Shown in pieces: positions 1-52,530 of a DNA stretch of 52,530 bases. The DNA is from a virus. Position numbers and translations under genes: made by a program. Every line of letters begins with the position of its first letter. Position 1 is the first letter of the stretch. The stretch lies in the IMG/VR virus record IMGVR_UViG_3300037245_003804, positions 1 to 52,530 of that record. One strand, given 5' to 3'. The notes under the pieces are model-generated. The model searched no databases. It worked only from the letters and a program-made list of their open reading frames with translations, and was not told where the DNA came from.

Positions 1-33
1 ATGCAAAATTGCAGAATATAATAAATGGAAAAG
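1..33. repeat. Terminal direct repeat (contig overlap), left copy
   Basis: Bases 1-33 match bases 52498-52530 with one mismatch (A at 15, T at 52512). The gpP-like reading frame is continuous when the two copies are merged, so this is the overlap of a circular or circularly permuted molecule and not a gene boundary. The mismatch changes one codon (Asn or Tyr) and is either a population variant or an assembly error. Confidence 0.9.
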
Positions 34-551
34 ATAACAATATATTAAGAGGGAAAGTAACTTACAACAATTCTAATAGATTTAATTTATATAAGATAAC
101 ATCTCAAGATAATGTATCAGCTTTTGAAGCAGGAGAAAGTACAGATCTAGATGACGTAGTTGACATAAAAGGACAAACTATTGATAACAGTATAAAAAAA
201 GGAAGACAATTAACTATTAACGCAGAAGAGGCTTATGATGAAAGTGACAGTTTTAATAGAGCAGAATGGGAAGCAAATATAAGGAAAGTACGTGGCCGTG
301 CCTATGGTGTTGATGTGGCTGGGCACGCTTATGATGGGGACTTCAATAGTGATAAGATATGGGAAATCAACAAGGTTATACCTGTTGTTGATGTTTTTTG
401 TGGTATTGATGGTAATATGTTGATAAATGATATTATGTTTCAAGTAGATTTGCAAAGAGGATCAATAACAAAAATTAATTTATTGGAAAAAAATGCGTAT
501 AGTTTGGTATTGGATGAACCTATTGTTGTTATGGATGAAAAGATTAGATAA
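1..551 (+). CDS. Mu gpP (gp44)-like baseplate hub protein, C-terminal part
   Basis: This is the 3' part of a gene that begins at 51939 and crosses the contig ends; merged, it encodes about 369 residues. In Mu-type tails this protein (phage late control D-like) forms the baseplate hub that carries the spike. Upstream is gpN and downstream, overlapping by one base, is the gp45-like spike, which is the Mu order. The frame stays open from base 3, and the TTG at 9 is internal and not a start. The assignment rests on gene order, length and the recognisable N-terminal half. An alternative label is tail protein D. Confidence 0.8.
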   Translation, partial: AKLQNIINGKDNNILRGKVTYNNSNRFNLYKITSQDNVSAFEAGESTDLDDVVDIKGQTIDNSIKKGRQLTINAEEAYDESDSFNRAEWEANIRKVRGRAYGVDVAGHAYDGDFNSDKIWEINKVIPVVDVFCGIDGNMLINDIMFQVDLQRGSITKINLLEKNAYSLVLDEPIVVMDEKIR

Positions 552-1054
552 TGATTATATGGGCTAAAATAACACAAGCAGGAAATAGTGCAGCTAATTG
601 GTTTAGGCAGCAAATAACTTATAAGGAAAAAGTGTCAAACTGTGCTGTTATTTATCCTTATGGGTTCCATGCTAATGCAGTTCCTAATGAATCACTAGCG
701 TTAGTCTTTATGGTTGGATGTAATGCGCAAAATAAGGTAGGAATAGCCTATAATCCTAATAAGCGTCCTGATTTGAAGGAAGGTGAAGTTGCCGTATATC
801 AGCCAACCACCAACACGGAAATTAAAATAGACCAAAGTGGAAATATTATAATAACAACTGATAATGATGTGGTTTTGAATTCAGATAATATCAATATAAA
901 TTCCGGCGACATTACTTTAAATGGAAATGTTGCTATTAATGGAGATTTATCAATTACGGGGAGTGTTACTAACGATTCAACTAATATTGGTAAAGGACAT
1001 CTACATACTTTAGTCACTGAAGGAACAGATAATTCAGGACCTCCGGTACCATGA
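551..1054 (+). CDS. Mu gp45-like baseplate spike (membrane-puncturing) protein
   Basis: The protein has 167 residues. It sits between the gpP-like hub and the gp46-like protein, each joined by a short overlap. An N-terminal OB-like region is followed by a beta-helix-like stretch rich in alternating N, I and D (about residues 95-135). The C-terminus reads G-H-L-H-T-L-V-T-E-G, then S-G-P-P-x-P. In the Mu and P2 spikes the H-x-H apex binds an iron ion, and this H-L-H fits that motif. The role is inferred from family knowledge: the trimeric needle that pierces the outer membrane. Confidence 0.88.
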   Translation: MIIWAKITQAGNSAANWFRQQITYKEKVSNCAVIYPYGFHANAVPNESLALVFMVGCNAQNKVGIAYNPNKRPDLKEGEVAVYQPTTNTEIKIDQSGNIIITTDNDVVLNSDNININSGDITLNGNVAINGDLSITGSVTNDSTNIGKGHLHTLVTEGTDNSGPPVP

Positions 1055-1512
1055 CAACTGATATATTAATGACACCTGATACTAATGGAGATTATGACAT
1101 TTCATTAGATGAGAGTGGCGATATTGCAAATGGTGATTTTTTTGATACATCACTTCTTTATAGTATTTTTGGAGAGCGTCGCGCGCTGTCTTCTGAAGTC
1201 CCTACCTCAAGCAGACGAGGCGGATGGATAGGTAATGAATTTGAAGACTATGAGAATGGATCGAAAATATGGTTGTATTATCAAGAATCATTAACAAGAA
1301 CGATAATCAATAAGATTGAAAGCGAGGCAATAAATTCTTTGCAATGGTTATTGGATGATGATTTTGCAGTAGGGACTATTAATGCTACTGGTACAATGAC
1401 TAATGAGTCGAGCATTTCACTCTTAATTGATATAAAAAGAACTAATTCAGAAGTTGAACAACGCTATTTTGAATTATGGAACAATACTGGAATAAACGAC
1501 AATGCCTCTTAA
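1051..1512 (+). CDS. Mu gp46-like baseplate wedge protein
   Basis: The protein has 153 residues and overlaps the spike gene by four bases (ATGA). It starts M-T-T-D-I and has the S-S-R-R-G-G-W-x-G sequence near residue 55 that is characteristic of the gp46 (GP46) family. The rest resembles the short gpW/gp25-like wedge fold. It should sit in the baseplate between the spike complex and the gp47-like protein, which follows with an 11-base overlap. Confidence 0.85.
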   Translation: MTTDILMTPDTNGDYDISLDESGDIANGDFFDTSLLYSIFGERRALSSEVPTSSRRGGWIGNEFEDYENGSKIWLYYQESLTRTIINKIESEAINSLQWLLDDDFAVGTINATGTMTNESSISLLIDIKRTNSEVEQRYFELWNNTGINDNAS

Positions 1513-2824
1513 TATACCTGATAATTCAGAAGAAGTAATACAAAGAGCAAAAACCGATGTAAGAAGGGCGTGGGTAGGCTCCAATCCGTTTCTAAAGAAT
1601 AGCGCTATTGCTGCTATTATAATAGGGTTTGCTAATAGGGTTTATGATTTTTATCTACAATTAAAAGAAGCTATAAAGCAAAGTTTTCCTGATACTGCAA
1701 CTGACCAATTCTTAGAAAGATGGGCAGCCATATATGGGATAAATAGGCTAGCTGCTACAAAATCAATAGGTAATGTTATAGCCACAGGTACGCTAGGGTC
1801 TACAGTACCCCTAGGGAGCGTCTATGCGGCCACTGACGGCATTTTGTACACTACCACCGATGCAATTAACATCACCAACACAGCGTTGAACATATTGTCA
1901 TTGAGCCGTGTAGGTGAGACAGCCTTTGCTGTAACCGCAGAAGACCACAATTTAGCTAGCAATGTAGTGGTAACAATATTAGGAGCCGTCGAAACAGAAT
2001 ATAATGGTGCAAAGGTAATAAAAGTAACATCGGCTAATGAGTTTACTTATGCAATAGGAGCCTCTGTAATAACGCCAGCCACGGGAACTATAACAGTAGA
2101 ATATAATACTGGCATTATTCCTATTGAATCAAGCGATTTTCAAGATTCTGAAAATGATATAAATGTCAATTTAATATTGGATACACCTATTTCTTTACAA
2201 AGTCCTTTAGCGGGAATTGATGACATAGCAAATGTGGATTTTTTTGGCATAACTGGTGGTGTTGATCAAGAAAGTAATGCAAATTTAAGGTTGAGGTTGC
2301 TAAATAGACTACATAACCCAATTTCAAATTTTAATGTTGCAGCAATTGAAGAGCAAGCAAAATTAATCAATGGTGTGACTAGGGTTTTTGTACAATCAAT
2401 AACACCTGATGTTGGTCAGGTTACTACTTACTTTATGCGTGATAATGATGAGGATCCAATACCCACACCCACGGAAGTACAAACCGTAAAAGATAGCATA
2501 TTATTAATAATGCCAGCTCAGACTATAGTTGATGATGTTATTGTAAATGCGCCTATTGCAGAGATCACTAATTATGATTTTTCAGAATTAACACCCAACA
2601 CAGTATCAATGCAAGCTGCTATAGATGCTAGTTTGGAACAATTTTATAAAGAAGATACGATAGTGGGTGTTGATATTACTTCTGAAAAATATATTGCAGC
2701 TATACAAGATTCAGTAGATAGTGGTGGGAGTAGCGTACAAACATTTACGTTATCATCTCCCGTGGGTGATATACCTATCGCCAATAATGAAATAGGTATT
2801 TTTGGAGAAACATCTTTTCCATAA
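1502..2824 (+). CDS. Mu gp47-like baseplate J protein with inserted beta domain
   Basis: The protein has 440 residues and is a baseplate wedge component of the baseplate J family. The N-terminal S-F-P-D-T-A-T-D-x-F-L-E-R-W-A and the middle G-G-V-D-Q-E-S-N-A-x-L-R-x-R are typical of the family. An extra beta domain at about residues 125-200 contains D-H-N-L-A-S-N and E-Y-N-G-A-K-V-I-K-V. A similar module lies in the protein at 45258-46355. The coding bases around 1780-1990 look more GC-rich than the flanks, which suggests the domain was acquired. The gene overlaps both neighbours. Confidence 0.9.
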   Translation: MPLNIPDNSEEVIQRAKTDVRRAWVGSNPFLKNSAIAAIIIGFANRVYDFYLQLKEAIKQSFPDTATDQFLERWAAIYGINRLAATKSIGNVIATGTLGSTVPLGSVYAATDGILYTTTDAINITNTALNILSLSRVGETAFAVTAEDHNLASNVVVTILGAVETEYNGAKVIKVTSANEFTYAIGASVITPATGTITVEYNTGIIPIESSDFQDSENDINVNLILDTPISLQSPLAGIDDIANVDFFGITGGVDQESNANLRLRLLNRLHNPISNFNVAAIEEQAKLINGVTRVFVQSITPDVGQVTTYFMRDNDEDPIPTPTEVQTVKDSILLIMPAQTIVDDVIVNAPIAEITNYDFSELTPNTVSMQAAIDASLEQFYKEDTIVGVDITSEKYIAAIQDSVDSGGSSVQTFTLSSPVGDIPIANNEIGIFGETSFP

Positions 2825-3432
2825 TGAATAACTTATTCAGCCTAAGAACATTAGAGAAAATGACAGAAAGTTTGGCAAGATATTTGCCACCAGGAAGACT
2901 TTTTGCTTCTAAATTTAATAGACAAAAAGATTTATATCTGTTTTTAAGAGGGTTGGCAGGTGAGCTTCAAAGAGCAAATAATTTATTGAGAGAGTATAAT
3001 ATACAATACTATCCTGATGAGACAACAGATTTTTTAGATGAATGGGAGCAAGCGCTAGGACTGCCTGACGATTGTTTCACTTTATCAACAGAGCCTCCAT
3101 TGGTACAGCCTGACAATTCAATAGTAAGCAGGCGACGAAATATATTAATAAAATTAGCAGGAATGAATTTACAAACAGCTCAAGATTTTATAAATACAGC
3201 CGCTTTATTAGGAATGGTAGTAACTGTTGTGGGTGGATTGGACCCTTCAGTAATACCACCTATTACACCTATTAAAAGGGCAAGATTTACAATTGTTGTG
3301 ACTTTTGTTTCATTAACTTCATTCCCATTGACATTTCCTATTTTGTTTGGAAGCACTCATTTCCCTATTTTGACATGTATATTTTTAAAGGGTAAACCAG
3401 CAAATTGCGATTTAATTTTTAACACAGTTTAA
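2824..3432 (+). CDS. Mu gp48-like baseplate/tail protein (DUF2313-type)
   Basis: The protein has 202 residues and starts on the last base of the gp47 stop (TAATG). The pattern L-P-P-G-R near residue 22, Y-x-P-D-E-T-T-D-F-L-D-E-W-E, a D-D-C pair and R-R-x-x-I-L-I-K is typical of the gp48 family. These proteins connect the baseplate periphery to the tail fibre. The fibre gene follows after 16 bases. Confidence 0.85.
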   Translation: MNNLFSLRTLEKMTESLARYLPPGRLFASKFNRQKDLYLFLRGLAGELQRANNLLREYNIQYYPDETTDFLDEWEQALGLPDDCFTLSTEPPLVQPDNSIVSRRRNILIKLAGMNLQTAQDFINTAALLGMVVTVVGGLDPSVIPPITPIKRARFTIVVTFVSLTSFPLTFPILFGSTHFPILTCIFLKGKPANCDLIFNTV

Positions 3433-3448
3433 TAATAGAGAATTAACT

Positions 3449-4804
3449 ATGGAATTGTTGAATAATAAAGTTACCGGGTCTCAGTTGTTAGCATCAGAAT
3501 GGAACCAGGTTCCAACCGAGTTGCAAAATATTATCACGCAAAGTGGTCAAACCCTATCTGATATTGATTTGGATCAGGTTGGAAAAGGGGTAGCGCAATA
3601 TGTTGCTAATGGTGCTTATTATGAAGATATTGGCACAGCAGATAATATAAATTTGCAGCTTATTGGTTTAAAGCAACGTACGGATTCTTTGGTTGATGGA
3701 ATGTTAATACGGTTTAAACCTGCATTTAATAATACGGGAGTCGCTAACATTACTTTTACACCCGCTGGTTTACCATCAGGATTACCTCTTTTTTATGATG
3801 ATGAGACAGTGCTAGGTGCTGATGAATTAGTTGTTGATAGGTATTCAATAGCTATTTACAAAGATTCATTAGCTGCATTTATTCTATTGAATCCTTATGG
3901 TAAGGAAGATATACCCGGAAAGGTTTCTTTAAGTGACGAGATCAATGGAATAGAGGGCGTTAATGATAAAATAGCATCTACTCCTTTAGCTCTTAGCACC
4001 GCTATTGCTACCGTTTCTTTGGCAGGACAAGGTTTATTGAAAAAGAATTGGCAAACTTTAACTTATATTAATGATCAACAATTGAATTTTAGTGCAGGTG
4101 TGATAATTAACCAAGATGCCTCAGGGAGTATGACTTCAGTAGCTACTATAAAGGAAATACAGTTACCATGGGCCCAAGGGTCTTTTGTGGGAGGGCGAGC
4201 TAGTGCGGTGCCATTAACGTCAAATACCTGGTACCATTGTTTCATTATAAGTGATGATGGTTTAGCGATTAATACTGATGCGGGATTTGATACGGATTTA
4301 AATGCTGTCAATTTATTGGCAGATACTGCCGGTTGGACAAATTATAAATGGGTAGGGGCAGTATTTACAGATTCGGTGTCAGCTATAACAGAGTTTGATC
4401 AAATAAACGATAGTTTTTATTTTAAAGATAATGATACTATATTTGGTACATCATATGCTAGCCCTGAAGATCAAACTTATTCAGTAATTTCGCATAGCCC
4501 ACTAAATTTACAAACGAATGCCATTATTCAAGCTGAGATAATTCGAAATAGTGGCAGTTCCTCTGGCTTCCATGCTTCCTTATATGTTAGGGAGACATAT
4601 AAACCGTCTGTCTATAAAGACTTAGCTTCATTATATATGAACGCTGGTGGGGTTATTGGGGTAATAAAGACTTGTGCTAGAATTTATGTAAGAACTGATA
4701 ATTCATCTACCTTTGAAGTTGATGTCCATAAAACTGATACCACAAGTAATCTTAGCGTAAATATAGAAAGATATGGCTGGGAAATTGATCGGGCTACTGT
4801 ATAA
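3449..4804 (+). CDS. Tail fibre protein
   Basis: The protein has 451 residues and is the last gene of the plus-strand tail block, directly after gp48, where Mu encodes its fibre. The first 180 residues resemble fibre N-termini: an S-E-W-N-Q-V-P-x-E-L-Q-N-I-I-x-x-S-G start, then a domain with F-N-N-T-G-x-A-N-I-T. The C-terminal half has no motif I recognise and should be the receptor-binding part. A weak purine-rich ribosome site (AGAGAATTAACT) precedes the ATG. It ends three bases from a convergent stop, and no terminator is visible between them. No separate fibre chaperone was found. Confidence 0.82.
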   Translation: MELLNNKVTGSQLLASEWNQVPTELQNIITQSGQTLSDIDLDQVGKGVAQYVANGAYYEDIGTADNINLQLIGLKQRTDSLVDGMLIRFKPAFNNTGVANITFTPAGLPSGLPLFYDDETVLGADELVVDRYSIAIYKDSLAAFILLNPYGKEDIPGKVSLSDEINGIEGVNDKIASTPLALSTAIATVSLAGQGLLKKNWQTLTYINDQQLNFSAGVIINQDASGSMTSVATIKEIQLPWAQGSFVGGRASAVPLTSNTWYHCFIISDDGLAINTDAGFDTDLNAVNLLADTAGWTNYKWVGAVFTDSVSAITEFDQINDSFYFKDNDTIFGTSYASPEDQTYSVISHSPLNLQTNAIIQAEIIRNSGSSSGFHASLYVRETYKPSVYKDLASLYMNAGGVIGVIKTCARIYVRTDNSSTFEVDVHKTDTTSNLSVNIERYGWEIDRATV

Positions 4805-4807
4805 AAA

Positions 4808-5092
4808 CTATGGTTCTTCCTGTAGCAATGCCATTAATTCTTTTGCATAATATACAGCACTTTTTACATTACTTGCTGGTGAAAAATCACAATAACTAGG
4901 ATTAGATAATATACTTTTTAAACATTCCGATGAAAAAAATTCAATTTTTGTCATTCCTGCATATCCTTTAGTATCTGTAATATCACCATAATATGGATAT
5001 GCCGGGGAATTAGTATTTTTCACATAGTTAGGGGTTGGCATTCTTGGCTCCTGTGTAGGGTGTTTTTTTTTCATTGGTCCGATATAAACCAT
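4808..5092 (-). CDS. Small protein of unknown function, end of lysis operon
   Basis: This 94-residue protein is the last gene of the minus-strand lysis block, 27 bases after the endolysin. The start has a GGAG ribosome site (GGAGATGAATA). The N-terminus is basic and proline-rich; the rest holds several C, Y and P residues. There is no signal peptide or clear membrane segment. The position suggests an accessory lysis role such as a spanin-like or late-expressed protein, but no lipobox or coiled coil supports that. Confidence 0.6.
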   Translation of the reverse strand: MVYIGPMKKKHPTQEPRMPTPNYVKNTNSPAYPYYGDITDTKGYAGMTKIEFFSSECLKSILSNPSYCDFSPASNVKSAVYYAKELMALLQEEP

Positions 5093-5119
5093 TATTCATC
5101 TCCATTGTGAAATATCCTT

Positions 5120-5569
5120 TTAATAACTATTATATAAATTGATTTCAGATTCTCGACGTCTAATTAGCCCATTTAATTTTCTTCCACGTGCGTATACCCA
5201 TCGTCTGAATTGTTTAGGTACACTCTCATAATCATACCTATTAATGACTTTCCTCAAGGTTGAAGCTTGCAATGCGCCTGACCCTAAATTGAAAGTAAAC
5301 GATACTAAAGCATCATATTGGCCATCGGTGAGTGGGACATTTATCCATTTAAATACCCCTCGTTGTGCTGTTTGCAGATCATCACGCAATAGCTCGTCTG
5401 CATAATCTATGCTTATTCCATTATAGAATTTATAGGATTCTATTACTTTAACTAGGTGACCATATCCTATGGTTCTGTAACCAGCTGGACATCGATACAT
5501 TGTTGGGCTAAAGCCCTCAAAAAGCTTGATTAAATCGAGTCCTTTTTCAGTAATATTACGCATGCTCAT
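5120..5569 (-). CDS. Endolysin, GH24 (T4-type) muramidase
   Basis: The protein has 149 residues and cleaves the peptidoglycan glycan backbone. The catalytic triad E-8-C-5-T is visible as E18, C27 and T33, followed by I-G-Y-G-H. Cysteine in place of T4 Asp20 is the common phage variant. Also present are F-T-F-N-L-G-x-G-A-L near residue 92 and the R-R-x-x-E-x-x-L C-terminus. There is no signal sequence, so export depends on the holin gene just upstream, whose stop it overlaps (ATGA). A second in-frame ATG two codons later could also be the start. Confidence 0.95.
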   Translation of the reverse strand: MSMRNITEKGLDLIKLFEGFSPTMYRCPAGYRTIGYGHLVKVIESYKFYNGISIDYADELLRDDLQTAQRGVFKWINVPLTDGQYDALVSFTFNLGSGALQASTLRKVINRYDYESVPKQFRRWVYARGRKLNGLIRRRESEINLYNSY

Positions 5570-6024
5570 CTTTTCCGTGCGCAGTTGATGGTTCTATTGC
5601 CAAACCAAAAACTAACAATAGCGGCAAATAAAGTTTGTGTTTCCACATCCCATATCTGTGGCATAGCCATGGCAAATGATAGTGATGCATCTGTCATCAA
5701 CAAATAAAGTGCACTTATTTTAACGGTGGCGAATAAAGCAAAGAAAGAGTATGTAATCAATGGCCGTACGGACGCTCTCATGCTCTCCACCCACGAGCTA
5801 CCTGTCAACTGGCTGTCATGCTTGTATAGGGCTTCGCTTTGGCTTATATCGGCTTGTACGTTGATTTCTTCTAATCGTTGTTGTGCTCCTAATCGTTGTT
5901 GCTCCATCTGACGATCAATGATAGCTAATTCCTGTTTCCTGTCTTGCTTTTCCGTCCATATTTTCAAGAACTGAGGGAATGCGCTAGAGAAAAAACCTAA
6001 TAAGCTTCCTAAAAGTGTGAACAT
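5566..6024 (-). CDS. Holin, 3TM type
   Basis: The protein has 152 residues. Hydrophobic segments lie at about 3-20, 88-110 and 129-143, and a charged, glutamine-rich coiled region (22-60) lies between the first two. W-V-E-S-M-R-A-S-V-R-P preceding the second segment is the signature of the GTA-holin 3TM family. It should open the inner membrane for the endolysin encoded next. The start has a GGGG ribosome site. The gene follows the early block by 15 bases and shares its strand. Confidence 0.85.
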   Translation of the reverse strand: MFTLLGSLLGFFSSAFPQFLKIWTEKQDRKQELAIIDRQMEQQRLGAQQRLEEINVQADISQSEALYKHDSQLTGSSWVESMRASVRPLITYSFFALFATVKISALYLLMTDASLSFAMAMPQIWDVETQTLFAAIVSFWFGNRTINCARKR

Positions 6025-6039
6025 ATTTTACCCCTAAAT

Positions 6040-6300
6040 TTACATACTACACATAACGAAATAATCCCAATTTTTTGTGGGTTCAGGTATCCGATCAATT
6101 AATTCTATATAATGGAGTGGATCATCAGTTGTAGAACACATAAGCTTAAAAATCTCTTCATCTCTTTTATAAATTTCACGTTCATTTTGGCAACATCGAT
6201 CATTAAGGTATTCATAATTACCAGGCAATTCAAAATAAATTATTTCCTTAATATCACAATGAATAACCATAAAGCATGTCTTCTCAATATCATCAGTCAT
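6040..6300 (-). CDS. WDYF-family small protein (isolated member)
   Basis: The protein has 86 residues. It follows the same plan as the tandem family at 16.9-20.8 kb: K-T-C-F-M-V start, Y-F-E-L-P-G-N-Y-E-Y-L-N in the first third, and E-P-T-K-N-W-D-Y-F-V at the end. Function is unknown. It overlaps the previous gene by eight bases and leads into the lysis genes, about 10 kb from its relatives. That makes it either a translocated copy or the ancestral one. Confidence 0.8.
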   Translation of the reverse strand: MTDDIEKTCFMVIHCDIKEIIYFELPGNYEYLNDRCCQNEREIYKRDEEIFKLMCSTTDDPLHYIELIDRIPEPTKNWDYFVMCSM

Positions 6301-6535
6301 GCTCGATATTCTCCATTGAAAATAGCTTCAATACCTCACCACGGAATATAGAAGTGTGCCGGTTTGTTTTGTCAAGTTCTACATATAATTTATATAACCA
6401 TTGATCATATTCAATATTTGAGTTGCCAATATTATGAATATAATTACTTACAAAGTGATCAATTATCATTTTGAACTGAAATTTATTGTATTTCTTGTTT
6501 GGATCAAATGTAAAACTATCTTTATTGTCTGTCAT
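6293..6535 (-). CDS. Small protein of unknown function
   Basis: The 80-residue protein has a strong ribosome site (GGAAGAAAAA). It overlaps its neighbours by 14 and 8 bases in a compact minus-strand operon. It is rich in N, Y, K and F and looks helical. I recognise no domain. Confidence 0.65.
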   Translation of the reverse strand: MTDNKDSFTFDPNKKYNKFQFKMIIDHFVSNYIHNIGNSNIEYDQWLYKLYVELDKTNRHTSIFRGEVLKLFSMENIEHD

Positions 6536-6851
6536 TTTTTTCTTCCATTATTGAATTATATATAGATTCTCTATATATTTTAATTGAACAATCAAAATCA
6601 AAACCTATATTGTAATAAGATTTAACCTTTCCAAAGTAATGAATTTCTGATTGTACATTTTTAAAAAATTTATAATGATTATGTAATGGTAAAAATAAAT
6701 TATGCGATGAATATTTACCATTAGTCAAGTTAACTTGAAAAAGTATAGAATGATCATTGGCAGTTATTAAATCAAGGGATATATCTGTATTATCGGATTC
6801 ATCTATTAAGATTATTTTTTTATGTTCTTTATTAACCCCTAATACAAGCAT
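6522..6851 (-). CDS. Small protein of unknown function
   Basis: The start chosen is the ATG at 6851, behind an AGGGG ribosome site, giving 109 residues. A longer frame up to 6926 would run into the upstream gene and has no ribosome site. The sequence alternates beta-like hydrophobic stretches (L-V-L-G-V, I-I-L-I-D-E, I-L-F-Q-V) and has no recognised motif. It lies in the early minus-strand operon. Confidence 0.6.
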   Translation of the reverse strand: MLVLGVNKEHKKIILIDESDNTDISLDLITANDHSILFQVNLTNGKYSSHNLFLPLHNHYKFFKNVQSEIHYFGKVKSYYNIGFDFDCSIKIYRESIYNSIMEEKNDRQ

Positions 6852-6873
6852 GCTATATCCCCTGTAATAAATG

Positions 6874-7098
6874 CTAAAATTTAAAATTCCAAAATGGTGG
6901 CCTTCTCGGATTGACGACCTTTGCATTTTTCCATAAATCTAAATCTGTTTTTTTATAAAAAATAGACCTACCATCTTTCACATACTTTGGTGATATTTTT
7001 CCTCTTAAAAATACACGACTGCGTGACTGGTTAAGAGACTGCCAACCAATCCCTAAATACTTGGCAGCCTCTTTTGTATTCAATAATTCATCATCCAT
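6874..7098 (-). CDS. Helix-turn-helix DNA-binding protein, excisionase/AlpA-like
   Basis: The protein has about 74 residues. The N-terminal L-N-T-K-E-A-A-K-Y-L-G-I-G-W-Q-S-L is the helix-turn-helix of the HTH_17/MerR-like family. It is followed by Y-V-K-D-G-R-S-I-F-Y-K-K-T-D-L-D-L-W, the usual wing and end. The start at 7098 overlaps the upstream stop. No integrase is present, so a regulator role is likelier than excision. The gene at 15476-15691 has the same layout. Confidence 0.8.
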   Translation of the reverse strand: MDDELLNTKEAAKYLGIGWQSLNQSRSRVFLRGKISPKYVKDGRSIFYKKTDLDLWKNAKVVNPRRPPFWNFKF

Positions 7099-7654
7099 TA
7101 TCAGAAACAATTTCCGAGTTCATTAACTGATGAAAAACATAATACAATTCATATCTTTTCAATGCCTTGGCTACTAAAGAAGAGTCTAGTGGTTCGTTTT
7201 TAACTTCTGCAATAATAGCTTTTAACTCTTGATTAGATGCGTCTTTATGACCAATCATCCATGTTAATATTTTACCGTTTTCTCCATTACCTATTAAATA
7301 CTTTTTCTTTTTAGGACGCTTAGGTAATTCGATACTATTGGTCAGTGCCCACTTATTAATATAACGATTTCCATTAAATTGATTAAATGATTTATTGAGT
7401 TGAGATAACTCATTTATCATTGCAACTACATCATCCCATGTTGATGGGTTGAAATTAACTTCATTAAGATGGTTAAAAGAAATTTCTCTTTTTTGTTGCA
7501 AAGTCAATAAATAACCTTTTTCTATTGAGATATTTTTATACAGCTTAGAAGCTTCCTTATAAGAAGCGCCCGCAGTAATTAAATCCTTACAAATATCATC
7601 CATATTTTTATTTTTATTATGCCCATCAACCACTATATTTTCAAAGTTACTCAT
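7091..7654 (-). CDS. Hypothetical early protein
   Basis: The start at 7654 is chosen for its GGAG site six bases upstream; the longer frame adds only four residues. The protein has 187 residues, is acidic at the N-terminus, has a basic R-P-K-K-K-K stretch near 120, and has a helical C-terminus. I do not recognise the family. It is the second gene of the operon led by the promoter at 7904-7931. Confidence 0.65.
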   Translation of the reverse strand: MSNFENIVVDGHNKNKNMDDICKDLITAGASYKEASKLYKNISIEKGYLLTLQQKREISFNHLNEVNFNPSTWDDVVAMINELSQLNKSFNQFNGNRYINKWALTNSIELPKRPKKKKYLIGNGENGKILTWMIGHKDASNQELKAIIAEVKNEPLDSSLVAKALKRYELYYVFHQLMNSEIVSDNG

Positions 7655-7694
7655 ATTAATCTCCACATCAAAGTAATGTGAACAATGTTGTTGG

Positions 7695-7853
7695 TCAATT
7701 ATATGCTAATTTTATATAATTGTCATCATTTAAATTATGTAGGTTATTTAGCCTCTCGTATGTTTCTTGTAACTCAATATCAGCGTCATAATCACAATCG
7801 TATGACTCATCAACAACCATATGATTTTCTACTAAATTTACTTCGTAACTCAT
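7695..7853 (-). CDS. Small acidic protein, first gene of early operon
   Basis: A 52-residue frame begins M-S-Y-E-V-N and ends L-A-Y-N, with a strong AAGGAAG ribosome site seven bases before the ATG. It sits directly behind a near-perfect sigma70 promoter. The middle is very acidic (D-E-S-Y-D-C-D-Y-D-A-D). Small acidic first-expressed phage proteins are often host-takeover or DNA-mimic factors; here that is only a suggestion from charge and position. Confidence 0.65.
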   Translation of the reverse strand: MSYEVNLVENHMVVDESYDCDYDADIELQETYERLNNLHNLNDDNYIKLAYN

Positions 7854-7903
7854 AATAACTTCCTTTTTCTTATATAGATTATTAAAATAATCAATTAATA
7901 GTA

Positions 7904-7931
7904 ATTATAGCTTGATTTAAATGTATGTCAA
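7904..7931 (-). promoter_or_regulatory. Sigma70-type early promoter
   Basis: On the minus strand, TTGACA (7931-7926), a 16-base spacer and TATAAT (7909-7904) are both perfect consensus. The next bases, TACTATTAATTGA, recur behind two other promoters (12751, 32225). It drives the operon from 7853 towards the lysis genes. Confidence 0.85.
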
Positions 7932-7942
7932 CTACTTTATCA

Positions 7943-9541
7943 TTAAAACTCGTATTTTATTACCGTTGCATATTTTCCTGCATTATTTACAAATATTTGG
8001 GATGGTCTTGTTAAATGCTTTGCGTTGCTGGTTAATTCGTATACATTTAATGGCATTTTTTTGTCTTTATTTAACCACCTTTTTTTAACCCACTTCTTTC
8101 CTTCTCTTCCTGCCCACCCATCATGGTCATAACAAACCCACTCACTGAATTTACTTAGCCCTTCCGTGTGGTAGGTAACGCGCATAGATGTTTTTGAGCC
8201 TTTTTTATAATGCAATGAATAAGATACACCCGCAACATTTATCCATTTTTGTAATGATTTCTTTTCCATATCAGAAAAAAGCTTACTATCTGATGCGTGT
8301 TTGGTTATTTTCTCTTCGGCCTTTTTGAATAGATGATCGCAAAATATACAATTGGTTGATACGATAGGATTTAATGTTAAGCATTCTGGGCATTCTTTTA
8401 ATGGATTACTTAAACATTTAGTGTGCCCTCTCATTTCATCTTGTTTTTGGATAATGATATTATCAATTGGCCCTAATCTTTCCGTGTTTCCTGCAAAATC
8501 CATCACTAAACAAAACTTTTTACCAGGTGCTACCCGTAATCCTCTCCCAATGGCTTGTACATGCAACACGGGACTTTTAGTAGGTCTTAACATGGCTATT
8601 AAGTCAATATGAGGCGCATCAAATCCCGTGGTTAGGATGTTTATGTTAACAACGGCTTGATAACCTTTGTTTTTGATATTGTCTATGATTGATGCCCTAT
8701 CAAATTTATTCAACTTGGAGTGCACCACCACGGAATTTATACCTTTCTCCTTTAAAGTGTCATTGATGTGATTGGCATGTTCAATGTTAATAGCGAAAAT
8801 GACCCATAATTTTAAATTCTTGCCATATTGTATTATTTCATCAATAGCTTTATCGGTTATTTTTTTCCTGTCAAAGGCATCCCCTAAATCTTTAATATTA
8901 AAATCACCAGCCGTGGTGCGAATAGTGTCCAATGACAAATTGGGATTTAATTTTTGATAAGTATTCTTAGTAATAAGTTGGCTTAAATAGCCTTCTTTAA
9001 TAAGTCGCTGGTAATCATCCAATTGGTAGGCTATACAGTTGAACAGGGCGCCATTTCCCTCCGTCAATAGGCCGTGGTTAGTTCGATAAGGGGTAGCTGT
9101 CAAACCCACGTAGGATGCGTTAACGGAGCTTAGGAAGGACCGGTACATTGTGTCAGAACGCATGGGGATCAAATGGCATTCATCAATAAGGATAATAGAA
9201 AAATGCTTAAAAAGTTCTGGGCTTTTATGGACACTTTGAATGCCAGCCACAGTAATTGGAGTGATCGTGGTTGAATTTAAACCTTTACTATAAAGGCCAA
9301 TAGGATGGGGCAATTGATACTCATTAAGAGCAGCATAGTTTTGCTTTAATATTTCAAATACATGCGATAATATTAAAACATGATTATCATCATTCAATAA
9401 TCGTTTGACAAATTCACATATTATAAGAGTTTTCCCGGACCCAGTGGGAAGAACAGCCAAGGGATATTTTTTATTCTTTAATGATTCAACGAGGGCATTA
9501 ACTGCCTCAATTTGATACCATCTTAGGTTAATAGTGGGCAT
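7943..9541 (-). CDS. Superfamily 2 DEAD/DEAH-type helicase
   Basis: The start at 9541 (MPTINLRWYQ) is preferred because the longer frame begins with TTG and overlaps the upstream stop. Motifs seen: L-R-W-Y-Q-I-E-A-V (Q-type, 6-14), P-T-G-S-G-K-T (32-38), D-E-C-H (120-123), V-G-L-T-A-T-P-Y-R, T-T-G-F-D-A-P and Q-A-I-G-R-G-L-R. A C-P-E-C...C-I-F-C zinc knuckle follows near residue 385. This is a phage SF2 (UvsW/RecG-like role) ATP-dependent helicase for fork remodelling or recombination, in line with the nuclease and ATPase genes next to it. The last 120 residues are of unknown type. Confidence 0.92.
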   Translation of the reverse strand: MPTINLRWYQIEAVNALVESLKNKKYPLAVLPTGSGKTLIICEFVKRLLNDDNHVLILSHVFEILKQNYAALNEYQLPHPIGLYSKGLNSTTITPITVAGIQSVHKSPELFKHFSIILIDECHLIPMRSDTMYRSFLSSVNASYVGLTATPYRTNHGLLTEGNGALFNCIAYQLDDYQRLIKEGYLSQLITKNTYQKLNPNLSLDTIRTTAGDFNIKDLGDAFDRKKITDKAIDEIIQYGKNLKLWVIFAINIEHANHINDTLKEKGINSVVVHSKLNKFDRASIIDNIKNKGYQAVVNINILTTGFDAPHIDLIAMLRPTKSPVLHVQAIGRGLRVAPGKKFCLVMDFAGNTERLGPIDNIIIQKQDEMRGHTKCLSNPLKECPECLTLNPIVSTNCIFCDHLFKKAEEKITKHASDSKLFSDMEKKSLQKWINVAGVSYSLHYKKGSKTSMRVTYHTEGLSKFSEWVCYDHDGWAGREGKKWVKKRWLNKDKKMPLNVYELTSNAKHLTRPSQIFVNNAGKYATVIKYEF

Positions 9542-9545
9542 CCAA

Positions 9546-9959
9546 TTATGGCGCAAACAAAGTCATTATTTTATTGTTATCAAATAACATTGTTCTTTCT
9601 TTATTGATTGTTTTCAAAATTAATATCCCTTCTTCTGAAATAGCATGTATTTTAATATATTTAATAGAGGGATATCCAGCGCCAGTTTTTCTAGTTTCAA
9701 TGCAATATATAAAATTTTCAGTAATAAAATTCATATCGACTAATGATTCAAATAGACGTACCCCTAATTTTACATATTGTTTGTATGATGATTCGATAAG
9801 ATTAAGAGGTAGTTCATTATTAAGGAAAAGATAATATGGTAAAACCTGTCTTAATTCAAATTTATATGGACCATACCATGATCTTGAATAAGTATGTATA
9901 TCAAGATAGATAGGATTGAATTTTAATTCACGCATTTTCTCACAATCGATTGATGTCAT
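9546..9959 (-). CDS. Hypothetical protein in recombination operon
   Basis: The start at 9959 overlaps the nuclease stop (ATGA), giving 137 residues; the longer frame adds four. The middle resembles a small winged-helix protein (I-K-Y-I-K-I-H-A-I-S-E-E-G-I-L-I-L-K), as in phage replication accessory factors, but I cannot place it in a family. It lies between the nuclease and the helicase. Confidence 0.6.
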   Translation of the reverse strand: MTSIDCEKMRELKFNPIYLDIHTYSRSWYGPYKFELRQVLPYYLFLNNELPLNLIESSYKQYVKLGVRLFESLVDMNFITENFIYCIETRKTGAGYPSIKYIKIHAISEEGILILKTINKERTMLFDNNKIMTLFAP

Positions 9960-10804
9960 GATAAACCCCATCCCATCTCATGATTATTACATCCTTTTTT
10001 TTGCTCTTCTACAGATAGGTTTTTATTATAAAAATCACAATGCCATTTTCCATCACTAATGATTGATACATTTTTGCAAGTTCTGCAATTTTTAGATATC
10101 TTATCTTTTGAAGTATGACATATATTTTTATATTGACACCATTTACAAGCATACCATGTTGGTGAAAACTTTTTAATTGGGATTTCTTCGTGCGTGATGA
10201 TGTCATAGCATCTTTTGATTAATTCTTCACAAAAGTCCTTTTTATATTCGATCACCTCAAAATGATAATCGGAATCATTCTTACTATACCCAACATAAAG
10301 ACATTTATTTAATTTAAGATGGTGCATATAAAGCTGAACTTGCGAATAGTAAACAAAATTAGCCTTCCTCACTTTATGTTTTGTTACATCGTTAAAATTG
10401 CGTTGATTATGTGTTTTTATTTCCAATAAATATTCGCTTTCTTCATCCCCTGGAATACCTTTAATTATCCCATCAATATGACCTTCCAAGTGACCATCTA
10501 ATGTACTTAATTCTTTTTGCTGATCATAAATTTCACAACCTATCTTTTTCAAGTCATTAATTATGAATGCTTCCGAAATATGTCCGGTGAAAAATATTCT
10601 TTTTGTTCTTTCATTAAAATTGTTTTCACCCAATACATGGTGGAATGAATACCATAGCTTGCGCTCGCATTCATCCCCTACCATGCTCATCCCTAATTGA
10701 CCTTTCCGCTTAGGTTGACTCGAAATAATATCAACCAAATCATCAAGGATGGCTTCTTTATTATCAACTGCTATTGTATTTATTAAGTTTTGTATCTTTT
10801 CCAT
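9956..10804 (-). CDS. PD-(D/E)XK exonuclease with C-terminal cysteine cluster (Cas4/RecB-like)
   Basis: The protein has 282 residues. The nuclease core shows G-H-I-D-G-I (motif II aspartate), Y-L-L-E-I-K-T (E-x-K) and Q-V-Q-L-Y-M-H. The C-terminal part has W-Y-A-C-K-W-C-Q-Y-K-N-I-C and then C-R-T-C...C...C. Such a cluster binds zinc or an iron-sulphur centre in Cas4- and AddB-type nucleases. It should resect DNA ends for annealing or strand exchange by the adjacent Sak4-like ATPase. The second C-R-T-C set is extra compared with ordinary Cas4-like phage exonucleases. Confidence 0.85.
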   Translation of the reverse strand: MEKIQNLINTIAVDNKEAILDDLVDIISSQPKRKGQLGMSMVGDECERKLWYSFHHVLGENNFNERTKRIFFTGHISEAFIINDLKKIGCEIYDQQKELSTLDGHLEGHIDGIIKGIPGDEESEYLLEIKTHNQRNFNDVTKHKVRKANFVYYSQVQLYMHHLKLNKCLYVGYSKNDSDYHFEVIEYKKDFCEELIKRCYDIITHEEIPIKKFSPTWYACKWCQYKNICHTSKDKISKNCRTCKNVSIISDGKWHCDFYNKNLSVEEQKKGCNNHEMGWGLS

Positions 10805-10819
10805 AACTAAATTATAACC

Positions 10820-11317
10820 TTACCATTTACTATCATCACTTAACTTTTTAGGATCAAAAGAGGTATCCATTTCCCCTTTGTAAGGTTTATAATTTTTAAT
10901 TTTATTGCGCTCTGGGTTATCACCTTCTTTTTCAGTGATAGAAACAACGATTGTCATTGGTTTATTATGGAGTTCTACAGTATTACTAATACTAACCAAT
11001 GCAACGGCTCTACAAAGTGTAGAAAGTTCTTTTTGACCTATCTCAAGCGCTATAGGATTGGGGTTTTGAATGGTAATCATTTGCCATATTGTGCCTCCTT
11101 TATATTTACCATCCATGATAACAAATTGAAGATTGGCATATTGTCCCTTAGAAGGATCATTCCCTTCTAATTCGGCTTTTTTTGTTAATTTTAGTTGACT
11201 GTCTTTAATTTCCGCATTGTATTCCCCAATAGGGAAAACTTTATATTCTCCTATTGATGCGTGATCATCTGCAACAAAGCGTTCAGTTAGGTCGGTTGAT
11301 TGTCTAGGTTGTGTCAT
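10820..11317 (-). CDS. DUF669-like protein, probable single-strand DNA-binding partner
   Basis: The protein has 165 residues. It overlaps the ATPase stop by four bases (ATGA) and has a strong AGGAGA ribosome site. Features that match DUF669 phage proteins are F-P-I-G-E-Y-N-A-E-I-K-D-S near residue 27, Y-K-G-G-T-I-W-Q-M-I-T-I, and N-K-I-K-N-Y-K-P near the end. These are usually encoded beside Sak4/RecA-like ATPases and are thought to bind single-strand DNA. The final D-P-K-K-L-S-D-D-S-K-W is short and acidic, as in SSB tails. Confidence 0.8.
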   Translation of the reverse strand: MTQPRQSTDLTERFVADDHASIGEYKVFPIGEYNAEIKDSQLKLTKKAELEGNDPSKGQYANLQFVIMDGKYKGGTIWQMITIQNPNPIALEIGQKELSTLCRAVALVSISNTVELHNKPMTIVVSITEKEGDNPERNKIKNYKPYKGEMDTSFDPKKLSDDSKW

Positions 11318-12186
11318 GTTTTATCTCCTGAATAAATTTTATTATGAATCGCCTTCAACGAAGGCGCCTCCTGTTGACTTAATTTACCTGATCGGTCTTT
11401 TGCCTCATATTGACCATCACGTGTTGCTTGTATGTAATGGACGGGATTTCCATTATCATCTTTAGCAAGGCGTAAACAAAATACCTCATCAAATAAATAG
11501 GCAATATTATATGCCAACTTATTGCCTGGCATCGCTGGTAAGTAGAATGTTAAACTGGTAATATCGTCTACTATCCGTTGTTGTTTGGCTATCATCACCA
11601 CATGATAATTAGGCAAATCACGGAATCTCTTCATGATTTTAGTCATTCTGTTAAAAAGCTCACCATAAGCTTTCCTCCCATCTTTGCATTTTTCTAATTC
11701 TTCAGCTAGGACAACTTCTGCAATTTCTGTGATTGAGTCTAATATTATCCATTTAAAATTGGGCATCTTCGGCTCTTCTTTTTCGGGAATTACTGCTTTT
11801 ACATTAGAATCGGGAGGAAGAGCTATTTTGAAAGTATTATTAATCGGTGGTTCATCAGCTTTGTTTTGTTCAATTTCAGGCTCTTCCAATTCTATTTTGA
11901 TGCTATTCATTTCTAGTAATGATTCATATATGTTGGCTAATTCACCTATTGTTGATATCTCAATGACAGAACAGTGTTCTGGTGCAAAATCTTTAGATCC
12001 TTTTTTTATTAATTCTTCCTTATCTTGGTTTAATGATAACAGCCCACTTTCTGCGCTTATTATCAATGTCGGTTCATTCGTAGTTGCAGCAAGCACTGTT
12101 TTGCCGGATCCTGCTGGACCATGAATAAGTATTTTTAGACCGGAATCATGTATAACTTCTGATATCGATTTTATTTTTATAGCCAT
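11314..12186 (-). CDS. Sak4-like RecA-fold ATPase (AAA_24), single-strand annealing/recombination
   Basis: The start at 12186 (M-A-I-K-I-K-S) has AAAGGGG upstream. The protein has 290 residues. Walker A is G-P-A-G-S-G-K-T (23-30); Walker B is in F-K-W-I-I-L-D-S, and V-V-M-I-A-K-Q follows as motif C. The family comprises RAD51/RecA-like phage recombinases that work with an SSB and an exonuclease, and both are the next genes. An insert at about 85-135, rich in E, P and K, breaks the fold between Walker A and B and is unusual. Confidence 0.85.
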   Translation of the reverse strand: MAIKIKSISEVIHDSGLKILIHGPAGSGKTVLAATTNEPTLIISAESGLLSLNQDKEELIKKGSKDFAPEHCSVIEISTIGELANIYESLLEMNSIKIELEEPEIEQNKADEPPINNTFKIALPPDSNVKAVIPEKEEPKMPNFKWIILDSITEIAEVVLAEELEKCKDGRKAYGELFNRMTKIMKRFRDLPNYHVVMIAKQQRIVDDITSLTFYLPAMPGNKLAYNIAYLFDEVFCLRLAKDDNGNPVHYIQATRDGQYEAKDRSGKLSQQEAPSLKAIHNKIYSGDKT

Positions 12187-12190
12187 TCTT

Positions 12191-12709
12191 TTATTCCCCT
12201 TTTGAATTATCATCTATCATATGCGAAATTGATATGCTAGCACCTTTAATATAAGCATCAGTTAAAGGAGAATCGCTTAAATTAGCGCGGGTTAAGTCAA
12301 CACCTATCAAGTCAGCATATTTAAAATCAACTCTCCAAAAAGTAGTGTTAATACAATCCGCACCTCTCAAATCAGTGCTTCTTAAATCGGAACCTGTAAA
12401 ATTAGCGTCTCTTAATGTAGCGTGGTATAATTTAGCACCTATCAAGGTAACATTCACAATATGGGCTGCACTTAAATTAGCACAACTAAGATCAGCACCC
12501 ACCATCCATGAATCAGTTAAATCCGCATCAATCAAGTTAGCATTAGTCAAGTTAGCATGTTGAAAGTTAGCATTTCTCAAATCAGCGCTTTTTAAATAAG
12601 CCCTACTCAAGTTAACACCTCTAAAATCAGCCCTTTCGCCTTCTTTACCTTCGCTATTTAGCCATTTTTTGTGCTTTTCTAAAATTATTTTTATATCTGA
12701 TTTAGTCAT
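12191..12709 (-). CDS. Pentapeptide-repeat protein
   Basis: The start at 12709 (M-T-K-S-D-I-K) has a GAGGATGGAT ribosome site. A 30-residue helical lead with L-E-K-H-K-K-W-L is followed by about 20 A-(D/N)-L-x-x repeats forming a right-handed quadrilateral beta helix, 172 residues in all. Such proteins can mimic DNA and protect or inhibit gyrase, but no target is evident here. Two relatives lie at 16292 and 16861 with the same lead. It is the first gene behind the promoter at 12751-12778 and is followed four bases later by the recombination operon. Confidence 0.92.
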   Translation of the reverse strand: MTKSDIKIILEKHKKWLNSEGKEGERADFRGVNLSRAYLKSADLRNANFQHANLTNANLIDADLTDSWMVGADLSCANLSAAHIVNVTLIGAKLYHATLRDANFTGSDLRSTDLRGADCINTTFWRVDFKYADLIGVDLTRANLSDSPLTDAYIKGASISISHMIDDNSKGE

Positions 12710-12750
12710 ATCCATCCTCATTTTAATCTGAATTATTTCAACTAATAGTG

Positions 12751-12778
12751 ATTATACTATAATATTTTATATTGTCAA
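12751..12778 (-). promoter_or_regulatory. Sigma70-type early promoter of the recombination operon
   Basis: On the minus strand, TTGACA (12778-12773), 16 bases, then TATAAT (12756-12751). It is followed by CACTATTAGTTGA, nearly the same box as behind the 7904 and 32225 promoters. It should drive the pentapeptide-repeat, Sak4-like, DUF669-like, nuclease and helicase genes. Confidence 0.85.
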
Positions 12779-12792
12779 CTTTTTAAAAGTTA

Positions 12793-13380
12793 CTATCTGT
12801 TTTCTATTTCTCTATTTTTCATGGTATGTATATAGTGTTCTATGGGGAACCCATCGAAACCAATCTGCGCTCCATATTCCCACTCATATATACTTTTGTA
12901 AGGAAGAAAAGAGCATTTTGGATAATTAATCATAGGATCATTATCATGAATATGTTGTGTAATAGGAAGGTTTTTAAAGCGCTTAATTGACCATTTAAGC
13001 ACGCAACGGGGAGCACCAAATGTAATAACCTTAACTATTTCATATCCTCTTAATTCGAGCATCCGGGCTATTAACAATGCAACGGAGCCTCCTAATGAAT
13101 GGCCCGCTATTGTTATTTTATGTGTCTTTAATGTGCAAGCTCTATCTACCTTAGGAAATAGACGTTCTGCTAAAACTAAAGTTGATTTGTTACAGAATCC
13201 AATACCTGGTCTATACCACGGCATGCATTTTAAACTATTAATAGTTGCCAAAATACGGTCAACATTTTTAAATAAAAGCGTAGTAGTGTCAACAGGTCCA
13301 TAAAAAGCAGTGAAATACTCATTAGGTTTATTTATATAAAATTCTTTTATCATTTCAGCTAATTCAAGATCAGGTACCAT
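12793..13380 (-). CDS. Class 3 lipase-like alpha/beta hydrolase
   Basis: The protein has 195 residues. The nucleophile elbow G-H-S-L-G-G has Ser95, and I-T-F-G-A-P follows 25 residues later, both hallmarks of fungal-type class 3 lipases. The acid is probably Asp148 (N-D-P-M) and the base His182 or His185 near the end. The protein is shorter than full-length lipases, lacks a signal peptide, and keeps only the catalytic core. It stands alone between two promoters, behind a long structured leader. The role could be membrane attack at lysis or anti-host activity; the substrate is unknown. Confidence 0.85.
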   Translation of the reverse strand: MVPDLELAEMIKEFYINKPNEYFTAFYGPVDTTTLLFKNVDRILATINSLKCMPWYRPGIGFCNKSTLVLAERLFPKVDRACTLKTHKITIAGHSLGGSVALLIARMLELRGYEIVKVITFGAPRCVLKWSIKRFKNLPITQHIHDNDPMINYPKCSFLPYKSIYEWEYGAQIGFDGFPIEHYIHTMKNREIENR

Positions 13381-13450
13381 AGTTCACCCCCACGAAAGTA
13401 TTGAGAATCAATCCCGTTTATCAAAAATATTTTATTAATCCCCTTGCGGG

Positions 13451-13510
13451 GTGCTCTTTCAATATGTTGATCAGACCATTAAACAACATAAAGAAAGAGC
13501 AGACCTAGCA
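13451..13510 (-). ncRNA. Two-tier hairpin in the leader of the lipase-like gene
   Basis: TGCTCTTTC and GAAAGAGCA pair over nine bases, and inside them ATGTTG and CAACAT pair over six. Next to it on the minus strand is a compact CCCC-GCAA-GGGG hairpin. Together they occupy the roughly 180-base untranslated leader between the promoter at 13564-13592 and the ATG at 13380. The leader is a candidate regulatory RNA; no known riboswitch consensus was recognised. Confidence 0.55.
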
Positions 13511-13563
13511 ATAAACAACATCATTCACAAATTAATTGGAATAAATCATTGCTAAGCAAAACC

Positions 13564-13592
13564 AATATACACCACAAATACTCAAATGTCAA
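13564..13592 (-). promoter_or_regulatory. Sigma70-type promoter for lipase-like gene
   Basis: On the minus strand, TTGACA (13592-13587), 17 bases, then TATATT (13569-13564). The -35 element overlaps the stop codon of the upstream gene. Transcription would start near 13557, leaving a long leader before the lipase-like gene. Confidence 0.7.
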
Positions 13593-14014
13593 CCGAAAGT
13601 AAGCAATGGTTCTTCTTCTTTTTTTATTTCAATAGTTGGAGCGGCGGGAGATTCACTAATACATTCCCAAAAGATATGGTTTTCATCTAATTTATTCATA
13701 GCACTTTTAGAAAGGCTCGGTTTATACCTAACACAATCTAAAGCCAAATCATTATCATCAAAATTTTCTTTTAATTCAATCCATTTTGATTCATCAAGTT
13801 TGTAGGATGTGTTGTATTTTAATTTCAAATCTTTATATTGAGAATTAGATTTCCCGATCTGTTCTCCCATAATCTCTTGACATATTTCTTTTCTTAGTCG
13901 CATTTCTTCGGATTTTGCATCATCTAGCTTTTGTTTTTGAAAAGCCCAATCTCGGATTTTAATTTCTAAACTTTCTTTGTACTGAAAACCAGGCTTTATA
14001 GTATTTACTTTCAT
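13589..14014 (-). CDS. Hypothetical early protein, resembles DUF7173-type phage proteins
   Basis: The start at 14014 is set by a GAGG ribosome site. The longer frame would run into the structured RNA region. The protein has 141 residues: a helical, charged N-terminal half (D-A-K-S-E-E-M-R-L-R-K-E-I), then a basic K-L-K-Y-N-T-S-Y-K-L stretch and Y-K-P-S-L-S-K-S-A. That layout recalls a common phage family of unknown function encoded near recombination genes. I make that link from memory only. It ends on top of the lipase promoter. Confidence 0.65.
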   Translation of the reverse strand: MKVNTIKPGFQYKESLEIKIRDWAFQKQKLDDAKSEEMRLRKEICQEIMGEQIGKSNSQYKDLKLKYNTSYKLDESKWIELKENFDDNDLALDCVRYKPSLSKSAMNKLDENHIFWECISESPAAPTIEIKKEEEPLLTFG

Positions 14015-14109
14015 TTTACATCCTCGTAATAAGGCGCCCCTGCCAATGCCGGATGGGGACAAAGACATAGTAGGAAAGGAAGGAAACCTACGTTAGGGCG
14101 CGTAATAGT

Positions 14110-14684
14110 GCAGTTGATTCGTATAACCCGCGCTATACTGGCTCAACTGCTAGGCCGTAGTGTTGAATGCAGTTGATTTTGCGCACCAGGAGGCTTATAA
14201 GACCAAAGGCACACACGGCTCAACTGCTAAGCCGTATTATTAGCATGTTAGTGTTCTGACCAACGGAACTACCACCCCATTGGGCATGACCCCATCAAGG
14301 ACGGGCAGGAGTCGAACCCGCGACCTCTAACATGCTAACAATATTCAATGCAGTTGATTCGTAGGACAGACGACCGGGGCTGCCTACCGGCTCAACTGCT
14401 AAGCCGTAAAGTGACGGCACCCCAAGGTTACCGCCCTCTTTAATAGTGTGCAGCTGATTCATAGGATAGACGACGGAGGCTACCTATCGGCTCAACTGCT
14501 AAGCCGTAGGGCAACGGCATCCCAGCGCGCTGCCGCCCTTATTGAAACAGTGTGCAGTTGATTTAACATGCCATCATATGACCTTATAAAGCTTAGGCAT
14601 GCAAGGCTCAACTGCTAAGCCATATTTGTGCAGTTGATTTGCATGATCTCGGAGATCACGTACGGCTCAACTGCGGAAGCCGTA
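14110..14684 (-). repeat. Six imperfect repeats of a 50-71-base hairpin unit
   Basis: Units lie at 14110-14159, 14169-14236, 14350-14408, 14450-14508, 14554-14624 and 14630-14684. Each begins (plus strand) with GCAGTTGATT and ends GGCTCAACTGCTAAGCCGTA or a close variant; the middle differs in sequence but always folds. Gaps are 5 to 113 bases. Two gaps (14409-14449 and 14509-14553) hold a further related GC-rich hairpin and the largest holds the tRNA-like domain. Confidence 0.85.
14240..14338 (-). other. tRNA-like domain with permuted halves
   Basis: On the minus strand the 3' half comes first: a GTTAG strand, a five-base variable loop, then a canonical T arm (GCGGG-TTCGACT-CCTGC, 14321-14305) and an acceptor strand CCGTCCT. 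A short linker follows, then acceptor strand GGGGTGG, TA, a D arm with G18-G19 (GTTC-CGTTGGTCA-GAAC, 14269-14253), one A, and a CTAAC strand. The acceptor pairs over seven bases with three G-U pairs. The anticodon-type stem is extended by the perfect 12-base inverted repeat TTAGCATGTTAG/CTAACATGCTAA. If circularised and cut there, the loop ATGCTAA would give anticodon GCT (Ser). Position 14 is C and not A. No ordinary 5' or 3' half exists nearby. Confidence 0.65.
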
Positions 14685-14742
14685 TGGTTTAGCCGGGCGG
14701 GAAGTGCTCTTGCCACACTGAATTGCCGGCCTCCAATAGGGG

Positions 14743-15354
14743 TTAATCTAATAGCTTAATAGTCATATAATTGGTTAAGGTTCTTAAATTGGCCATAAAA
14801 GGTCTACAGCTTTGATTAAAATCCCAATCCATATAAGGTGAAAAGTCCGTAGTGTTCGCCGGAGTTTGGATTGTTTTAGCATCACAATCCAGTTTACTTC
14901 TCAATATGAACGCATTATTACCATTAATTATTCTTAGATTCAACTCAGTATGAGAGTAAAGGTGTAAATCTGAATATTCACCCACATTCTCCACATCAAA
15001 TCCAATCGTAACTAATTGTTCACCACCCCCCCTTAAACTGTCAAATTTTGAGTTATAAAGTAGCGTATTTTTTGCGCTAATATAAGCCGGAACATTTTGC
15101 GTGTCATAGGCCGCATAACCAAACTCAAAGCCTTCGACAACACCTAGTGGCACTGGGTGCACAATCACATAGCGATTCCTGCCGTTCTTGGGTGCCCAAG
15201 GTATCCCTACCATTATATAGTCGAGGCCACCCACGGTTATAATATCACCTACATTAGAAGGGATATGCTTATAAGTATAGGTTGTGCCAGAAAATACCAT
15301 TGCGCTGCATAAAACCAAACTTAACGCTATTAATGCTTTTATTGATTTCTTCAT
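14743..15354 (-). CDS. Secreted protein of unknown function
   Basis: The protein has 203 residues. A clear Sec signal peptide is present (M-K-K-S-I-K-A-L-I-A-L-S-L-V-L-C-S-A-M-V-F-S-G, likely cut near residue 22). The mature part is beta-rich, has two cysteines (155 and 184) that could form a disulphide, and shows no domain I recognise. A periplasmic or surface role such as superinfection exclusion is possible but only inferred from export. It has its own promoter (15427-15454) and is followed by the structured RNA region. Confidence 0.75.
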   Translation of the reverse strand: MKKSIKALIALSLVLCSAMVFSGTTYTYKHIPSNVGDIITVGGLDYIMVGIPWAPKNGRNRYVIVHPVPLGVVEGFEFGYAAYDTQNVPAYISAKNTLLYNSKFDSLRGGGEQLVTIGFDVENVGEYSDLHLYSHTELNLRIINGNNAFILRSKLDCDAKTIQTPANTTDFSPYMDWDFNQSCRPFMANLRTLTNYMTIKLLD

Positions 15355-15426
15355 TATATTCCTCTCATTTTTGAAATAAAATAAAGTCCTTTTTAAGAAT
15401 TACTCATATCCTATGAATAAAGTACT

Positions 15427-15454
15427 ATTGTACGCGTAAATTACTTTATGTCAA
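15427..15454 (-). promoter_or_regulatory. Sigma70-type promoter for secreted protein and perhaps structured RNA
   Basis: On the minus strand, TTGACA (15454-15449), a 16-base spacer, then TACAAT (15432-15427). It lacks the downstream box found behind three other promoters. An AGGA-type ribosome site precedes the ATG at 15354. Confidence 0.75.
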
Positions 15455-15475
15455 CTATTAAATGATATTATATTG

Positions 15476-15691
15476 CTATAGTTCTTCGGATGAATTTTTC
15501 ATCGATTTACTATATTTGTCAATCCACTCTTCTATTGCTTTTTTATCATAAAGGACTGATCGCCCTAACTTGATATATATTGGGGAAGGGTAGCCATATA
15601 GGGTTCCCATCACTCGTGAGGTTCTTAATGTGAATTGAGAGCAACCAATGTATTGTGCAGCTTCTTTTGTTTTTAGTCTTTTTATGAGCAT
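15476..15691 (-). CDS. Helix-turn-helix DNA-binding protein, excisionase/AlpA-like (paralogue)
   Basis: The protein has 71 residues. L-K-T-K-E-A-A-Q-Y-I-G-C-S-Q-F-T-L-R is the helix-turn-helix, and Y-I-K-L-G-R-S-V-L-Y-D-K-K-A-I-E-E-W the wing and end. It shares the layout of 6874-7098. It has an AAGGAAA ribosome site and lies at the end of the long 16-22 kb minus-strand series. It probably acts as an early regulator. Confidence 0.8.
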   Translation of the reverse strand: MLIKRLKTKEAAQYIGCSQFTLRTSRVMGTLYGYPSPIYIKLGRSVLYDKKAIEEWIDKYSKSMKNSSEEL

Positions 15692-15697
15692 AATTTG

Positions 15698-15997
15698 TTA
15701 TTTTCCTTTAATTAAATTCCTATTATCTTCCCCCATAGATCCACAAAATAAATCTGACCATAAATTAAAATGAAGATTTGTTGTGCTTTCAGAAGTCCAT
15801 AATTTTTTAAATATAATCAGATTATGTACAATGCTATCGTTATCATAAACCCACCCTGGTATATCAAGTCTATACTTATGGTAGTATACCTCTAATATAT
15901 GAAATACCTCTATGAAGTTATTAATATACATACCGTCGTAGTTTACCCTTAATAATGCACATATATTCCTTACTATTAATTCATTATTTCTAGTCAT
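15698..15997 (-). CDS. Small protein, paralogue pair member A
   Basis: The 99-residue protein has a GGGGAT ribosome site. It resembles the next gene upstream (16011-16280): both have an I-x-x-F-I-x-(V/I)-x-x-L-x-(V/Y)-Y segment, D-(S/I)-I-x-(H/T)-(N/D)-L-x-x-F-K-(K/E)-L, and an F-x-x-W-x-x-x-F end. It was probably made by tandem duplication. Function is unknown. Confidence 0.6.
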   Translation of the reverse strand: MTRNNELIVRNICALLRVNYDGMYINNFIEVFHILEVYYHKYRLDIPGWVYDNDSIVHNLIIFKKLWTSESTTNLHFNLWSDLFCGSMGEDNRNLIKGK

Positions 15998-16010
15998 TTA
16001 AATCCCCTAG

Positions 16011-16280
16011 TTATATTTCTAAAAAGCGCATATACTCATGAAACTGATTCTTCCAACAATAAAAAGAAAAAGTCTGATCATTTTTATAAGTCTTTAATTC
16101 TTTAAATCGCAAAAGATCAGTAATAATGTCATTATGATTGCGACCTTTAAGCTTATATACATAATAGAGAAGATATATTTTTATAAAATCATCAATATTG
16201 ACATCTTTATATTCTATCCCACAACTCGAATATAGTTGTTTTATTTTTGCGTTATCTAATGAACGACGCCTTTTTTTCAA
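16011..16280 (-). CDS. Small protein, paralogue pair member B
   Basis: This 89-residue protein shares the motif order described for 15698-15997. It has a very basic start (K-K-R-R-R). The only in-frame start is TTG at 16280, behind a weak GATGAAGAA site. That, or a start a few codons inside, should be checked. Function is unknown. Confidence 0.55.
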   Translation of the reverse strand: MKKRRRSLDNAKIKQLYSSCGIEYKDVNIDDFIKIYLLYYVYKLKGRNHNDIITDLLRFKELKTYKNDQTFSFYCWKNQFHEYMRFLEI

Positions 16281-16291
16281 TTCTTCATCAT

Positions 16292-16864
16292 TTATGGCTC
16301 ATAATCCTCAGGAAATTTAGTGCCTTCCAAATAGCAATGGCTCAAGTTAGAAAACCTAAAATTTACCATGCGGAAGTCAGCACGCCTTAAATCAGAACCG
16401 TACAAGTTAGCACCAGTCAAGTTAGAATACCTGAAATCTGCATTATTTAAATTAGAAAAGCTCAAGTTAGAATAACTTAAATCAACACGCATTAAATCAG
16501 CTCCCCATAACGTAGCTCCTGTAAAGTCAGTATTTTCTAAATCGGAAAACTGTAAATTAGCATTTTTTAACCAAGCACCTCTAAAATCAACACCTATCAT
16601 CTTGGCACGTTTTAAACAAGTATCTGTCAAATCAGCACGGCTTAAATTAGCAGCCATTAAGTTAGCATCAGTAAAAATAGTATGTCTTAATCTGCAAAAA
16701 TTTAAATCAATACCTATCAGTATAGATTCTCTTAAATCAACACCATCCAAATCCTCACCTGTTAGTACTTGATGACTTAAATCAGCTTGCTCACCTTTTT
16801 TGCATTTACTTTCCAACCATTCTTTATGCTTTTCCAAAATAATATATAAATCTGATTTTTTCAT
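16292..16864 (-). CDS. Pentapeptide-repeat protein
   Basis: The protein has 190 residues. The lead M-K-K-S-D-L-Y-I-I-L-E-K-H-K-E-W-L matches those at 12191 and 16861. Then come about 27 A-(D/N)-L-x-x-type repeats ending in F-P-E-D-Y-E-P. It overlaps the upstream WDYF/pentapeptide fusion by four bases; that protein also ends F-P-K-D-Y-K-P. The two genes are thus recent duplicates, one with and one without the WDYF head. Confidence 0.9.
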   Translation of the reverse strand: MKKSDLYIILEKHKEWLESKCKKGEQADLSHQVLTGEDLDGVDLRESILIGIDLNFCRLRHTIFTDANLMAANLSRADLTDTCLKRAKMIGVDFRGAWLKNANLQFSDLENTDFTGATLWGADLMRVDLSYSNLSFSNLNNADFRYSNLTGANLYGSDLRRADFRMVNFRFSNLSHCYLEGTKFPEDYEP

Positions 16865-17685
16865 GGTTTATAATCCTTAGGAAAGATAATAGTATGATCT
16901 AAATAGCATTTTTCCATGTTGATATTTTTAAGATTTGCTGTACTAAAGTCGGCATTTTTTAATGTAACTCCCCTTAATTTAGCGTTACTTAAATTAGTAT
17001 ACAGAAAACTGACATAGCTCAAGTCCGCATCAGTCAAGTCAACACCAGTCAAGTCAGCGCCATTCAAGCTAGAGCCTATCAATTTAGCGCCATATAACTC
17101 AGCATTTACCAAGCGAGCATCCCATAAAGAAGCCCCTAAAAAATCAACTTCTTGTAAGTTAGCATTCATTAAGTTAGCTTCTTTTAAATCAGAACAATTT
17201 AAGCTAGCGCGAGTCAAGTCAGCTTTACTTAAATTAGTATTTCTCAATTTAGAATAATTTAAATTAGCGCCACTTAAATTAGCTTCACTCAAGTCAGCTT
17301 CACTTAAATCATAACCGACTAAGTCAGCGTTACTTAAATCAGCTCTTTCGCCACTTTCTCCTTTGGTATGCAACCATTCCCTATGTTTTTCTAATATGAT
17401 TTGTAATTCTGTTTTATTTATTGTTGTATGTTCATATCCTTTTAATAATGTACATGTAACAAAATAATCCCAATCTGTGGTAGGTTTATATAATTTTTTA
17501 AAAAACGGCTCGCATCTCATAATAAACGAAAGTTCTTTATTTCTTTTATCAGTTTGAAATGTATCTTCACAATTTGAATCATCTAAATGTTTATAGTTGC
17601 CCTTTAATTCAAAAAAATAAAAACTATCAATTGATTCGCGTTCATTATAGGTATGTCTTACCATAAAGCATGTGTATGTAATCAT
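16861..17685 (-). CDS. Fusion: WDYF-family domain + pentapeptide-repeat domain
   Basis: The protein has 274 residues. Residues 1-80 are a WDYF unit (Y-T-C-F-M-V, F-F-E-L-K-G-N-Y-K-H-L-D, then K-P-T-T-D-W-D-Y-F-V). Residues 92-112 are the L-E-K-H-R-E-W-L lead, and about 115-270 are more than 30 pentapeptide repeats. The fusion ties the unknown WDYF module to a protein class known for DNA mimicry, so the two may act on the same target. It has a purine-rich ribosome site and is followed by the 16292 duplicate. Confidence 0.88.
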   Translation of the reverse strand: MITYTCFMVRHTYNERESIDSFYFFELKGNYKHLDDSNCEDTFQTDKRNKELSFIMRCEPFFKKLYKPTTDWDYFVTCTLLKGYEHTTINKTELQIILEKHREWLHTKGESGERADLSNADLVGYDLSEADLSEANLSGANLNYSKLRNTNLSKADLTRASLNCSDLKEANLMNANLQEVDFLGASLWDARLVNAELYGAKLIGSSLNGADLTGVDLTDADLSYVSFLYTNLSNAKLRGVTLKNADFSTANLKNINMEKCYLDHTIIFPKDYKP

Positions 17686-17701
17686 CGTACTTTTCTCCTT
17701 T

Positions 17702-17980
17702 TTATAATCTATAATCTATCGTAACGAAATAATCCCAGTCCTTAGTGGGTTTCTCTAATACAGTTACTTCCCATGAAAAATCTTCGTTGTTTTCTTTATT
17801 AACATTTTCGCCATGAATTAAGGCTAATATTTCTTTGCTATGAAATACATTATTTACGTGAAGTTCATCTAGGTGACTATAATCACCTTCTTTCTCAAAA
17901 AAAACAACGTCACGATTAGTGTATTTGTCGGTTACAAACTCACTGATATGAACCATAAAACATGTTTTTTTAGTCATCAT
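17702..17980 (-). CDS. WDYF-family small protein
   Basis: The 92-residue protein begins K-K-T-C-F-M-V-H, has F-F-E-K-E-G-D-Y-S-H-L-D, and ends K-P-T-K-D-W-D-Y-F-V-T. The variable middle contains E-I-L-A-L-I-H-G-E-N-V-N-K-E-N-N. It is closest to the copy at 19762-20034, which shares that middle. Function is unknown. Confidence 0.8.
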   Translation of the reverse strand: MMTKKTCFMVHISEFVTDKYTNRDVVFFEKEGDYSHLDELHVNNVFHSKEILALIHGENVNKENNEDFSWEVTVLEKPTKDWDYFVTIDYRL

Positions 17981-18017
17981 AAATTCCTCTAATATATTAA
18001 GTTGAAATCCGACTTAA

Positions 18018-18725
18018 CTACCCTGAATAACATACCTCTTTGACTAATAACCCTGACTGTCCACTCATAGTTAATAAGAGGGAAAGAGTTACAATCCATG
18101 CTTTATTGAAGGTTTTCTCCATCTCAAGCATTACTGTAGCTAATTGGAAGCTTTCCGGGGCAATGGCGAACAGCAATAGTGGTGTTACCAATGGTGTCAG
18201 TAATAACAGGCTATAAAACATCATTTTTGTTTTATACCAACTTATTGGCTCCATACCCCTTTCGTTTAATTTTTGGTTATCTAGTGCCATTTCCATCATA
18301 GTTCTTGTGATATTGATGGTTGATAACCCGATAGCAGCAATCAATAGTGTTGTGGCTAGTGGGCCAGAAAGAAAATGGATACTAACTAGCATCAAAAAGG
18401 CTAATAACGTAGCCGTTATGCGCACTGCTTTCCCCGCGCTTGTGTCACGCTTAGTGAATAATGCCAATGGCTTCACAAGGCTTTGTATGCATCCTATCAC
18501 TCCCGTAAGCGTTGGGGTGGGGCTGGTTTCAGAAGAATGGAATGTATAAGCTACTTCTGGCGTTGGACTGATATTGCATGACAACCGTCGGTTTTTTTCC
18601 ACTCCTTCTTTGTTTTCTTGTGAAATTGGGGAAGTAGATGGAATAAGGGGCTTGTCATCCACCACGGGAGAAAGCGGTTTAGTCCATACTGTTTTAAAAT
18701 TATCGGTTGGAGCGTCCAGTGCCAT
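18018..18725 (-). CDS. Multi-spanning membrane protein of unknown function
   Basis: The protein has 235 residues. The first 95 are polar and rich in P, S and T. Hydrophobic segments lie at about 101-120, 121-140, 167-189 and 208-227. It interrupts the WDYF series, looks more GC-rich than its neighbours, and is preceded by a perfect hairpin (18749-18769). Those traits suggest an inserted cargo gene, perhaps an inner-membrane exclusion protein. Nothing in the sequence proves the role. Confidence 0.7.
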   Translation of the reverse strand: MALDAPTDNFKTVWTKPLSPVVDDKPLIPSTSPISQENKEGVEKNRRLSCNISPTPEVAYTFHSSETSPTPTLTGVIGCIQSLVKPLALFTKRDTSAGKAVRITATLLAFLMLVSIHFLSGPLATTLLIAAIGLSTINITRTMMEMALDNQKLNERGMEPISWYKTKMMFYSLLLLTPLVTPLLLFAIAPESFQLATVMLEMEKTFNKAWIVTLSLLLTMSGQSGLLVKEVCYSG

Positions 18726-18748
18726 AATTGCCTCTTATTAAAGTAGGG

Positions 18749-18769
18749 ACAGCTGGAATATCCAGCTGT
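18749..18769 (-). terminator. Perfect hairpin between WDYF gene and membrane-protein gene
   Basis: ACAGCTGGA and TCCAGCTGT form nine base pairs around a three-base loop. It lies three bases after the stop of the 18772 gene and 24 bases before the membrane-protein ATG. No U-run follows on either strand, so it may be an RNA-stability or attenuation element and not a true terminator. Confidence 0.45.
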
Positions 18770-18771
18770 AT

Positions 18772-19020
18772 TTAAGGTATACACCCTACTTTAACAAAAT
18801 AATCCCAATCTTTCGTAGGTTCTTTTAAAACGGCAATAATAGATTCACTATCATAAACAATATTATCAATAAGATCGTATAGTTCATCTTGGAGGCGTTG
18901 TGGGCTATTTTCATGGTTTAGGTTTATTGTTACGTCATTTAAATGGCGATAATCACCTTCTAATTGAAAAAACATTGAAGGTTCGTTCCCATAAAATTCC
19001 ATTTCAAATAATGTCTTCAT
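18772..19020 (-). CDS. WDYF-family small protein
   Basis: The 82-residue protein begins M-K-T-L-F-E-M-E-F-Y-G, has F-F-Q-L-E-G-D-Y-R-H-L-N, and ends E-P-T-K-D-W-D-Y-F-V-K-V-G-C-I-P. The ATG directly abuts the stop of the copy upstream. Both carry L-x-D-L-I-D or equivalent in the middle. Function is unknown. Confidence 0.8.
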   Translation of the reverse strand: MKTLFEMEFYGNEPSMFFQLEGDYRHLNDVTINLNHENSPQRLQDELYDLIDNIVYDSESIIAVLKEPTKDWDYFVKVGCIP

Positions 19021-19275
19021 TTAAGGTATAACCCCTACTTTCACAAAGTGATCCCAATCTTTCGTAGGTTTTTTTAAAGTGGTTATAATGTAATAAAAAT
19101 TAGGAAAAGGATCTGAATCATTACCGTAAAGTAGTCCCATTAATTCATTTTGTTGCTCCTCTGTACTTTCATAACCATTTATTTCCACTTCATTTAAATA
19201 ACTATAATCACCTTCCAATTCAAAAAACAGTGAAGGTGCTTTTCCATGTAGTTCCAATAAAAACAGTGTTTTCAT
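19021..19275 (-). CDS. WDYF-family small protein
   Basis: The 84-residue protein begins M-K-T-L-F-L-L-E-L-H-G-K, has F-F-E-L-E-G-D-Y-S-Y-L-N, and ends K-P-T-K-D-W-D-H-F-V-K-V-G-V-I-P. It is the only copy with His in place of Tyr in the motif. It has a GGGG ribosome site and sits between two copies with 0- and 11-base gaps. Confidence 0.8.
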   Translation of the reverse strand: MKTLFLLELHGKAPSLFFELEGDYSYLNEVEINGYESTEEQQNELMGLLYGNDSDPFPNFYYIITTLKKPTKDWDHFVKVGVIP

Positions 19276-19286
19276 TTATCCCCCGT

Positions 19287-19523
19287 TTAAGGTAAAAACC
19301 CTACTTTAACAAAGTAATCCCAATCTTTCGTAGGTTCTTTTAAAGGGGTTATAATTAATTCGCCACCTTCTTTGTAAACAAGATCATACAATTCATCTTC
19401 AATGTTTTGTGGGTCCTCTCCCTCGTTTATATTTATTCCATTAAAATGTCTATAATCACCCTCTAATTCGAAAAATATTAAAGGGCCAGCTCCATAAAAC
19501 TCCATAGCAAATAGCGTTTTCAT
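19287..19523 (-). CDS. WDYF-family small protein
   Basis: The start at 19523 has an AAGGAGAAGAA ribosome site; a longer frame to 19571 lacks one and overlaps the upstream gene. The protein has 78 residues, from M-K-T-L-F-A-M-E-F-Y-G to K-V-G-F-L-P. It is closest to the copies at 18772 and 20559 in its E-L-Y-D-L-(V/I) middle. Confidence 0.8.
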   Translation of the reverse strand: MKTLFAMEFYGAGPLIFFELEGDYRHFNGININEGEDPQNIEDELYDLVYKEGGELIITPLKEPTKDWDYFVKVGFLP

Positions 19524-19534
19524 TTCTTCTCCTT

Positions 19535-19765
19535 TTAAGGTATGAAACCTACTTTTATAAAGAAATCCCAATCTCTTGTGGGCTCTATTAAAGGGGTTAT
19601 AATATAATTATGGCCAGAACAATAAATCAGATCAATTAATTCATCACTATGCAAAGGGTTATCACCATTTATCTGGGCTCCCTTTAAATGACGATAATCA
19701 CCATCCAATTCAAAAAATATTGCATCGTCTTGCCCGTAGTGTTCAAGTAAAAACAGTGTTTTCAT
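19535..19765 (-). CDS. WDYF-family small protein, variant end motif
   Basis: The 76-residue protein has the family plan but ends E-P-T-R-D-W-D-F-F-I-K-V-G-F-I-P (Phe for Tyr). Its middle, S-D-E-L-I-D-L-I-Y-C, keeps the hydrophobic helix found in the other copies. It overlaps the upstream copy by four bases. Confidence 0.8.
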   Translation of the reverse strand: MKTLFLLEHYGQDDAIFFELDGDYRHLKGAQINGDNPLHSDELIDLIYCSGHNYIITPLIEPTRDWDFFIKVGFIP

Positions 19766-20034
19766 TTCTTTTCACTCCAAAATCTATAATGAATTATAGT
19801 AAAATAGTCCCAATTTTTCGTGGGTTCCTTTAATTCTGTTACTATCAATGACCAATCTTTGTTGTTCTTTTTGTTGATTTTATCTCCATAAATAAGTGCC
19901 AATACTTCTTTGCCATGCTCTATGTTATTAATGTTAGAGTTATTTAAATGGCTATAATTACCTTCCTTTTCAAAAAAAGCAGTTTCTAGCAATCCGTTAT
20001 CTTTATACATATAAACCATAAAGCATGTTTTCAT
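19762..20034 (-). CDS. WDYF-family small protein
   Basis: The start at 20034 (M-K-T-C-F-M-V) is chosen for its GGAG site; the longer frame to 20073 only adds a stretch overlapping the upstream gene. The protein has 90 residues with F-F-E-K-E-G-N-Y-S-H-L-N and K-E-P-T-K-N-W-D-Y-F-T. It pairs with 17702-17980 as the K-T-C-F subgroup. Confidence 0.78.
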   Translation of the reverse strand: MKTCFMVYMYKDNGLLETAFFEKEGNYSHLNNSNINNIEHGKEVLALIYGDKINKKNNKDWSLIVTELKEPTKNWDYFTIIHYRFWSEKK

Positions 20035-20039
20035 GGCAT

Positions 20040-20546
20040 TTACTCCACTGTACATGTAACAAAATAATCCCATTCCTTTGGAGGCTCAAATAACTCTTTG
20101 TGAAGAGGGATATCATTTTTGTTATACATAAGGATTTCAAGCTGTTCGTTTCTTTCCTTTCTTAAATCAACTATCAAATCATCATTGTTAGTGAATTTAG
20201 AATCATCAAAATACCTATAGTCACCTTTTAATTTAAAAAAAGTAATTTCATGTCCAAGATTATCTTGCTTATTACAATCTATCACTAAAAATAATGTATA
20301 TACATCGCTATCATTCATTGGTTTCATCTTCCTTGGGTATGTGATATATCCTGCTAAGTAATCAACACTTACGCAAAAGTAATTAGCAAATTTCATTAGC
20401 AATTTAATAGAAGGGCTTTTAATAATCTTTTTTTCTATTTTCCATACATGCGATTTATGAGTATTCACGGCATTGGCAACAACCTCAAGTGTAACGCCTT
20501 TTTTTGCGCGTAACTCTTTTAATTTTATTCCTAATGACTTAGGCAT
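20040..20546 (-). CDS. Fusion: XRE-family helix-turn-helix + WDYF domain
   Basis: The protein has 168 residues. Residues 4-66 are a Cro/cI-type helix-turn-helix (L-G-I-K-L-K-E-L-R-A-K-K-G-V-T, then H-K-S-H-V-W-K-I-E and F-C-V-S-V-D-Y-L). Residues 83-168 are a WDYF unit ending E-P-P-K-E-W-D-Y-F-V. As the only classical repressor-type protein in the window, it may regulate this series. By analogy with antitoxin or sensor domains fused to HTH, WDYF may bind a ligand or a partner that controls DNA binding; that is inference. Confidence 0.88.
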   Translation of the reverse strand: MPKSLGIKLKELRAKKGVTLEVVANAVNTHKSHVWKIEKKIIKSPSIKLLMKFANYFCVSVDYLAGYITYPRKMKPMNDSDVYTLFLVIDCNKQDNLGHEITFFKLKGDYRYFDDSKFTNNDDLIVDLRKERNEQLEILMYNKNDIPLHKELFEPPKEWDYFVTCTVE

Positions 20547-20558
20547 ATGCCCTCCCTT

Positions 20559-20792
20559 TTAAGGTTCAAAACTTATTTTAACAAAGTAATCCCAATCCTT
20601 TGTCGGTTCATACAATTGATTTATAATATAATTACCATCTTTATCAAAAATAAGATCGTATAATTTTTTTTGAATAGAAAGTGGTAAATCGTCATCAGCA
20701 AAATTAATGCCATCCAATTTCCTATAATCACCCTCTAATTCAAAAAATATCAAAGCACCTTCATAGTATTCCATTAAAAATAATGTTTTCAT
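20559..20792 (-). CDS. WDYF-family small protein
   Basis: The 77-residue protein runs from M-K-T-L-F-L-M-E-Y-Y-E-G, through F-F-E-L-E-G-D-Y-R-K-L-D and K-K-L-Y-D-L-I-F, to E-P-T-K-D-W-D-Y-F-V-K-I. It is the first copy transcribed in the tandem series, just before the HTH fusion. Confidence 0.8.
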   Translation of the reverse strand: MKTLFLMEYYEGALIFFELEGDYRKLDGINFADDDLPLSIQKKLYDLIFDKDGNYIINQLYEPTKDWDYFVKISFEP

Positions 20793-21095
20793 TTATCCTT
20801 CAAAGACATAAAATGCATCATCACAGTTCGCACGCTCATCTTCATTATTTTCCATATATATTATCTTTTCCATTTGATGTTTTCGAACGGAAACATATCT
20901 TTCAAGGCTTGATATAAAAATCGAATAATCAAGCGTCTCTGAAAATTTATTTTCTTTTACCAATGATTTCATGGCTGCTTCAAAAGATGATCGTGGGGTG
21001 TTTAATAAATGGTTCACCATCTCTGTTCTGATTATTTTTTCTACTTTAATTGCTTCAATTTTACTATTTTTGTTTTCTGAAGTTTTCATTAACAT
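20793..21095 (-). CDS. Small helical protein of unknown function
   Basis: The protein has 98-100 residues, depending on which of two ATGs two codons apart is used; an AAGGAGA site serves either. It is charged and helix-rich with many K, E and M residues, and ends D-D-A-F-Y-V-F-E-G. It lies between the paired proteins at 21089-21996 and the WDYF series, in one operon. Confidence 0.6.
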   Translation of the reverse strand: MLMKTSENKNSKIEAIKVEKIIRTEMVNHLLNTPRSSFEAAMKSLVKENKFSETLDYSIFISSLERYVSVRKHQMEKIIYMENNEDERANCDDAFYVFEG

Positions 21096-21532
21096 AAATC
21101 TCCTTTCATAGATGTAATGTACTTTTTTGCTTTATCTATATAAATACCGATATAAGGATAATAGCGTGGCCCATTTTCTATTTGTACAATTTCAACAAGC
21201 ATCTTAAAAAGATTAAAAAATTGCCCTTCAGTTTGCCGTTCCCTGATGTATAAACAATCTTTAGTTTTTGTATTCTTGCAAGTAAGAAAAGTAGCTGTTG
21301 CAAATTCAATATAAATATCGTCTATTTTATTCATATGTTTTTTTTTCATTTTGTGTGTCATGTCGACACCCTCAACTCTTGCATATTGTTCTTTTAACTT
21401 TTTATGTGCTATGCAGGAATGTAGCTGAAAATAAGCAATAGCGTTTTCTAAATCTGATTTTTCTATTTCGCAGTGAAAAAATGGCCTAAATACATTAAAC
21501 GTATGTATTTTAGCTATTGCAGCGCCATCCAT
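21089..21532 (-). CDS. Hypothetical protein, paralogue pair member A
   Basis: The 147-residue protein is clearly duplicated with 21532-21996. Shared order: (C/Y)-E-I-E-K-x-D-L-x-N-A-I-x-Y-F, then I-D-(D/N)-I-Y-I-E-F-A-x-A, then K-T-K-D-C, and (I/V)-x-I-E-N near the end. The family is unknown. It starts on the base where the previous gene stops. Confidence 0.7.
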   Translation of the reverse strand: MDGAAIAKIHTFNVFRPFFHCEIEKSDLENAIAYFQLHSCIAHKKLKEQYARVEGVDMTHKMKKKHMNKIDDIYIEFATATFLTCKNTKTKDCLYIRERQTEGQFFNLFKMLVEIVQIENGPRYYPYIGIYIDKAKKYITSMKGDLC

Positions 21533-21996
21533 TATGAAGCTCCTACCATATATGAAATATGTTTTTTTGCTTTTTTTATATAAATACCTATATGTTTTGG
21601 TGGATTTTCTATTTTAACCATTCCAACAAGCATATTAAAAAGATTTAAAAATTGTGCATCAGTTTGGTATAGCCCATTAAATGAACAATCCTTAGTTTGC
21701 GCATTCTTATAAGTAAATAAGCTGGCTACTGCAAATTCAATATAAATATTGTCTATTTTTTCATTATGTTTTTTTTGTATTTTTCTCGTCATTCCGTTAT
21801 ATTCCTTTTCTTTTATATGATTAGCCCATAACTTTTGATGCGCCACACGGCAATGTATCTCAAAATAATCAATGGCATTTAATAAATCTAATTTTTCTAT
21901 TTCATAATCAAAATATGGTCGCCACCCCGGTAGGGCGTCAATACGAGAATTTATGGTTTGTAGGCTATAAACATAATCCTCTATTTTACCTTCCAT
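21532..21996 (-). CDS. Hypothetical protein, paralogue pair member B, first gene of operon
   Basis: The start at 21996 (M-E-G-K-I-E-D) has AAGGATG eleven bases before it; the ATG four codons earlier is too close to that site. The protein has 154 residues and shares its motif order with 21089-21532. It is the first gene behind the promoter at 22042-22069, which should feed the whole series down to about 15.5 kb. Confidence 0.7.
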   Translation of the reverse strand: MEGKIEDYVYSLQTINSRIDALPGWRPYFDYEIEKLDLLNAIDYFEIHCRVAHQKLWANHIKEKEYNGMTRKIQKKHNEKIDNIYIEFAVASLFTYKNAQTKDCSFNGLYQTDAQFLNLFNMLVGMVKIENPPKHIGIYIKKAKKHISYMVGAS

Positions 21997-22041
21997 AAAA
22001 TGAAACATCCTTATTAAGATTATTTAATCCAACTAAAACCA

Positions 22042-22069
22042 ATAATACACTAATATTCTGCTATGTCAA
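22042..22069 (-). promoter_or_regulatory. Sigma70-type promoter of the 15.5-22 kb minus-strand series
   Basis: On the minus strand, TTGACA (22069-22064), 16 bases, then TATTAT (22047-22042). It is back to back with the plus-strand promoter of the replication gene, with only about 17 bases between the two -35 elements. Confidence 0.75.
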
Positions 22070-22086
22070 ACATTTTATCGATTCAT

Positions 22087-22115
22087 TTGATTGACTAAGT
22101 GTTTTCACCTATAAT
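22087..22115 (+). promoter_or_regulatory. Sigma70-type promoter of the replication gene
   Basis: TTGATT (22087-22092), 17 bases, then a perfect TATAAT (22110-22115). It faces away from the 22042-22069 promoter. Transcription should begin around 22122, at the first hairpin of the leader. Confidence 0.75.
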
Positions 22116-22121
22116 ATCAAA

Positions 22122-22200
22122 AGTTGGGAGTAGCTATCTCAACTATTCCTTAGCCGCTTTTTTGAGCATTCCCCCTAATGTCCAATCAAGCGGCTTTTTA
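22122..22200 (+). terminator. Leader with hairpin and intrinsic terminator before the replication gene
   Basis: Hairpin 1 is AGTTGGGA/TCTCAACT (22122-22144). Hairpin 2 is AGCCGCTT/AAGCGGCT (22152-22195) with a 28-base loop, and is followed by TTTTTA: a rho-independent terminator lying upstream of the coding start at 22221. This is either an attenuator on the replication gene or the end of a separate small RNA of about 80 bases. Confidence 0.7.
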
Positions 22201-22220
22201 TCCTAAATTAAGGGGCATAA

Positions 22221-24413
22221 ATGGATAAATTACCAGTTACTTGCGCCGCTCTAGTAAAAGTAAAGGCTAACGAAAAAAACCCATTCCTTAAAAAATGGCC
22301 AAATCTAGTTCATGAAGAAAAAGACCTTTTGTCTCACCATAATAGTGGTGGCAATTTAGGCATAAAAACAAAATTTCACCCCGCTTTTGACATTGATATC
22401 GATGATAATCCCGAACTATGCCACGAAATCTCTACATTCATACAAGAACGGCATTCTCCGTGGTGTGTGCGGAAGCGCTCCAATTCAGCACGCTTTTTAA
22501 TAGCTTTCGAACTGAAAAAGGGTAGTGAACCTTTCAAAAAGCAAGTAATCCCTGTTGATAATGGAAAAATAGAGTTGCTGGCTAATGGTCAACAGTTTGT
22601 AGCGTGGGGTAATCATGATAGTGGGGTACCCTATGAAACCACGATATTTGAGGATAGCGACCCATTAACATCAGAACAATGCCGTGATTTGTTTAACGAT
22701 ATCACCCTTAACTTTGGAATCAATAAGCAAAGATCAGTCATTGACTTAAATACAGCCGATATCCACACCCACGCTGATGTCGTTAAAACTATTATTGATT
22801 GGGATAAAAAGGGCTGTCGTTATGACATGCTCAAAAAGTTAGCCTATATGAATAATAAAGAGGGGGTATCGGATAACTATAATATCAATGCCTTACAAGC
22901 TCTTATGTGGTCAGTACCCGAAGATAAGAGGGATGACGAGTGGCAACTATACATGAAGGAAAATGGGCGCTTAGAACGTCTTGTGACCGATTTAAGCAGA
23001 CTAAAGAAACCCACCATTCCTATCCCATCCAACCCTTTAGAATCCACTACCCCCATTTTCCCCGGCGATACTATTAATGAATGGCCAGAGCCATGGCCAA
23101 TGATATGGGCGGAATGGAAGAAATTCCCCCTGGATTTAAACGAAACCTTGTTATTCCCTACCATGCTTTGTGCGCATGCTTATCTTCTCCGTGGGAACTA
23201 TTTGACTGAATATGGTCGCCGTCCTAACTTTTTCTTCCTTAATTTAGCGCCAAGTACTGCGGGGAAAGACATCAACAGCACGGATGTTATTGCAGATATT
23301 GACGATTATATGAAGTTAAAAGGGGCTATTAACACTCCTTTTACTGAAATGAGAAGCCGAGGCATGAACATTACGGCTGATACCTCATTTTTAGAATCTA
23401 TTGTGGATAACCAATTGTTTTGGATTCACACTGAAGCATCCAATATTTTCAGGCAACTCAAAAATAGTGCCAATAATAGCCACGTAGCGGCTTTATCAGA
23501 TAAAATGATTGAGGTGGTTGATGGGAAAATGATTTCTGGCAAAGCCAAAGCAGGCAAAAAAATCAATAACATCCATGATCCTAACGTACAGATTTTATTC
23601 TATGCTCAGCCTGAAACCATTGAAGATACCATTGATATCCATATGGTGGATAGCGGCTTGTTTGGTCGTTCCATCATCTCTATATTGCCAGAAATTGACC
23701 TTAATATTGATAAATTTGCTTTATTCCAAAGAGAAAGAAAGCATAAACCTGCCCTTTCTGATGAGTTGAGGAATTTTTATATACAAAAATTGAACCACCC
23801 CCAACAAGCATCTAAAACGAGAATTTGTATCCCTGAACATGAAAAAGAAGAAATGGACAAGGAATGGTCAAAAACTAAAATAGCACAATTATTGATAAGT
23901 CATAAACATGATGATTCTATTACAAAATTATTGCTTAGAATGGGTAACCTGGGGGAACAAATCTATACCGTGATTTGCGGGGTCTCTCAGCTGTGGTCCA
24001 TTCTCCACGATAAATTTTACGATCCCATTGAAATAAAGAAATTAATCCCCATCCTTGATTATTGGGTTGATTGTAAAATGTATGCCGTAAAACATCTGAT
24101 AAACTCCGCTATTGATCCACTAAGTGATATCTATCTTGCTGCGATTGCCTCTCTTTTAGAAAGGGGATCGTTTTATAGGAGGCATGCCAACCCATCCCAA
24201 AAAGAGATGTTAGAAGAGGGCTATGTTTCTCGCGCAAAATTAAAGCATCATTTATCAAAAAGTAAGCGGTTGATCCGTTTGTGCTGTAAAGAAACCCATA
24301 AAGGCGACATTTCCGTGCGGTTTGATTCTATCCATCGATCATTAATCTTAAATGGGATAGTTGTTGAAAAGGCATTGAATGAAACGCCTTATGTTGCTAT
24401 TTTAGCGTCTTGA
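22221..24413 (+). CDS. Primase-polymerase + DUF3987 helicase-like replication protein
   Basis: The protein has 730 residues, with an AAGGGGC ribosome site. The N-terminal 1-150 look like an AEP-type primase-polymerase: F-D-I-D-I-D-D (56-62) supplies metal-binding aspartates, and F-V-A-W-G-N-H-D-S-G is near 126. The rest matches DUF3987 proteins, with a degenerate P-loop-like A-P-S-T-A-G-K-D (343-350), where the usual G-K-(S/T) has Asp. No other primase, replicative helicase or polymerase was found, so this is probably the initiator/primase and the phage borrows the host replisome. It has its own promoter and attenuator-like leader. Confidence 0.85.
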   Translation: MDKLPVTCAALVKVKANEKNPFLKKWPNLVHEEKDLLSHHNSGGNLGIKTKFHPAFDIDIDDNPELCHEISTFIQERHSPWCVRKRSNSARFLIAFELKKGSEPFKKQVIPVDNGKIELLANGQQFVAWGNHDSGVPYETTIFEDSDPLTSEQCRDLFNDITLNFGINKQRSVIDLNTADIHTHADVVKTIIDWDKKGCRYDMLKKLAYMNNKEGVSDNYNINALQALMWSVPEDKRDDEWQLYMKENGRLERLVTDLSRLKKPTIPIPSNPLESTTPIFPGDTINEWPEPWPMIWAEWKKFPLDLNETLLFPTMLCAHAYLLRGNYLTEYGRRPNFFFLNLAPSTAGKDINSTDVIADIDDYMKLKGAINTPFTEMRSRGMNITADTSFLESIVDNQLFWIHTEASNIFRQLKNSANNSHVAALSDKMIEVVDGKMISGKAKAGKKINNIHDPNVQILFYAQPETIEDTIDIHMVDSGLFGRSIISILPEIDLNIDKFALFQRERKHKPALSDELRNFYIQKLNHPQQASKTRICIPEHEKEEMDKEWSKTKIAQLLISHKHDDSITKLLLRMGNLGEQIYTVICGVSQLWSILHDKFYDPIEIKKLIPILDYWVDCKMYAVKHLINSAIDPLSDIYLAAIASLLERGSFYRRHANPSQKEMLEEGYVSRAKLKHHLSKSKRLIRLCCKETHKGDISVRFDSIHRSLILNGIVVEKALNETPYVAILAS

Positions 24414-24417
24414 TTGG

Positions 24418-24423
24418 TATAAT
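24418..24423 (+). promoter_or_regulatory. Extended -10 promoter for structured RNA and tRNA
   Basis: TGGTATAAT is an extended -10 element five bases after the replication gene stop. A weak TTGCTA lies 18 bases upstream inside the gene. Transcription would begin at about 24430, at the edge of the RNA hairpin. Confidence 0.65.
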
Positions 24424-24432
24424 AAGCTTAAC

Positions 24433-24517
24433 ATAGCCCCCTCGCCTCTGTGCACATCGAAAGACTCACCATGGTTTTTCGAAAACTCGAGCAGTGCACG
24501 CGCAACTTGGGGGCTAT
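24433..24517 (+). ncRNA. Structured leader RNA directly upstream of tRNA-Pro
   Basis: An 85-base segment closed by a perfect nine-base stem, ATAGCCCCC/GGGGGCTAT. Inside it GTGCAC pairs with GTGCAC (24450-24455, 24494-24499) and TCGAAA with TTTCGA (24457-24462, 24477-24482). The 3' end is six bases from the tRNA 5' end. It has no T arm, so it is not a second tRNA. It could be a small RNA released by RNase P when the tRNA is processed. Confidence 0.6.
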
Positions 24518-24523
24518 TCTCTA

Positions 24524-24600
24524 CGGGGTATAGCGCAGCCTGGTAGCGCATCCGCTTTGGGAGTGGAGGGCCGGGAGTTCAAATCTCCCTACCCCGACCA
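24524..24600 (+). tRNA. tRNA-Pro (anticodon TGG), CCA encoded
   Basis: It folds as a complete cloverleaf: acceptor CGGGGTA/TACCCCG, D arm GCGC/GCGC, anticodon loop TTTGGGA, T arm GGGAG-TTCAAAT-CTCCC, discriminator A and encoded CCA. TGG reads all or most proline codons. It follows the replication gene on the same strand; no terminator is seen before the convergent gene at 24631. Confidence 0.97.
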
Positions 24601-24630
24601 ATCAATAGAACTACATTAAAACACATAAAA

Positions 24631-25059
24631 TCAATTCTTTTTGAGGGGATTATGGTTTTTAGCATAGCTCTTCTCCCTTATGCCACTTTCATTCATTAAA
24701 CTATAAATCTGTTCCTCATACATTCGTTTGCTTATTAAACATTCATATATGGACTCTTTAGAACGATATAGATCGCCTTCAATTAGGACATAGGAATCGC
24801 ATATTTTTTTGTGGGGGTTGGTAATTGTAAATAAACCATATCGTCTTTCTATTTCTTTGGCAATGTTATGGAGCTCAAAAAAACGCTCTAGTTTATCAGT
24901 GTTAACTATGCACGCATCACGTACATTGCGCAATCTATTCAAATAATCAATAGATATTCTACTTATTTCTGCTATGTTTTTATAATTCAAGTTGATCGCG
25001 TATTTTATTAACGTGCATGCGTCATCCATACACATTATAAAGACTTTAGTATCAATCAT
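24631..25059 (-). CDS. Hypothetical protein, partial duplicate of the next gene upstream
   Basis: The start at 25059 overlaps the upstream stop. The protein has 142 residues and resembles the C-terminal two thirds of 25052-25612: N-Y-K-N-I-A-E-I-S-R-I-S is identical in both, followed by (I/L)-x-R-(F/R)-x-(E/Q)-L and S-K-E-S-I-Y-E-C-L-I-S. The W-E-x-C module is missing. N-I-A-E-I-S-R-I-S-x-x-x-L looks like a helix-turn-helix and may bind DNA. It is the last gene of the series and converges on tRNA-Pro. Confidence 0.7.
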   Translation of the reverse strand: MIDTKVFIMCMDDACTLIKYAINLNYKNIAEISRISIDYLNRLRNVRDACIVNTDKLERFFELHNIAKEIERRYGLFTITNPHKKICDSYVLIEGDLYRSKESIYECLISKRMYEEQIYSLMNESGIREKSYAKNHNPLKKN

Positions 25060-25612
25060 TATCCGAACCATCCCCATCCACACACCTAGAGGTGTCAATA
25101 TCAGTATTTATATCTATTATGTTATAAATCTTTTCATCGTCCATTGGATCGCTTATTAAACACTCATATATGGATTCCTTGAATGAGTGATATCGCACCC
25201 TCATGTGGGGGTTAATAGGTGTATAATCTTTATAACGTCTTAGTATTTCTTGTGCTATATCATAAAGCTGGATAAAACGAGTTAGCTGATCGGCGTACAA
25301 TGTGTAGTCGTCGCGCGTCGTATATTTCTTACGCCAGCTAGATAGGCAGCTAACAGATATTCTACTTATTTCAGCTATGTTTTTATAATTCAAACTAAGT
25401 TCTTGTTTTATTAGGTCGCATGCACTGTCTATTTCATGACATTTCATATTTATTTTATCCCATATGCAGTATTTTTCATCCACAATATAACAAAGTGTAT
25501 TTACTGAAATCTTTATGTTTTTTTCTTTTGCTAATGTTTTGCATTCTTCCCATAGCGTTACGCTCTTCCGATGGTCAACATGGTCTGTTATTCCTTTCAT
25601 AATGTCATTCAT
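25052..25612 (-). CDS. WEEC-family module + helix-turn-helix-like domain
   Basis: The start at 25612 is supported by a GGAG site. The protein has 186 residues. It begins with a WEEC unit (V-T-L-W-E-E-C-K-T-L-A-K-E-K-N-I-K-I-S-V-N), then the N-Y-K-N-I-A-E-I-S-R-I-S segment and the S-K-E-S-I-Y-E-C-L-I-S end shared with 24631. The second half could be a DNA-binding domain, which would make this the regulator of the series, parallel to the XRE-WDYF fusion. Confidence 0.7.
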   Translation of the reverse strand: MNDIMKGITDHVDHRKSVTLWEECKTLAKEKNIKISVNTLCYIVDEKYCIWDKINMKCHEIDSACDLIKQELSLNYKNIAEISRISVSCLSSWRKKYTTRDDYTLYADQLTRFIQLYDIAQEILRRYKDYTPINPHMRVRYHSFKESIYECLISDPMDDEKIYNIIDINTDIDTSRCVDGDGSDND

Positions 25613-26024
25613 TGTCAATCTCCTCACTTCCAAAGCCCATAAGCTCGTTTACCTTTTTTGAGCTTCCTGTTAGTAACTCCCCTAACTCCTGGGGTGTTAA
25701 TCGTTTGCTCACTCTTTTATCATACTTGGCTGTACATAGACAATCTTTCAAGTTATGAAAATTCTTTACATCCCTTTCAAGAATATCTACAAAGATAGAT
25801 GGTAAATCTTGGTTTTCTTCGTCAATTTTAGTCATTTCACGCCTTTCCTCGTTTGTTTTAGATATCACATAACTTAAATGTTTGTACTTTAATATAACGT
25901 CTCCTTCAATCCCATAACCATCATTATTTTTATTTGATGATAGTTTATACCCTTTTTTTTTCGCAAATTCTATACACGTTTCCCATAGTGTGGGGCGTCT
26001 GTTTTCTTCTATGATTTCAGTCAT
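25605..26024 (-). CDS. WEEC-family protein with extra C-terminal region
   Basis: The protein has 139 residues. It begins with the family unit (L-W-E-T-C-I-E-F-A-K-K-K-G-Y-K-L-S-S-N) and a Y-K-H-L equivalent of the end motif. The last 60 residues, beginning near L-P-S-I-F-V-D, are not shared with other members. The stop region overlaps the next gene by eight bases. Confidence 0.7.
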   Translation of the reverse strand: MTEIIEENRRPTLWETCIEFAKKKGYKLSSNKNNDGYGIEGDVILKYKHLSYVISKTNEERREMTKIDEENQDLPSIFVDILERDVKNFHNLKDCLCTAKYDKRVSKRLTPQELGELLTGSSKKVNELMGFGSEEIDNE

Positions 26025-26424
26025 TTACACACATTCCTTTTAAACTTCCAATAGTCTTCGCTTCCAAAAACATATATACATCACGAAAACAATCAAAATC
26101 ACATGTAATGCAGCCAAAAACTATCTTATAACTCTCATCATCGTCATTACATGATAGTTTGTACATTCTTTCCTCTGCTATATTTTTATAGTATTCCCAC
26201 TCCAGTATTATGGATCGTACTTTTTCTTCTTCTTCTTTATTTATCTCTTCTGGAATATCCATCATTGTAAATTCTGTTTCATTGCACATTTCCAACCTAG
26301 CTATTCCCCACGTCTGATCATTTGTTGATACTTTGTATCCTCTTTTCTCCGCTGTTTTTTTATAGTGCTCCCACCAACGTATAACGCGTTGTATTTCTTT
26401 TTCTTGTTTGTCAATTTTATTCAT
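26017..26424 (-). CDS. WEEC-family protein, two tandem units
   Basis: The start at 26424 (M-N-K-I-D) is preferred, with AAGGG upstream. The protein has about 135 residues in two units: W-W-E-H-Y-K-K-T-A-E-K-R-G-Y-K-V-S-T-N, and L-E-W-E-Y-Y-K-N-I-A-E-E-R-M-Y-K-L-S-C-N ending with F-R-D-V-Y-M-F-L-E-A. Cys of the W-E-x-C motif is replaced by Tyr in both. Function is unknown. Confidence 0.75.
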   Translation of the reverse strand: MNKIDKQEKEIQRVIRWWEHYKKTAEKRGYKVSTNDQTWGIARLEMCNETEFTMMDIPEEINKEEEEKVRSIILEWEYYKNIAEERMYKLSCNDDDESYKIVFGCITCDFDCFRDVYMFLEAKTIGSLKGMCVND

Positions 26425-26770
26425 CGCCATACCCTTTTAAGAAAGCATATAGCTTATATATGCTATGGAAGCCGTGGCATTCATGTCCGTTATCCGCAAC
26501 AAAACAAAGTGGGTTTACTGAAAGATCTATATTTTTTTCTTTCGCTAATGTTTTGCATTCTTCAAATAGTGTTATTCTATGCCGGTGATCACCATACTCC
26601 TTCAAAAAAGCATATAATTCTTGGAGATCGGTGAACATGCAACCTTTATCGATATCATAACCCCGGTCACTAACTGATAGCGTTATATCTTTATTGCATG
26701 CTATTCCTTTGCATCTATCCCATAGGAGTATGTCAAATAGCGTATTTTCCCTTTCGTCAATTTTATTCAT
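26417..26770 (-). CDS. WEEC-family protein, two tandem units
   Basis: The 117-residue protein has unit 1 from L-L-W-D-R-C-K-G-I-A to L-Y-A-F-L-K-E-Y-G-D, and unit 2 from L-F-E-E-C-K-T-L-A-K-E-K-N-I-D-L-S-V-N to L-Y-A-F-L-K-G-Y-G-D-E. The start and the upstream stop share GATGATGAATAA. A T-L-F-E-E-C-K-T-L-A-K-E-K-N-I string close to one at 25052 points to recent duplication. Confidence 0.75.
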   Translation of the reverse strand: MNKIDERENTLFDILLWDRCKGIACNKDITLSVSDRGYDIDKGCMFTDLQELYAFLKEYGDHRHRITLFEECKTLAKEKNIDLSVNPLCFVADNGHECHGFHSIYKLYAFLKGYGDE

Positions 26771-27239
26771 CATCCATACCTTTTAAGAAATCACATAGTT
26801 TATATATGCTGCTAAAGCAGTAGACATGATATTCTTTATTGATCAAATAATCTTGGCGTTCAAAAAGGATGGGGATCTTATCTTTTTCCGTGAGCTTATA
26901 ACCCTGATCATTCGCCGATAGTTCATATCCTCGTTTAACTGCTATTTCTTTGTATTCTTCCCATGTAAGTACAACGGATAGTGTATCGTCGGGTATGTTA
27001 GCTGACTTTTTAATTTGTTTATCACTGATATGATTATGGACTCTTGCGCATAAGTAAAGATATGGAGAATGTAAACTTGTAAAATTTTGCGTACCCCCAT
27101 ACTCATCAATAATTTTATATTGATAATCCCCACCACTTTCATTTGTTGATATATTTATATTTGTTACGTACGACAATTCCTTACACTCTTCCCATAAACG
27201 TATAATATCTAGTGTGGTTTTTTCATCAATTTTATTCAT
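26763..27239 (-). CDS. WEEC-family protein, two tandem units
   Basis: The start at 27239 (M-N-K-I-D-E) follows GGGTGGCACG; the frame to 27251 adds only four residues. The protein has 158 residues: unit 1 L-W-E-E-C-K-E-L-S-Y-V-T-N-I-N-I-S-T-N, a 40-residue spacer, then unit 2 L-T-W-E-E-Y-K-E-I-A-V-K-R-G-Y-E-L-S-A-N ending in L-C-D-F-L-K-G-M-D-D-E. Function is unknown. Confidence 0.75.
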   Translation of the reverse strand: MNKIDEKTTLDIIRLWEECKELSYVTNINISTNESGGDYQYKIIDEYGGTQNFTSLHSPYLYLCARVHNHISDKQIKKSANIPDDTLSVVLTWEEYKEIAVKRGYELSANDQGYKLTEKDKIPILFERQDYLINKEYHVYCFSSIYKLCDFLKGMDDE

Positions 27240-27423
27240 CGTGCCACCCATCTAAAAAACAACACAAGTCATGGAGATTAATGAATCTGTAACGTTTATC
27301 GACATCATAACCATCTGAACTCACTGATATCTTAATATCTTCATCGCATGCTATTTTTCGGCAGCGCTCCCATAATTTTACATCGTGTAGTACCTTTTTG
27401 TCTTCTCTGGTTATGTTAAGCAT
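27232..27423 (-). CDS. WEEC-family protein, single minimal unit
   Basis: This 63-residue protein shows the minimal unit: K-L-W-E-R-C-R-K-I-A-C-D-E-D-I-K-I-S-V-S, then G-Y-D-V-D-K-R-Y-R-F, then L-H-D-L-C-C-F-L-D-G-W-H-D-E. The end overlaps the next start by eight bases. Confidence 0.75.
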   Translation of the reverse strand: MLNITREDKKVLHDVKLWERCRKIACDEDIKISVSSDGYDVDKRYRFINLHDLCCFLDGWHDE

Positions 27424-27449
27424 CGTCCTACTCCTTTAAGAAAACATAA

Positions 27450-27683
27450 TCACTTATCTGGGTTAAAGTTCCACACCACTTCTTTTAAGTGACGATATAA
27501 ATCACCTAAATATCTGAACTCGTGTATAACGTCTTTCCACGTATCAATTATCTTATAACTATTCTTATCATTCATATTTATTGATAGTTTATGTCCTTTT
27601 GTATCTGCTATTTCTTCTAATTCTTTCCACGTAAGAAGAACACTTAGTGTTGTCCATTCGCTCTCTGTTTTTTCGTCAGTCAT
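27450..27683 (-). CDS. WEEC-family protein, single unit
   Basis: The 77-residue protein contains L-T-W-K-E-L-E-E-I-A-D-T-K-G-H-K-L-S-I-N, Y-K-I-I-D and F-R-Y-L-G-D-L-Y-R-H-L-K-E. It overlaps its upstream neighbour by four bases. Leu replaces the usual Cys. Confidence 0.72.
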   Translation of the reverse strand: MTDEKTESEWTTLSVLLTWKELEEIADTKGHKLSINMNDKNSYKIIDTWKDVIHEFRYLGDLYRHLKEVVWNFNPDK

Positions 27684-27895
27684 TGTAAGACCTCCGTTGC
27701 GCTAAGTAAAAAAAGGTATATTTCCCTTAATTTCATGAATTTGTGATTAATGCCATCAATAATTACTTCATAATCATCATAACTTATTGATAGCTTATAT
27801 TTTTTTTCGAATGCTATGTTTTCGCATCTTTTCCATATAAGTACAATGTATCGCTCCATTTCTGCGCTTTCTTTTTCTTCGTTAGTCATTATCAA
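27680..27895 (-). CDS. WEEC-family protein, single unit
   Basis: The 71-residue protein contains L-I-W-K-R-C-E-N-I-A-F-E-K-K-Y-K-L-S-I-S, then the V-I-I-D-G-I-N-H-K-F-M-K-L-R-E-I-Y-L-F-L end. The initial ATG or a second one two codons later (T-N-E-E-K) may be used. It is close to 27882-28109. Confidence 0.72.
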   Translation of the reverse strand: MIMTNEEKESAEMERYIVLIWKRCENIAFEKKYKLSISYDDYEVIIDGINHKFMKLREIYLFLLSATEVLQ

Positions 27896-28109
27896 ACTCC
27901 TTTTGTTTGTCAGCCTCTCTTTGCATTAACAAGTAACAATGTAGTTTATTTAATTGTCTGAATTTGTATGTAACACCATCTTTAGTTAATTCATAATCCC
28001 ATATAATTGACAGTTTATATCCTTTTTCTTCCACTATTCTTTCGCATTCTTTCCATATCAATATACGGTATTGTGCATTTTCTTCGCTTTCCATTTCTTC
28101 GTTATTCAT
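27882..28109 (-). CDS. WEEC-family protein, single unit
   Basis: The start at 28109 follows GGGAG; the frame to 28205 overlaps the upstream gene heavily. The protein has 75 residues with L-I-W-K-E-C-E-R-I-V-E-E-K-G-Y-K-L-S-I and F-R-Q-L-N-K-L-H-C-Y-L-L. It overlaps the upstream stop by eight bases in the shared GATGAATAA junction. Confidence 0.72.
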   Translation of the reverse strand: MNNEEMESEENAQYRILIWKECERIVEEKGYKLSIIWDYELTKDGVTYKFRQLNKLHCYLLMQREADKQKEFDND

Positions 28110-28359
28110 CGTCCCACTCCCCCATTTGCAGTAAAATAAAAACATCATATACATGCTTGAACGTGTGTGTAATGCCACCATTAACAAGCTGATAGCCGTT
28201 TTCATTTATTGATATTTTTACGTTCCTTTCTTTAGATAACCTTTTACACTGCTCCCACATTATTCCACTCATCTCTAATCGCCTTCTTATTATAGTTTTT
28301 CTCTCATTCTCCATCATGAAGCATTCCTGACGAGCCATACGCGCCGTTATGCTTTCCAT
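28102..28359 (-). CDS. WEEC-family protein, single unit
   Basis: The start at 28359 is preferred because GGGGAG lies nine bases upstream; the ATG at 28368 touches that site. The protein has 85 residues with I-M-W-E-Q-C-K-R-L-S-K-E-R-N-V-K-I-S-I-N, G-Y-Q-L-V-N-G-G-I-T-H-T-F-K-H-V and a G-E-W-D-D-E end. Function is unknown. Confidence 0.72.
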   Translation of the reverse strand: MESITARMARQECFMMENERKTIIRRRLEMSGIMWEQCKRLSKERNVKISINENGYQLVNGGITHTFKHVYDVFILLQMGEWDDE

Positions 28360-28360
28360 G

Positions 28361-28601
28361 TTACTCATCTCCCCAATAACCTATTGTTAATAAAATATGC
28401 ACGCTCTCTGCATGTTTGAAGGTATGTTGATACCCTTCTTTACTGCTTAAAAATTGATAATCAATAACCGTGTAGATATTTTCATTTATTGATAACTCTA
28501 TATTTTTTCCTTTTGCTAATTTTAAGCATTCTTCCCATATAATTTCTTTATTATCTGTTCGTGGTCCGCTGTAACAATGCACTATGTCGCAATCACTCAT
28601 T
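28361..28601 (-). CDS. WEEC-family protein, single unit, first of the series
   Basis: The start at 28601 (M-S-D-C-D-I-V) has GGGGGAA upstream. The protein has 79 residues with I-I-W-E-E-C-L-K-L-A-K-G-K-N-I-E-L-S-I-N, H-T-F-K-H-A-E-S-V and a Y-W-G-D-E end. It shares the H-T-F-K-H segment with 28102-28359. It overlaps the last MDWLK gene by two bases, linking the two families in one operon. Confidence 0.72.
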
Positions 28602-28917
28602 ACCCAAATTCCCCCCATTTTATTTCAATCGCGTTATGTAAAGGATGATTTTCTATTTTATTCAAGTTTGGTGATTTATTGAACGTCATAGAGCTATCGG
28701 GATTCCGTTCGACAAAGGCAATCCATTCCTCGTCTTCGTGGTGGAACATTGAAAAATAGACATAATCAGTGGTCCATATTACAAAGTCACACAAATCTTC
28801 ACTTAATTGCTTTATTTCTTCCCTGCTATAATTGGAGCCAACTACATGATTTTTCCAACTTTCGTTGTTTTGTGCAAGTGATAAATCTATAGATTTTAAC
28901 CAGTCCATACCATTCAT
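28600..28917 (-). CDS. MDWLK-family small protein
   Basis: The protein has 105 residues, or 102 if the second ATG is used. It begins M-D-W-L-K-S-I-D-L-S-L-A-Q-N-N-E-S-W, has Y-S-R-E-E-I-K-Q-L and D-Y-V-Y-F-S, and E-E-W-I-A-F-V-E-R-N-P. Two relatives follow the same plan at 28938 and 29182. Function is unknown; the layout of short helix, then beta strands, recalls the neighbouring families but the sequences differ. Confidence 0.75.
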   Translation of the reverse strand: MNGMDWLKSIDLSLAQNNESWKNHVVGSNYSREEIKQLSEDLCDFVIWTTDYVYFSMFHHEDEEWIAFVERNPDSSMTFNKSPNLNKIENHPLHNAIEIKWGEFG

Positions 28918-28937
28918 TTATAGATTCTCCCGTTTTA

Positions 28938-29165
28938 TCAAAGATTTCGAGGTAAAAAAGAAATCCATTGTTTTCCTTTTTCACAAGATGAAAAATAAAT
29001 ATAATTATAAGTTATTAGTAAAATTTCCCTACTAACTCCTTTTCCCATACAATATTCTTTCATTGCTTCCCTATCATACATATAGCCCACAACATAATTA
29101 TCCCAACTCTCACCATTAACCCAAAGTGCTAAATCCAATTCTTTCAACCAGTCCATTTTTTTCAT
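28938..29165 (-). CDS. MDWLK-family small protein, short
   Basis: The 75-residue protein has M-D-W-L-K-E-L-D-L-A-L-W-V-N-G-E-S-W, Y-D-R-E-A-M-K-E-Y, Y-N-Y-I-Y-F-S and K-Q-W-I-S-F-L-P-R-N. It is the shortest copy and defines the core. Confidence 0.75.
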   Translation of the reverse strand: MKKMDWLKELDLALWVNGESWDNYVVGYMYDREAMKEYCMGKGVSREILLITYNYIYFSSCEKGKQWISFLPRNL

Positions 29166-29181
29166 TCATAGATACTCATGT

Positions 29182-29502
29182 TTAATAGGGATAAGAAGAA
29201 ACCCATTCATATCCTTTCAAGCAATTTGCAAAATAGCCATACTTACGGGTTATTAGTAAAACGCTACTTTTCCTTTGCATGCGATATTTTTTCATTTCTT
29301 CCCTGGAATGCCACGTTACCAATACATCATCTTCCCAGTTTTCATTATTTTTACTAAGCTCTAAATCCAATGCTTTTAGCCAGTTTATTTCAACAGTACT
29401 ATCGCTTACTTGATTTTTGTTAGGGATAGGTTTTTCTTCAATCAATCTTGAATGTTTCTTTTTTGAATTATTTAAGAAATGCTTACTATTATCCATTTTC
29501 AA
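29182..29502 (-). CDS. MDWLK-family small protein with N-terminal extension
   Basis: The protein has 106 residues. A basic, flexible 36-residue lead (K-K-K-H-S-R-L-I-E-E-K) precedes the core I-N-W-L-K-A-L-D-L-E-L-S-K-N-N-E-N-W, H-S-R-E-E-M-K-K-Y and Y-G-Y-F-A...E-W-V-S-S. The extension could be a tether or a nucleic-acid contact. Function is unknown. Confidence 0.75.
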   Translation of the reverse strand: MKMDNSKHFLNNSKKKHSRLIEEKPIPNKNQVSDSTVEINWLKALDLELSKNNENWEDDVLVTWHSREEMKKYRMQRKSSVLLITRKYGYFANCLKGYEWVSSYPY

Positions 29503-29517
29503 ATCTCCAAAGAATGA

Positions 29518-29736
29518 TCATGCCATAACTCTAAATACAAAATAAGGTCCGAACGCAATTATTGAAAGTGCCATCCCTAGCAAAAATACACATATTGCAG
29601 GCCATAAGTTAGGATGATGGTAAAGTGTCGAAATAGCAGACCCACACCAACGTAACAACTTATACCAATGACGACGGCTAGATATAAGTAAAAACAAACC
29701 AATTATACCGTATAATAAAGAAGTAAAAGTAATCAT
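29518..29736 (-). CDS. Small membrane protein, two segments
   Basis: The 72-residue protein has hydrophobic segments at about 3-19 and 45-66, separated by a basic, aromatic loop (R-R-H-W-Y-K-L-L-R-W). It starts one base after the stop of the upstream membrane protein. The small size and two segments would also fit a holin-like or exclusion protein, but it is far from the lysis genes. Confidence 0.65.
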   Translation of the reverse strand: MITFTSLLYGIIGLFLLISSRRHWYKLLRWCGSAISTLYHHPNLWPAICVFLLGMALSIIAFGPYFVFRVMA

Positions 29737-29737
29737 T

Positions 29738-30130
29738 TTATAAATACCCCATCGCCACGTATGAAACCCATAATCCTGATAACACTAGCACTATTGAATA
29801 TAGGCTGTAACATAAATATTCATTATTAAAATCATGTTTCCTCTTCATGCAATCAACCCACTCACAAATATAAGCTACAGTAAATATTAAAAAATATGCC
29901 GAAAATAGTAGAGTCACTGCGATTAACGTGTATAGGAACCATTTAGGGTTGGTTAAATAGGTTGTTGTCATTAATGCTAGGCTTATTAATAATGTGATTA
30001 ACGTCCCTATTAAAGGAGAATCACCCATACCGTGCCACTTTAGCCAATCCATGAAAAAACTAATACTGGTTAGTAGGATAATAATCGATGTTGCGTGGAC
30101 TATAAGGTAAATAAAAACAAGTATTGTCAT
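29738..30130 (-). CDS. Membrane protein, four segments
   Basis: The 130-residue protein has a very strong AAAGGAGG ribosome site. Hydrophobic segments lie at about 3-27, 40-58, 64-89 and 105-127. It is the first gene behind the 30176-30204 promoter and leads the MDWLK/WEEC series. No family recognised. Abundant early expression of a membrane protein suggests a role in host membrane alteration or exclusion. Confidence 0.7.
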   Translation of the reverse strand: MTILVFIYLIVHATSIIILLTSISFFMDWLKWHGMGDSPLIGTLITLLISLALMTTTYLTNPKWFLYTLIAVTLLFSAYFLIFTVAYICEWVDCMKRKHDFNNEYLCYSLYSIVLVLSGLWVSYVAMGYL

Positions 30131-30175
30131 TCTATTGCCTCCTTTATAAATTCAATTACCCATGTAATTAACCCT

Positions 30176-30204
30176 ATAATAGCACAATGAAATCATCAAA
30201 TCAA
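30176..30204 (-). promoter_or_regulatory. Sigma70-type promoter of the 24.6-30.1 kb series
   Basis: On the minus strand, TTGATT (30204-30199), 17 bases, then TATTAT (30181-30176). About 45 bases of leader lie before the ATG at 30130. It should feed about seventeen overlapping genes down to 24631, and no other promoter was noticed between. Confidence 0.65.
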
Positions 30205-30389
30205 CTCTTTTTGCATTTAAATATGGTAAATCTATTATTGCTTAAATATTGACCAAACTGGGAAAATATCCCGTTTCTATTTAACAAATAATAATCCCCC
30301 AAAGGTTGTATAAAACAGCCTCTACTGTATAAACATACATAAGCCGCAAAAAAAAGCGGATAGGTCAATATGGAATAAATGCATGCCAA
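30201..30389 (-). CDS. Doubtful small ORF near the origin-like region
   Basis: A 62-residue frame with a hydrophobic, cysteine-containing N-terminal half (Y-P-L-F-F-A-A-Y-V-C-L-Y). It has no good ribosome site, and its end overlaps the -35 element of the next promoter. It may be chance coding at the border of the origin-like region. Confidence 0.25.
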   Translation of the reverse strand: MACIYSILTYPLFFAAYVCLYSRGCFIQPLGDYYLLNRNGIFSQFGQYLSNNRFTIFKCKKS

Positions 30390-30443
30390 CTCAGGATAAA
30401 AATAGACCGATTTAGACTAAAATAGGCCGAAATTGTCCCGTTT

Positions 30444-30743
30444 TGCGGCACACTGCGGCATTGTGCGGCATCATTTGCGGCACACCTTTTTCCGTTATAG
30501 ATCAATGAGTTAAGGTGCTTTTAGGGGGGGTAGTGCCGCAAATGCCGCAGGGGGGGCACACACACCCTCCCCCACACCTCCCCAGAAGGGGGTATTCTCA
30601 AAAGTGCTATTTTTCGCTGCGGCATTCTCTCTAAATATAAATAAATATATATATATATATGTGTATATACTTGTAATACAATGATTTTTTCAGGTGCCCA
30701 AGGAGTGCCGCAAATAGGGCCGCACGGGTGCCGCAATGCGGCA
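30444..30743. other. Candidate replication origin: TGCGGCA iterons and AT-rich tract
   Basis: There are ten exact copies of TGCGGCA (either orientation). Forward: 30444, 30454, 30464, 30476, 30618, 30737. Reverse (TGCCGCA): 30534, 30543, 30706, 30729. A variant GGCCGCA lies at 30718. The first four are spaced 10, 10 and 12 bases, one helical turn apart. An alternating AT tract (30634-30668) could be the unwinding element, and G/C runs lie at 30522-30600. This layout is typical of iteron origins bound by an initiator. The likely partner is the replication protein at 22221, but that is inference. No gene is convincing here. Confidence 0.65.
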
Positions 30744-30805
30744 TTATGATTTTTGTGCTAATAATAAGCGTTATAAGGATTAAATTAAACTGTTAGAGGT
30801 TATTT

Positions 30806-31234
30806 ATGAAGATTTCTATGTCTCTCCCCACTGCGTTCGCCCAACGGGTCATGGCAACGGTTGATTTGTACATTACTGACTTTACATATGACAGTACTCA
30901 AGCACGGGAAAATGCAGATATTTTAAAAAAGTACCTTTGTGAATTTCAACAAATGATTTCCGGCGGGTGCTCTTTTGAAGATGCCATTATTGCCTACCAC
31001 GGAATTGATTTAAGTGATGAGCAAAAAGAAGCGTTACGTGTTGTTGAGAAATCGACTTACCCGTGGTTGAAGGGTCACGTGGTAGGTGTGTTAGCTGATA
31101 AATTAGAGGAAGAGCAGGGAAAAAGCTTTTTAGAGGCTGCAAATTTACTGTTGCATGAGATAGGCGGCACGGAAAAGACCAGTAAATCTTCGGGAATCCA
31201 TGTTCACCTTGATTATGAGGATAGGAACGCTTAG
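30806..31234 (+). CDS. Hypothetical protein next to the origin-like region
   Basis: The 142-residue protein is the only plus-strand gene between 24.6 and 33.4 kb, 62 bases after the last iteron. An AGAGG ribosome site precedes it. It is acidic and helical, with several E-(D/E)-Q-x-x-x-L repeats and a hydrophilic tail (E-K-T-S-K-S-S-G-I-H-V-H-L-D-Y-E-D). Size and context would allow a small terminase subunit (none is otherwise seen) or an origin-binding factor. Neither is supported by a motif. Confidence 0.6.
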   Translation: MKISMSLPTAFAQRVMATVDLYITDFTYDSTQARENADILKKYLCEFQQMISGGCSFEDAIIAYHGIDLSDEQKEALRVVEKSTYPWLKGHVVGVLADKLEEEQGKSFLEAANLLLHEIGGTEKTSKSSGIHVHLDYEDRNA

Positions 31235-31304
31235 GAGCTAATGTGGGGCTGCTAGGGAGATTTGAATCAATAACCTATATGATTGGGTTAAGATGATAAT
31301 TAAA

Positions 31305-31440
31305 TTGCTTAGGCGCCCATTGAGAGGGGTGCGCGCGTAAAGAGGCATCTCAATACAGGCGCGCGTTAAAAATGGCATTTTGATGGGGGTACGTGCTTAG
31401 AATGGCATTAATAGGGTGCGCGCTAACGCATTAAGATGGG
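31305..31440. repeat. Imperfect direct repeats with GCGCGC/GGCAT cores
   Basis: About five degenerate units of 30-36 bases follow each other between convergent genes. The fullest pattern is GGGT-GCGCGC-x-TAA followed by GGCAT and an A/T-rich end; units begin near 31305, 31328, 31357, 31388 and 31415. They may bind a protein or be a boundary element. No terminator hairpin with a U-run is visible. Confidence 0.55.
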
Positions 31441-31448
31441 TTGTTTTG

Positions 31449-31631
31449 TTATTTTCCACTGAAAGTCAACTCCATTGTGAATTTTCTCGGCTCATCCTCT
31501 GGGTTTAATCTTAACAAATATCTGATTGTATCAATATTATTACTATCAACAACAACATTATCAATCATAATAGACTCTATTTTACAATCATAAAGTTTGC
31601 AGAAGTCATCCAGTAAATGTTTCATACGCAT
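31449..31631 (-). CDS. Small protein of unknown function
   Basis: The protein has 58-60 residues, starting at either of two ATGs two codons apart; the second overlaps the upstream stop (ATGA). It has a helical N-terminus, then I-M-I-D-N-V-V-V-D and a positively charged end. It is the last gene of the operon led by the 32225-32252 promoter. Confidence 0.55.
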   Translation of the reverse strand: MRMKHLLDDFCKLYDCKIESIMIDNVVVDSNNIDTIRYLLRLNPEDEPRKFTMELTFSGK

Positions 31632-32009
31632 TTTACCATCGGCATTTTATAATTTTTTACATAGTCATTGAATTCATCATTCTGACATACCATTGTTATT
31701 AGAGAATCAACGGTTTTATTGAACTCCTTTAAAATATCAGCATTTCCTTCTATAAATCTTATTACTTGATTTTTTCCATCTTTCGTCTCATGAGATGTCA
31801 TCTCAAACATAAAATCTTTTACATGATCCTTTATTTCAAAAGGGCATAAATTTTGACTTATAATATTTCTGACTATCCATTGTATAAGTGTATATCCGGC
31901 TATTTCCCCTTCGATTGTATATTCATTAGGTCTGGTATTATTTTCTTTGATATTTCTCAATGCATTGTCTATATCTTCGTTTGTTTTTAGTACTATCATT
32001 CTATACATC
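31622..32009 (-). CDS. Hypothetical early protein
   Basis: The start at 32009 lies directly behind a run of seven G that may act as the ribosome site; a second ATG three codons later is possible. The protein has about 128 residues and is helical, with N-E-D-I-D-N-A-L-R-N-I near the start. No known domain. Confidence 0.55.
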
Positions 32010-32030
32010 CCCCCCATTAAGGACGAATTT

Positions 32031-32153
32031 TAATCTTTTAAGATATAAATCTTTAATATCTTGCATGGTAGGCTCTCTATTAGTTGGTATTAAGTTTTCT
32101 TCATCGTTATATTTTATAGCTTCTAATGTTCTTAATATCTGTTTCTTATTCAT
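32031..32153 (-). CDS. Very small protein, first gene of early operon
   Basis: A 40-residue frame (M-N-K-K-Q-I-L-R-T-L to D-L-Y-L-K-D) has an AAAAGGAA ribosome site and lies directly behind a consensus promoter and its leader. Short amphipathic helices are predicted by eye. The 22-base gap to the next gene fits an operon. Confidence 0.55.
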
Positions 32154-32224
32154 TTTATATTCCTTTTTATATTATTTGGTTGATTGTGATCTATAATCAA
32201 CAATATGCTGATTAACTAGTAGTA

Positions 32225-32252
32225 ATTATAGCATATATTTATTTAATGTCAA
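32225..32252 (-). promoter_or_regulatory. Sigma70-type early promoter with shared downstream box
   Basis: On the minus strand, TTGACA (32252-32247), 16 bases, then TATAAT (32230-32225), followed by TACTACTAGTTAA. This is the third instance of the box. A TGATTATAGATCACAATCA dyad-like sequence lies further downstream (about 32171-32199) and could be an operator. Confidence 0.82.
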
Positions 32253-32289
32253 CCTTTATTTTGAATAAAAGTGGTTTTATTGTCATTTA

Positions 32290-32766
32290 TTAGATATCCA
32301 GCCTCCACAATATATGGGCTTTATAATGTTTTGTGGGCCTATTTATTTTTTCTATGAATTTGCTATCAGTGGAACCACAATTGATTAATCTGGTGATTGT
32401 ATTGAACTGACTTTCTGGCCGAATTGTTATTGTGTGAGTCAAATAAATACACTCGTTATCTTCTTTAATGACTGTGCCTTTTATTACCCATCCTGCGACA
32501 ACGATTACAATTTCATTGATTTTGCCATTGTCAAGCTTGGGGTACATTTCATTGAAAATCTCATCTTGTTGTGTTTTTTGACGGTCAATAAGTTCCTTTT
32601 CATCATTACCGCCAACCTTTACCCATACTCCATTATCATGATCCCATTTATGTTTTTTTTCTTGTTTATGTTTTTTGACGGTCAATTTCCTTATTGTTTC
32701 TCTTATCTCTCTGGTCATATTGTCCATTATTGCTTGAAACTGGTCAATTTCATCTTGTATGCTCAT
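32290..32766 (-). CDS. Hypothetical protein, paralogue pair member
   Basis: The start at 32766 (M-S-I-Q-D-E-I-D) has GGAG six bases upstream; the longer frame begins with TTG. The 158-residue protein is related to 32787-33269: the same (I/D)-D-x-F-Q-x-(M/I) N-terminus, a charged K/E-rich middle, Y-P-K-L-D-N, G-W-V-(I/F)-K-G-(T/I)-V-I-K-E-D, and an H-Y-x-A-H-I end. Helical stalk plus a small beta domain. Function is unknown. Confidence 0.68.
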   Translation of the reverse strand: MSIQDEIDQFQAIMDNMTREIRETIRKLTVKKHKQEKKHKWDHDNGVWVKVGGNDEKELIDRQKTQQDEIFNEMYPKLDNGKINEIVIVVAGWVIKGTVIKEDNECIYLTHTITIRPESQFNTITRLINCGSTDSKFIEKINRPTKHYKAHILWRLDI

Positions 32767-32786
32767 AAAATTCTCCAATAGTGGTT

Positions 32787-33269
32787 CTAGGTATTAAATC
32801 TAAACACTATGTGCGCTACATAATGAACGGTGGCGTTTTTTATTCTTCCTATACTATAACTACACTTCTCGTCTAATGTTAATTGGTGTATTACATTTGT
32901 GTCACTATCTATTTGCATAGACGTTGTATTGTTTAAATAAATGCATTTCTCGTCCTCTTTAATAACTATACCTTTGAATACCCATCCAGGCGTACCAATT
33001 ATAATTTGATTATTGTCGAGTTTAGGATATAATTTGTTGAAAAGTTCATCTTGTGTTATTTGATCGTCAATGAGGTCACTTTCACGTTTATTTTTTTCTT
33101 CTTGTTCCTTTTCTATTCTTTCTCTTAGATCTTTTGATTCTTTAGAGATGGAGGCATTATAAATGGCGCGCTCTTCATCGCTCATATGGTCAATATAAAT
33201 ATCAAACTCTTTCTGTGTCATAATGCTGATCATTTCTTGAAAACGGTCAATATCATCTTCCATGCTCAT
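32787..33269 (-). CDS. Hypothetical protein, paralogue pair member
   Basis: The start at 33269 (M-S-M-E-D-D-I-D) is chosen by the same GGAG rule as its partner. The protein has 160 residues. The N-terminal half is a charged helix (K-E-S-K-D-L-R-E-R-I-E-K-E-Q-E-E); the second half is the conserved beta part. It is first behind the 33316-33344 promoter. Confidence 0.68.
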   Translation of the reverse strand: MSMEDDIDRFQEMISIMTQKEFDIYIDHMSDEERAIYNASISKESKDLRERIEKEQEEKNKRESDLIDDQITQDELFNKLYPKLDNNQIIIGTPGWVFKGIVIKEDEKCIYLNNTTSMQIDSDTNVIHQLTLDEKCSYSIGRIKNATVHYVAHIVFRFNT

Positions 33270-33315
33270 AAACTGCTCCAATATTAGTTAAAATTAATAA
33301 ACAACACTACATCGA

Positions 33316-33344
33316 ATATTATCATGCAGTTTTTTAATTGTCAA
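33316..33344 (-). promoter_or_regulatory. Sigma70-type promoter for the 32.3-33.3 kb pair
   Basis: On the minus strand, TTGACA (33344-33339), 17 bases, then TAATAT (33321-33316). It lies in the 100-base region that also must hold the late plus-strand promoter; no plus-strand -35/-10 pair of similar quality was seen there. Confidence 0.65.
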
Positions 33345-33369
33345 CATTTATTTTAAATAAGAGTGGTTT

Positions 33370-33744
33370 ATGCCTAATAAGATTAACTCTATGAGAAAAG
33401 GTAAGGCAGGAGAAGTGGAGTTTTGCAAGTGGTTGGATAAATATTTGCCAGACTTGTCATATGACAAGAAAACAGAGCGTAATTATAACCAATCAGATGG
33501 CCACAGCGCTGATGTCATTACTAGCGTCTTTATATTTGAAGTGAAAAGATGTCAAAAGCTATTATTAAGTCAATGGTGGGATCAAGTATCAAAAGCACAA
33601 GCCCACAATCCCTCATTAATTCCAATAGTTGCTTTTAGACAAAATAGAATGGACTGGAAATTCATGGTGCCATTTTTAGAAGACTATTATTGTATAATAG
33701 AATATGATGCATTCTTAGAATATGCGAAGAATATCATCAACTAA
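33370..33744 (+). CDS. PD-(D/E)XK nuclease, resolvase-like
   Basis: The protein has 124 residues. G-K-A-G-E-V-E-F-C-K-W-L, D-G-H-S-A-D-V-I and I-F-E-V-K-R supply E, D and E-x-K of a PD-(D/E)XK nuclease core. W-W-D-Q-V-S-K-A-Q and P-I-V-A-F-R-Q-N-R follow, as in archaeal Hjc-like and phage resolvase proteins. It is two bases before the terminase gene, which suggests it trims or resolves concatemers before packaging. An alternative label is VRR-NUC-like endonuclease. Confidence 0.8.
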   Translation: MPNKINSMRKGKAGEVEFCKWLDKYLPDLSYDKKTERNYNQSDGHSADVITSVFIFEVKRCQKLLLSQWWDQVSKAQAHNPSLIPIVAFRQNRMDWKFMVPFLEDYYCIIEYDAFLEYAKNIIN

Positions 33745-33746
33745 TT

Positions 33747-34997
33747 ATGTTTATAAAAACAAAAGATCAGATAAATGCTTGTAAAATTCTCAACCAATAC
33801 AAACATGTTTTTTTATATGGAGGAGCAAGATCAGGAAAGACTTTTTTAATAATCAGAAATATCATTTTACGTGCGCTTAAAACACCTAGCAATCATTTAA
33901 TATGTAGATACAGGTTTAACCATGCTAAAAATTCATTATGGTATGGAACTATTCCACAAGTTTTAAAAATATGCTTCCCCGGATTGAAAGTAAAATTTGA
34001 TAAAGTCGATTGGTATATGCAAATTGACTTAGGAAATAATAATTTTAGTAGAATTTGGTTAGGTGGTATTGATGATAAAGACAGAGTAGAAAAAATACTA
34101 GGAAATGAATATTCAACTATTTACGCCAATGAATGCTCTCAAATAAATTATGGAGGTATTACCACATTAAGGACGAGATTAGCAGAGAAGACTATTTTAC
34201 AAAATAAGTTTTTTTATGATTGCAATCCTCCCTCACAAAAGCATTGGTGCTATCAAGAATTAATACTAAAGATTATTCCTTTCACGCATGATAAATCAAT
34301 CCTTAACATTGGCAGCATGCTAATGAACCCCACGGGTAATCTTGATAATTTACCCAGTGATTACATAGAAGAACTACAATCATTACCTGAAAGAGAAAAG
34401 CAACGTTTCTTATATGGTAAATTTTTGCTTGATATTGCAGGTGCACTATGGACATATGAAATGATATCATGGGCGAATGCCAAAGAAAAAACAGAAGCTA
34501 TAAAAACGATAGTTGCGGTTGACCCATCAACAACAAGCAACCCTGGCAACGATGAATGCGGCATAGTGGTCTGTTCTATTGATGATAATGGTAATGGTAT
34601 CGTTGAGGCCGATCGTACGCCTACGGGCTCTGTGAGGCCAAAAGAATGGGCAAAGGCAGTCATTAAGGCTTATCATGACTATGATGCAAACTATATAGTA
34701 GCTGAGTCTAATCAAGGCGGGGAGATGGTTAGGGAAGTTATAGAGAAATATCAAGGCAATAGTCATATGAAAATAAAATTAGTTCATGCATCCAAAGGAA
34801 AATTTGCACGTGCTGAGCCTATAAGCGTTTTATATGAAAAAGGAATGGTAGCGCATAGAAAACCATTACTTGATTTAGAGCAAGAGTTGACAGAAACTAT
34901 ATTTCATAAAGAAAAATCATCCCCTAATAGGATGGACGCTTTAGTGTGGGGATTTACAGAATTATTTAAAATTGGTCACAAAATTCATTTGGGATGA
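33747..34997 (+). CDS. Large terminase subunit (ATPase and nuclease)
   Basis: The protein has 416 residues. Walker A is G-G-A-R-S-G-K-T (25-32); Walker B is in I-Y-A-N-E-C-S-Q; F-Y-D-C-N-P-P serves as coupling motif. The RNase H-like nuclease is seen as V-A-V-D-P-S-T-T, V-A-E-S-N-Q-G-G and N-R-M-D-A-L-V-W-G. It pumps DNA into the prohead and cuts it. No small subunit is clearly encoded next to it. The portal follows after three bases. Confidence 0.95.
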   Translation: MFIKTKDQINACKILNQYKHVFLYGGARSGKTFLIIRNIILRALKTPSNHLICRYRFNHAKNSLWYGTIPQVLKICFPGLKVKFDKVDWYMQIDLGNNNFSRIWLGGIDDKDRVEKILGNEYSTIYANECSQINYGGITTLRTRLAEKTILQNKFFYDCNPPSQKHWCYQELILKIIPFTHDKSILNIGSMLMNPTGNLDNLPSDYIEELQSLPEREKQRFLYGKFLLDIAGALWTYEMISWANAKEKTEAIKTIVAVDPSTTSNPGNDECGIVVCSIDDNGNGIVEADRTPTGSVRPKEWAKAVIKAYHDYDANYIVAESNQGGEMVREVIEKYQGNSHMKIKLVHASKGKFARAEPISVLYEKGMVAHRKPLLDLEQELTETIFHKEKSSPNRMDALVWGFTELFKIGHKIHLG

Positions 34998-35000
34998 AAT

Positions 35001-36302
35001 ATGGGTATCTTTAATAAAATTTTTCATGTTTTTGGTCCTTCCAAAAAAGACACAAAATCAATAGTATTAGGCACGTCGCCAGCGCTTGGTTCATTCTTAC
35101 TTTTAGGTAATCAAGGTAGCGCGGTTACTGCCTCTTCTGCATTATCTCTATATGATATGTCCTCTGCTGTTTCTATTCCAGTTAATCGGATTGCTACGGC
35201 TATTGCTGATATGAAAATGGTATTGGAAACTGAAAAAGGCACCGTTGAGTCTAAAAGTCCAGTATTAGAATTTCTTAGGAAACCATCACCCTATTTAACA
35301 AAAAATCTTCTAATGGAAACAATTTCAAAAAATTATTTGATTACTGGTGAATTTCAAATTGTAGCGATTGGTTCCTTAAATTCCCCACCAATAGAATTGC
35401 AACCCATAAGCCCTTCTCAAATAACAGTACCACAAGCTAGTAATGGATTGCCATCTAGCATAGAAGTTACAGGGATTACAATGAATGGGCCATATATACC
35501 TAGGGTTAAGAACAATACTGTCCGATATATACGAGATTCATTGACTGAAGTCCACATGACACGGAATTTCTCAACAAGGCTTAATTCTTTGTTAAGAGGT
35601 CAATCGTTATTGGTTTCAGCTAGTAAGGAAGTAAGACAAAATATTTTAGGTGCCCAGCATAATGTTAGTTTATTAGAAAAAGGTGGAAATGTTAGCGTAG
35701 TATTTAATTTCAAACAGGGCATGAGTGATGATGAATTTGAAACAGTTAAGCAACAAGTTAATATGCAATATGGAGGCGCTGACAACGCAGGAAAGATAGG
35801 TGTTACTAGTGGAGGTGGTGATTTAGAAATAAAAAACATTGGATCAGCCAATAAAGATATGGACTTTTTCAATCTTCAGCAAATGGCAAAAGTAGCCATT
35901 GCCAACCAATACGGATTTCCTCTTATATTTTTAGATAATTCAGCTGCCACTTTCAATAATTATGAGAAGGCAAAAGAGGCTCTATATGACGATGCTGCGT
36001 TACCTTTTGCAAAAGTAATAATGAAAGGATTAAGTAACTTTTTACTACCAAGGTTTGGCATTGATCCAGCCAACAACACTATCATTCCTGATTTGGATTC
36101 TATACCAGCATTGGCCACGAGAAGAAATAATGAGCTGAAAGTGAGAAAAGAGATAGGAATTGAGAGCATTAATGAATTAAGAGAGTTTTTGCCCAATAGA
36201 GATGATGTGACGGATGGTGACGAAATTTATATACCTGCTAATTTAATACCTATCGGAACTAACCCACAAGACATGTTTCGCAATCGATCATTTATAGATT
36301 AG
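35001..36302 (+). CDS. Portal protein, HK97 type
   Basis: The protein has 433 residues. It shows the portal family order: V-S-I-P-V-N-R-I-A near 55, F-L-R-K-P-S-P, Y-L-I-T-G-E, P-L-I-F-L-D-N-S-A-A-T-F-N-N-Y-E-K-A and a C-terminal N-E-L-R-E. It forms the twelve-fold ring for DNA entry. It lies between terminase and the head-assembly protein. Confidence 0.93.
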   Translation: MGIFNKIFHVFGPSKKDTKSIVLGTSPALGSFLLLGNQGSAVTASSALSLYDMSSAVSIPVNRIATAIADMKMVLETEKGTVESKSPVLEFLRKPSPYLTKNLLMETISKNYLITGEFQIVAIGSLNSPPIELQPISPSQITVPQASNGLPSSIEVTGITMNGPYIPRVKNNTVRYIRDSLTEVHMTRNFSTRLNSLLRGQSLLVSASKEVRQNILGAQHNVSLLEKGGNVSVVFNFKQGMSDDEFETVKQQVNMQYGGADNAGKIGVTSGGGDLEIKNIGSANKDMDFFNLQQMAKVAIANQYGFPLIFLDNSAATFNNYEKAKEALYDDAALPFAKVIMKGLSNFLLPRFGIDPANNTIIPDLDSIPALATRRNNELKVRKEIGIESINELREFLPNRDDVTDGDEIYIPANLIPIGTNPQDMFRNRSFID

Positions 36303-36305
36303 ATT

Positions 36306-37196
36306 ATGGCTAATGAAGCTACAGCTGATTTAAAGGAAAAAATCAGATTAGAAATAAAATTTAAAAAGGAAATAAATACTTTTTTTAAAAAAGTACTTTC
36401 CTATTTTTCTGAGTCAATTTTAAATAATGTGCCGTTCAATATACCGGCAAAGTTCAATGAAGAGCTGGAAAAAATACTATTAAACCAGTATGTAATAGTA
36501 CAAAACTCGTTTGGAAGTGAGATAAGGGAAGATTTACCGCAAGAAATACAATCGAGTTTTTTAGAGGATGATTTAATAAATGACTCCTTTCAATCCTTTA
36601 ATATTGAAAGATCAAAAAATATAGCCAATGAGATAAATGAAACAACACAAGCACAAGCAAAAGAATCATTGTTTCTTGCAAGGACATTTGATACCACGAC
36701 TGAGGAGGAAGTGGACGGTAAAATAGTTGAAAAAAAAAATCTTTTAGTAGGCTTTGAGCTATTATTAGTTGCACAAAATATATTTTCACGTAAAATATTA
36801 GATAGAATACCTGCTATAGTTACTACTGAGACAGAAGTATCAGCAGAAACAGCGAAATTAACTGAAGTAGAGGTGTTAAGCACCCAGACTTCATCTATAC
36901 TAGCCGGTACTCCCATAGAAAGTACCGTTGATAAAACGTGGGTTTCGCAAGGTGACAGTTTAGTAAGAGAAACTCATTTAAGAGCTGATGGGCAAACGGT
37001 ACCATCGAATAAGCCATTTTCTGTAGGCGATAGTTTGTTGATGGTACCCGGTGATACATCATTGGGTGCATCTTTAAATGAAATAATAAATTGCCGATGT
37101 GCAGCTCAGTATGATGATAGCAAAGTGATTGCTATTCGATGGGAAAAATTCAATAATGAAGAAAGTGAGCAAGTTATGAGGGTAGGATTCCTTTGA
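36306..37196 (+). CDS. Mu F-like head morphogenesis protein
   Basis: The protein has 296 residues. A coiled N-terminus is followed by a C-terminal region with T-W-V-S-Q-G-D-S-L-V-R-E-T-H, the G-D-S-L-L-M-V-P-G-D stretch and I-N-C-R-C, the marker of the SPP1 gp7/Mu gpF family. A small number of copies are packaged inside the head near the portal. It overlaps the protease by four bases. Confidence 0.88.
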   Translation: MANEATADLKEKIRLEIKFKKEINTFFKKVLSYFSESILNNVPFNIPAKFNEELEKILLNQYVIVQNSFGSEIREDLPQEIQSSFLEDDLINDSFQSFNIERSKNIANEINETTQAQAKESLFLARTFDTTTEEEVDGKIVEKKNLLVGFELLLVAQNIFSRKILDRIPAIVTTETEVSAETAKLTEVEVLSTQTSSILAGTPIESTVDKTWVSQGDSLVRETHLRADGQTVPSNKPFSVGDSLLMVPGDTSLGASLNEIINCRCAAQYDDSKVIAIRWEKFNNEESEQVMRVGFL

Positions 37197-38266
37197 CAAG
37201 TGAATATAAGATAGAAAATAAGGTTTTCAGAAAAGTAGAGCTTTCTTATAAAGGAATAGAAGACCGTAACGGTATTCCTGTGGGAATTGTTGAGGGATAT
37301 ATAGCAACATGGGATGTGGATAGGGGCGATGGTTGGGGCGTTAGTGATCAATTTGTTAAAGGATGTTTTAAGGAATCAATACAAGACCATGTAAAAGAAG
37401 GGCGCCCAGTTAGACTAAAAGACCACCATTCACGTACCATTGGCGGTTTCCCTGCTGAAACAGTAGTAGAGGACGATAGAGGGCTATTTGCGCGCGGTGA
37501 AGTAAATTTAGAAGTCCAGCAAGGAAAAGAGATATATATGCTGGCAAAGCAAGGGGTTATTACCGACTTTTCTATAGGATTTACTTCTTTGGAAGATTCC
37601 GAAAGTGATGGTATACGGCAAATAACAAAGGCTATTATATGGGAGGGATCAATGGTTGATGAGCCCATGAATCCGCACGCGAATATAATTAACGTTAAGA
37701 AAGCGGTACCATTTCAAGATTTACCATTGGCATCTAAAGACGTAGAGTGGAATGCTGAGCAAGCGGATGGCCGTGTGCGTGGTTGGGCTGCTTCTAAAGA
37801 CGCCCCCACGGAAGAATATAAAAATGCATTTTTGTGTCATAATGAAGATGTTTTTAGCGATAATAAATTATTGATAGCGGATATTATTGACGGTGAGTTG
37901 AAAGCAATTCCTGCTGCTATTATTTCTGCTGCTGCTTACCTTAGCGATTTGAATGGGGAACGTGGTAGTGTTAATATTTCTGATGTCGAAAGAAAAACAG
38001 TTATAAATTCTATCAATAATTATTATAGCAAGATGGATATGGATAGTCCTTTTGAGTTTAAAATAACTAGCAGCACTGTTAATAAATTGACAAAAAGAGA
38101 GCTGGAAAAGATTTTACAAAATGGCAACCAATTTACAAGGAAAGGAGCGAAAATAGTAGCTTCATTCTTTGAAGTTGAAAGCGAAAAAGATGAGATTGGT
38201 TATAAGGAAGTTGCTTTAAAATTAAACGAATTAACAGACTATGTAAAAAGATTGAAAGATTTGTAA
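37193..38266 (+). CDS. Prohead protease (U35 type) with C-terminal extension
   Basis: The start is TTG at 37193 in a TTGA overlap; no ATG fits. The protein has 357 residues. Residues 1-165 are the protease: D-H-H-S-R-T-I-G-G (His) and V-I-T-D-F-S-I-G-F (Ser), about 50 residues apart as in HK97 gp4. The following 190 residues (V-R-G-W-A-A-S-K-D-A, then helices) are extra and might act as an internal scaffold domain removed by proteolysis. The major capsid gene follows. Confidence 0.9.
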   Translation: MTSEYKIENKVFRKVELSYKGIEDRNGIPVGIVEGYIATWDVDRGDGWGVSDQFVKGCFKESIQDHVKEGRPVRLKDHHSRTIGGFPAETVVEDDRGLFARGEVNLEVQQGKEIYMLAKQGVITDFSIGFTSLEDSESDGIRQITKAIIWEGSMVDEPMNPHANIINVKKAVPFQDLPLASKDVEWNAEQADGRVRGWAASKDAPTEEYKNAFLCHNEDVFSDNKLLIADIIDGELKAIPAAIISAAAYLSDLNGERGSVNISDVERKTVINSINNYYSKMDMDSPFEFKITSSTVNKLTKRELEKILQNGNQFTRKGAKIVASFFEVESEKDEIGYKEVALKLNELTDYVKRLKDL

Positions 38267-38367
38267 TGCCGAGATGACATTGCATTTTACAACGTAATTC
38301 TTGTTAATGGTGGGACGCTATTAACTTTGAATATATTTAATACTAAATATACTTTGAGGTTATTATC

Positions 38368-39549
38368 ATGAGCGTCGAACAAAATGAGCTAGAAAAAGTT
38401 ATAAAAAGCGTAGAAGCATTGAGAGAAGAAGTTACAAAAACTCTCCCTGATTATTCTAAAATAGAAATTATCCAAAAATCTTTAGATAAAATGGAAAAGG
38501 AAAGTGCAAAGCTAGTTGCTGAAAAAGCACAAGATAGACAAAAGCAAATAGAGTTGGAAGAAAAAATAGCAAACTTAGAAGTGACATTGTCAAGATCAAC
38601 TAAAATAGATGTCCACTATAAAGAAACTGAAACTTACAAAAATTTTCATCAGTTCTGTATGTACGGTGAAAAAGCCCTTCCTATCGAAACTAAACAAACG
38701 CTACGGACCGATATTGATCCGCAAGGTGGGTATTTAGTTCCTGTTGAGCTTGACAATATTCTTGTTAAGAAAATAGTTGAAATTAGCCCAATTCGGTCAG
38801 TCTCCCGAGTACGGACTACTTCAGCAAAAACATTAATTATCCCAATTCGTAACACTATCCCTACCGCTGAGTTTGAAGGTGAAGCCGAGGAAGGCATCGA
38901 AAGTAATTCAACCTACCAGGCTGAATCTTTCACCCCTTATCGCTTAACTTTTACCTCACCCATTACTAGAGATATGTTAATGGATGCTGATTTCAATATG
39001 GAAACTGAAATTTTTGGTGATGGTGCTGAAGCTTTTGCGTTCAAAGAAGGTAACCGGTTTGTATTGGGGACAGGAGTTAAACAACCTTCTGGTTTTCTTG
39101 CAGATACAAGGGTAACAGATTCGTTTAGAGATTCTGAAGTAACGGGAACATTAACCGCTACGGATATGCTGAGAGTAACAGGAGACCTAAAAGAAGGTTA
39201 CACACCTACCTATGTTTTAAATCGCCGTACATTAGCTGTTCTACGCACTGAGAAGTCCACTACTGGGCAATTCATATGGCTACCAGGTATTAATGGAGTT
39301 GTTGAAAATACATTGGCTGGTCATCCATATATTATTGCTAATGATATGCCTGACATTGCTACTGATTCATTCCCTGTTGCATTTGGTGATTTCATGCGAG
39401 GATATTTGATTCTTGATAGAACTGGTCTTAATATTATTCGTGATGATGTCACGCAGAAAAGGAAGGCTATTGTTGAGTTTACAATGATGCGATGGCTCAC
39501 AGGGCAAGTTGTACTTCCTGAAGCAATTACTGGTATCAAAATAACATAA
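38368..39549 (+). CDS. Major capsid protein, HK97 fold
   Basis: The protein has 393 residues. The first 85 are a coiled-coil delta domain likely to be cut by the protease. Then D-I-D-P-Q-G-G-Y-L-V-P, F-V-L-G-T-G-V-K-Q-P-S-G-F-L, and the end region with F-G-D-F-M-R-G-Y-L-I-L-D-R mark the HK97 fold. A 101-base gap upstream holds a ribosome site (TGAGG) and no other gene. Confidence 0.95.
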   Translation: MSVEQNELEKVIKSVEALREEVTKTLPDYSKIEIIQKSLDKMEKESAKLVAEKAQDRQKQIELEEKIANLEVTLSRSTKIDVHYKETETYKNFHQFCMYGEKALPIETKQTLRTDIDPQGGYLVPVELDNILVKKIVEISPIRSVSRVRTTSAKTLIIPIRNTIPTAEFEGEAEEGIESNSTYQAESFTPYRLTFTSPITRDMLMDADFNMETEIFGDGAEAFAFKEGNRFVLGTGVKQPSGFLADTRVTDSFRDSEVTGTLTATDMLRVTGDLKEGYTPTYVLNRRTLAVLRTEKSTTGQFIWLPGINGVVENTLAGHPYIIANDMPDIATDSFPVAFGDFMRGYLILDRTGLNIIRDDVTQKRKAIVEFTMMRWLTGQVVLPEAITGIKIT

Positions 39550-39585
39550 AGATTAATTTATTAATAATTTTTAGGAGAATTAAAT

Positions 39586-40005
39586 ATGGAATATGACTTT
39601 CATAATGATATTTCGCAGACTCTAGCTATAATTTGGAACACTCATACACAGACAGTTAGTTATGGGCGTACAATTGATACTAAGGGGTTTAATGCTCTCG
39701 AGTATATTGTCACTTCTGGTGCAATTACAGCAGGGGATTTTGCTGGCATTTTGCAAGAAAGTGATACAGGGGATTTTACAGGTGAAGAAGTTGCTGTTGA
39801 TCCTGAGCTAGTGCTAGGAAGTGTTAATTTTATTGCGACTACCAATAACAATGAAGTGCAACGCATGGGTTCAGTAGGTAAGAAGCGATATCAAAGAATA
39901 GGACTTAGCACGGCAGGTGGCGCTAGTGGACAATTTACAGCATCAGCTGTCCTAAGTGTAGCCCAGTCAATGCCTACTCCATTAACTGCGGGAATCCCTG
40001 CTTAA
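39586..40005 (+). CDS. Small virion protein, likely capsid decoration, copy 1
   Basis: The protein has 139 residues, with an AGGAG ribosome site. Shared with copy 2 are M-E-Y-D-x-H-N-(D/N)-I, G-F-x-x-L-x-Y, D-T-x-x-F-x-(A/S)-L-E-Y-I-V, F-(T/A)-G-E-E-V and V-D-P-E-L-V-L-G-S-V. Beta-rich, next to the capsid gene, and duplicated: this fits a decoration or head-stabilising protein, a role inferred from position. Confidence 0.72.
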   Translation: MEYDFHNDISQTLAIIWNTHTQTVSYGRTIDTKGFNALEYIVTSGAITAGDFAGILQESDTGDFTGEEVAVDPELVLGSVNFIATTNNNEVQRMGSVGKKRYQRIGLSTAGGASGQFTASAVLSVAQSMPTPLTAGIPA

Positions 40006-40024
40006 TATTAGCAAATTACCATAT

Positions 40025-40051
40025 CCCCTCTATTATTTATTAGTAGAGGGG
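40025..40051 (+). terminator. Hairpin after decoration-like gene, copy 1
   Basis: CCCCTCTA and TAGAGGGG form eight pairs around an 11-base loop. No U-run follows (GTTAATAA), so it may act as an RNA-stability element that boosts upstream messages. A near copy lies at 40511. Confidence 0.6.
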
Positions 40052-40080
40052 GTTAATAATTGATTGGAGATTTGTTAGAT

Positions 40081-40491
40081 ATGGAATATGATTTACATAA
40101 CAATATCAAACAGGTATTAGCATTAGATTTTGATACTCATGGTTTTACTAGCCTTGGATATACTATTGATACCGATAATTTTGGATCGCTTGAATATATT
40201 GTTCATTCTGGGCTACTCACTGAAGGTAGTTGGACTGTTAGGCTTGAACAAAGCAATACAGGAGCTTTTGCAGGTGAAGAAGTTACTGTTGATCCTGAAT
40301 TAGTATTAGGAAGCGTTAGTTTTGTTACCCCTACAAATAGTTATCAAGCACAACGCATTGGATCAATAAGTAAGGCGCGTTATGAAAGAATAGTTTTTGT
40401 TGGTAGTGACTTTCCTAACGGACAATTGGGCGCTGTAGCTGTTCTTGGGCTTCCTATATCCAGCCCTACAGGTGATGGTATTCCTATTTAA
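40081..40491 (+). CDS. Small virion protein, likely capsid decoration, copy 2
   Basis: The start at 40081 matches that of copy 1 (M-E-Y-D); the longer frame begins with TTG. The protein has 136 residues and shares most of the copy 1 motifs. The gene, its upstream leader and its trailing hairpin were all duplicated together. Confidence 0.72.
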   Translation: MEYDLHNNIKQVLALDFDTHGFTSLGYTIDTDNFGSLEYIVHSGLLTEGSWTVRLEQSNTGAFAGEEVTVDPELVLGSVSFVTPTNSYQAQRIGSISKARYERIVFVGSDFPNGQLGAVAVLGLPISSPTGDGIPI

Positions 40492-40510
40492 TTTTATCAA
40501 ATAACGATAT

Positions 40511-40537
40511 CCCCTTTATTATTTATTAGTAGAGGGG
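40511..40537 (+). terminator. Hairpin after decoration-like gene, copy 2
   Basis: CCCCTTTA and TAGAGGGG form eight pairs with one G-T, in the same loop context as the copy at 40025. AATTTTCAT follows, closer to a terminator. The G-T keeps pairing in the RNA, which argues that the structure is conserved. Confidence 0.6.
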
Positions 40538-40569
40538 AATTTTCATAATCAAATAGAGATTTATTAGAT

Positions 40570-41025
40570 ATGGATAATGTATCTGTTAAATTTTACGATG
40601 ACAGAAGGTGGTCTATTGATATAGAGCATCAAATACAAGTATCAAAAAATGAAATAGTACATAATCTTAGCCGTAAATTTGCGTTGAGAGTAGTAGAAAA
40701 AAAGGCAGGAGAAATAATAACATTAGATAAATCTGTGTATTCTTTCAATGAATTGAATAGATTGGATATGGATGAGTTGCGTAACATAGCATCATCTTAT
40801 AATGTGAAAGCAAGATCAAAAGATAAAATAATTGAAAAGATTATAAAAAATCAGATATATAATAAAGATTACTTAACAAAAGATATTGATTCCACAGCAA
40901 AGCAAGAAGAGATAATTTATATATCCGAGTGCAAAGAAATAAAGACCAACCACGAATATGATTCATTGCTGGAAATTGTTGAGTTAATAATTGATGAAAA
41001 TGAGATTAATGAAGTTCAGGAATAA
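40570..41025 (+). CDS. Hypothetical head protein with SAP/HeH-like segment
   Basis: The protein has 151 residues. The middle holds L-D-M-D-E-L-R-N-I-A-S-S-Y-N-V-K-A-R-S-K-D-K-I (about 76-98), a helix-extended-loop-helix of the SAP/Rho N-terminal type common in small phage head proteins. The N-terminus is beta-like. It may link DNA and head; no role is proven. Its leader repeats that of the two decoration-like genes. Confidence 0.65.
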   Translation: MDNVSVKFYDDRRWSIDIEHQIQVSKNEIVHNLSRKFALRVVEKKAGEIITLDKSVYSFNELNRLDMDELRNIASSYNVKARSKDKIIEKIIKNQIYNKDYLTKDIDSTAKQEEIIYISECKEIKTNHEYDSLLEIVELIIDENEINEVQE

Positions 41026-41149
41026 GGAAGAAATTCCCTACTTGAAAGATAAAAGAAAATCCAAACGCAGAACTAAATCACAAAAAGTGGAATATGTGGA
41101 CTCATTCAACGAATTTGTTTCCGGGCCAATTCGAACAAACAAGCGATAA
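41009..41149 (+). CDS. Possible very small basic protein overlapping two genes
   Basis: A 46-residue frame (M-K-F-R-N-K-E-E to I-R-T-N-K-R) bridges the gap between the SAP-like and connector genes, overlapping both in other frames. It is strongly basic (K-D-K-R-K-S-K-R-R-T-K-S), but no clear ribosome site was seen. It could be a spurious frame. Confidence 0.3.
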   Translation: MKFRNKEEIPYLKDKRKSKRRTKSQKVEYVDSFNEFVSGPIRTNKR

Positions 41150-41735
41150 TAATACGCTACAAAACTATCAACTATATGATGTTATAAGTTTAGGGCCATC
41201 GCCTGTATCATTAGAAGATATGAAGCTTTACTTGAGCGTAACAAATTCCGTCAATGATGTTTTAATACAACAATTAATTAATGCATGCACAAGTTGGGGC
41301 GAGCTTTATACTGCGCGTGATTTTAGAGCAAACAACTATAATTTATATCTTGATTTGTTTGCAACAAGAATAGAGTTAAGAAAAAACCCAATATCAATCA
41401 TAAATTCTATAGATTATTATGTTGATAACAACTTTGTAACAATAGATTCAGATATATACTATTTAAAAAATGGATTTCAAATATCAGAAATTTTGCTAAT
41501 AGATTCTGAACAGTGGCCCACTAATGGAGACACTATAGAACAAGCTATAAAAATTGATTTTACAACTAAAGCTGTAGATGAAAGGAAACTACAAATAGCT
41601 GAAGATGCAATAAAGAGACATGTAGCATATATGTTCGAGAATAGGGGCGATTGTGTTGAGTGCTCAGGATGCGCTGGTAGTGATGCTGCGAATGTTAAAG
41701 TATTATATGATATGTTGAGAATACCGAGGTTTTAA
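41094..41735 (+). CDS. Head-tail connector, gp6/phiE125 gp8-like
   Basis: The protein has 213 residues. The P-V-S-L-E-D-M-K-L-Y-L-S-V start, D-V-L-I-Q-Q-L-I-N-A-C, E-L-R-K-N-P-I-S-I-I-N-S-I-D-Y-Y and the E-x-A-I-x-R-H-V-A-Y-M end match this connector family, which forms the ring under the portal. The annotated start has a poor ribosome site, so a start inside the first 30 residues is possible. Cys-rich D-C-V-E-C-S-G-C near the C-terminus is unusual. Confidence 0.82.
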   Translation: MWTHSTNLFPGQFEQTSDNNTLQNYQLYDVISLGPSPVSLEDMKLYLSVTNSVNDVLIQQLINACTSWGELYTARDFRANNYNLYLDLFATRIELRKNPISIINSIDYYVDNNFVTIDSDIYYLKNGFQISEILLIDSEQWPTNGDTIEQAIKIDFTTKAVDERKLQIAEDAIKRHVAYMFENRGDCVECSGCAGSDAANVKVLYDMLRIPRF

Positions 41736-41736
41736 A

Positions 41737-42027
41737 ATGACAATTTTATTTCTTGATAGAACATTTGGTGGGCCAAGTCTTAATACACATAGTAGCCGTG
41801 GAGGCATGCATATTTATAGTGTGCGGGGTAACTTTGATGGTGCATCAGTAACACTTCAACTTTTAAATCCTGACGATCCTAATGTTCAATATACAAATGT
41901 TGAAAACTCAACTGTAACTGAGCCTATTGATAAGTCAGTTGAATATATACCGAATGGGTGGACTGTAAGGGCAGTTATTGCAGGAGCAGGAGACACCACG
42001 AATATATTTGCTAGTATTTCCACATGA
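41737..42027 (+). CDS. Small beta-rich virion protein
   Basis: The 96-residue protein has a beta pattern with Y-S-V-R-G-N-F-D-G-A-S-V-T-L-Q-L and W-T-V-R-A-V-I-A-G-A-G-D-T-T-N, a layout seen in small phage head-decoration proteins. It begins one base after the connector stop and overlaps the next gene by four bases. Confidence 0.65.
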   Translation: MTILFLDRTFGGPSLNTHSSRGGMHIYSVRGNFDGASVTLQLLNPDDPNVQYTNVENSTVTEPIDKSVEYIPNGWTVRAVIAGAGDTTNIFASIST

Positions 42028-42176
42028 TAAATGAAATGGGAAGGGCGCTTATTAGGAATGGCGACAATAATTTAGGTTATGATTTAATAGCACAAGGTCA
42101 AGAATCGGATGAATTTTTGTTACAAGAAGATGATTCCCTATTATTGCAAGAAAATTTTGATGGTATATTACTGTAA
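42024..42176 (+). CDS. Very small acidic protein in head operon
   Basis: A 50-residue frame lies in an ATGATAA overlap with the upstream gene, and its TAA shares a base with the next ATG (TAATG). It has L-I-A-Q-G-Q-E-S-D-E-F-L-L-Q-E-D-D-S and then L-L-L-Q-E-N, a repeated L-L-Q-E pattern. Perfect tiling between neighbours supports it as real. Function is unknown. Confidence 0.65.
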   Translation: MINEMGRALIRNGDNNLGYDLIAQGQESDEFLLQEDDSLLLQENFDGILL

Positions 42177-44083
42177 TGGCTGATAAAAAAATAAGTGAAT
42201 TAAGTTCTGCCACCACACCATTAAGTGGTATTGAAGTTATCCCATTAGTTCAAACTAATGAAACTAGAAAAGTCACAGTTAATGATTTAGTGGCTTCTCT
42301 AGTTATAACTATTAGTTGGGGAGAGATTCAAGGATCAAGTGTTTACGATCAAGGTGATTTAGGGATTATATTAAACGAGAAGTATGATAAAACTGGTGGC
42401 AATATAACCGGACCAATGATATCTTCATCAACGATAGTGGCTTCTTCTTTCAATGGATTGGTTCCAGTAATTTCTGGTCCAGGGACTAACGCTTTATTTG
42501 ATGATGGGGTTTATAAAGCAATACCTAGCCCTATTGATGGTTTGCAAGATGGCCAAGTTGTTGTAGCGGATGGCGATGACGATGTGAAAACAACAGGTAC
42601 TACTGTTTTCAATGTCAGCAATGCGATTATAACAACACAACATTTAGCGCAAGAAAAGACATTGAAGGTGTCAGCGTCTCGTAATTGGACACACATTGAC
42701 GTCGCAGGAAACCCTTCATTTTCATGTGCCATCTACAATCAGGAATCATTCATTGCTGCGGGTAACAACACCACTAACGTATACCGTAGCGTTGATGACG
42801 GGCTTACCTGGGCAACGGTAGCAACAGGTGTAAATGAGACATGGTCTGGAGCAACTTACAATTCAGAAACCAATACAACCGTATTAGCAGGCACTAATGC
42901 TAGCATCATTACATCGGAAAATGGCGGCCTTACCTGGGCACAACAAACCACACCTATTATCGTCCCCACCCCTAATTGGCAGGATGTAACCTATGCCAAT
43001 GGTCGCTATATCAGTGTGGGAGGGACTGGTACAGTTGGTAGCATCCTCTGGTCAAACGATAAAATAACTTGGAATATTGCCACTCACCCAGCTGTAGAGG
43101 TTCTTGATTCTGTAGCTTTTGGAAACGATGTATGGGTTGCGGTTGGTGGTAATACTGGCAGCGCATTGCTTGTTTCGTTTGATAATGGTGAGAATTGGAC
43201 TACCCAAACTATAACCTCCGGTTCTATTCAAAGTATAACTTTTGGTCAAGATATATTTTTATTAGCAGACACTGTAGGTGACCTCTACACTTCTCGAAAT
43301 GGACTAAGTGGAACGTGGGTTCAGGTTGGCAATTTTGGTGGTGGTGACACCGGCGCCACTTATTACGCATTGGGTCAATTTATTGTAGCTGGTGGCGGCA
43401 GTGCTATCCGTACATCATGGGATGCTCTCAATTGGACTTTACAAGTTACCTCCCCTGCTACGGCTAATCTGACCTATATTGCTGCCAGCGATAAATCTTT
43501 TATAGCCACATCGTCAAGCCCTTTTCAGGATATATACCGCTCCACTACGCCTGTCACTTCAATCAACGACATGTTCGAGTCTGACGGTGAGAGCGATTTT
43601 TCAGTGATACCTACTATCGGTCTCGCTTCGGCTAGAGCGGTCGCTAATGCCCAGGATGCTTCCGCAGCTCCAACTATAACAGTAATTAATACCGTCAATG
43701 TACCCGAAGAGATTACGGGTAGGATTGTTCTTGCGTCTAGCTTGAATAATTTATTCAATGTGACTAATGACGGTGCGCCTGCCACCAAACCCATGCTAAC
43801 TTATGTTGGGTTTAACCCAGGTATATTTTTATTAAATGGTTCAGCGGCTATTGATAACGTGGGTGGTGCGTCTGTTGGGGGTGCTATGGGATTCTTTTTG
43901 AATGGCATACCACTATTAGATTCATATATTGCTAATATGAATATTATAGAGCATATGAGCATTTCAAGATCAATCATTGAGTTAAATACTAATGATGAAG
44001 TAACATTTGGGGTGATAAATGAAACCAATATCGGCGACATGAATGTAAGTACGCTTTCAGTAACTATTGTTCAAATTGGTTGA
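42176..44083 (+). CDS. Virion protein with Asp-box (BNR/sialidase-type) propeller
   Basis: The protein has 635 residues. The N-terminus A-D-K-K-I-S-E-L-S-S-A-T is the virion-attachment start common to fibres. About residues 190-470 contain six Asp-box-like blades: S-V-D-D-G-L-T-W, S-E-N-G-G-L-T-W, S-N-D-K-I-T-W, S-F-D-N-G-E-N-W, S-R-N-G-L-S-G-T-W and S-W-D-A-L-N-W. A C-terminal beta domain follows. It lies among head-tail connector genes, so it may be a head or collar fibre that binds host glycans. Residues for sialidase catalysis were not identified. The propeller part looks more GC-rich than the ends. Confidence 0.78.
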   Translation: MADKKISELSSATTPLSGIEVIPLVQTNETRKVTVNDLVASLVITISWGEIQGSSVYDQGDLGIILNEKYDKTGGNITGPMISSSTIVASSFNGLVPVISGPGTNALFDDGVYKAIPSPIDGLQDGQVVVADGDDDVKTTGTTVFNVSNAIITTQHLAQEKTLKVSASRNWTHIDVAGNPSFSCAIYNQESFIAAGNNTTNVYRSVDDGLTWATVATGVNETWSGATYNSETNTTVLAGTNASIITSENGGLTWAQQTTPIIVPTPNWQDVTYANGRYISVGGTGTVGSILWSNDKITWNIATHPAVEVLDSVAFGNDVWVAVGGNTGSALLVSFDNGENWTTQTITSGSIQSITFGQDIFLLADTVGDLYTSRNGLSGTWVQVGNFGGGDTGATYYALGQFIVAGGGSAIRTSWDALNWTLQVTSPATANLTYIAASDKSFIATSSSPFQDIYRSTTPVTSINDMFESDGESDFSVIPTIGLASARAVANAQDASAAPTITVINTVNVPEEITGRIVLASSLNNLFNVTNDGAPATKPMLTYVGFNPGIFLLNGSAAIDNVGGASVGGAMGFFLNGIPLLDSYIANMNIIEHMSISRSIIELNTNDEVTFGVINETNIGDMNVSTLSVTIVQIG

Positions 44084-44100
44084 ATTTAAAATAATTAGCT

Positions 44101-44385
44101 ATGGAATGGAAAAAGCTATCAATTATATTTGCCGTGATTGTGGGTATTTCCACATTAATCAATATTGTTTTATCTATAATTGTCCCGAGATCAGAAATAA
44201 AATCAATGGAGCATGACATTTATTTGGAAATCAATAGAATTGAAATAAAAATGATGGAAAATGATATTGTAAGAAGAGAAGAGCAAAAATGCTCATTATT
44301 ACATAATGATATAACAGAGTTTAGGGAATGTATTTCATTGATAAAGCATAACGAAGCTCTTAGGTATATGAGCAGGAATAAGTAA
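44101..44385 (+). CDS. Small membrane-anchored coiled-coil protein
   Basis: The protein has 94 residues. A hydrophobic segment at about 7-29 is followed by an amphipathic helix (E-I-N-R-I-E-I-K-M-M-E). It sits between the propeller gene and the head-closure gene. Topology resembles an i-spanin or a small exclusion protein, yet the location is the head operon. Confidence 0.6.
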   Translation: MEWKKLSIIFAVIVGISTLINIVLSIIVPRSEIKSMEHDIYLEINRIEIKMMENDIVRREEQKCSLLHNDITEFRECISLIKHNEALRYMSRNK

Positions 44386-44387
44386 AG

Positions 44388-44777
44388 ATGCCACCTCAAT
44401 GTTTTAAAATAAGAAAGAAAAAAAGACAATATTGCATTGGTGATTTGAGGGATGAGATTATATTGCAAAATAGAGCAATAACACCTCCATTTAATGGTAT
44501 TGGGTTTTCTGAAACATTCACCAATCAAATAACTATATTATCAGCGATTGAGACTATAAGAGGAAAAGTATATTTTGATGGTGTTGGAACAGAAACACCT
44601 ATAACACATGAAATAGGGTTTAGGTTTATTGAAGGAATTACTGCCGAAACATGGATATTATACGATGAGAGGCGTTTAGATATATTGAATCTTGAAGATT
44701 TAGACGAAAGACATGGCTGGTTGTTGGCGCAATGCACGGATAGAGGGCTAGAAGTTAGAGAAGCATCACAACTATGA
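44388..44777 (+). CDS. Head-closure/head-tail adaptor protein
   Basis: The protein has 129 residues. I-G-D-L-R-D-E-I-I-L-Q-N-R near the start, F-R-F-I-E-G-I-T-A-E-T-W-I-L-Y-D-E-R-R-L-D-I and a final acidic E-V-R-E match the phage head-tail adaptor (SPP1 gp16-like) family. It caps the connector after packaging. It overlaps the next gene by four bases. Confidence 0.8.
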   Translation: MPPQCFKIRKKKRQYCIGDLRDEIILQNRAITPPFNGIGFSETFTNQITILSAIETIRGKVYFDGVGTETPITHEIGFRFIEGITAETWILYDERRLDILNLEDLDERHGWLLAQCTDRGLEVREASQL

Positions 44778-45268
44778 AAGTTAAGGTTTTACAAGATCCT
44801 GAAAATTTTAAGGTGTACCATAAATTGAATGGTATAGAAAAAATGACAAAACGTGCCGTTCGTCAAGGGATGTTCAGATGGGCTAAAGATTTAAAAATAG
44901 TAGCGAACAAAGCTATATTAGCTAAAGATAAAACGGGAAGAATTTATAAAATAAGAACAAAATCAGGAAGAATGAGAACACATCAATCATCTGCTCCAGG
45001 ACAAAGCCATGCTAATTTATCAGGCGATTTAAGAAAAAGTATAGGGTGGAATGTTATAGGTAGTGATAGATTAGAATTTGGGTATGGATTAGATAAAGTA
45101 AAGAAAGCGCCAGAATATGCGCAATGGATAGAATTTGGAACTGAGGCCAATGAAGCTGGCCATGTAAGGTTAAAACCCAGACCAAGTATACAAAATGCTA
45201 TCACAAAAACACAAGGAACTGCGGAAACTTATTTTAATGATGAAATTAAAAAAATAAATGAAAGCTGA
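44774..45268 (+). CDS. HK97 gp10-like tail-completion/neck protein
   Basis: The protein has 164 residues. A basic N-terminal half precedes G-Q-S-H-A-N-L-S-G-D-L-R-K-S-I-G, Y-A-Q-W-I-E-F-G-T, and R-L-K-P-R-P-S-I-Q-N-A, the typical gp10/minor tail Z order. It works at the head-tail interface. Confidence 0.85.
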   Translation: MKVKVLQDPENFKVYHKLNGIEKMTKRAVRQGMFRWAKDLKIVANKAILAKDKTGRIYKIRTKSGRMRTHQSSAPGQSHANLSGDLRKSIGWNVIGSDRLEFGYGLDKVKKAPEYAQWIEFGTEANEAGHVRLKPRPSIQNAITKTQGTAETYFNDEIKKINES

Positions 45269-46355
45269 AGAAGTAATAACATTATTGCAAGCATCATTAC
45301 CTACTATCAATAATTCATTTAGTGATAATTTTGTTATTTCATCTATAGAAAATAACACAGGAACTACCGTCACAGTTATTACATTAGACGACAATGGATT
45401 TTCATTGGGACAAATGGTATTAATATCAGGGGTTAACTCTAATGTTGTTATAGATAGTTTAACTAGGTTACAAGACGTTGGAACACTTATAACAAATACA
45501 GATCATGATGTAACGAATGGTTTAAAAATTATAGAAATAAGCGGCTCTATAGAACCTGAATTTAATGGAACTTTTACTATAATAAATGTACAAAATAGAA
45601 GAACGATAACTTTTCAAATGATAAATTCCGGTCCAACGGTTAGTACAGGATTTCCTATTTTAGTTAATGGGGAATCGATTTTCAGGGGATATAATGGAAT
45701 CCAAACAATTTCTAATATTGTAAATACAACAACATTTGAATACGAAATAACACAAACAGGATTACAGCCAGGAACAGGTAGCGATATGTTAGCTATTCAA
45801 GGCGTTAGGATAGTCGGAGGCGCCACAGTAGAAAGATGTGTGGAGGCTTATACAAAACAAGAAACATTACAAAATTGGTTGTTTGTAGTGTTGGGTGATG
45901 TGACAGCATCAAAAAGCAGACATATATCTGAAGATGGTGTTTCAAATCAACAACGTGGTCAACAAAACATAGGATTTTATCAGCAAATAATACAAACACT
46001 TTCTATTTATGTTTTTTTACCTACGGCAGATCAACTTTCAGGAAGAGCGGCGCGGGATGAATCAGAGGAAATTTTCAGAGACATATGCAGGTCAATTTTG
46101 TTTTATAAATTTGATTCTAATTTGTATGATAAAAGCAAAGGTTCATTAGCAGTTGAAAACCACGGATTATATGCTTATAATTCTGCATACTATGTGCATC
46201 AATATAATTTTGAGCAGACAGTTGATTTGACCTATGAAGATACGGTAGGTGCTAACGTAGACGTTGCTTTCAGGGATATAGAATTAATACTTAACCAAAC
46301 AACCGGGAATGAGCCTTTCACAGCAAAAATTAATTTGGACGAAATACCACTATGA
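45258..46355 (+). CDS. Probable tail terminator protein with inserted beta domains
   Basis: The protein has 365 residues. The ends resemble a tail-terminator/Mu gp37-type protein, with V-V-L-G-D-V-T-A-S-K near 215 and a Q-T-L-S-I-Y-V-F-L-P strand near 248. Between them (about 25-185) are two beta modules with G-Q-M-V-L-I-S-G-V, E-F-N-G-T-F-T-I and Y-N-G-I-Q-T-I, like the insert in the gp47-like protein. Position just before the DUF2635-like and sheath genes supports a tail-end role. The label is not certain. Confidence 0.65.
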   Translation: MKAEEVITLLQASLPTINNSFSDNFVISSIENNTGTTVTVITLDDNGFSLGQMVLISGVNSNVVIDSLTRLQDVGTLITNTDHDVTNGLKIIEISGSIEPEFNGTFTIINVQNRRTITFQMINSGPTVSTGFPILVNGESIFRGYNGIQTISNIVNTTTFEYEITQTGLQPGTGSDMLAIQGVRIVGGATVERCVEAYTKQETLQNWLFVVLGDVTASKSRHISEDGVSNQQRGQQNIGFYQQIIQTLSIYVFLPTADQLSGRAARDESEEIFRDICRSILFYKFDSNLYDKSKGSLAVENHGLYAYNSAYYVHQYNFEQTVDLTYEDTVGANVDVAFRDIELILNQTTGNEPFTAKINLDEIPL

Positions 46356-46552
46356 AGCAAATAAAAATAAATAAAGATTTCCTAAATTATAAGAAAGGAC
46401 AACTAATCAATGTGGAAGTTGATAGCTCTGGAATTGTATTGGAAAAGTACTGGAGAAGTAGATTAAAAGATTCTCATTATGATAATTGTTGCGAACTAGT
46501 AAGTGAAAGTAAAAAAAAATTAAAGGAGAAAGATAATGACTCAAATATCTGA
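46352..46552 (+). CDS. DUF2635-like small tail protein (Mu gp38 position)
   Basis: The 66-residue protein has V-x-x-x-x-Y-W-R-S-R-L-K-D-S-H-Y, which echoes the Y-W-x-R-R-L-x-D-G-D of DUF2635, the short protein encoded before the sheath in Mu-like tails. It overlaps both neighbours. Function is not known. Confidence 0.72.
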   Translation: MKQIKINKDFLNYKKGQLINVEVDSSGIVLEKYWRSRLKDSHYDNCCELVSESKKKLKEKDNDSNI

Positions 46553-48086
46553 GCCCGAAGTAACAGTAAGTATAATTAATGCCAATGTTATTTCTCAAAA
46601 TGATGCACAAAAACTGCTATTTGTTGGTCAAAAAACTTCTGCTGGTACTGCTACTTCGGGAGAATTAATCCAAAATATATTGAATGATGGGGCTGAAGAT
46701 ACGCTTTTTGGTGAAGATTCAATGCTTGCCGCTATGATAAGAAGCGCCAGGAAATTAAATAAAATTGTTCAATTCGATGCAATACCACTTGATGATAATG
46801 GAGCGTCCGCACCCTCTATAGGTGATTTTGAGATTACCGGTTCACCTGAAGAAGCAGGAACTATAACATTTAGTATTGGATCATTATTGAATAACAGTTA
46901 TACCGTTAGTGTCTCAGCTTCAGACACACCGGTAATCATAGCCGTTGCTTTAGTAACACTAATTCTTGATGATCCAACATGCCCTGTGGAAGCTGGAAAT
47001 ACTGTCGGTACTGTTATTATGACTGCGGTTAATGAAGGAAGTTATGGTGATGGCTTGGGGTTGGCTGTTGATATTAATGTCCCCGGAATTAGCGTTGGCC
47101 TTGTTGGAATGGCAGGGGGCGGTGCAGATCCGGTAGTAACCAATGTATTTGATGTGGTTGGTAACAATAGGTATCAAGGTGTAGTTTGGCCTTATACAGA
47201 TGTATCTGTTTTAACGACATTTTTAGATGAAAGGTTCAATGTTGATGATGACGTTTTGGATGGAGCGGGTTTTGTTTCTGTAACTGATCTATTATCTAAT
47301 CATTTAACCAGGTTGCTCCCTTTAAATAGTGAAAATCTTGTAGAGATATGTGATAAATTTGAGAACACTGCTACATTGGTTGGCCCTTCAATGCTAGAAA
47401 TTCCCGTCGTCAAAGCCGCTCAGTTGGCTTCTATACGATCTTTGAGGCTGACCCCTGACGCTAGCATTGCCAACTTCGTTATAAGCGCTAACGGCGCGCT
47501 GGATGCCTTTGGTGGCCCTGCGTTGGCTAGTAAGCCTTATGCAAATACACCCTTCACTAATTTACCTTTGATTCCAGTCAATTTGGGTTTCACTGATACA
47601 TTAGAGGTTAAGCAAATTCAAGAATTTGGTGGCGCTGTATTAGGAAACAACACCGCACGAACAAGCGTTATTATAGGAAGAGTCCCAACGACTTATAAAA
47701 CAGATGCTGCTGGAAATGCTGATTTGACTTTTGCCTTTCTTAACTATCGGGATACCGCATCAGGAATAAGAGAATATTTTTTCAATAATCTAAAAAGTAG
47801 ATTTGGTCAATCAAGATTAACTGAAGGGAATGCTATCCCTGGCAGAGACCAAGTAAATGCCAATACTGTTAGAGCATTTATAGAAAGACTATACCTAGAT
47901 TTATCTGGTGTAAATTTTGTCTTAGTGCAAAACGGTGATACGGCTATTCAATATTTCAAAGATAATTTGAGTGTTACCTTGGTGCTTTCTACTGGATCAG
48001 TAACCATACAAGCTAAAACTCCTATAATTACTCAATTGAGAAGAATTATATTTCCTATGCAAATTTCATTTTCAACCGGAGGATAA
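46536..48086 (+). CDS. Contractile tail sheath protein, Mu gpL-like
   Basis: The protein has 516 residues. The order fits Mu-type sheaths: Q-N-D-A-Q-K-L-L-F-V-G-Q-K near 20, the D-x-F-E-I-T-G beta insert, R-Y-Q-G-V-V-W-P, a domain with P-Y-A-N-T-P-F and the C-terminal F-L-N-Y-R-D-T, G-N-A-I-P-G-R. An AAGGAGA ribosome site lies within the preceding gene. The tube gene follows after three bases. Confidence 0.92.
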   Translation: MTQISEPEVTVSIINANVISQNDAQKLLFVGQKTSAGTATSGELIQNILNDGAEDTLFGEDSMLAAMIRSARKLNKIVQFDAIPLDDNGASAPSIGDFEITGSPEEAGTITFSIGSLLNNSYTVSVSASDTPVIIAVALVTLILDDPTCPVEAGNTVGTVIMTAVNEGSYGDGLGLAVDINVPGISVGLVGMAGGGADPVVTNVFDVVGNNRYQGVVWPYTDVSVLTTFLDERFNVDDDVLDGAGFVSVTDLLSNHLTRLLPLNSENLVEICDKFENTATLVGPSMLEIPVVKAAQLASIRSLRLTPDASIANFVISANGALDAFGGPALASKPYANTPFTNLPLIPVNLGFTDTLEVKQIQEFGGAVLGNNTARTSVIIGRVPTTYKTDAAGNADLTFAFLNYRDTASGIREYFFNNLKSRFGQSRLTEGNAIPGRDQVNANTVRAFIERLYLDLSGVNFVLVQNGDTAIQYFKDNLSVTLVLSTGSVTIQAKTPIITQLRRIIFPMQISFSTGG

Positions 48087-48089
48087 ACC

Positions 48090-48482
48090 ATGGGCACTCG
48101 TATAGCTGATGCTGAAGTTAGAGTAAATAACGAAATATGGCCTATTGTGCCAGGATCAGTGGAGTTCACAGAAGGGCAAGGTGAGCAATCTATTGAGGCT
48201 GCGTCCACAGGTGGTGGTGGTGTTGAACAAATTTACACTTATGATGTTACTACTAATTTTTCAATGGTGAAGTTTGATGTTTTTCCAACTCCTCAAACAT
48301 TGAAAGATTCAAAAATCATCAAATCTAATAGAAATAATAATGTTGTGGAGCTTGCCGCTTCTACTGTAGATGGGAACTTCACACGGACATTTACACAAGC
48401 CGCTGTGTTGAATGATCCAGAAAAAAAACTAGGCGTGGATGGAACTTTTAGTATGGAATTTAAAGCCAATCCTGCCATTTAA
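48090..48482 (+). CDS. Tail tube protein, Mu gpM-like
   Basis: The 130-residue protein has G-T-R-I-A-D-A-E-V-R-V-N near the start, V-E-F-T-E-G-Q-G-E, and F-S-M-V-K-F near 55. Size and position after the sheath match the Mu tube family (phage tail tube, GP-M type). Confidence 0.85.
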   Translation: MGTRIADAEVRVNNEIWPIVPGSVEFTEGQGEQSIEAASTGGGGVEQIYTYDVTTNFSMVKFDVFPTPQTLKDSKIIKSNRNNNVVELAASTVDGNFTRTFTQAAVLNDPEKKLGVDGTFSMEFKANPAI

Positions 48483-48496
48483 TATGAGGTTAATTT

Positions 48497-48940
48497 ATGT
48501 CAGATCATCGTTATATGCTTGTCGGTGAATTAGATTATGCATTCAAAGGGAATATGGAAAAAGCACAATTTATAGATTTATCAATGCCAAGCGCTAAATT
48601 TTTAACTAATCTCGCACCTATTAGATGTGAGGTTATGAAAGCTATTCAATGGTCTCAAGAACAAAACAGTGTTACGCAGCAATCGTCGACTCAAGATAGT
48701 GAAAGCGAAGAAGATAGTGGGCTTGATCCAGTTGCCATGATCACAACACTTGAATTAGCAAAAGGTGTGGATATTGTAAAAGTATTATTGAATGTTAAAG
48801 CAATAATCATATCTAAAGGAATGGCGAAAATTGATGGTGAAATTAATTTAAATAATTCTGTATATGATAAAATGTCATTGAAAGATATTTATGGAATAAC
48901 GGGTAAATTTATTGTTGATTTTACTATACCTTCTCTTTAA
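48497..48940 (+). CDS. Tail assembly chaperone, first frame
   Basis: The 147-residue protein lies between tube and tape measure, where Mu encodes its chaperone pair. It has K-A-Q-F-I-D-L-S-M-P-S-A-K near 23, then an acidic S/E-rich linker and a short beta end. Possible -1 frameshift into the next frame is discussed at 48970-49098. Confidence 0.75.
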   Translation: MSDHRYMLVGELDYAFKGNMEKAQFIDLSMPSAKFLTNLAPIRCEVMKAIQWSQEQNSVTQQSSTQDSESEEDSGLDPVAMITTLELAKGVDIVKVLLNVKAIIISKGMAKIDGEINLNNSVYDKMSLKDIYGITGKFIVDFTIPSL

Positions 48941-48969
48941 TAAAAGAAGAGAAGGATTTCATAAAAGAA

Positions 48970-49098
48970 ATGCTATGGATAGTTAAGTTTTACGAGGGCG
49001 GTTTATCATTAACAGAATTGCTTGACATGTCTTTTGATAAGCTATTGATTGTTATAGAAGAAACAGAACAAATAGCGAATCATGTAAATGGCAAATAA
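48970..49098 (+). CDS. Tail assembly chaperone, second frame (possible frameshift product)
   Basis: A 42-residue frame from the ATG at 48970 (M-L-W-I-V-K-F-Y-E-G-G-L-S-L) runs to 49098, in the -1 frame relative to 48497-48940 and overlapping the tape-measure start by 11 bases. The frame is open back to 48919, so fusion by -1 slippage is possible only between 48919 and 48938. TTTT at 48919-48922 permits one-tRNA slippage, but no canonical X-XXY-YYZ heptamer is present. Initiation at 48970 with AGAAGG 14 bases before is the other option. Confidence 0.55.
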   Translation: MLWIVKFYEGGLSLTELLDMSFDKLLIVIEETEQIANHVNGK

Positions 49099-50716
49099 GA
49101 TATCGTTCGTTGTTATTGCAAAGGATGCTTTTAGCAGTGTATCGCAAAAAGTATCCCTAAGCACTAAAAGAATGACAAAAACTTTCGATTCTTTAGGTAG
49201 CAAACTAAAGGTTGTTAGTTCTAAATTTGGTGCTCTCGCTACTGCTGCCTTAGGTTTTGTTGGGATAAGAAAGTTTTTTAGCCAAGGCATTAAATTTCAA
49301 GATTCAATGGCGGATTTAGCGTCTATAACCGGATCAACAGGAAAAGAATTAAAATTCTATTCCGATGAATCGTTAAGATTATCTAAAAAAGCCAACATTT
49401 CAGCAGCCGAAATAGCTATGGCTTTCAAGCTTGTAGCTTCCGCAAAAGCAGAACTATTAAAAGACCCCAAAGCATTATCCAATATCACGGAACAAACGCT
49501 ACTCTTGGCTAATGCGTCAGGGATATCACTAGCCGAATCCGCACAGATAGTAACAGAATCTTTGAATCAATTTGGTGCTTCTGCTAAAGAAACAGCAAGA
49601 TTTGTCAATGTATTGGCAGCAGGATCAAAATTTGGTGCTTCTGAGGTAGCGCAAACCGGTGTTGCTGTTGTGCGTGCAGGTGTTGCAGCTAAATTTGCAG
49701 GGGTAGGATTTGAGAAAGTTAATGCGGTTCTGCAAGTTTTATCATTGCAAGGTGAAAAGGGCCAAAGAGCTGGCACAGCTTTAAGAAGCGTATTTCTTAG
49801 GCTTGAATCTTTGTCAAAGAAATTTGATAAATTAAAACCTTCCGTTGTTGGTTTGGATACTGCTTTAGAAAATTTACATAAAAGAAATTTGTCCACAAAG
49901 AAGAAAACAGAACTATTTGGTCAAATGGCTGTTGCAGTTGGCAGCATGATGGTGGACAGCAGAGAAAAAATAAAAGAAATGAATAGTTCCATTTCTGATA
50001 CTTCTATTGCTTCTCAACAAGCAGGAATAAGGTTAGGAACGCTTGGTTCTAAAATTAAAGCAGTAGAAATAGCTATTAACAATGCATTAATAAAAACATT
50101 TTTAAAATTAAGTGAAAGCGATGTTTTTGAAAAAATTGCTGATGATACAGTAAAATGGATTGAGTCATTTGATGAAAAAGATATGGAACAGGTTGCAGAA
50201 TCAATAAAAGACATCGCTGCAGCAATGCAGCTTTTAGGTCAAAGCTTTGCCTTTGGATCAAGTAAAATACTTACTGTAAAGGATTTATTATTAGATGTAG
50301 GGGATGCGTTGTTTGGTATTGATGATGGATTTGAGAGAATTAGAAAAAGATTTGCTGGTAAGAGCGGCGTTGATGTGAATAAACCTATTTTCAGTGACGA
50401 TGTTTATCATGTTACAGGAAGAGATCATATAACATCAGGAAGAGAATTAAAACTATTTTACATGAATCGCCGTAAACAAGCAGCGATGGACAAAAAGTTA
50501 AACGATAAACTAATATCAATGGGTTTACCTTTAGACTTTTTTCCTGAACACGTATCACGACCTATGAGAGAAATTATGTCATTAACAAAAGAAATGAAAG
50601 TTCATTTAGATATAAATATATCTAATGAATCAAATTCAAAGGTACATACAATGGTAACAAGTGAGGAAGATAACGACTTCAATATTGGAGTTAATATGGT
50701 GCCTTATTCTCTATGA
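49088..50716 (+). CDS. Tape measure protein
   Basis: The protein has 542 residues and sets tail length. It has the phage minor-tail TP901 domain (G-I-K-F-Q-D-S-M-A-D-L-A-S-I-T-G-S, then S-K-K-A-N-I-S-A-A-E-I-A and G-T-A-L-R-S-V-F-L-R-L) at about 60-290, helical throughout with no strong hydrophobic pair after it. It is short for a tape measure, predicting a short tail. It overlaps gpN by four bases. Confidence 0.9.
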   Translation: MANKISFVVIAKDAFSSVSQKVSLSTKRMTKTFDSLGSKLKVVSSKFGALATAALGFVGIRKFFSQGIKFQDSMADLASITGSTGKELKFYSDESLRLSKKANISAAEIAMAFKLVASAKAELLKDPKALSNITEQTLLLANASGISLAESAQIVTESLNQFGASAKETARFVNVLAAGSKFGASEVAQTGVAVVRAGVAAKFAGVGFEKVNAVLQVLSLQGEKGQRAGTALRSVFLRLESLSKKFDKLKPSVVGLDTALENLHKRNLSTKKKTELFGQMAVAVGSMMVDSREKIKEMNSSISDTSIASQQAGIRLGTLGSKIKAVEIAINNALIKTFLKLSESDVFEKIADDTVKWIESFDEKDMEQVAESIKDIAAAMQLLGQSFAFGSSKILTVKDLLLDVGDALFGIDDGFERIRKRFAGKSGVDVNKPIFSDDVYHVTGRDHITSGRELKLFYMNRRKQAAMDKKLNDKLISMGLPLDFFPEHVSRPMREIMSLTKEMKVHLDINISNESNSKVHTMVTSEEDNDFNIGVNMVPYSL

Positions 50717-51942
50717 ACCTTCTCGAAACAGCATTTCCTGCATCTTATAAAGAAGTTGGTTTTTCAGTAGACGGAACAACCACTACTGGTGGAATTAAAA
50801 ACGTTAAACATGTTTTTGTTAATAGTGACAATCAAAATATAGAACTGTTAGGTGTTAAACTAAAAAGCTACCCAGTAAGAGCATTTATAAATAATACCAA
50901 GGATGAAGCTTATAAGTTAAAAAGAGACAATTTAGTAAAAGTTCTTGATGATCAAGAAAGTGGAAAATTAGTTCATCCATTTTTAGGAATAATTGACAAT
51001 GTTATAGCAACAGAATGGACTTTAACTGAAGATTTCAGACAATTTGGAAAAGCAAGGTTTACTATTCAATTTGAATCAACGTTGCCACAAAGTGTTCCCG
51101 AGGTAGCATCCAATTCATTAAGTCAAGTGCAAGAAAAAGAAAAAGATGTAGCAGATGGGACGAAAAAGGACACTGAAGAAAATTTCTTAATTACATTCAG
51201 CAAAAATATAAATGACTCGATATCTCAAGTTAATTCAATAGTTGAAGAAATAAATAATAATTCCAATCTATTTTCTATAACAGAAGACCAGGTAAATATT
51301 TTCAATAATCAAGTGGGACAGTTGAGTGCTAATGCTGCAAATTTAGTAAGAGACCCCGTGGCGTTAGCATCATCATTAAATAACGTTTTTTCTACTATTT
51401 CAGGAATGTACGTTACTGTTGAAGCTGCCTTAGGTGTTATGGCTAATTTCTTTAATTTTGGTGCTGATGATATACCTATTGATGATAACACAATTTCTAA
51501 TATTGAAAGAAAAAAGAATAGAAAAATATTAAACGATAATATCAATGCTTATTCTTTGGCTCATGCTTATACATTAGCAAGTCAATTAGACTTCACTACT
51601 ATAGAACAACAAAACGAAATAGCTGACGTTCTTGAGGAACAATATCAATTTATTATTAAGGATGATGTTATAGAAAATCTTAGTGGTGTTGATGAGTTAA
51701 TAGGTATATCAACTGATACTAAGTTGGAAATAACCGATCAAAGAGGAGCGGTTGAGAATCTTTTTGATGATAATAGAATAATACTTGGACAAATAATAGA
51801 AATCATTACAACAGAGATAAGCACTAGATTATTATCTTATCAATATTATGGTGATTCGGAATTGGGAGAAGATATTGCAAATCTAAATAATATAAGTGAC
51901 TCATCTTTCGCTAATGGAACTATAAAAATAATTTCATCATGA
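50713..51942 (+). CDS. Mu gpN-like tail/DNA circularisation protein
   Basis: The protein has 409 residues. The N-terminal 120 residues (A-S-Y-K-E-V-G-F-S-V-D-G, then Y-P-V-R-A-F-I, D-N-L-V-K-V-L-D, G-K-L-V-H-P-F-L-G) match DNA_circ_N. The rest is helical and variable. In Mu it is a baseplate hub or tail-tip component between the tape measure and gpP. It overlaps both neighbours by four bases. Confidence 0.88.
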   Translation: MNLLETAFPASYKEVGFSVDGTTTTGGIKNVKHVFVNSDNQNIELLGVKLKSYPVRAFINNTKDEAYKLKRDNLVKVLDDQESGKLVHPFLGIIDNVIATEWTLTEDFRQFGKARFTIQFESTLPQSVPEVASNSLSQVQEKEKDVADGTKKDTEENFLITFSKNINDSISQVNSIVEEINNNSNLFSITEDQVNIFNNQVGQLSANAANLVRDPVALASSLNNVFSTISGMYVTVEAALGVMANFFNFGADDIPIDDNTISNIERKKNRKILNDNINAYSLAHAYTLASQLDFTTIEQQNEIADVLEEQYQFIIKDDVIENLSGVDELIGISTDTKLEITDQRGAVENLFDDNRIILGQIIEIITTEISTRLLSYQYYGDSELGEDIANLNNISDSSFANGTIKIISS

Positions 51943-52530
51943 GTATTATTATTGAAGTAAATGGAGTTCCATATAATAATTTCCTAAAAGGAAGAGTCAA
52001 TATACGTTTGGACTCGTTGTGCAATACTTTTCATTTTATTATAGCGAAAAACGATAATTCTGTTTTACCATTTTCTGTTAGTGACAAATGTAAAGTACTT
52101 GTAAATAATGTATTGGTATTGACTGGGGTTATTGAGGTATTAGAAGTTACATATGATAAAGATAGTCATACTTTAGATATTTCAGGAAGGGATAATACAT
52201 CAGATATAGTTGACTCGTATATTGATAATTTATCCGATATAGGAAAAGGTGTTAGTTTAAAAAACATTATTGAAAAAATTATAGAAGATATTGGATCTGA
52301 CGTAAAAGTATTGGAAGGCACTGAAATAAATGAAACAAGCAGGAATGAATTTGACACAAATGATGTTGCTTCCCCAGAACCCGGGTCTAGTGCTTTTGAA
52401 TTTATAGAGCATTTAGCAAGACAACGACAAGTTCTTTTAACGTCAAATGGAGATGGGAATATTGTTATAACACAAGGGAGTCAAGAAAAGTTAGGTAATG
52501 CAAAATTGCAGTATATAATAAATGGAAAAG
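51939..52530 (+). CDS. Mu gpP (gp44)-like baseplate hub protein, N-terminal part
   Basis: It starts at the ATGA overlap with gpN and continues across the contig end into 34-551. The N-terminus I-I-I-E-V-N-G-V-P-Y-N-N-F-L-K-G and the L-D-S-L-C-N-T-F-H-F-I pattern, then L-D-I-S-G-R-D, fit the gpP/gp44 hub, a D-like protein with two barrels. It is incomplete here only because of where the circle was cut. Confidence 0.88.
   Translation, partial: MSIIIEVNGVPYNNFLKGRVNIRLDSLCNTFHFIIAKNDNSVLPFSVSDKCKVLVNNVLVLTGVIEVLEVTYDKDSHTLDISGRDNTSDIVDSYIDNLSDIGKGVSLKNIIEKIIEDIGSDVKVLEGTEINETSRNEFDTNDVASPEPGSSAFEFIEHLARQRQVLLTSNGDGNIVITQGSQEKLGNAKLQYIINGK
52498..52530. repeat. Terminal direct repeat (contig overlap), right copy
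   Basis: This copy matches bases 1-33 with one mismatch (T at 52512 where the left copy has A). See the left copy. Confidence 0.9.

What the first reader, a model, noticed from the sequence alone, without database searches (positions are those of the whole stretch)
14240..14338. tRNA-like domain with 3' half before 5' half, embedded in the RNA array
Seen directly: on the minus strand a canonical T arm and acceptor strand come first, then a linker, the other acceptor strand and a D arm with GG. The ends carry a perfect 12-base inverted repeat that extends the anticodon-type stem. This is the order of a circularly permuted tRNA or of the tRNA-like domain of a permuted tmRNA. Permuted tRNA genes are established in some algae and archaea; one grafted into a repetitive phage RNA would be unusual. 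It may be a tRNA mimic (anchor, decoy or processing signal) and not a decoding tRNA, since the whole anticodon loop would sit in a helix.
Basis: partly seen in the sequence, partly recalled or inferred. Interest (0 to 1): 0.88.

Follow-up and report, generated by a model that had tools for sequence, protein, structure and literature searches.

The report
Phage RNA scaffold carrying tRNA mimic
A phage carries a roughly 640-base structured RNA, built from six near-identical knotted folds, with a tRNA imitation plugged in back to front through its anticodon stem, the same trick that bacterial Y RNAs use; such back-to-front tRNA imitations prove to be common in phages, but this large scaffold around one was found nowhere else.

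Summary
On the minus strand (14343-14235) the order is variable loop, T arm, acceptor 3' strand, 19-nt linker, acceptor 5' strand and D arm, all hung on a 17-bp helix in place of the anticodon arm. A descriptor of this fold finds it once in the window and never in 325 Mb of matched random sequence. Rejoined, ARAGORN calls it a tRNA, and its closest E. coli relative is tRNA-Asp.

It is not a permuted tRNA gene and not a tmRNA. Its order and closed acceptor are those of the tRNA-mimic module of bacterial Y RNA (YrlA, RF02553; 36.5 bits, below the gathering score of 69). It lacks the Ro60-binding stem, and no Rsr/Ro60 gene was found in the record. It is therefore Y-RNA-like, not a proven YrlA.

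One partial IMG/VR scan gave about 25 further permuted modules not called as tRNAs; about half of those records lack a detectable Rsr. What is unusual is the setting: the module is one limb of an array of six H-type pseudoknots on the same strand, with compensatory changes between two copies. No homologue of the array was found. Proposed function (inferred): a stable RNA scaffold presenting a tRNA decoy or anchor to a host tRNA-binding enzyme.

The parts
14235..14343 (-). Whole permuted tRNA-like module including its 17-bp basal (anticodon-position) helix
   Evidence: Descriptor search, 1 hit in window and 0 in 325 Mb random; RF02553 36.5 bits; model R2 50.9 bits
14327..14343 (-). 5' strand of basal helix TATTGTTAGCATGTTAG
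   Evidence: Pairs 17/17, one G-U, with 14235-14251
14305..14321 (-). T arm GCGGG-TTCGACT-CCTGC
   Evidence: Canonical TTCRANY loop, 5/5 stem pairs
14298..14304 (-). Acceptor 3' strand CCGTCCT
   Evidence: 7/7 pairs with 14272-14278, 3 of them G-U
14279..14297 (-). 19-nt linker that closes the acceptor stem, with a small TGGG/CCCA hairpin
   Evidence: Sequence; fold
14272..14278 (-). Acceptor 5' strand GGGGTGG
14253..14269 (-). D arm GTTC-CGTTGGTCA-GAAC with conserved GG
   Evidence: C instead of A at position 14
14235..14251 (-). 3' strand of basal helix CTAACATGCTAATAATA
14630..14683 (-). Pseudoknot unit U6 (first from the 5' end of the RNA): S1 7 bp, L1 3 nt, S2 7 bp, hairpin in L3
14554..14623 (-). 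Pseudoknot unit U5
14450..14507 (-). Pseudoknot unit U4; tandem copy of U3 with compensatory changes
14350..14407 (-). Pseudoknot unit U3, directly 5' of the tRNA-like module
14169..14235 (-). Pseudoknot unit U2, directly 3' of the tRNA-like module
14110..14158 (-). Pseudoknot unit U1 (weakest S1)
14508..14553 (-). Linker with hairpin between U5 and U4
14408..14449 (-). Linker with hairpin between U4 and U3
14691..14731 (-). GC-rich hairpin at the 5' end of the array
14015..14109 (-). Tail: GCGCCC/GGGCGC-closed structure, then ribosome-binding site GAGG of the next gene
13589..14014 (-). Downstream gene, DUF7173 protein (PF23791); likely start at the ATG at 14014, not at 14068
   Evidence: sequence

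Best explanation
The feature is a circularly permuted tRNA mimic of the bacterial Y-RNA kind. It is attached through its anticodon-position helix to a roughly 640-nt non-coding RNA made of six H-type pseudoknot units. Shown here: the sequence has all elements of the tRNA elbow (T arm, D arm with GG, closed acceptor) in Y-RNA order; the array has six units of the same pseudoknot; the minus strand is the strand that carries the structure. Inferred: the RNA is made during infection (from its own promoter or out of the early transcript); the pseudoknots form a compact, nuclease-resistant scaffold; the mimic stands out on its 17-bp rod and docks on a host protein that reads the tRNA elbow (candidates from Y RNA work: PNPase, TruB and Dus-type modification enzymes; also RNase P). 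It thereby anchors that enzyme or takes it out of use. It cannot decode, because there is no anticodon loop.
For: Fold and order. The Y-RNA module has the same topology: authentic YrlA next to Rsr and rtc-type genes show the order T arm, closed acceptor, D arm, and PDB 6CU1 is a circular permutation of tRNA (PMC11472068). Phages carry such modules widely, and in them the acceptor stem covaries (5 of 7 pairs with changes on both sides; 49 doubly changed cells against 16.5 +/- 2.9 in shuffles). No flanking tRNA halves are present, so this is not two adjacent tRNA genes. Scaffold: six units score 48-60 bits and nothing else in the window reaches E < 0.6. U3 and U4 fold identically, with G-C to A-U and C-G to U-A compensations. 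The minus strand folds better than the plus strand (z -4.6 against -2.4). G+C is 50% against about 33% around it. That YrlA is read by TruB, DusA and PNPase is from PMC8394870.
Against: No expression data. No homologue of the array, so array conservation is untested. A plain energy model slightly prefers other folds of the module. C at position 14 removes the 8-14 tertiary pair. No protein partner is identified: the Ro60 part is absent, so any partner is guessed.
Confidence: 0.6

Rival explanations
1. The array with its tRNA-like limb is the long 5' leader of the DUF7173 gene (or an intercistronic element of the minus-strand operon) and controls it in cis, for example by stability, by RNase processing or by antitermination.
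For: Same strand as both neighbouring genes; the ribosome-binding site of the DUF7173 gene follows closely after the last structured stretch. No terminator-like site lies between array and gene.
Against: Six repeated pseudoknots plus a tRNA mimic is far more structure than known leaders need. Permuted tRNA-like modules in other phages mostly lie in intergenic or tRNA-cluster stretches.
Confidence: 0.2
2. The tRNA-like limb is a processing signal: RNase P (and a 3' tRNA processing enzyme) cuts in the 19-nt linker and splits the RNA into two pieces held together by the 17-bp helix, as in permuted two-piece tmRNA.
For: Order and linker are those of permuted pre-tRNA and pre-tmRNA, where RNase P and tRNase Z are thought to remove the intervening sequence (PMC3978253, PMC3985003). 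The first acceptor pair is a weak G-U.
Against: No encoded CCA. Y RNA modules with the same closed acceptor are known as single RNAs. Not testable by sequence.
Confidence: 0.15
3. A permuted tRNA gene that matures to a decoding tRNA by loss of the basal helix and ligation.
For: Rejoined with any of four 7-nt loops it is called as a tRNA and resembles tRNA-Asp.
Against: No anticodon loop and no bulge-helix-bulge; the anticodon stem runs on as 17 uninterrupted pairs. The permuted tRNA genes reviewed in PMC3978253 are algal and archaeal.
Confidence: 0.03
4. A relic of two adjacent tRNA genes whose outer halves were lost.
For: Adjacent tRNAs give sub-threshold YrlA matches (28 bits in phage contig L001, up to 42 bits for two near-identical tRNA genes).
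Against: Adjacent halves do not by themselves explain 7/7 acceptor pairing together with a 17-bp helix joining the outer ends; no tRNA remnants flank it. It may still be the evolutionary origin.
Confidence: 0.04

Closest known systems
YrlA, bacterial Y RNA (Rfam RF02553; PDB 6CU1)
   Same: Order T arm, closed acceptor, D arm; attached by the anticodon-position stem; tRNA elbow kept, anticodon lost
   Different: 36.5 bits against a gathering score of 69; no Ro60-binding basal stem; no Rsr gene in the record; embedded in a pseudoknot array instead of a stand-alone RNA of about 90-150 nt
Rsr-less permuted tRNA-like modules in other phage contigs (L139, L143, L144, L155, L164, L179, L209, L224, L246; found here)
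   Same: Same module, phage-borne, no Rsr detected in the record
   Different: Other basal stems, some in tRNA clusters; none examined has a repeated pseudoknot core
GOLLD and ROOL, large phage and prophage RNAs (PMC12286853)
   Same: Large, ornate, pseudoknotted phage RNAs; GOLLD sometimes carries tRNAs in its linker
   Different: No Rfam match to either; the tRNA there is phage-encoded tRNA, not a permuted mimic as far as described; no repeat of one pseudoknot unit
Two-piece (permuted) tmRNA
   Same: Permuted tRNA-like domain together with pseudoknots
   Different: Full D stem, no G3-U70, no supported tag frame, RF00023 only 12.1 bits
Circularly permuted tRNA genes of algae and archaea
   Same: 3' half before 5' half with an intervening sequence at the acceptor end
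   Different: No anticodon loop, no splicing motif, not a tRNA gene

Membership tests
YrlA / bacterial Y RNA | Circularly permuted tRNA-like module with T and D arms and an acceptor closed by a loop | tested here: met
   same layout in authentic YrlA
YrlA / bacterial Y RNA | Score at or above the RF02553 gathering threshold (69 bits) | tested here: not met
   36.5 bits; two near-identical adjacent tRNA genes reach 41-42 bits, so this score is not specific
YrlA / bacterial Y RNA | Basal Ro60-binding stem (GGCGAAUGC ... GUCGCC type) | tested here: not met
   Motif absent from 14000-14760; present in authentic YrlA L130 and L131
YrlA / bacterial Y RNA | Rsr/Ro60 gene nearby | tested here: not met
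   PF05731 none; tblastn and a profile from authentic Rsr find none in the record. The record may be incomplete, and the host genome is unknown
YrlA / bacterial Y RNA | Modified by TruB/Dus and bound by Rsr and PNPase | not testable with these tools
   needs biochemistry
Circularly permuted tRNA gene | Anticodon loop restored after joining, splice motif at the junction | tested here: not met
   17 uninterrupted pairs in place of stem and loop
Permuted tmRNA | RF00023 match, tag reading frame, reduced D arm, G3-U70 | tested here: not met
   12.1 bits for the T arm alone; full D stem; position 3-70 is G-C; ARAGORN finds no tmRNA at its default setting
GOLLD / ROOL | Match to the Rfam model | tested here: not met
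   No match up to E = 10 over 14015-14742
Intact decoding tRNA | Found by ARAGORN or RF00005 in the genomic order | tested here: not met
   Only tRNA-Pro at 24524-24600 is found

The most novel reading that the evidence does not exclude
The locus encodes a new class of large phage RNA: a tandem pseudoknot scaffold that displays a Ro60-independent permuted tRNA mimic. It would represent a wider, undescribed group of phage tRNA mimics that work without Rsr and capture or block host tRNA enzymes.
Probability: 0.35. Interest if true: 0.75.

Novelty: new variant of a known kind. Interest (0 to 1): 0.55.

Why it matters
Y RNAs are thought of as partners of Ro60/Rsr. Here a phage has the tRNA-mimic half without the Ro60 half, set in a large repeated RNA scaffold, and about half of the phage records with such modules also lack a detectable Rsr. 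If true, the tRNA mimic is the mobile, reusable part, and phages use it for something other than feeding RNA to Rsr, plausibly to hold or block a host tRNA-processing or RNA-decay enzyme. It also gives a defined phage RNA for a direct binding test.

Tried and rejected
1) Array core patterns in viral contigs, genome contigs, phages, plasmids and E. coli, and model R1 in 274 genomes: only chance single hits or tRNA genes, no second array. L001 looked like a hit but is a tRNA cluster; L006 and L007 are contigs of the same lengths as the two Lactobacillus phages whose endolysin gene matched.
2) Reading the RF02553 score as proof of YrlA: rejected, because adjacent tRNA genes score 28 to 42 bits.
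3) PF05731 as the only test for Rsr: it missed Rsr proteins next to YrlA in two genomes, so I repeated the test with a profile from real Rsr proteins.
4) Related phages by protein: only distant ones (terminase 40%, capsid protein 45%, Sak4-like ATPase 38%), no syntenic array.
5) Integron attC sites: the repeat polarity is the reverse of attC (GTT first, AAC last) and the spacers are non-coding; judged by eye only.
6) Plus-strand RNA: rejected. U4 keeps the S2 pair as U-G on minus but has C-A on plus; the acceptor has three G-U pairs on minus only; minus folds better.

Full report
Observation. The minus strand of 14235-14343 holds, in order, a variable loop, a canonical T arm, the acceptor 3' strand, a 19-nt linker, the acceptor 5' strand and a D arm with GG, enclosed by a 17-bp helix with one G-U pair. 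When the halves are rejoined with a loop, ARAGORN calls a tRNA with every loop tried. The best E. coli match is tRNA-Asp, and most of the closest annotated phage matches are tRNA-Asp too. Given the real stem, one of 5000 dinucleotide shuffles of the halves passes. A strict descriptor of the whole permuted fold hits once in the window and never in 325 Mb of random sequence with the window's dinucleotide frequencies. The elbow contacts that can be read from sequence are present (T54-A58, G18-G19 with T55-C56, G15-C48, C13-G22-G46), except 8-14, because position 14 is C (read from the sequence, standard tRNA numbering).

What it resembles. Rfam's only sensible match is YrlA, the bacterial Y RNA, at 36.5 bits and E about 5e-6, below the curated 69. 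Y RNAs contain a tRNA-like domain that is a circular permutation of tRNA (PMC11472068, on PDB 6CU1) and is a substrate of TruB and DusA, with a basal stem that holds Rsr/Ro60 and a tRNA-like domain that holds PNPase (PMC8394870). As a control I searched 369 gammaproteobacterial genomes. Convincing YrlA appears at 49-92 bits in three of them (G247, G075, G172). In G172 I read an RtcR-like regulator, an Rsr protein, then RtcB- and RtcA-like proteins around it, and in G075 an Rsr protein next to it (gene names by eye from the translations). In G247 four YrlA copies lie next to Rsr. These have the same module layout as the window. But two near-identical adjacent tRNA genes also score 41-42 bits, so the score alone proves nothing. 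What separates the window case from adjacent tRNAs is that no tRNA halves flank it and that its two outer ends pair over 17 bp.

Is it a YrlA? The defining basal stem (GGCGAAUGC with GUCGCC) is absent, and no Rsr is found in the record by Pfam, by tblastn with two authentic Rsr, or by a profile. It therefore has the module of a Y RNA without the Ro60 half. Membership in YrlA fails on tested features; working like the YrlA module remains possible.

How common are such modules in phages? After removing ARAGORN tRNAs and demanding pairing, 25 places besides the window remain. A few of these (L227, L228, L245) lie among tRNA genes and may be tRNA remnants. In a 17-member alignment the acceptor stem shows changes on both sides at 5 of 7 pairs, with 49 doubly changed cells in the whole structure against 16.5 +/- 2.9 in shuffles, and sliding the partners destroys it. 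Members were selected for at least 5 of 7 acceptor pairs, so the percentage paired is partly circular; the variety of pair types is not. A model from these 17, without the window, finds the window module at 50.9 bits, in the range of authentic YrlA (41-63 bits), although adjacent tRNA genes also reach 68 bits with it. Of 25 such records tested, 13 have an Rsr by the profile and 12 do not; Pfam TROVE finds none either in the 11 of those 12 that were checked with it. Records may be fragments. Permuted tRNA mimics without Rsr thus seem to be a real and under-noticed group in phages.

The array. Six units U6-U1 share ACGGCUUA-GCAGUUG-AGCC, a variable hairpin, then AAUCAACUGC, with small departures. 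Read on the minus strand each is a classical H-type pseudoknot: S1 of 4-8 bp (only 3 in U1), a 2-3 nt loop crossing a 7-bp S2, and a third loop that carries a hairpin. On the plus strand the short loop would have to span the other groove of a 7-8 bp stem, which is sterically poor (established pseudoknot geometry, my knowledge). U3 and U4 are tandem copies of about 100 nt whose L3 hairpins have the same fold with two double compensations. U4 has a U-G in S2 that is a pair only on the minus strand. The minus strand folds with z -4.6 against -2.4 for plus, although the fold program cannot see pseudoknots. The tRNA-like module sits between U3 and U2, where the U5-U4 and U4-U3 junctions carry simple hairpins.

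No second array exists in the collections searched. Conservation of the array and of this module in close relatives is therefore untested.

Mechanism. Shown: anatomy, strand, significance, kinship of the module to Y-RNA-type tRNA mimics. Inferred: transcription, compact folding of the array, presentation of the elbow on a rod, and docking of a tRNA-reading host enzyme. I rate the structural identification at about 0.85 and the anchor or decoy function at about 0.35; the figure for the combined statement is 0.6, meaning mainly the first. The strongest rival is a cis-acting leader of the DUF7173 gene, whose likely start is 14014 and not 14068. RNase P cutting in the linker is a separate possibility that could hold together with either.

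Setting. The record is a 52.5-kb contractile-tail phage or prophage contig by its tail sheath, terminase, portal and head proteins. Its host is unknown; the nearest terminase among phage isolates is 40% identical.

Noticed in passing
window 13430-13592 (-): A strong promoter-like site (TTGACA, 17 nt, TATATT; 13592-13564), then about 120 nt with two strong hairpins and a CCCCGCAAGGGG hairpin followed by an A/T-rich stretch: candidate small RNA or leader of the lipase gene. It shares the 8-mer GCTTAGCA with the array core.
   Followed up: partly
L139:7845-8177, L164:5600-5820, L143 and L165: Permuted tRNA-like modules in phage contigs without detected Rsr (L165's short record included) that share a 3' motif CTTAAACGCC: they look like a separate family of tRNA-mimic RNAs.
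   Followed up: partly
L131:7962-8810 (-): Four YrlA copies in a row next to an Rsr gene in a gammaproteobacterial genome.
   Followed up: no
L129:7259-8806 (+) and L130:9737-11290 (-): Rsr proteins beside YrlA that Pfam TROVE (PF05731) does not recognise in a genome search: counts of Ro60 based on that model alone will be too low.
   Followed up: yes
L186:2176-2300 (-): A permuted tRNA-like module in a 345-kb phage record with an extra hairpin inside and a 14-bp uninterrupted basal helix, the closest in that respect to the window; this record does encode an Rsr.
   Followed up: no
L001:1700-5440: A phage contig with more than 20 tRNA genes and a tmRNA (tag GDTSLAIAA).
   Followed up: no
window 12191-12721 and 16292-17685 (-): Three pentapeptide-repeat proteins flank the array region (sequences; Pfam match for the two at 16292-17685).
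   Followed up: no
window 21089-22008, 24631-25633, 32290-33281: Pairs of adjacent similar genes, suggesting repeated local duplication as in the U3/U4 units (by eye).
   Followed up: no
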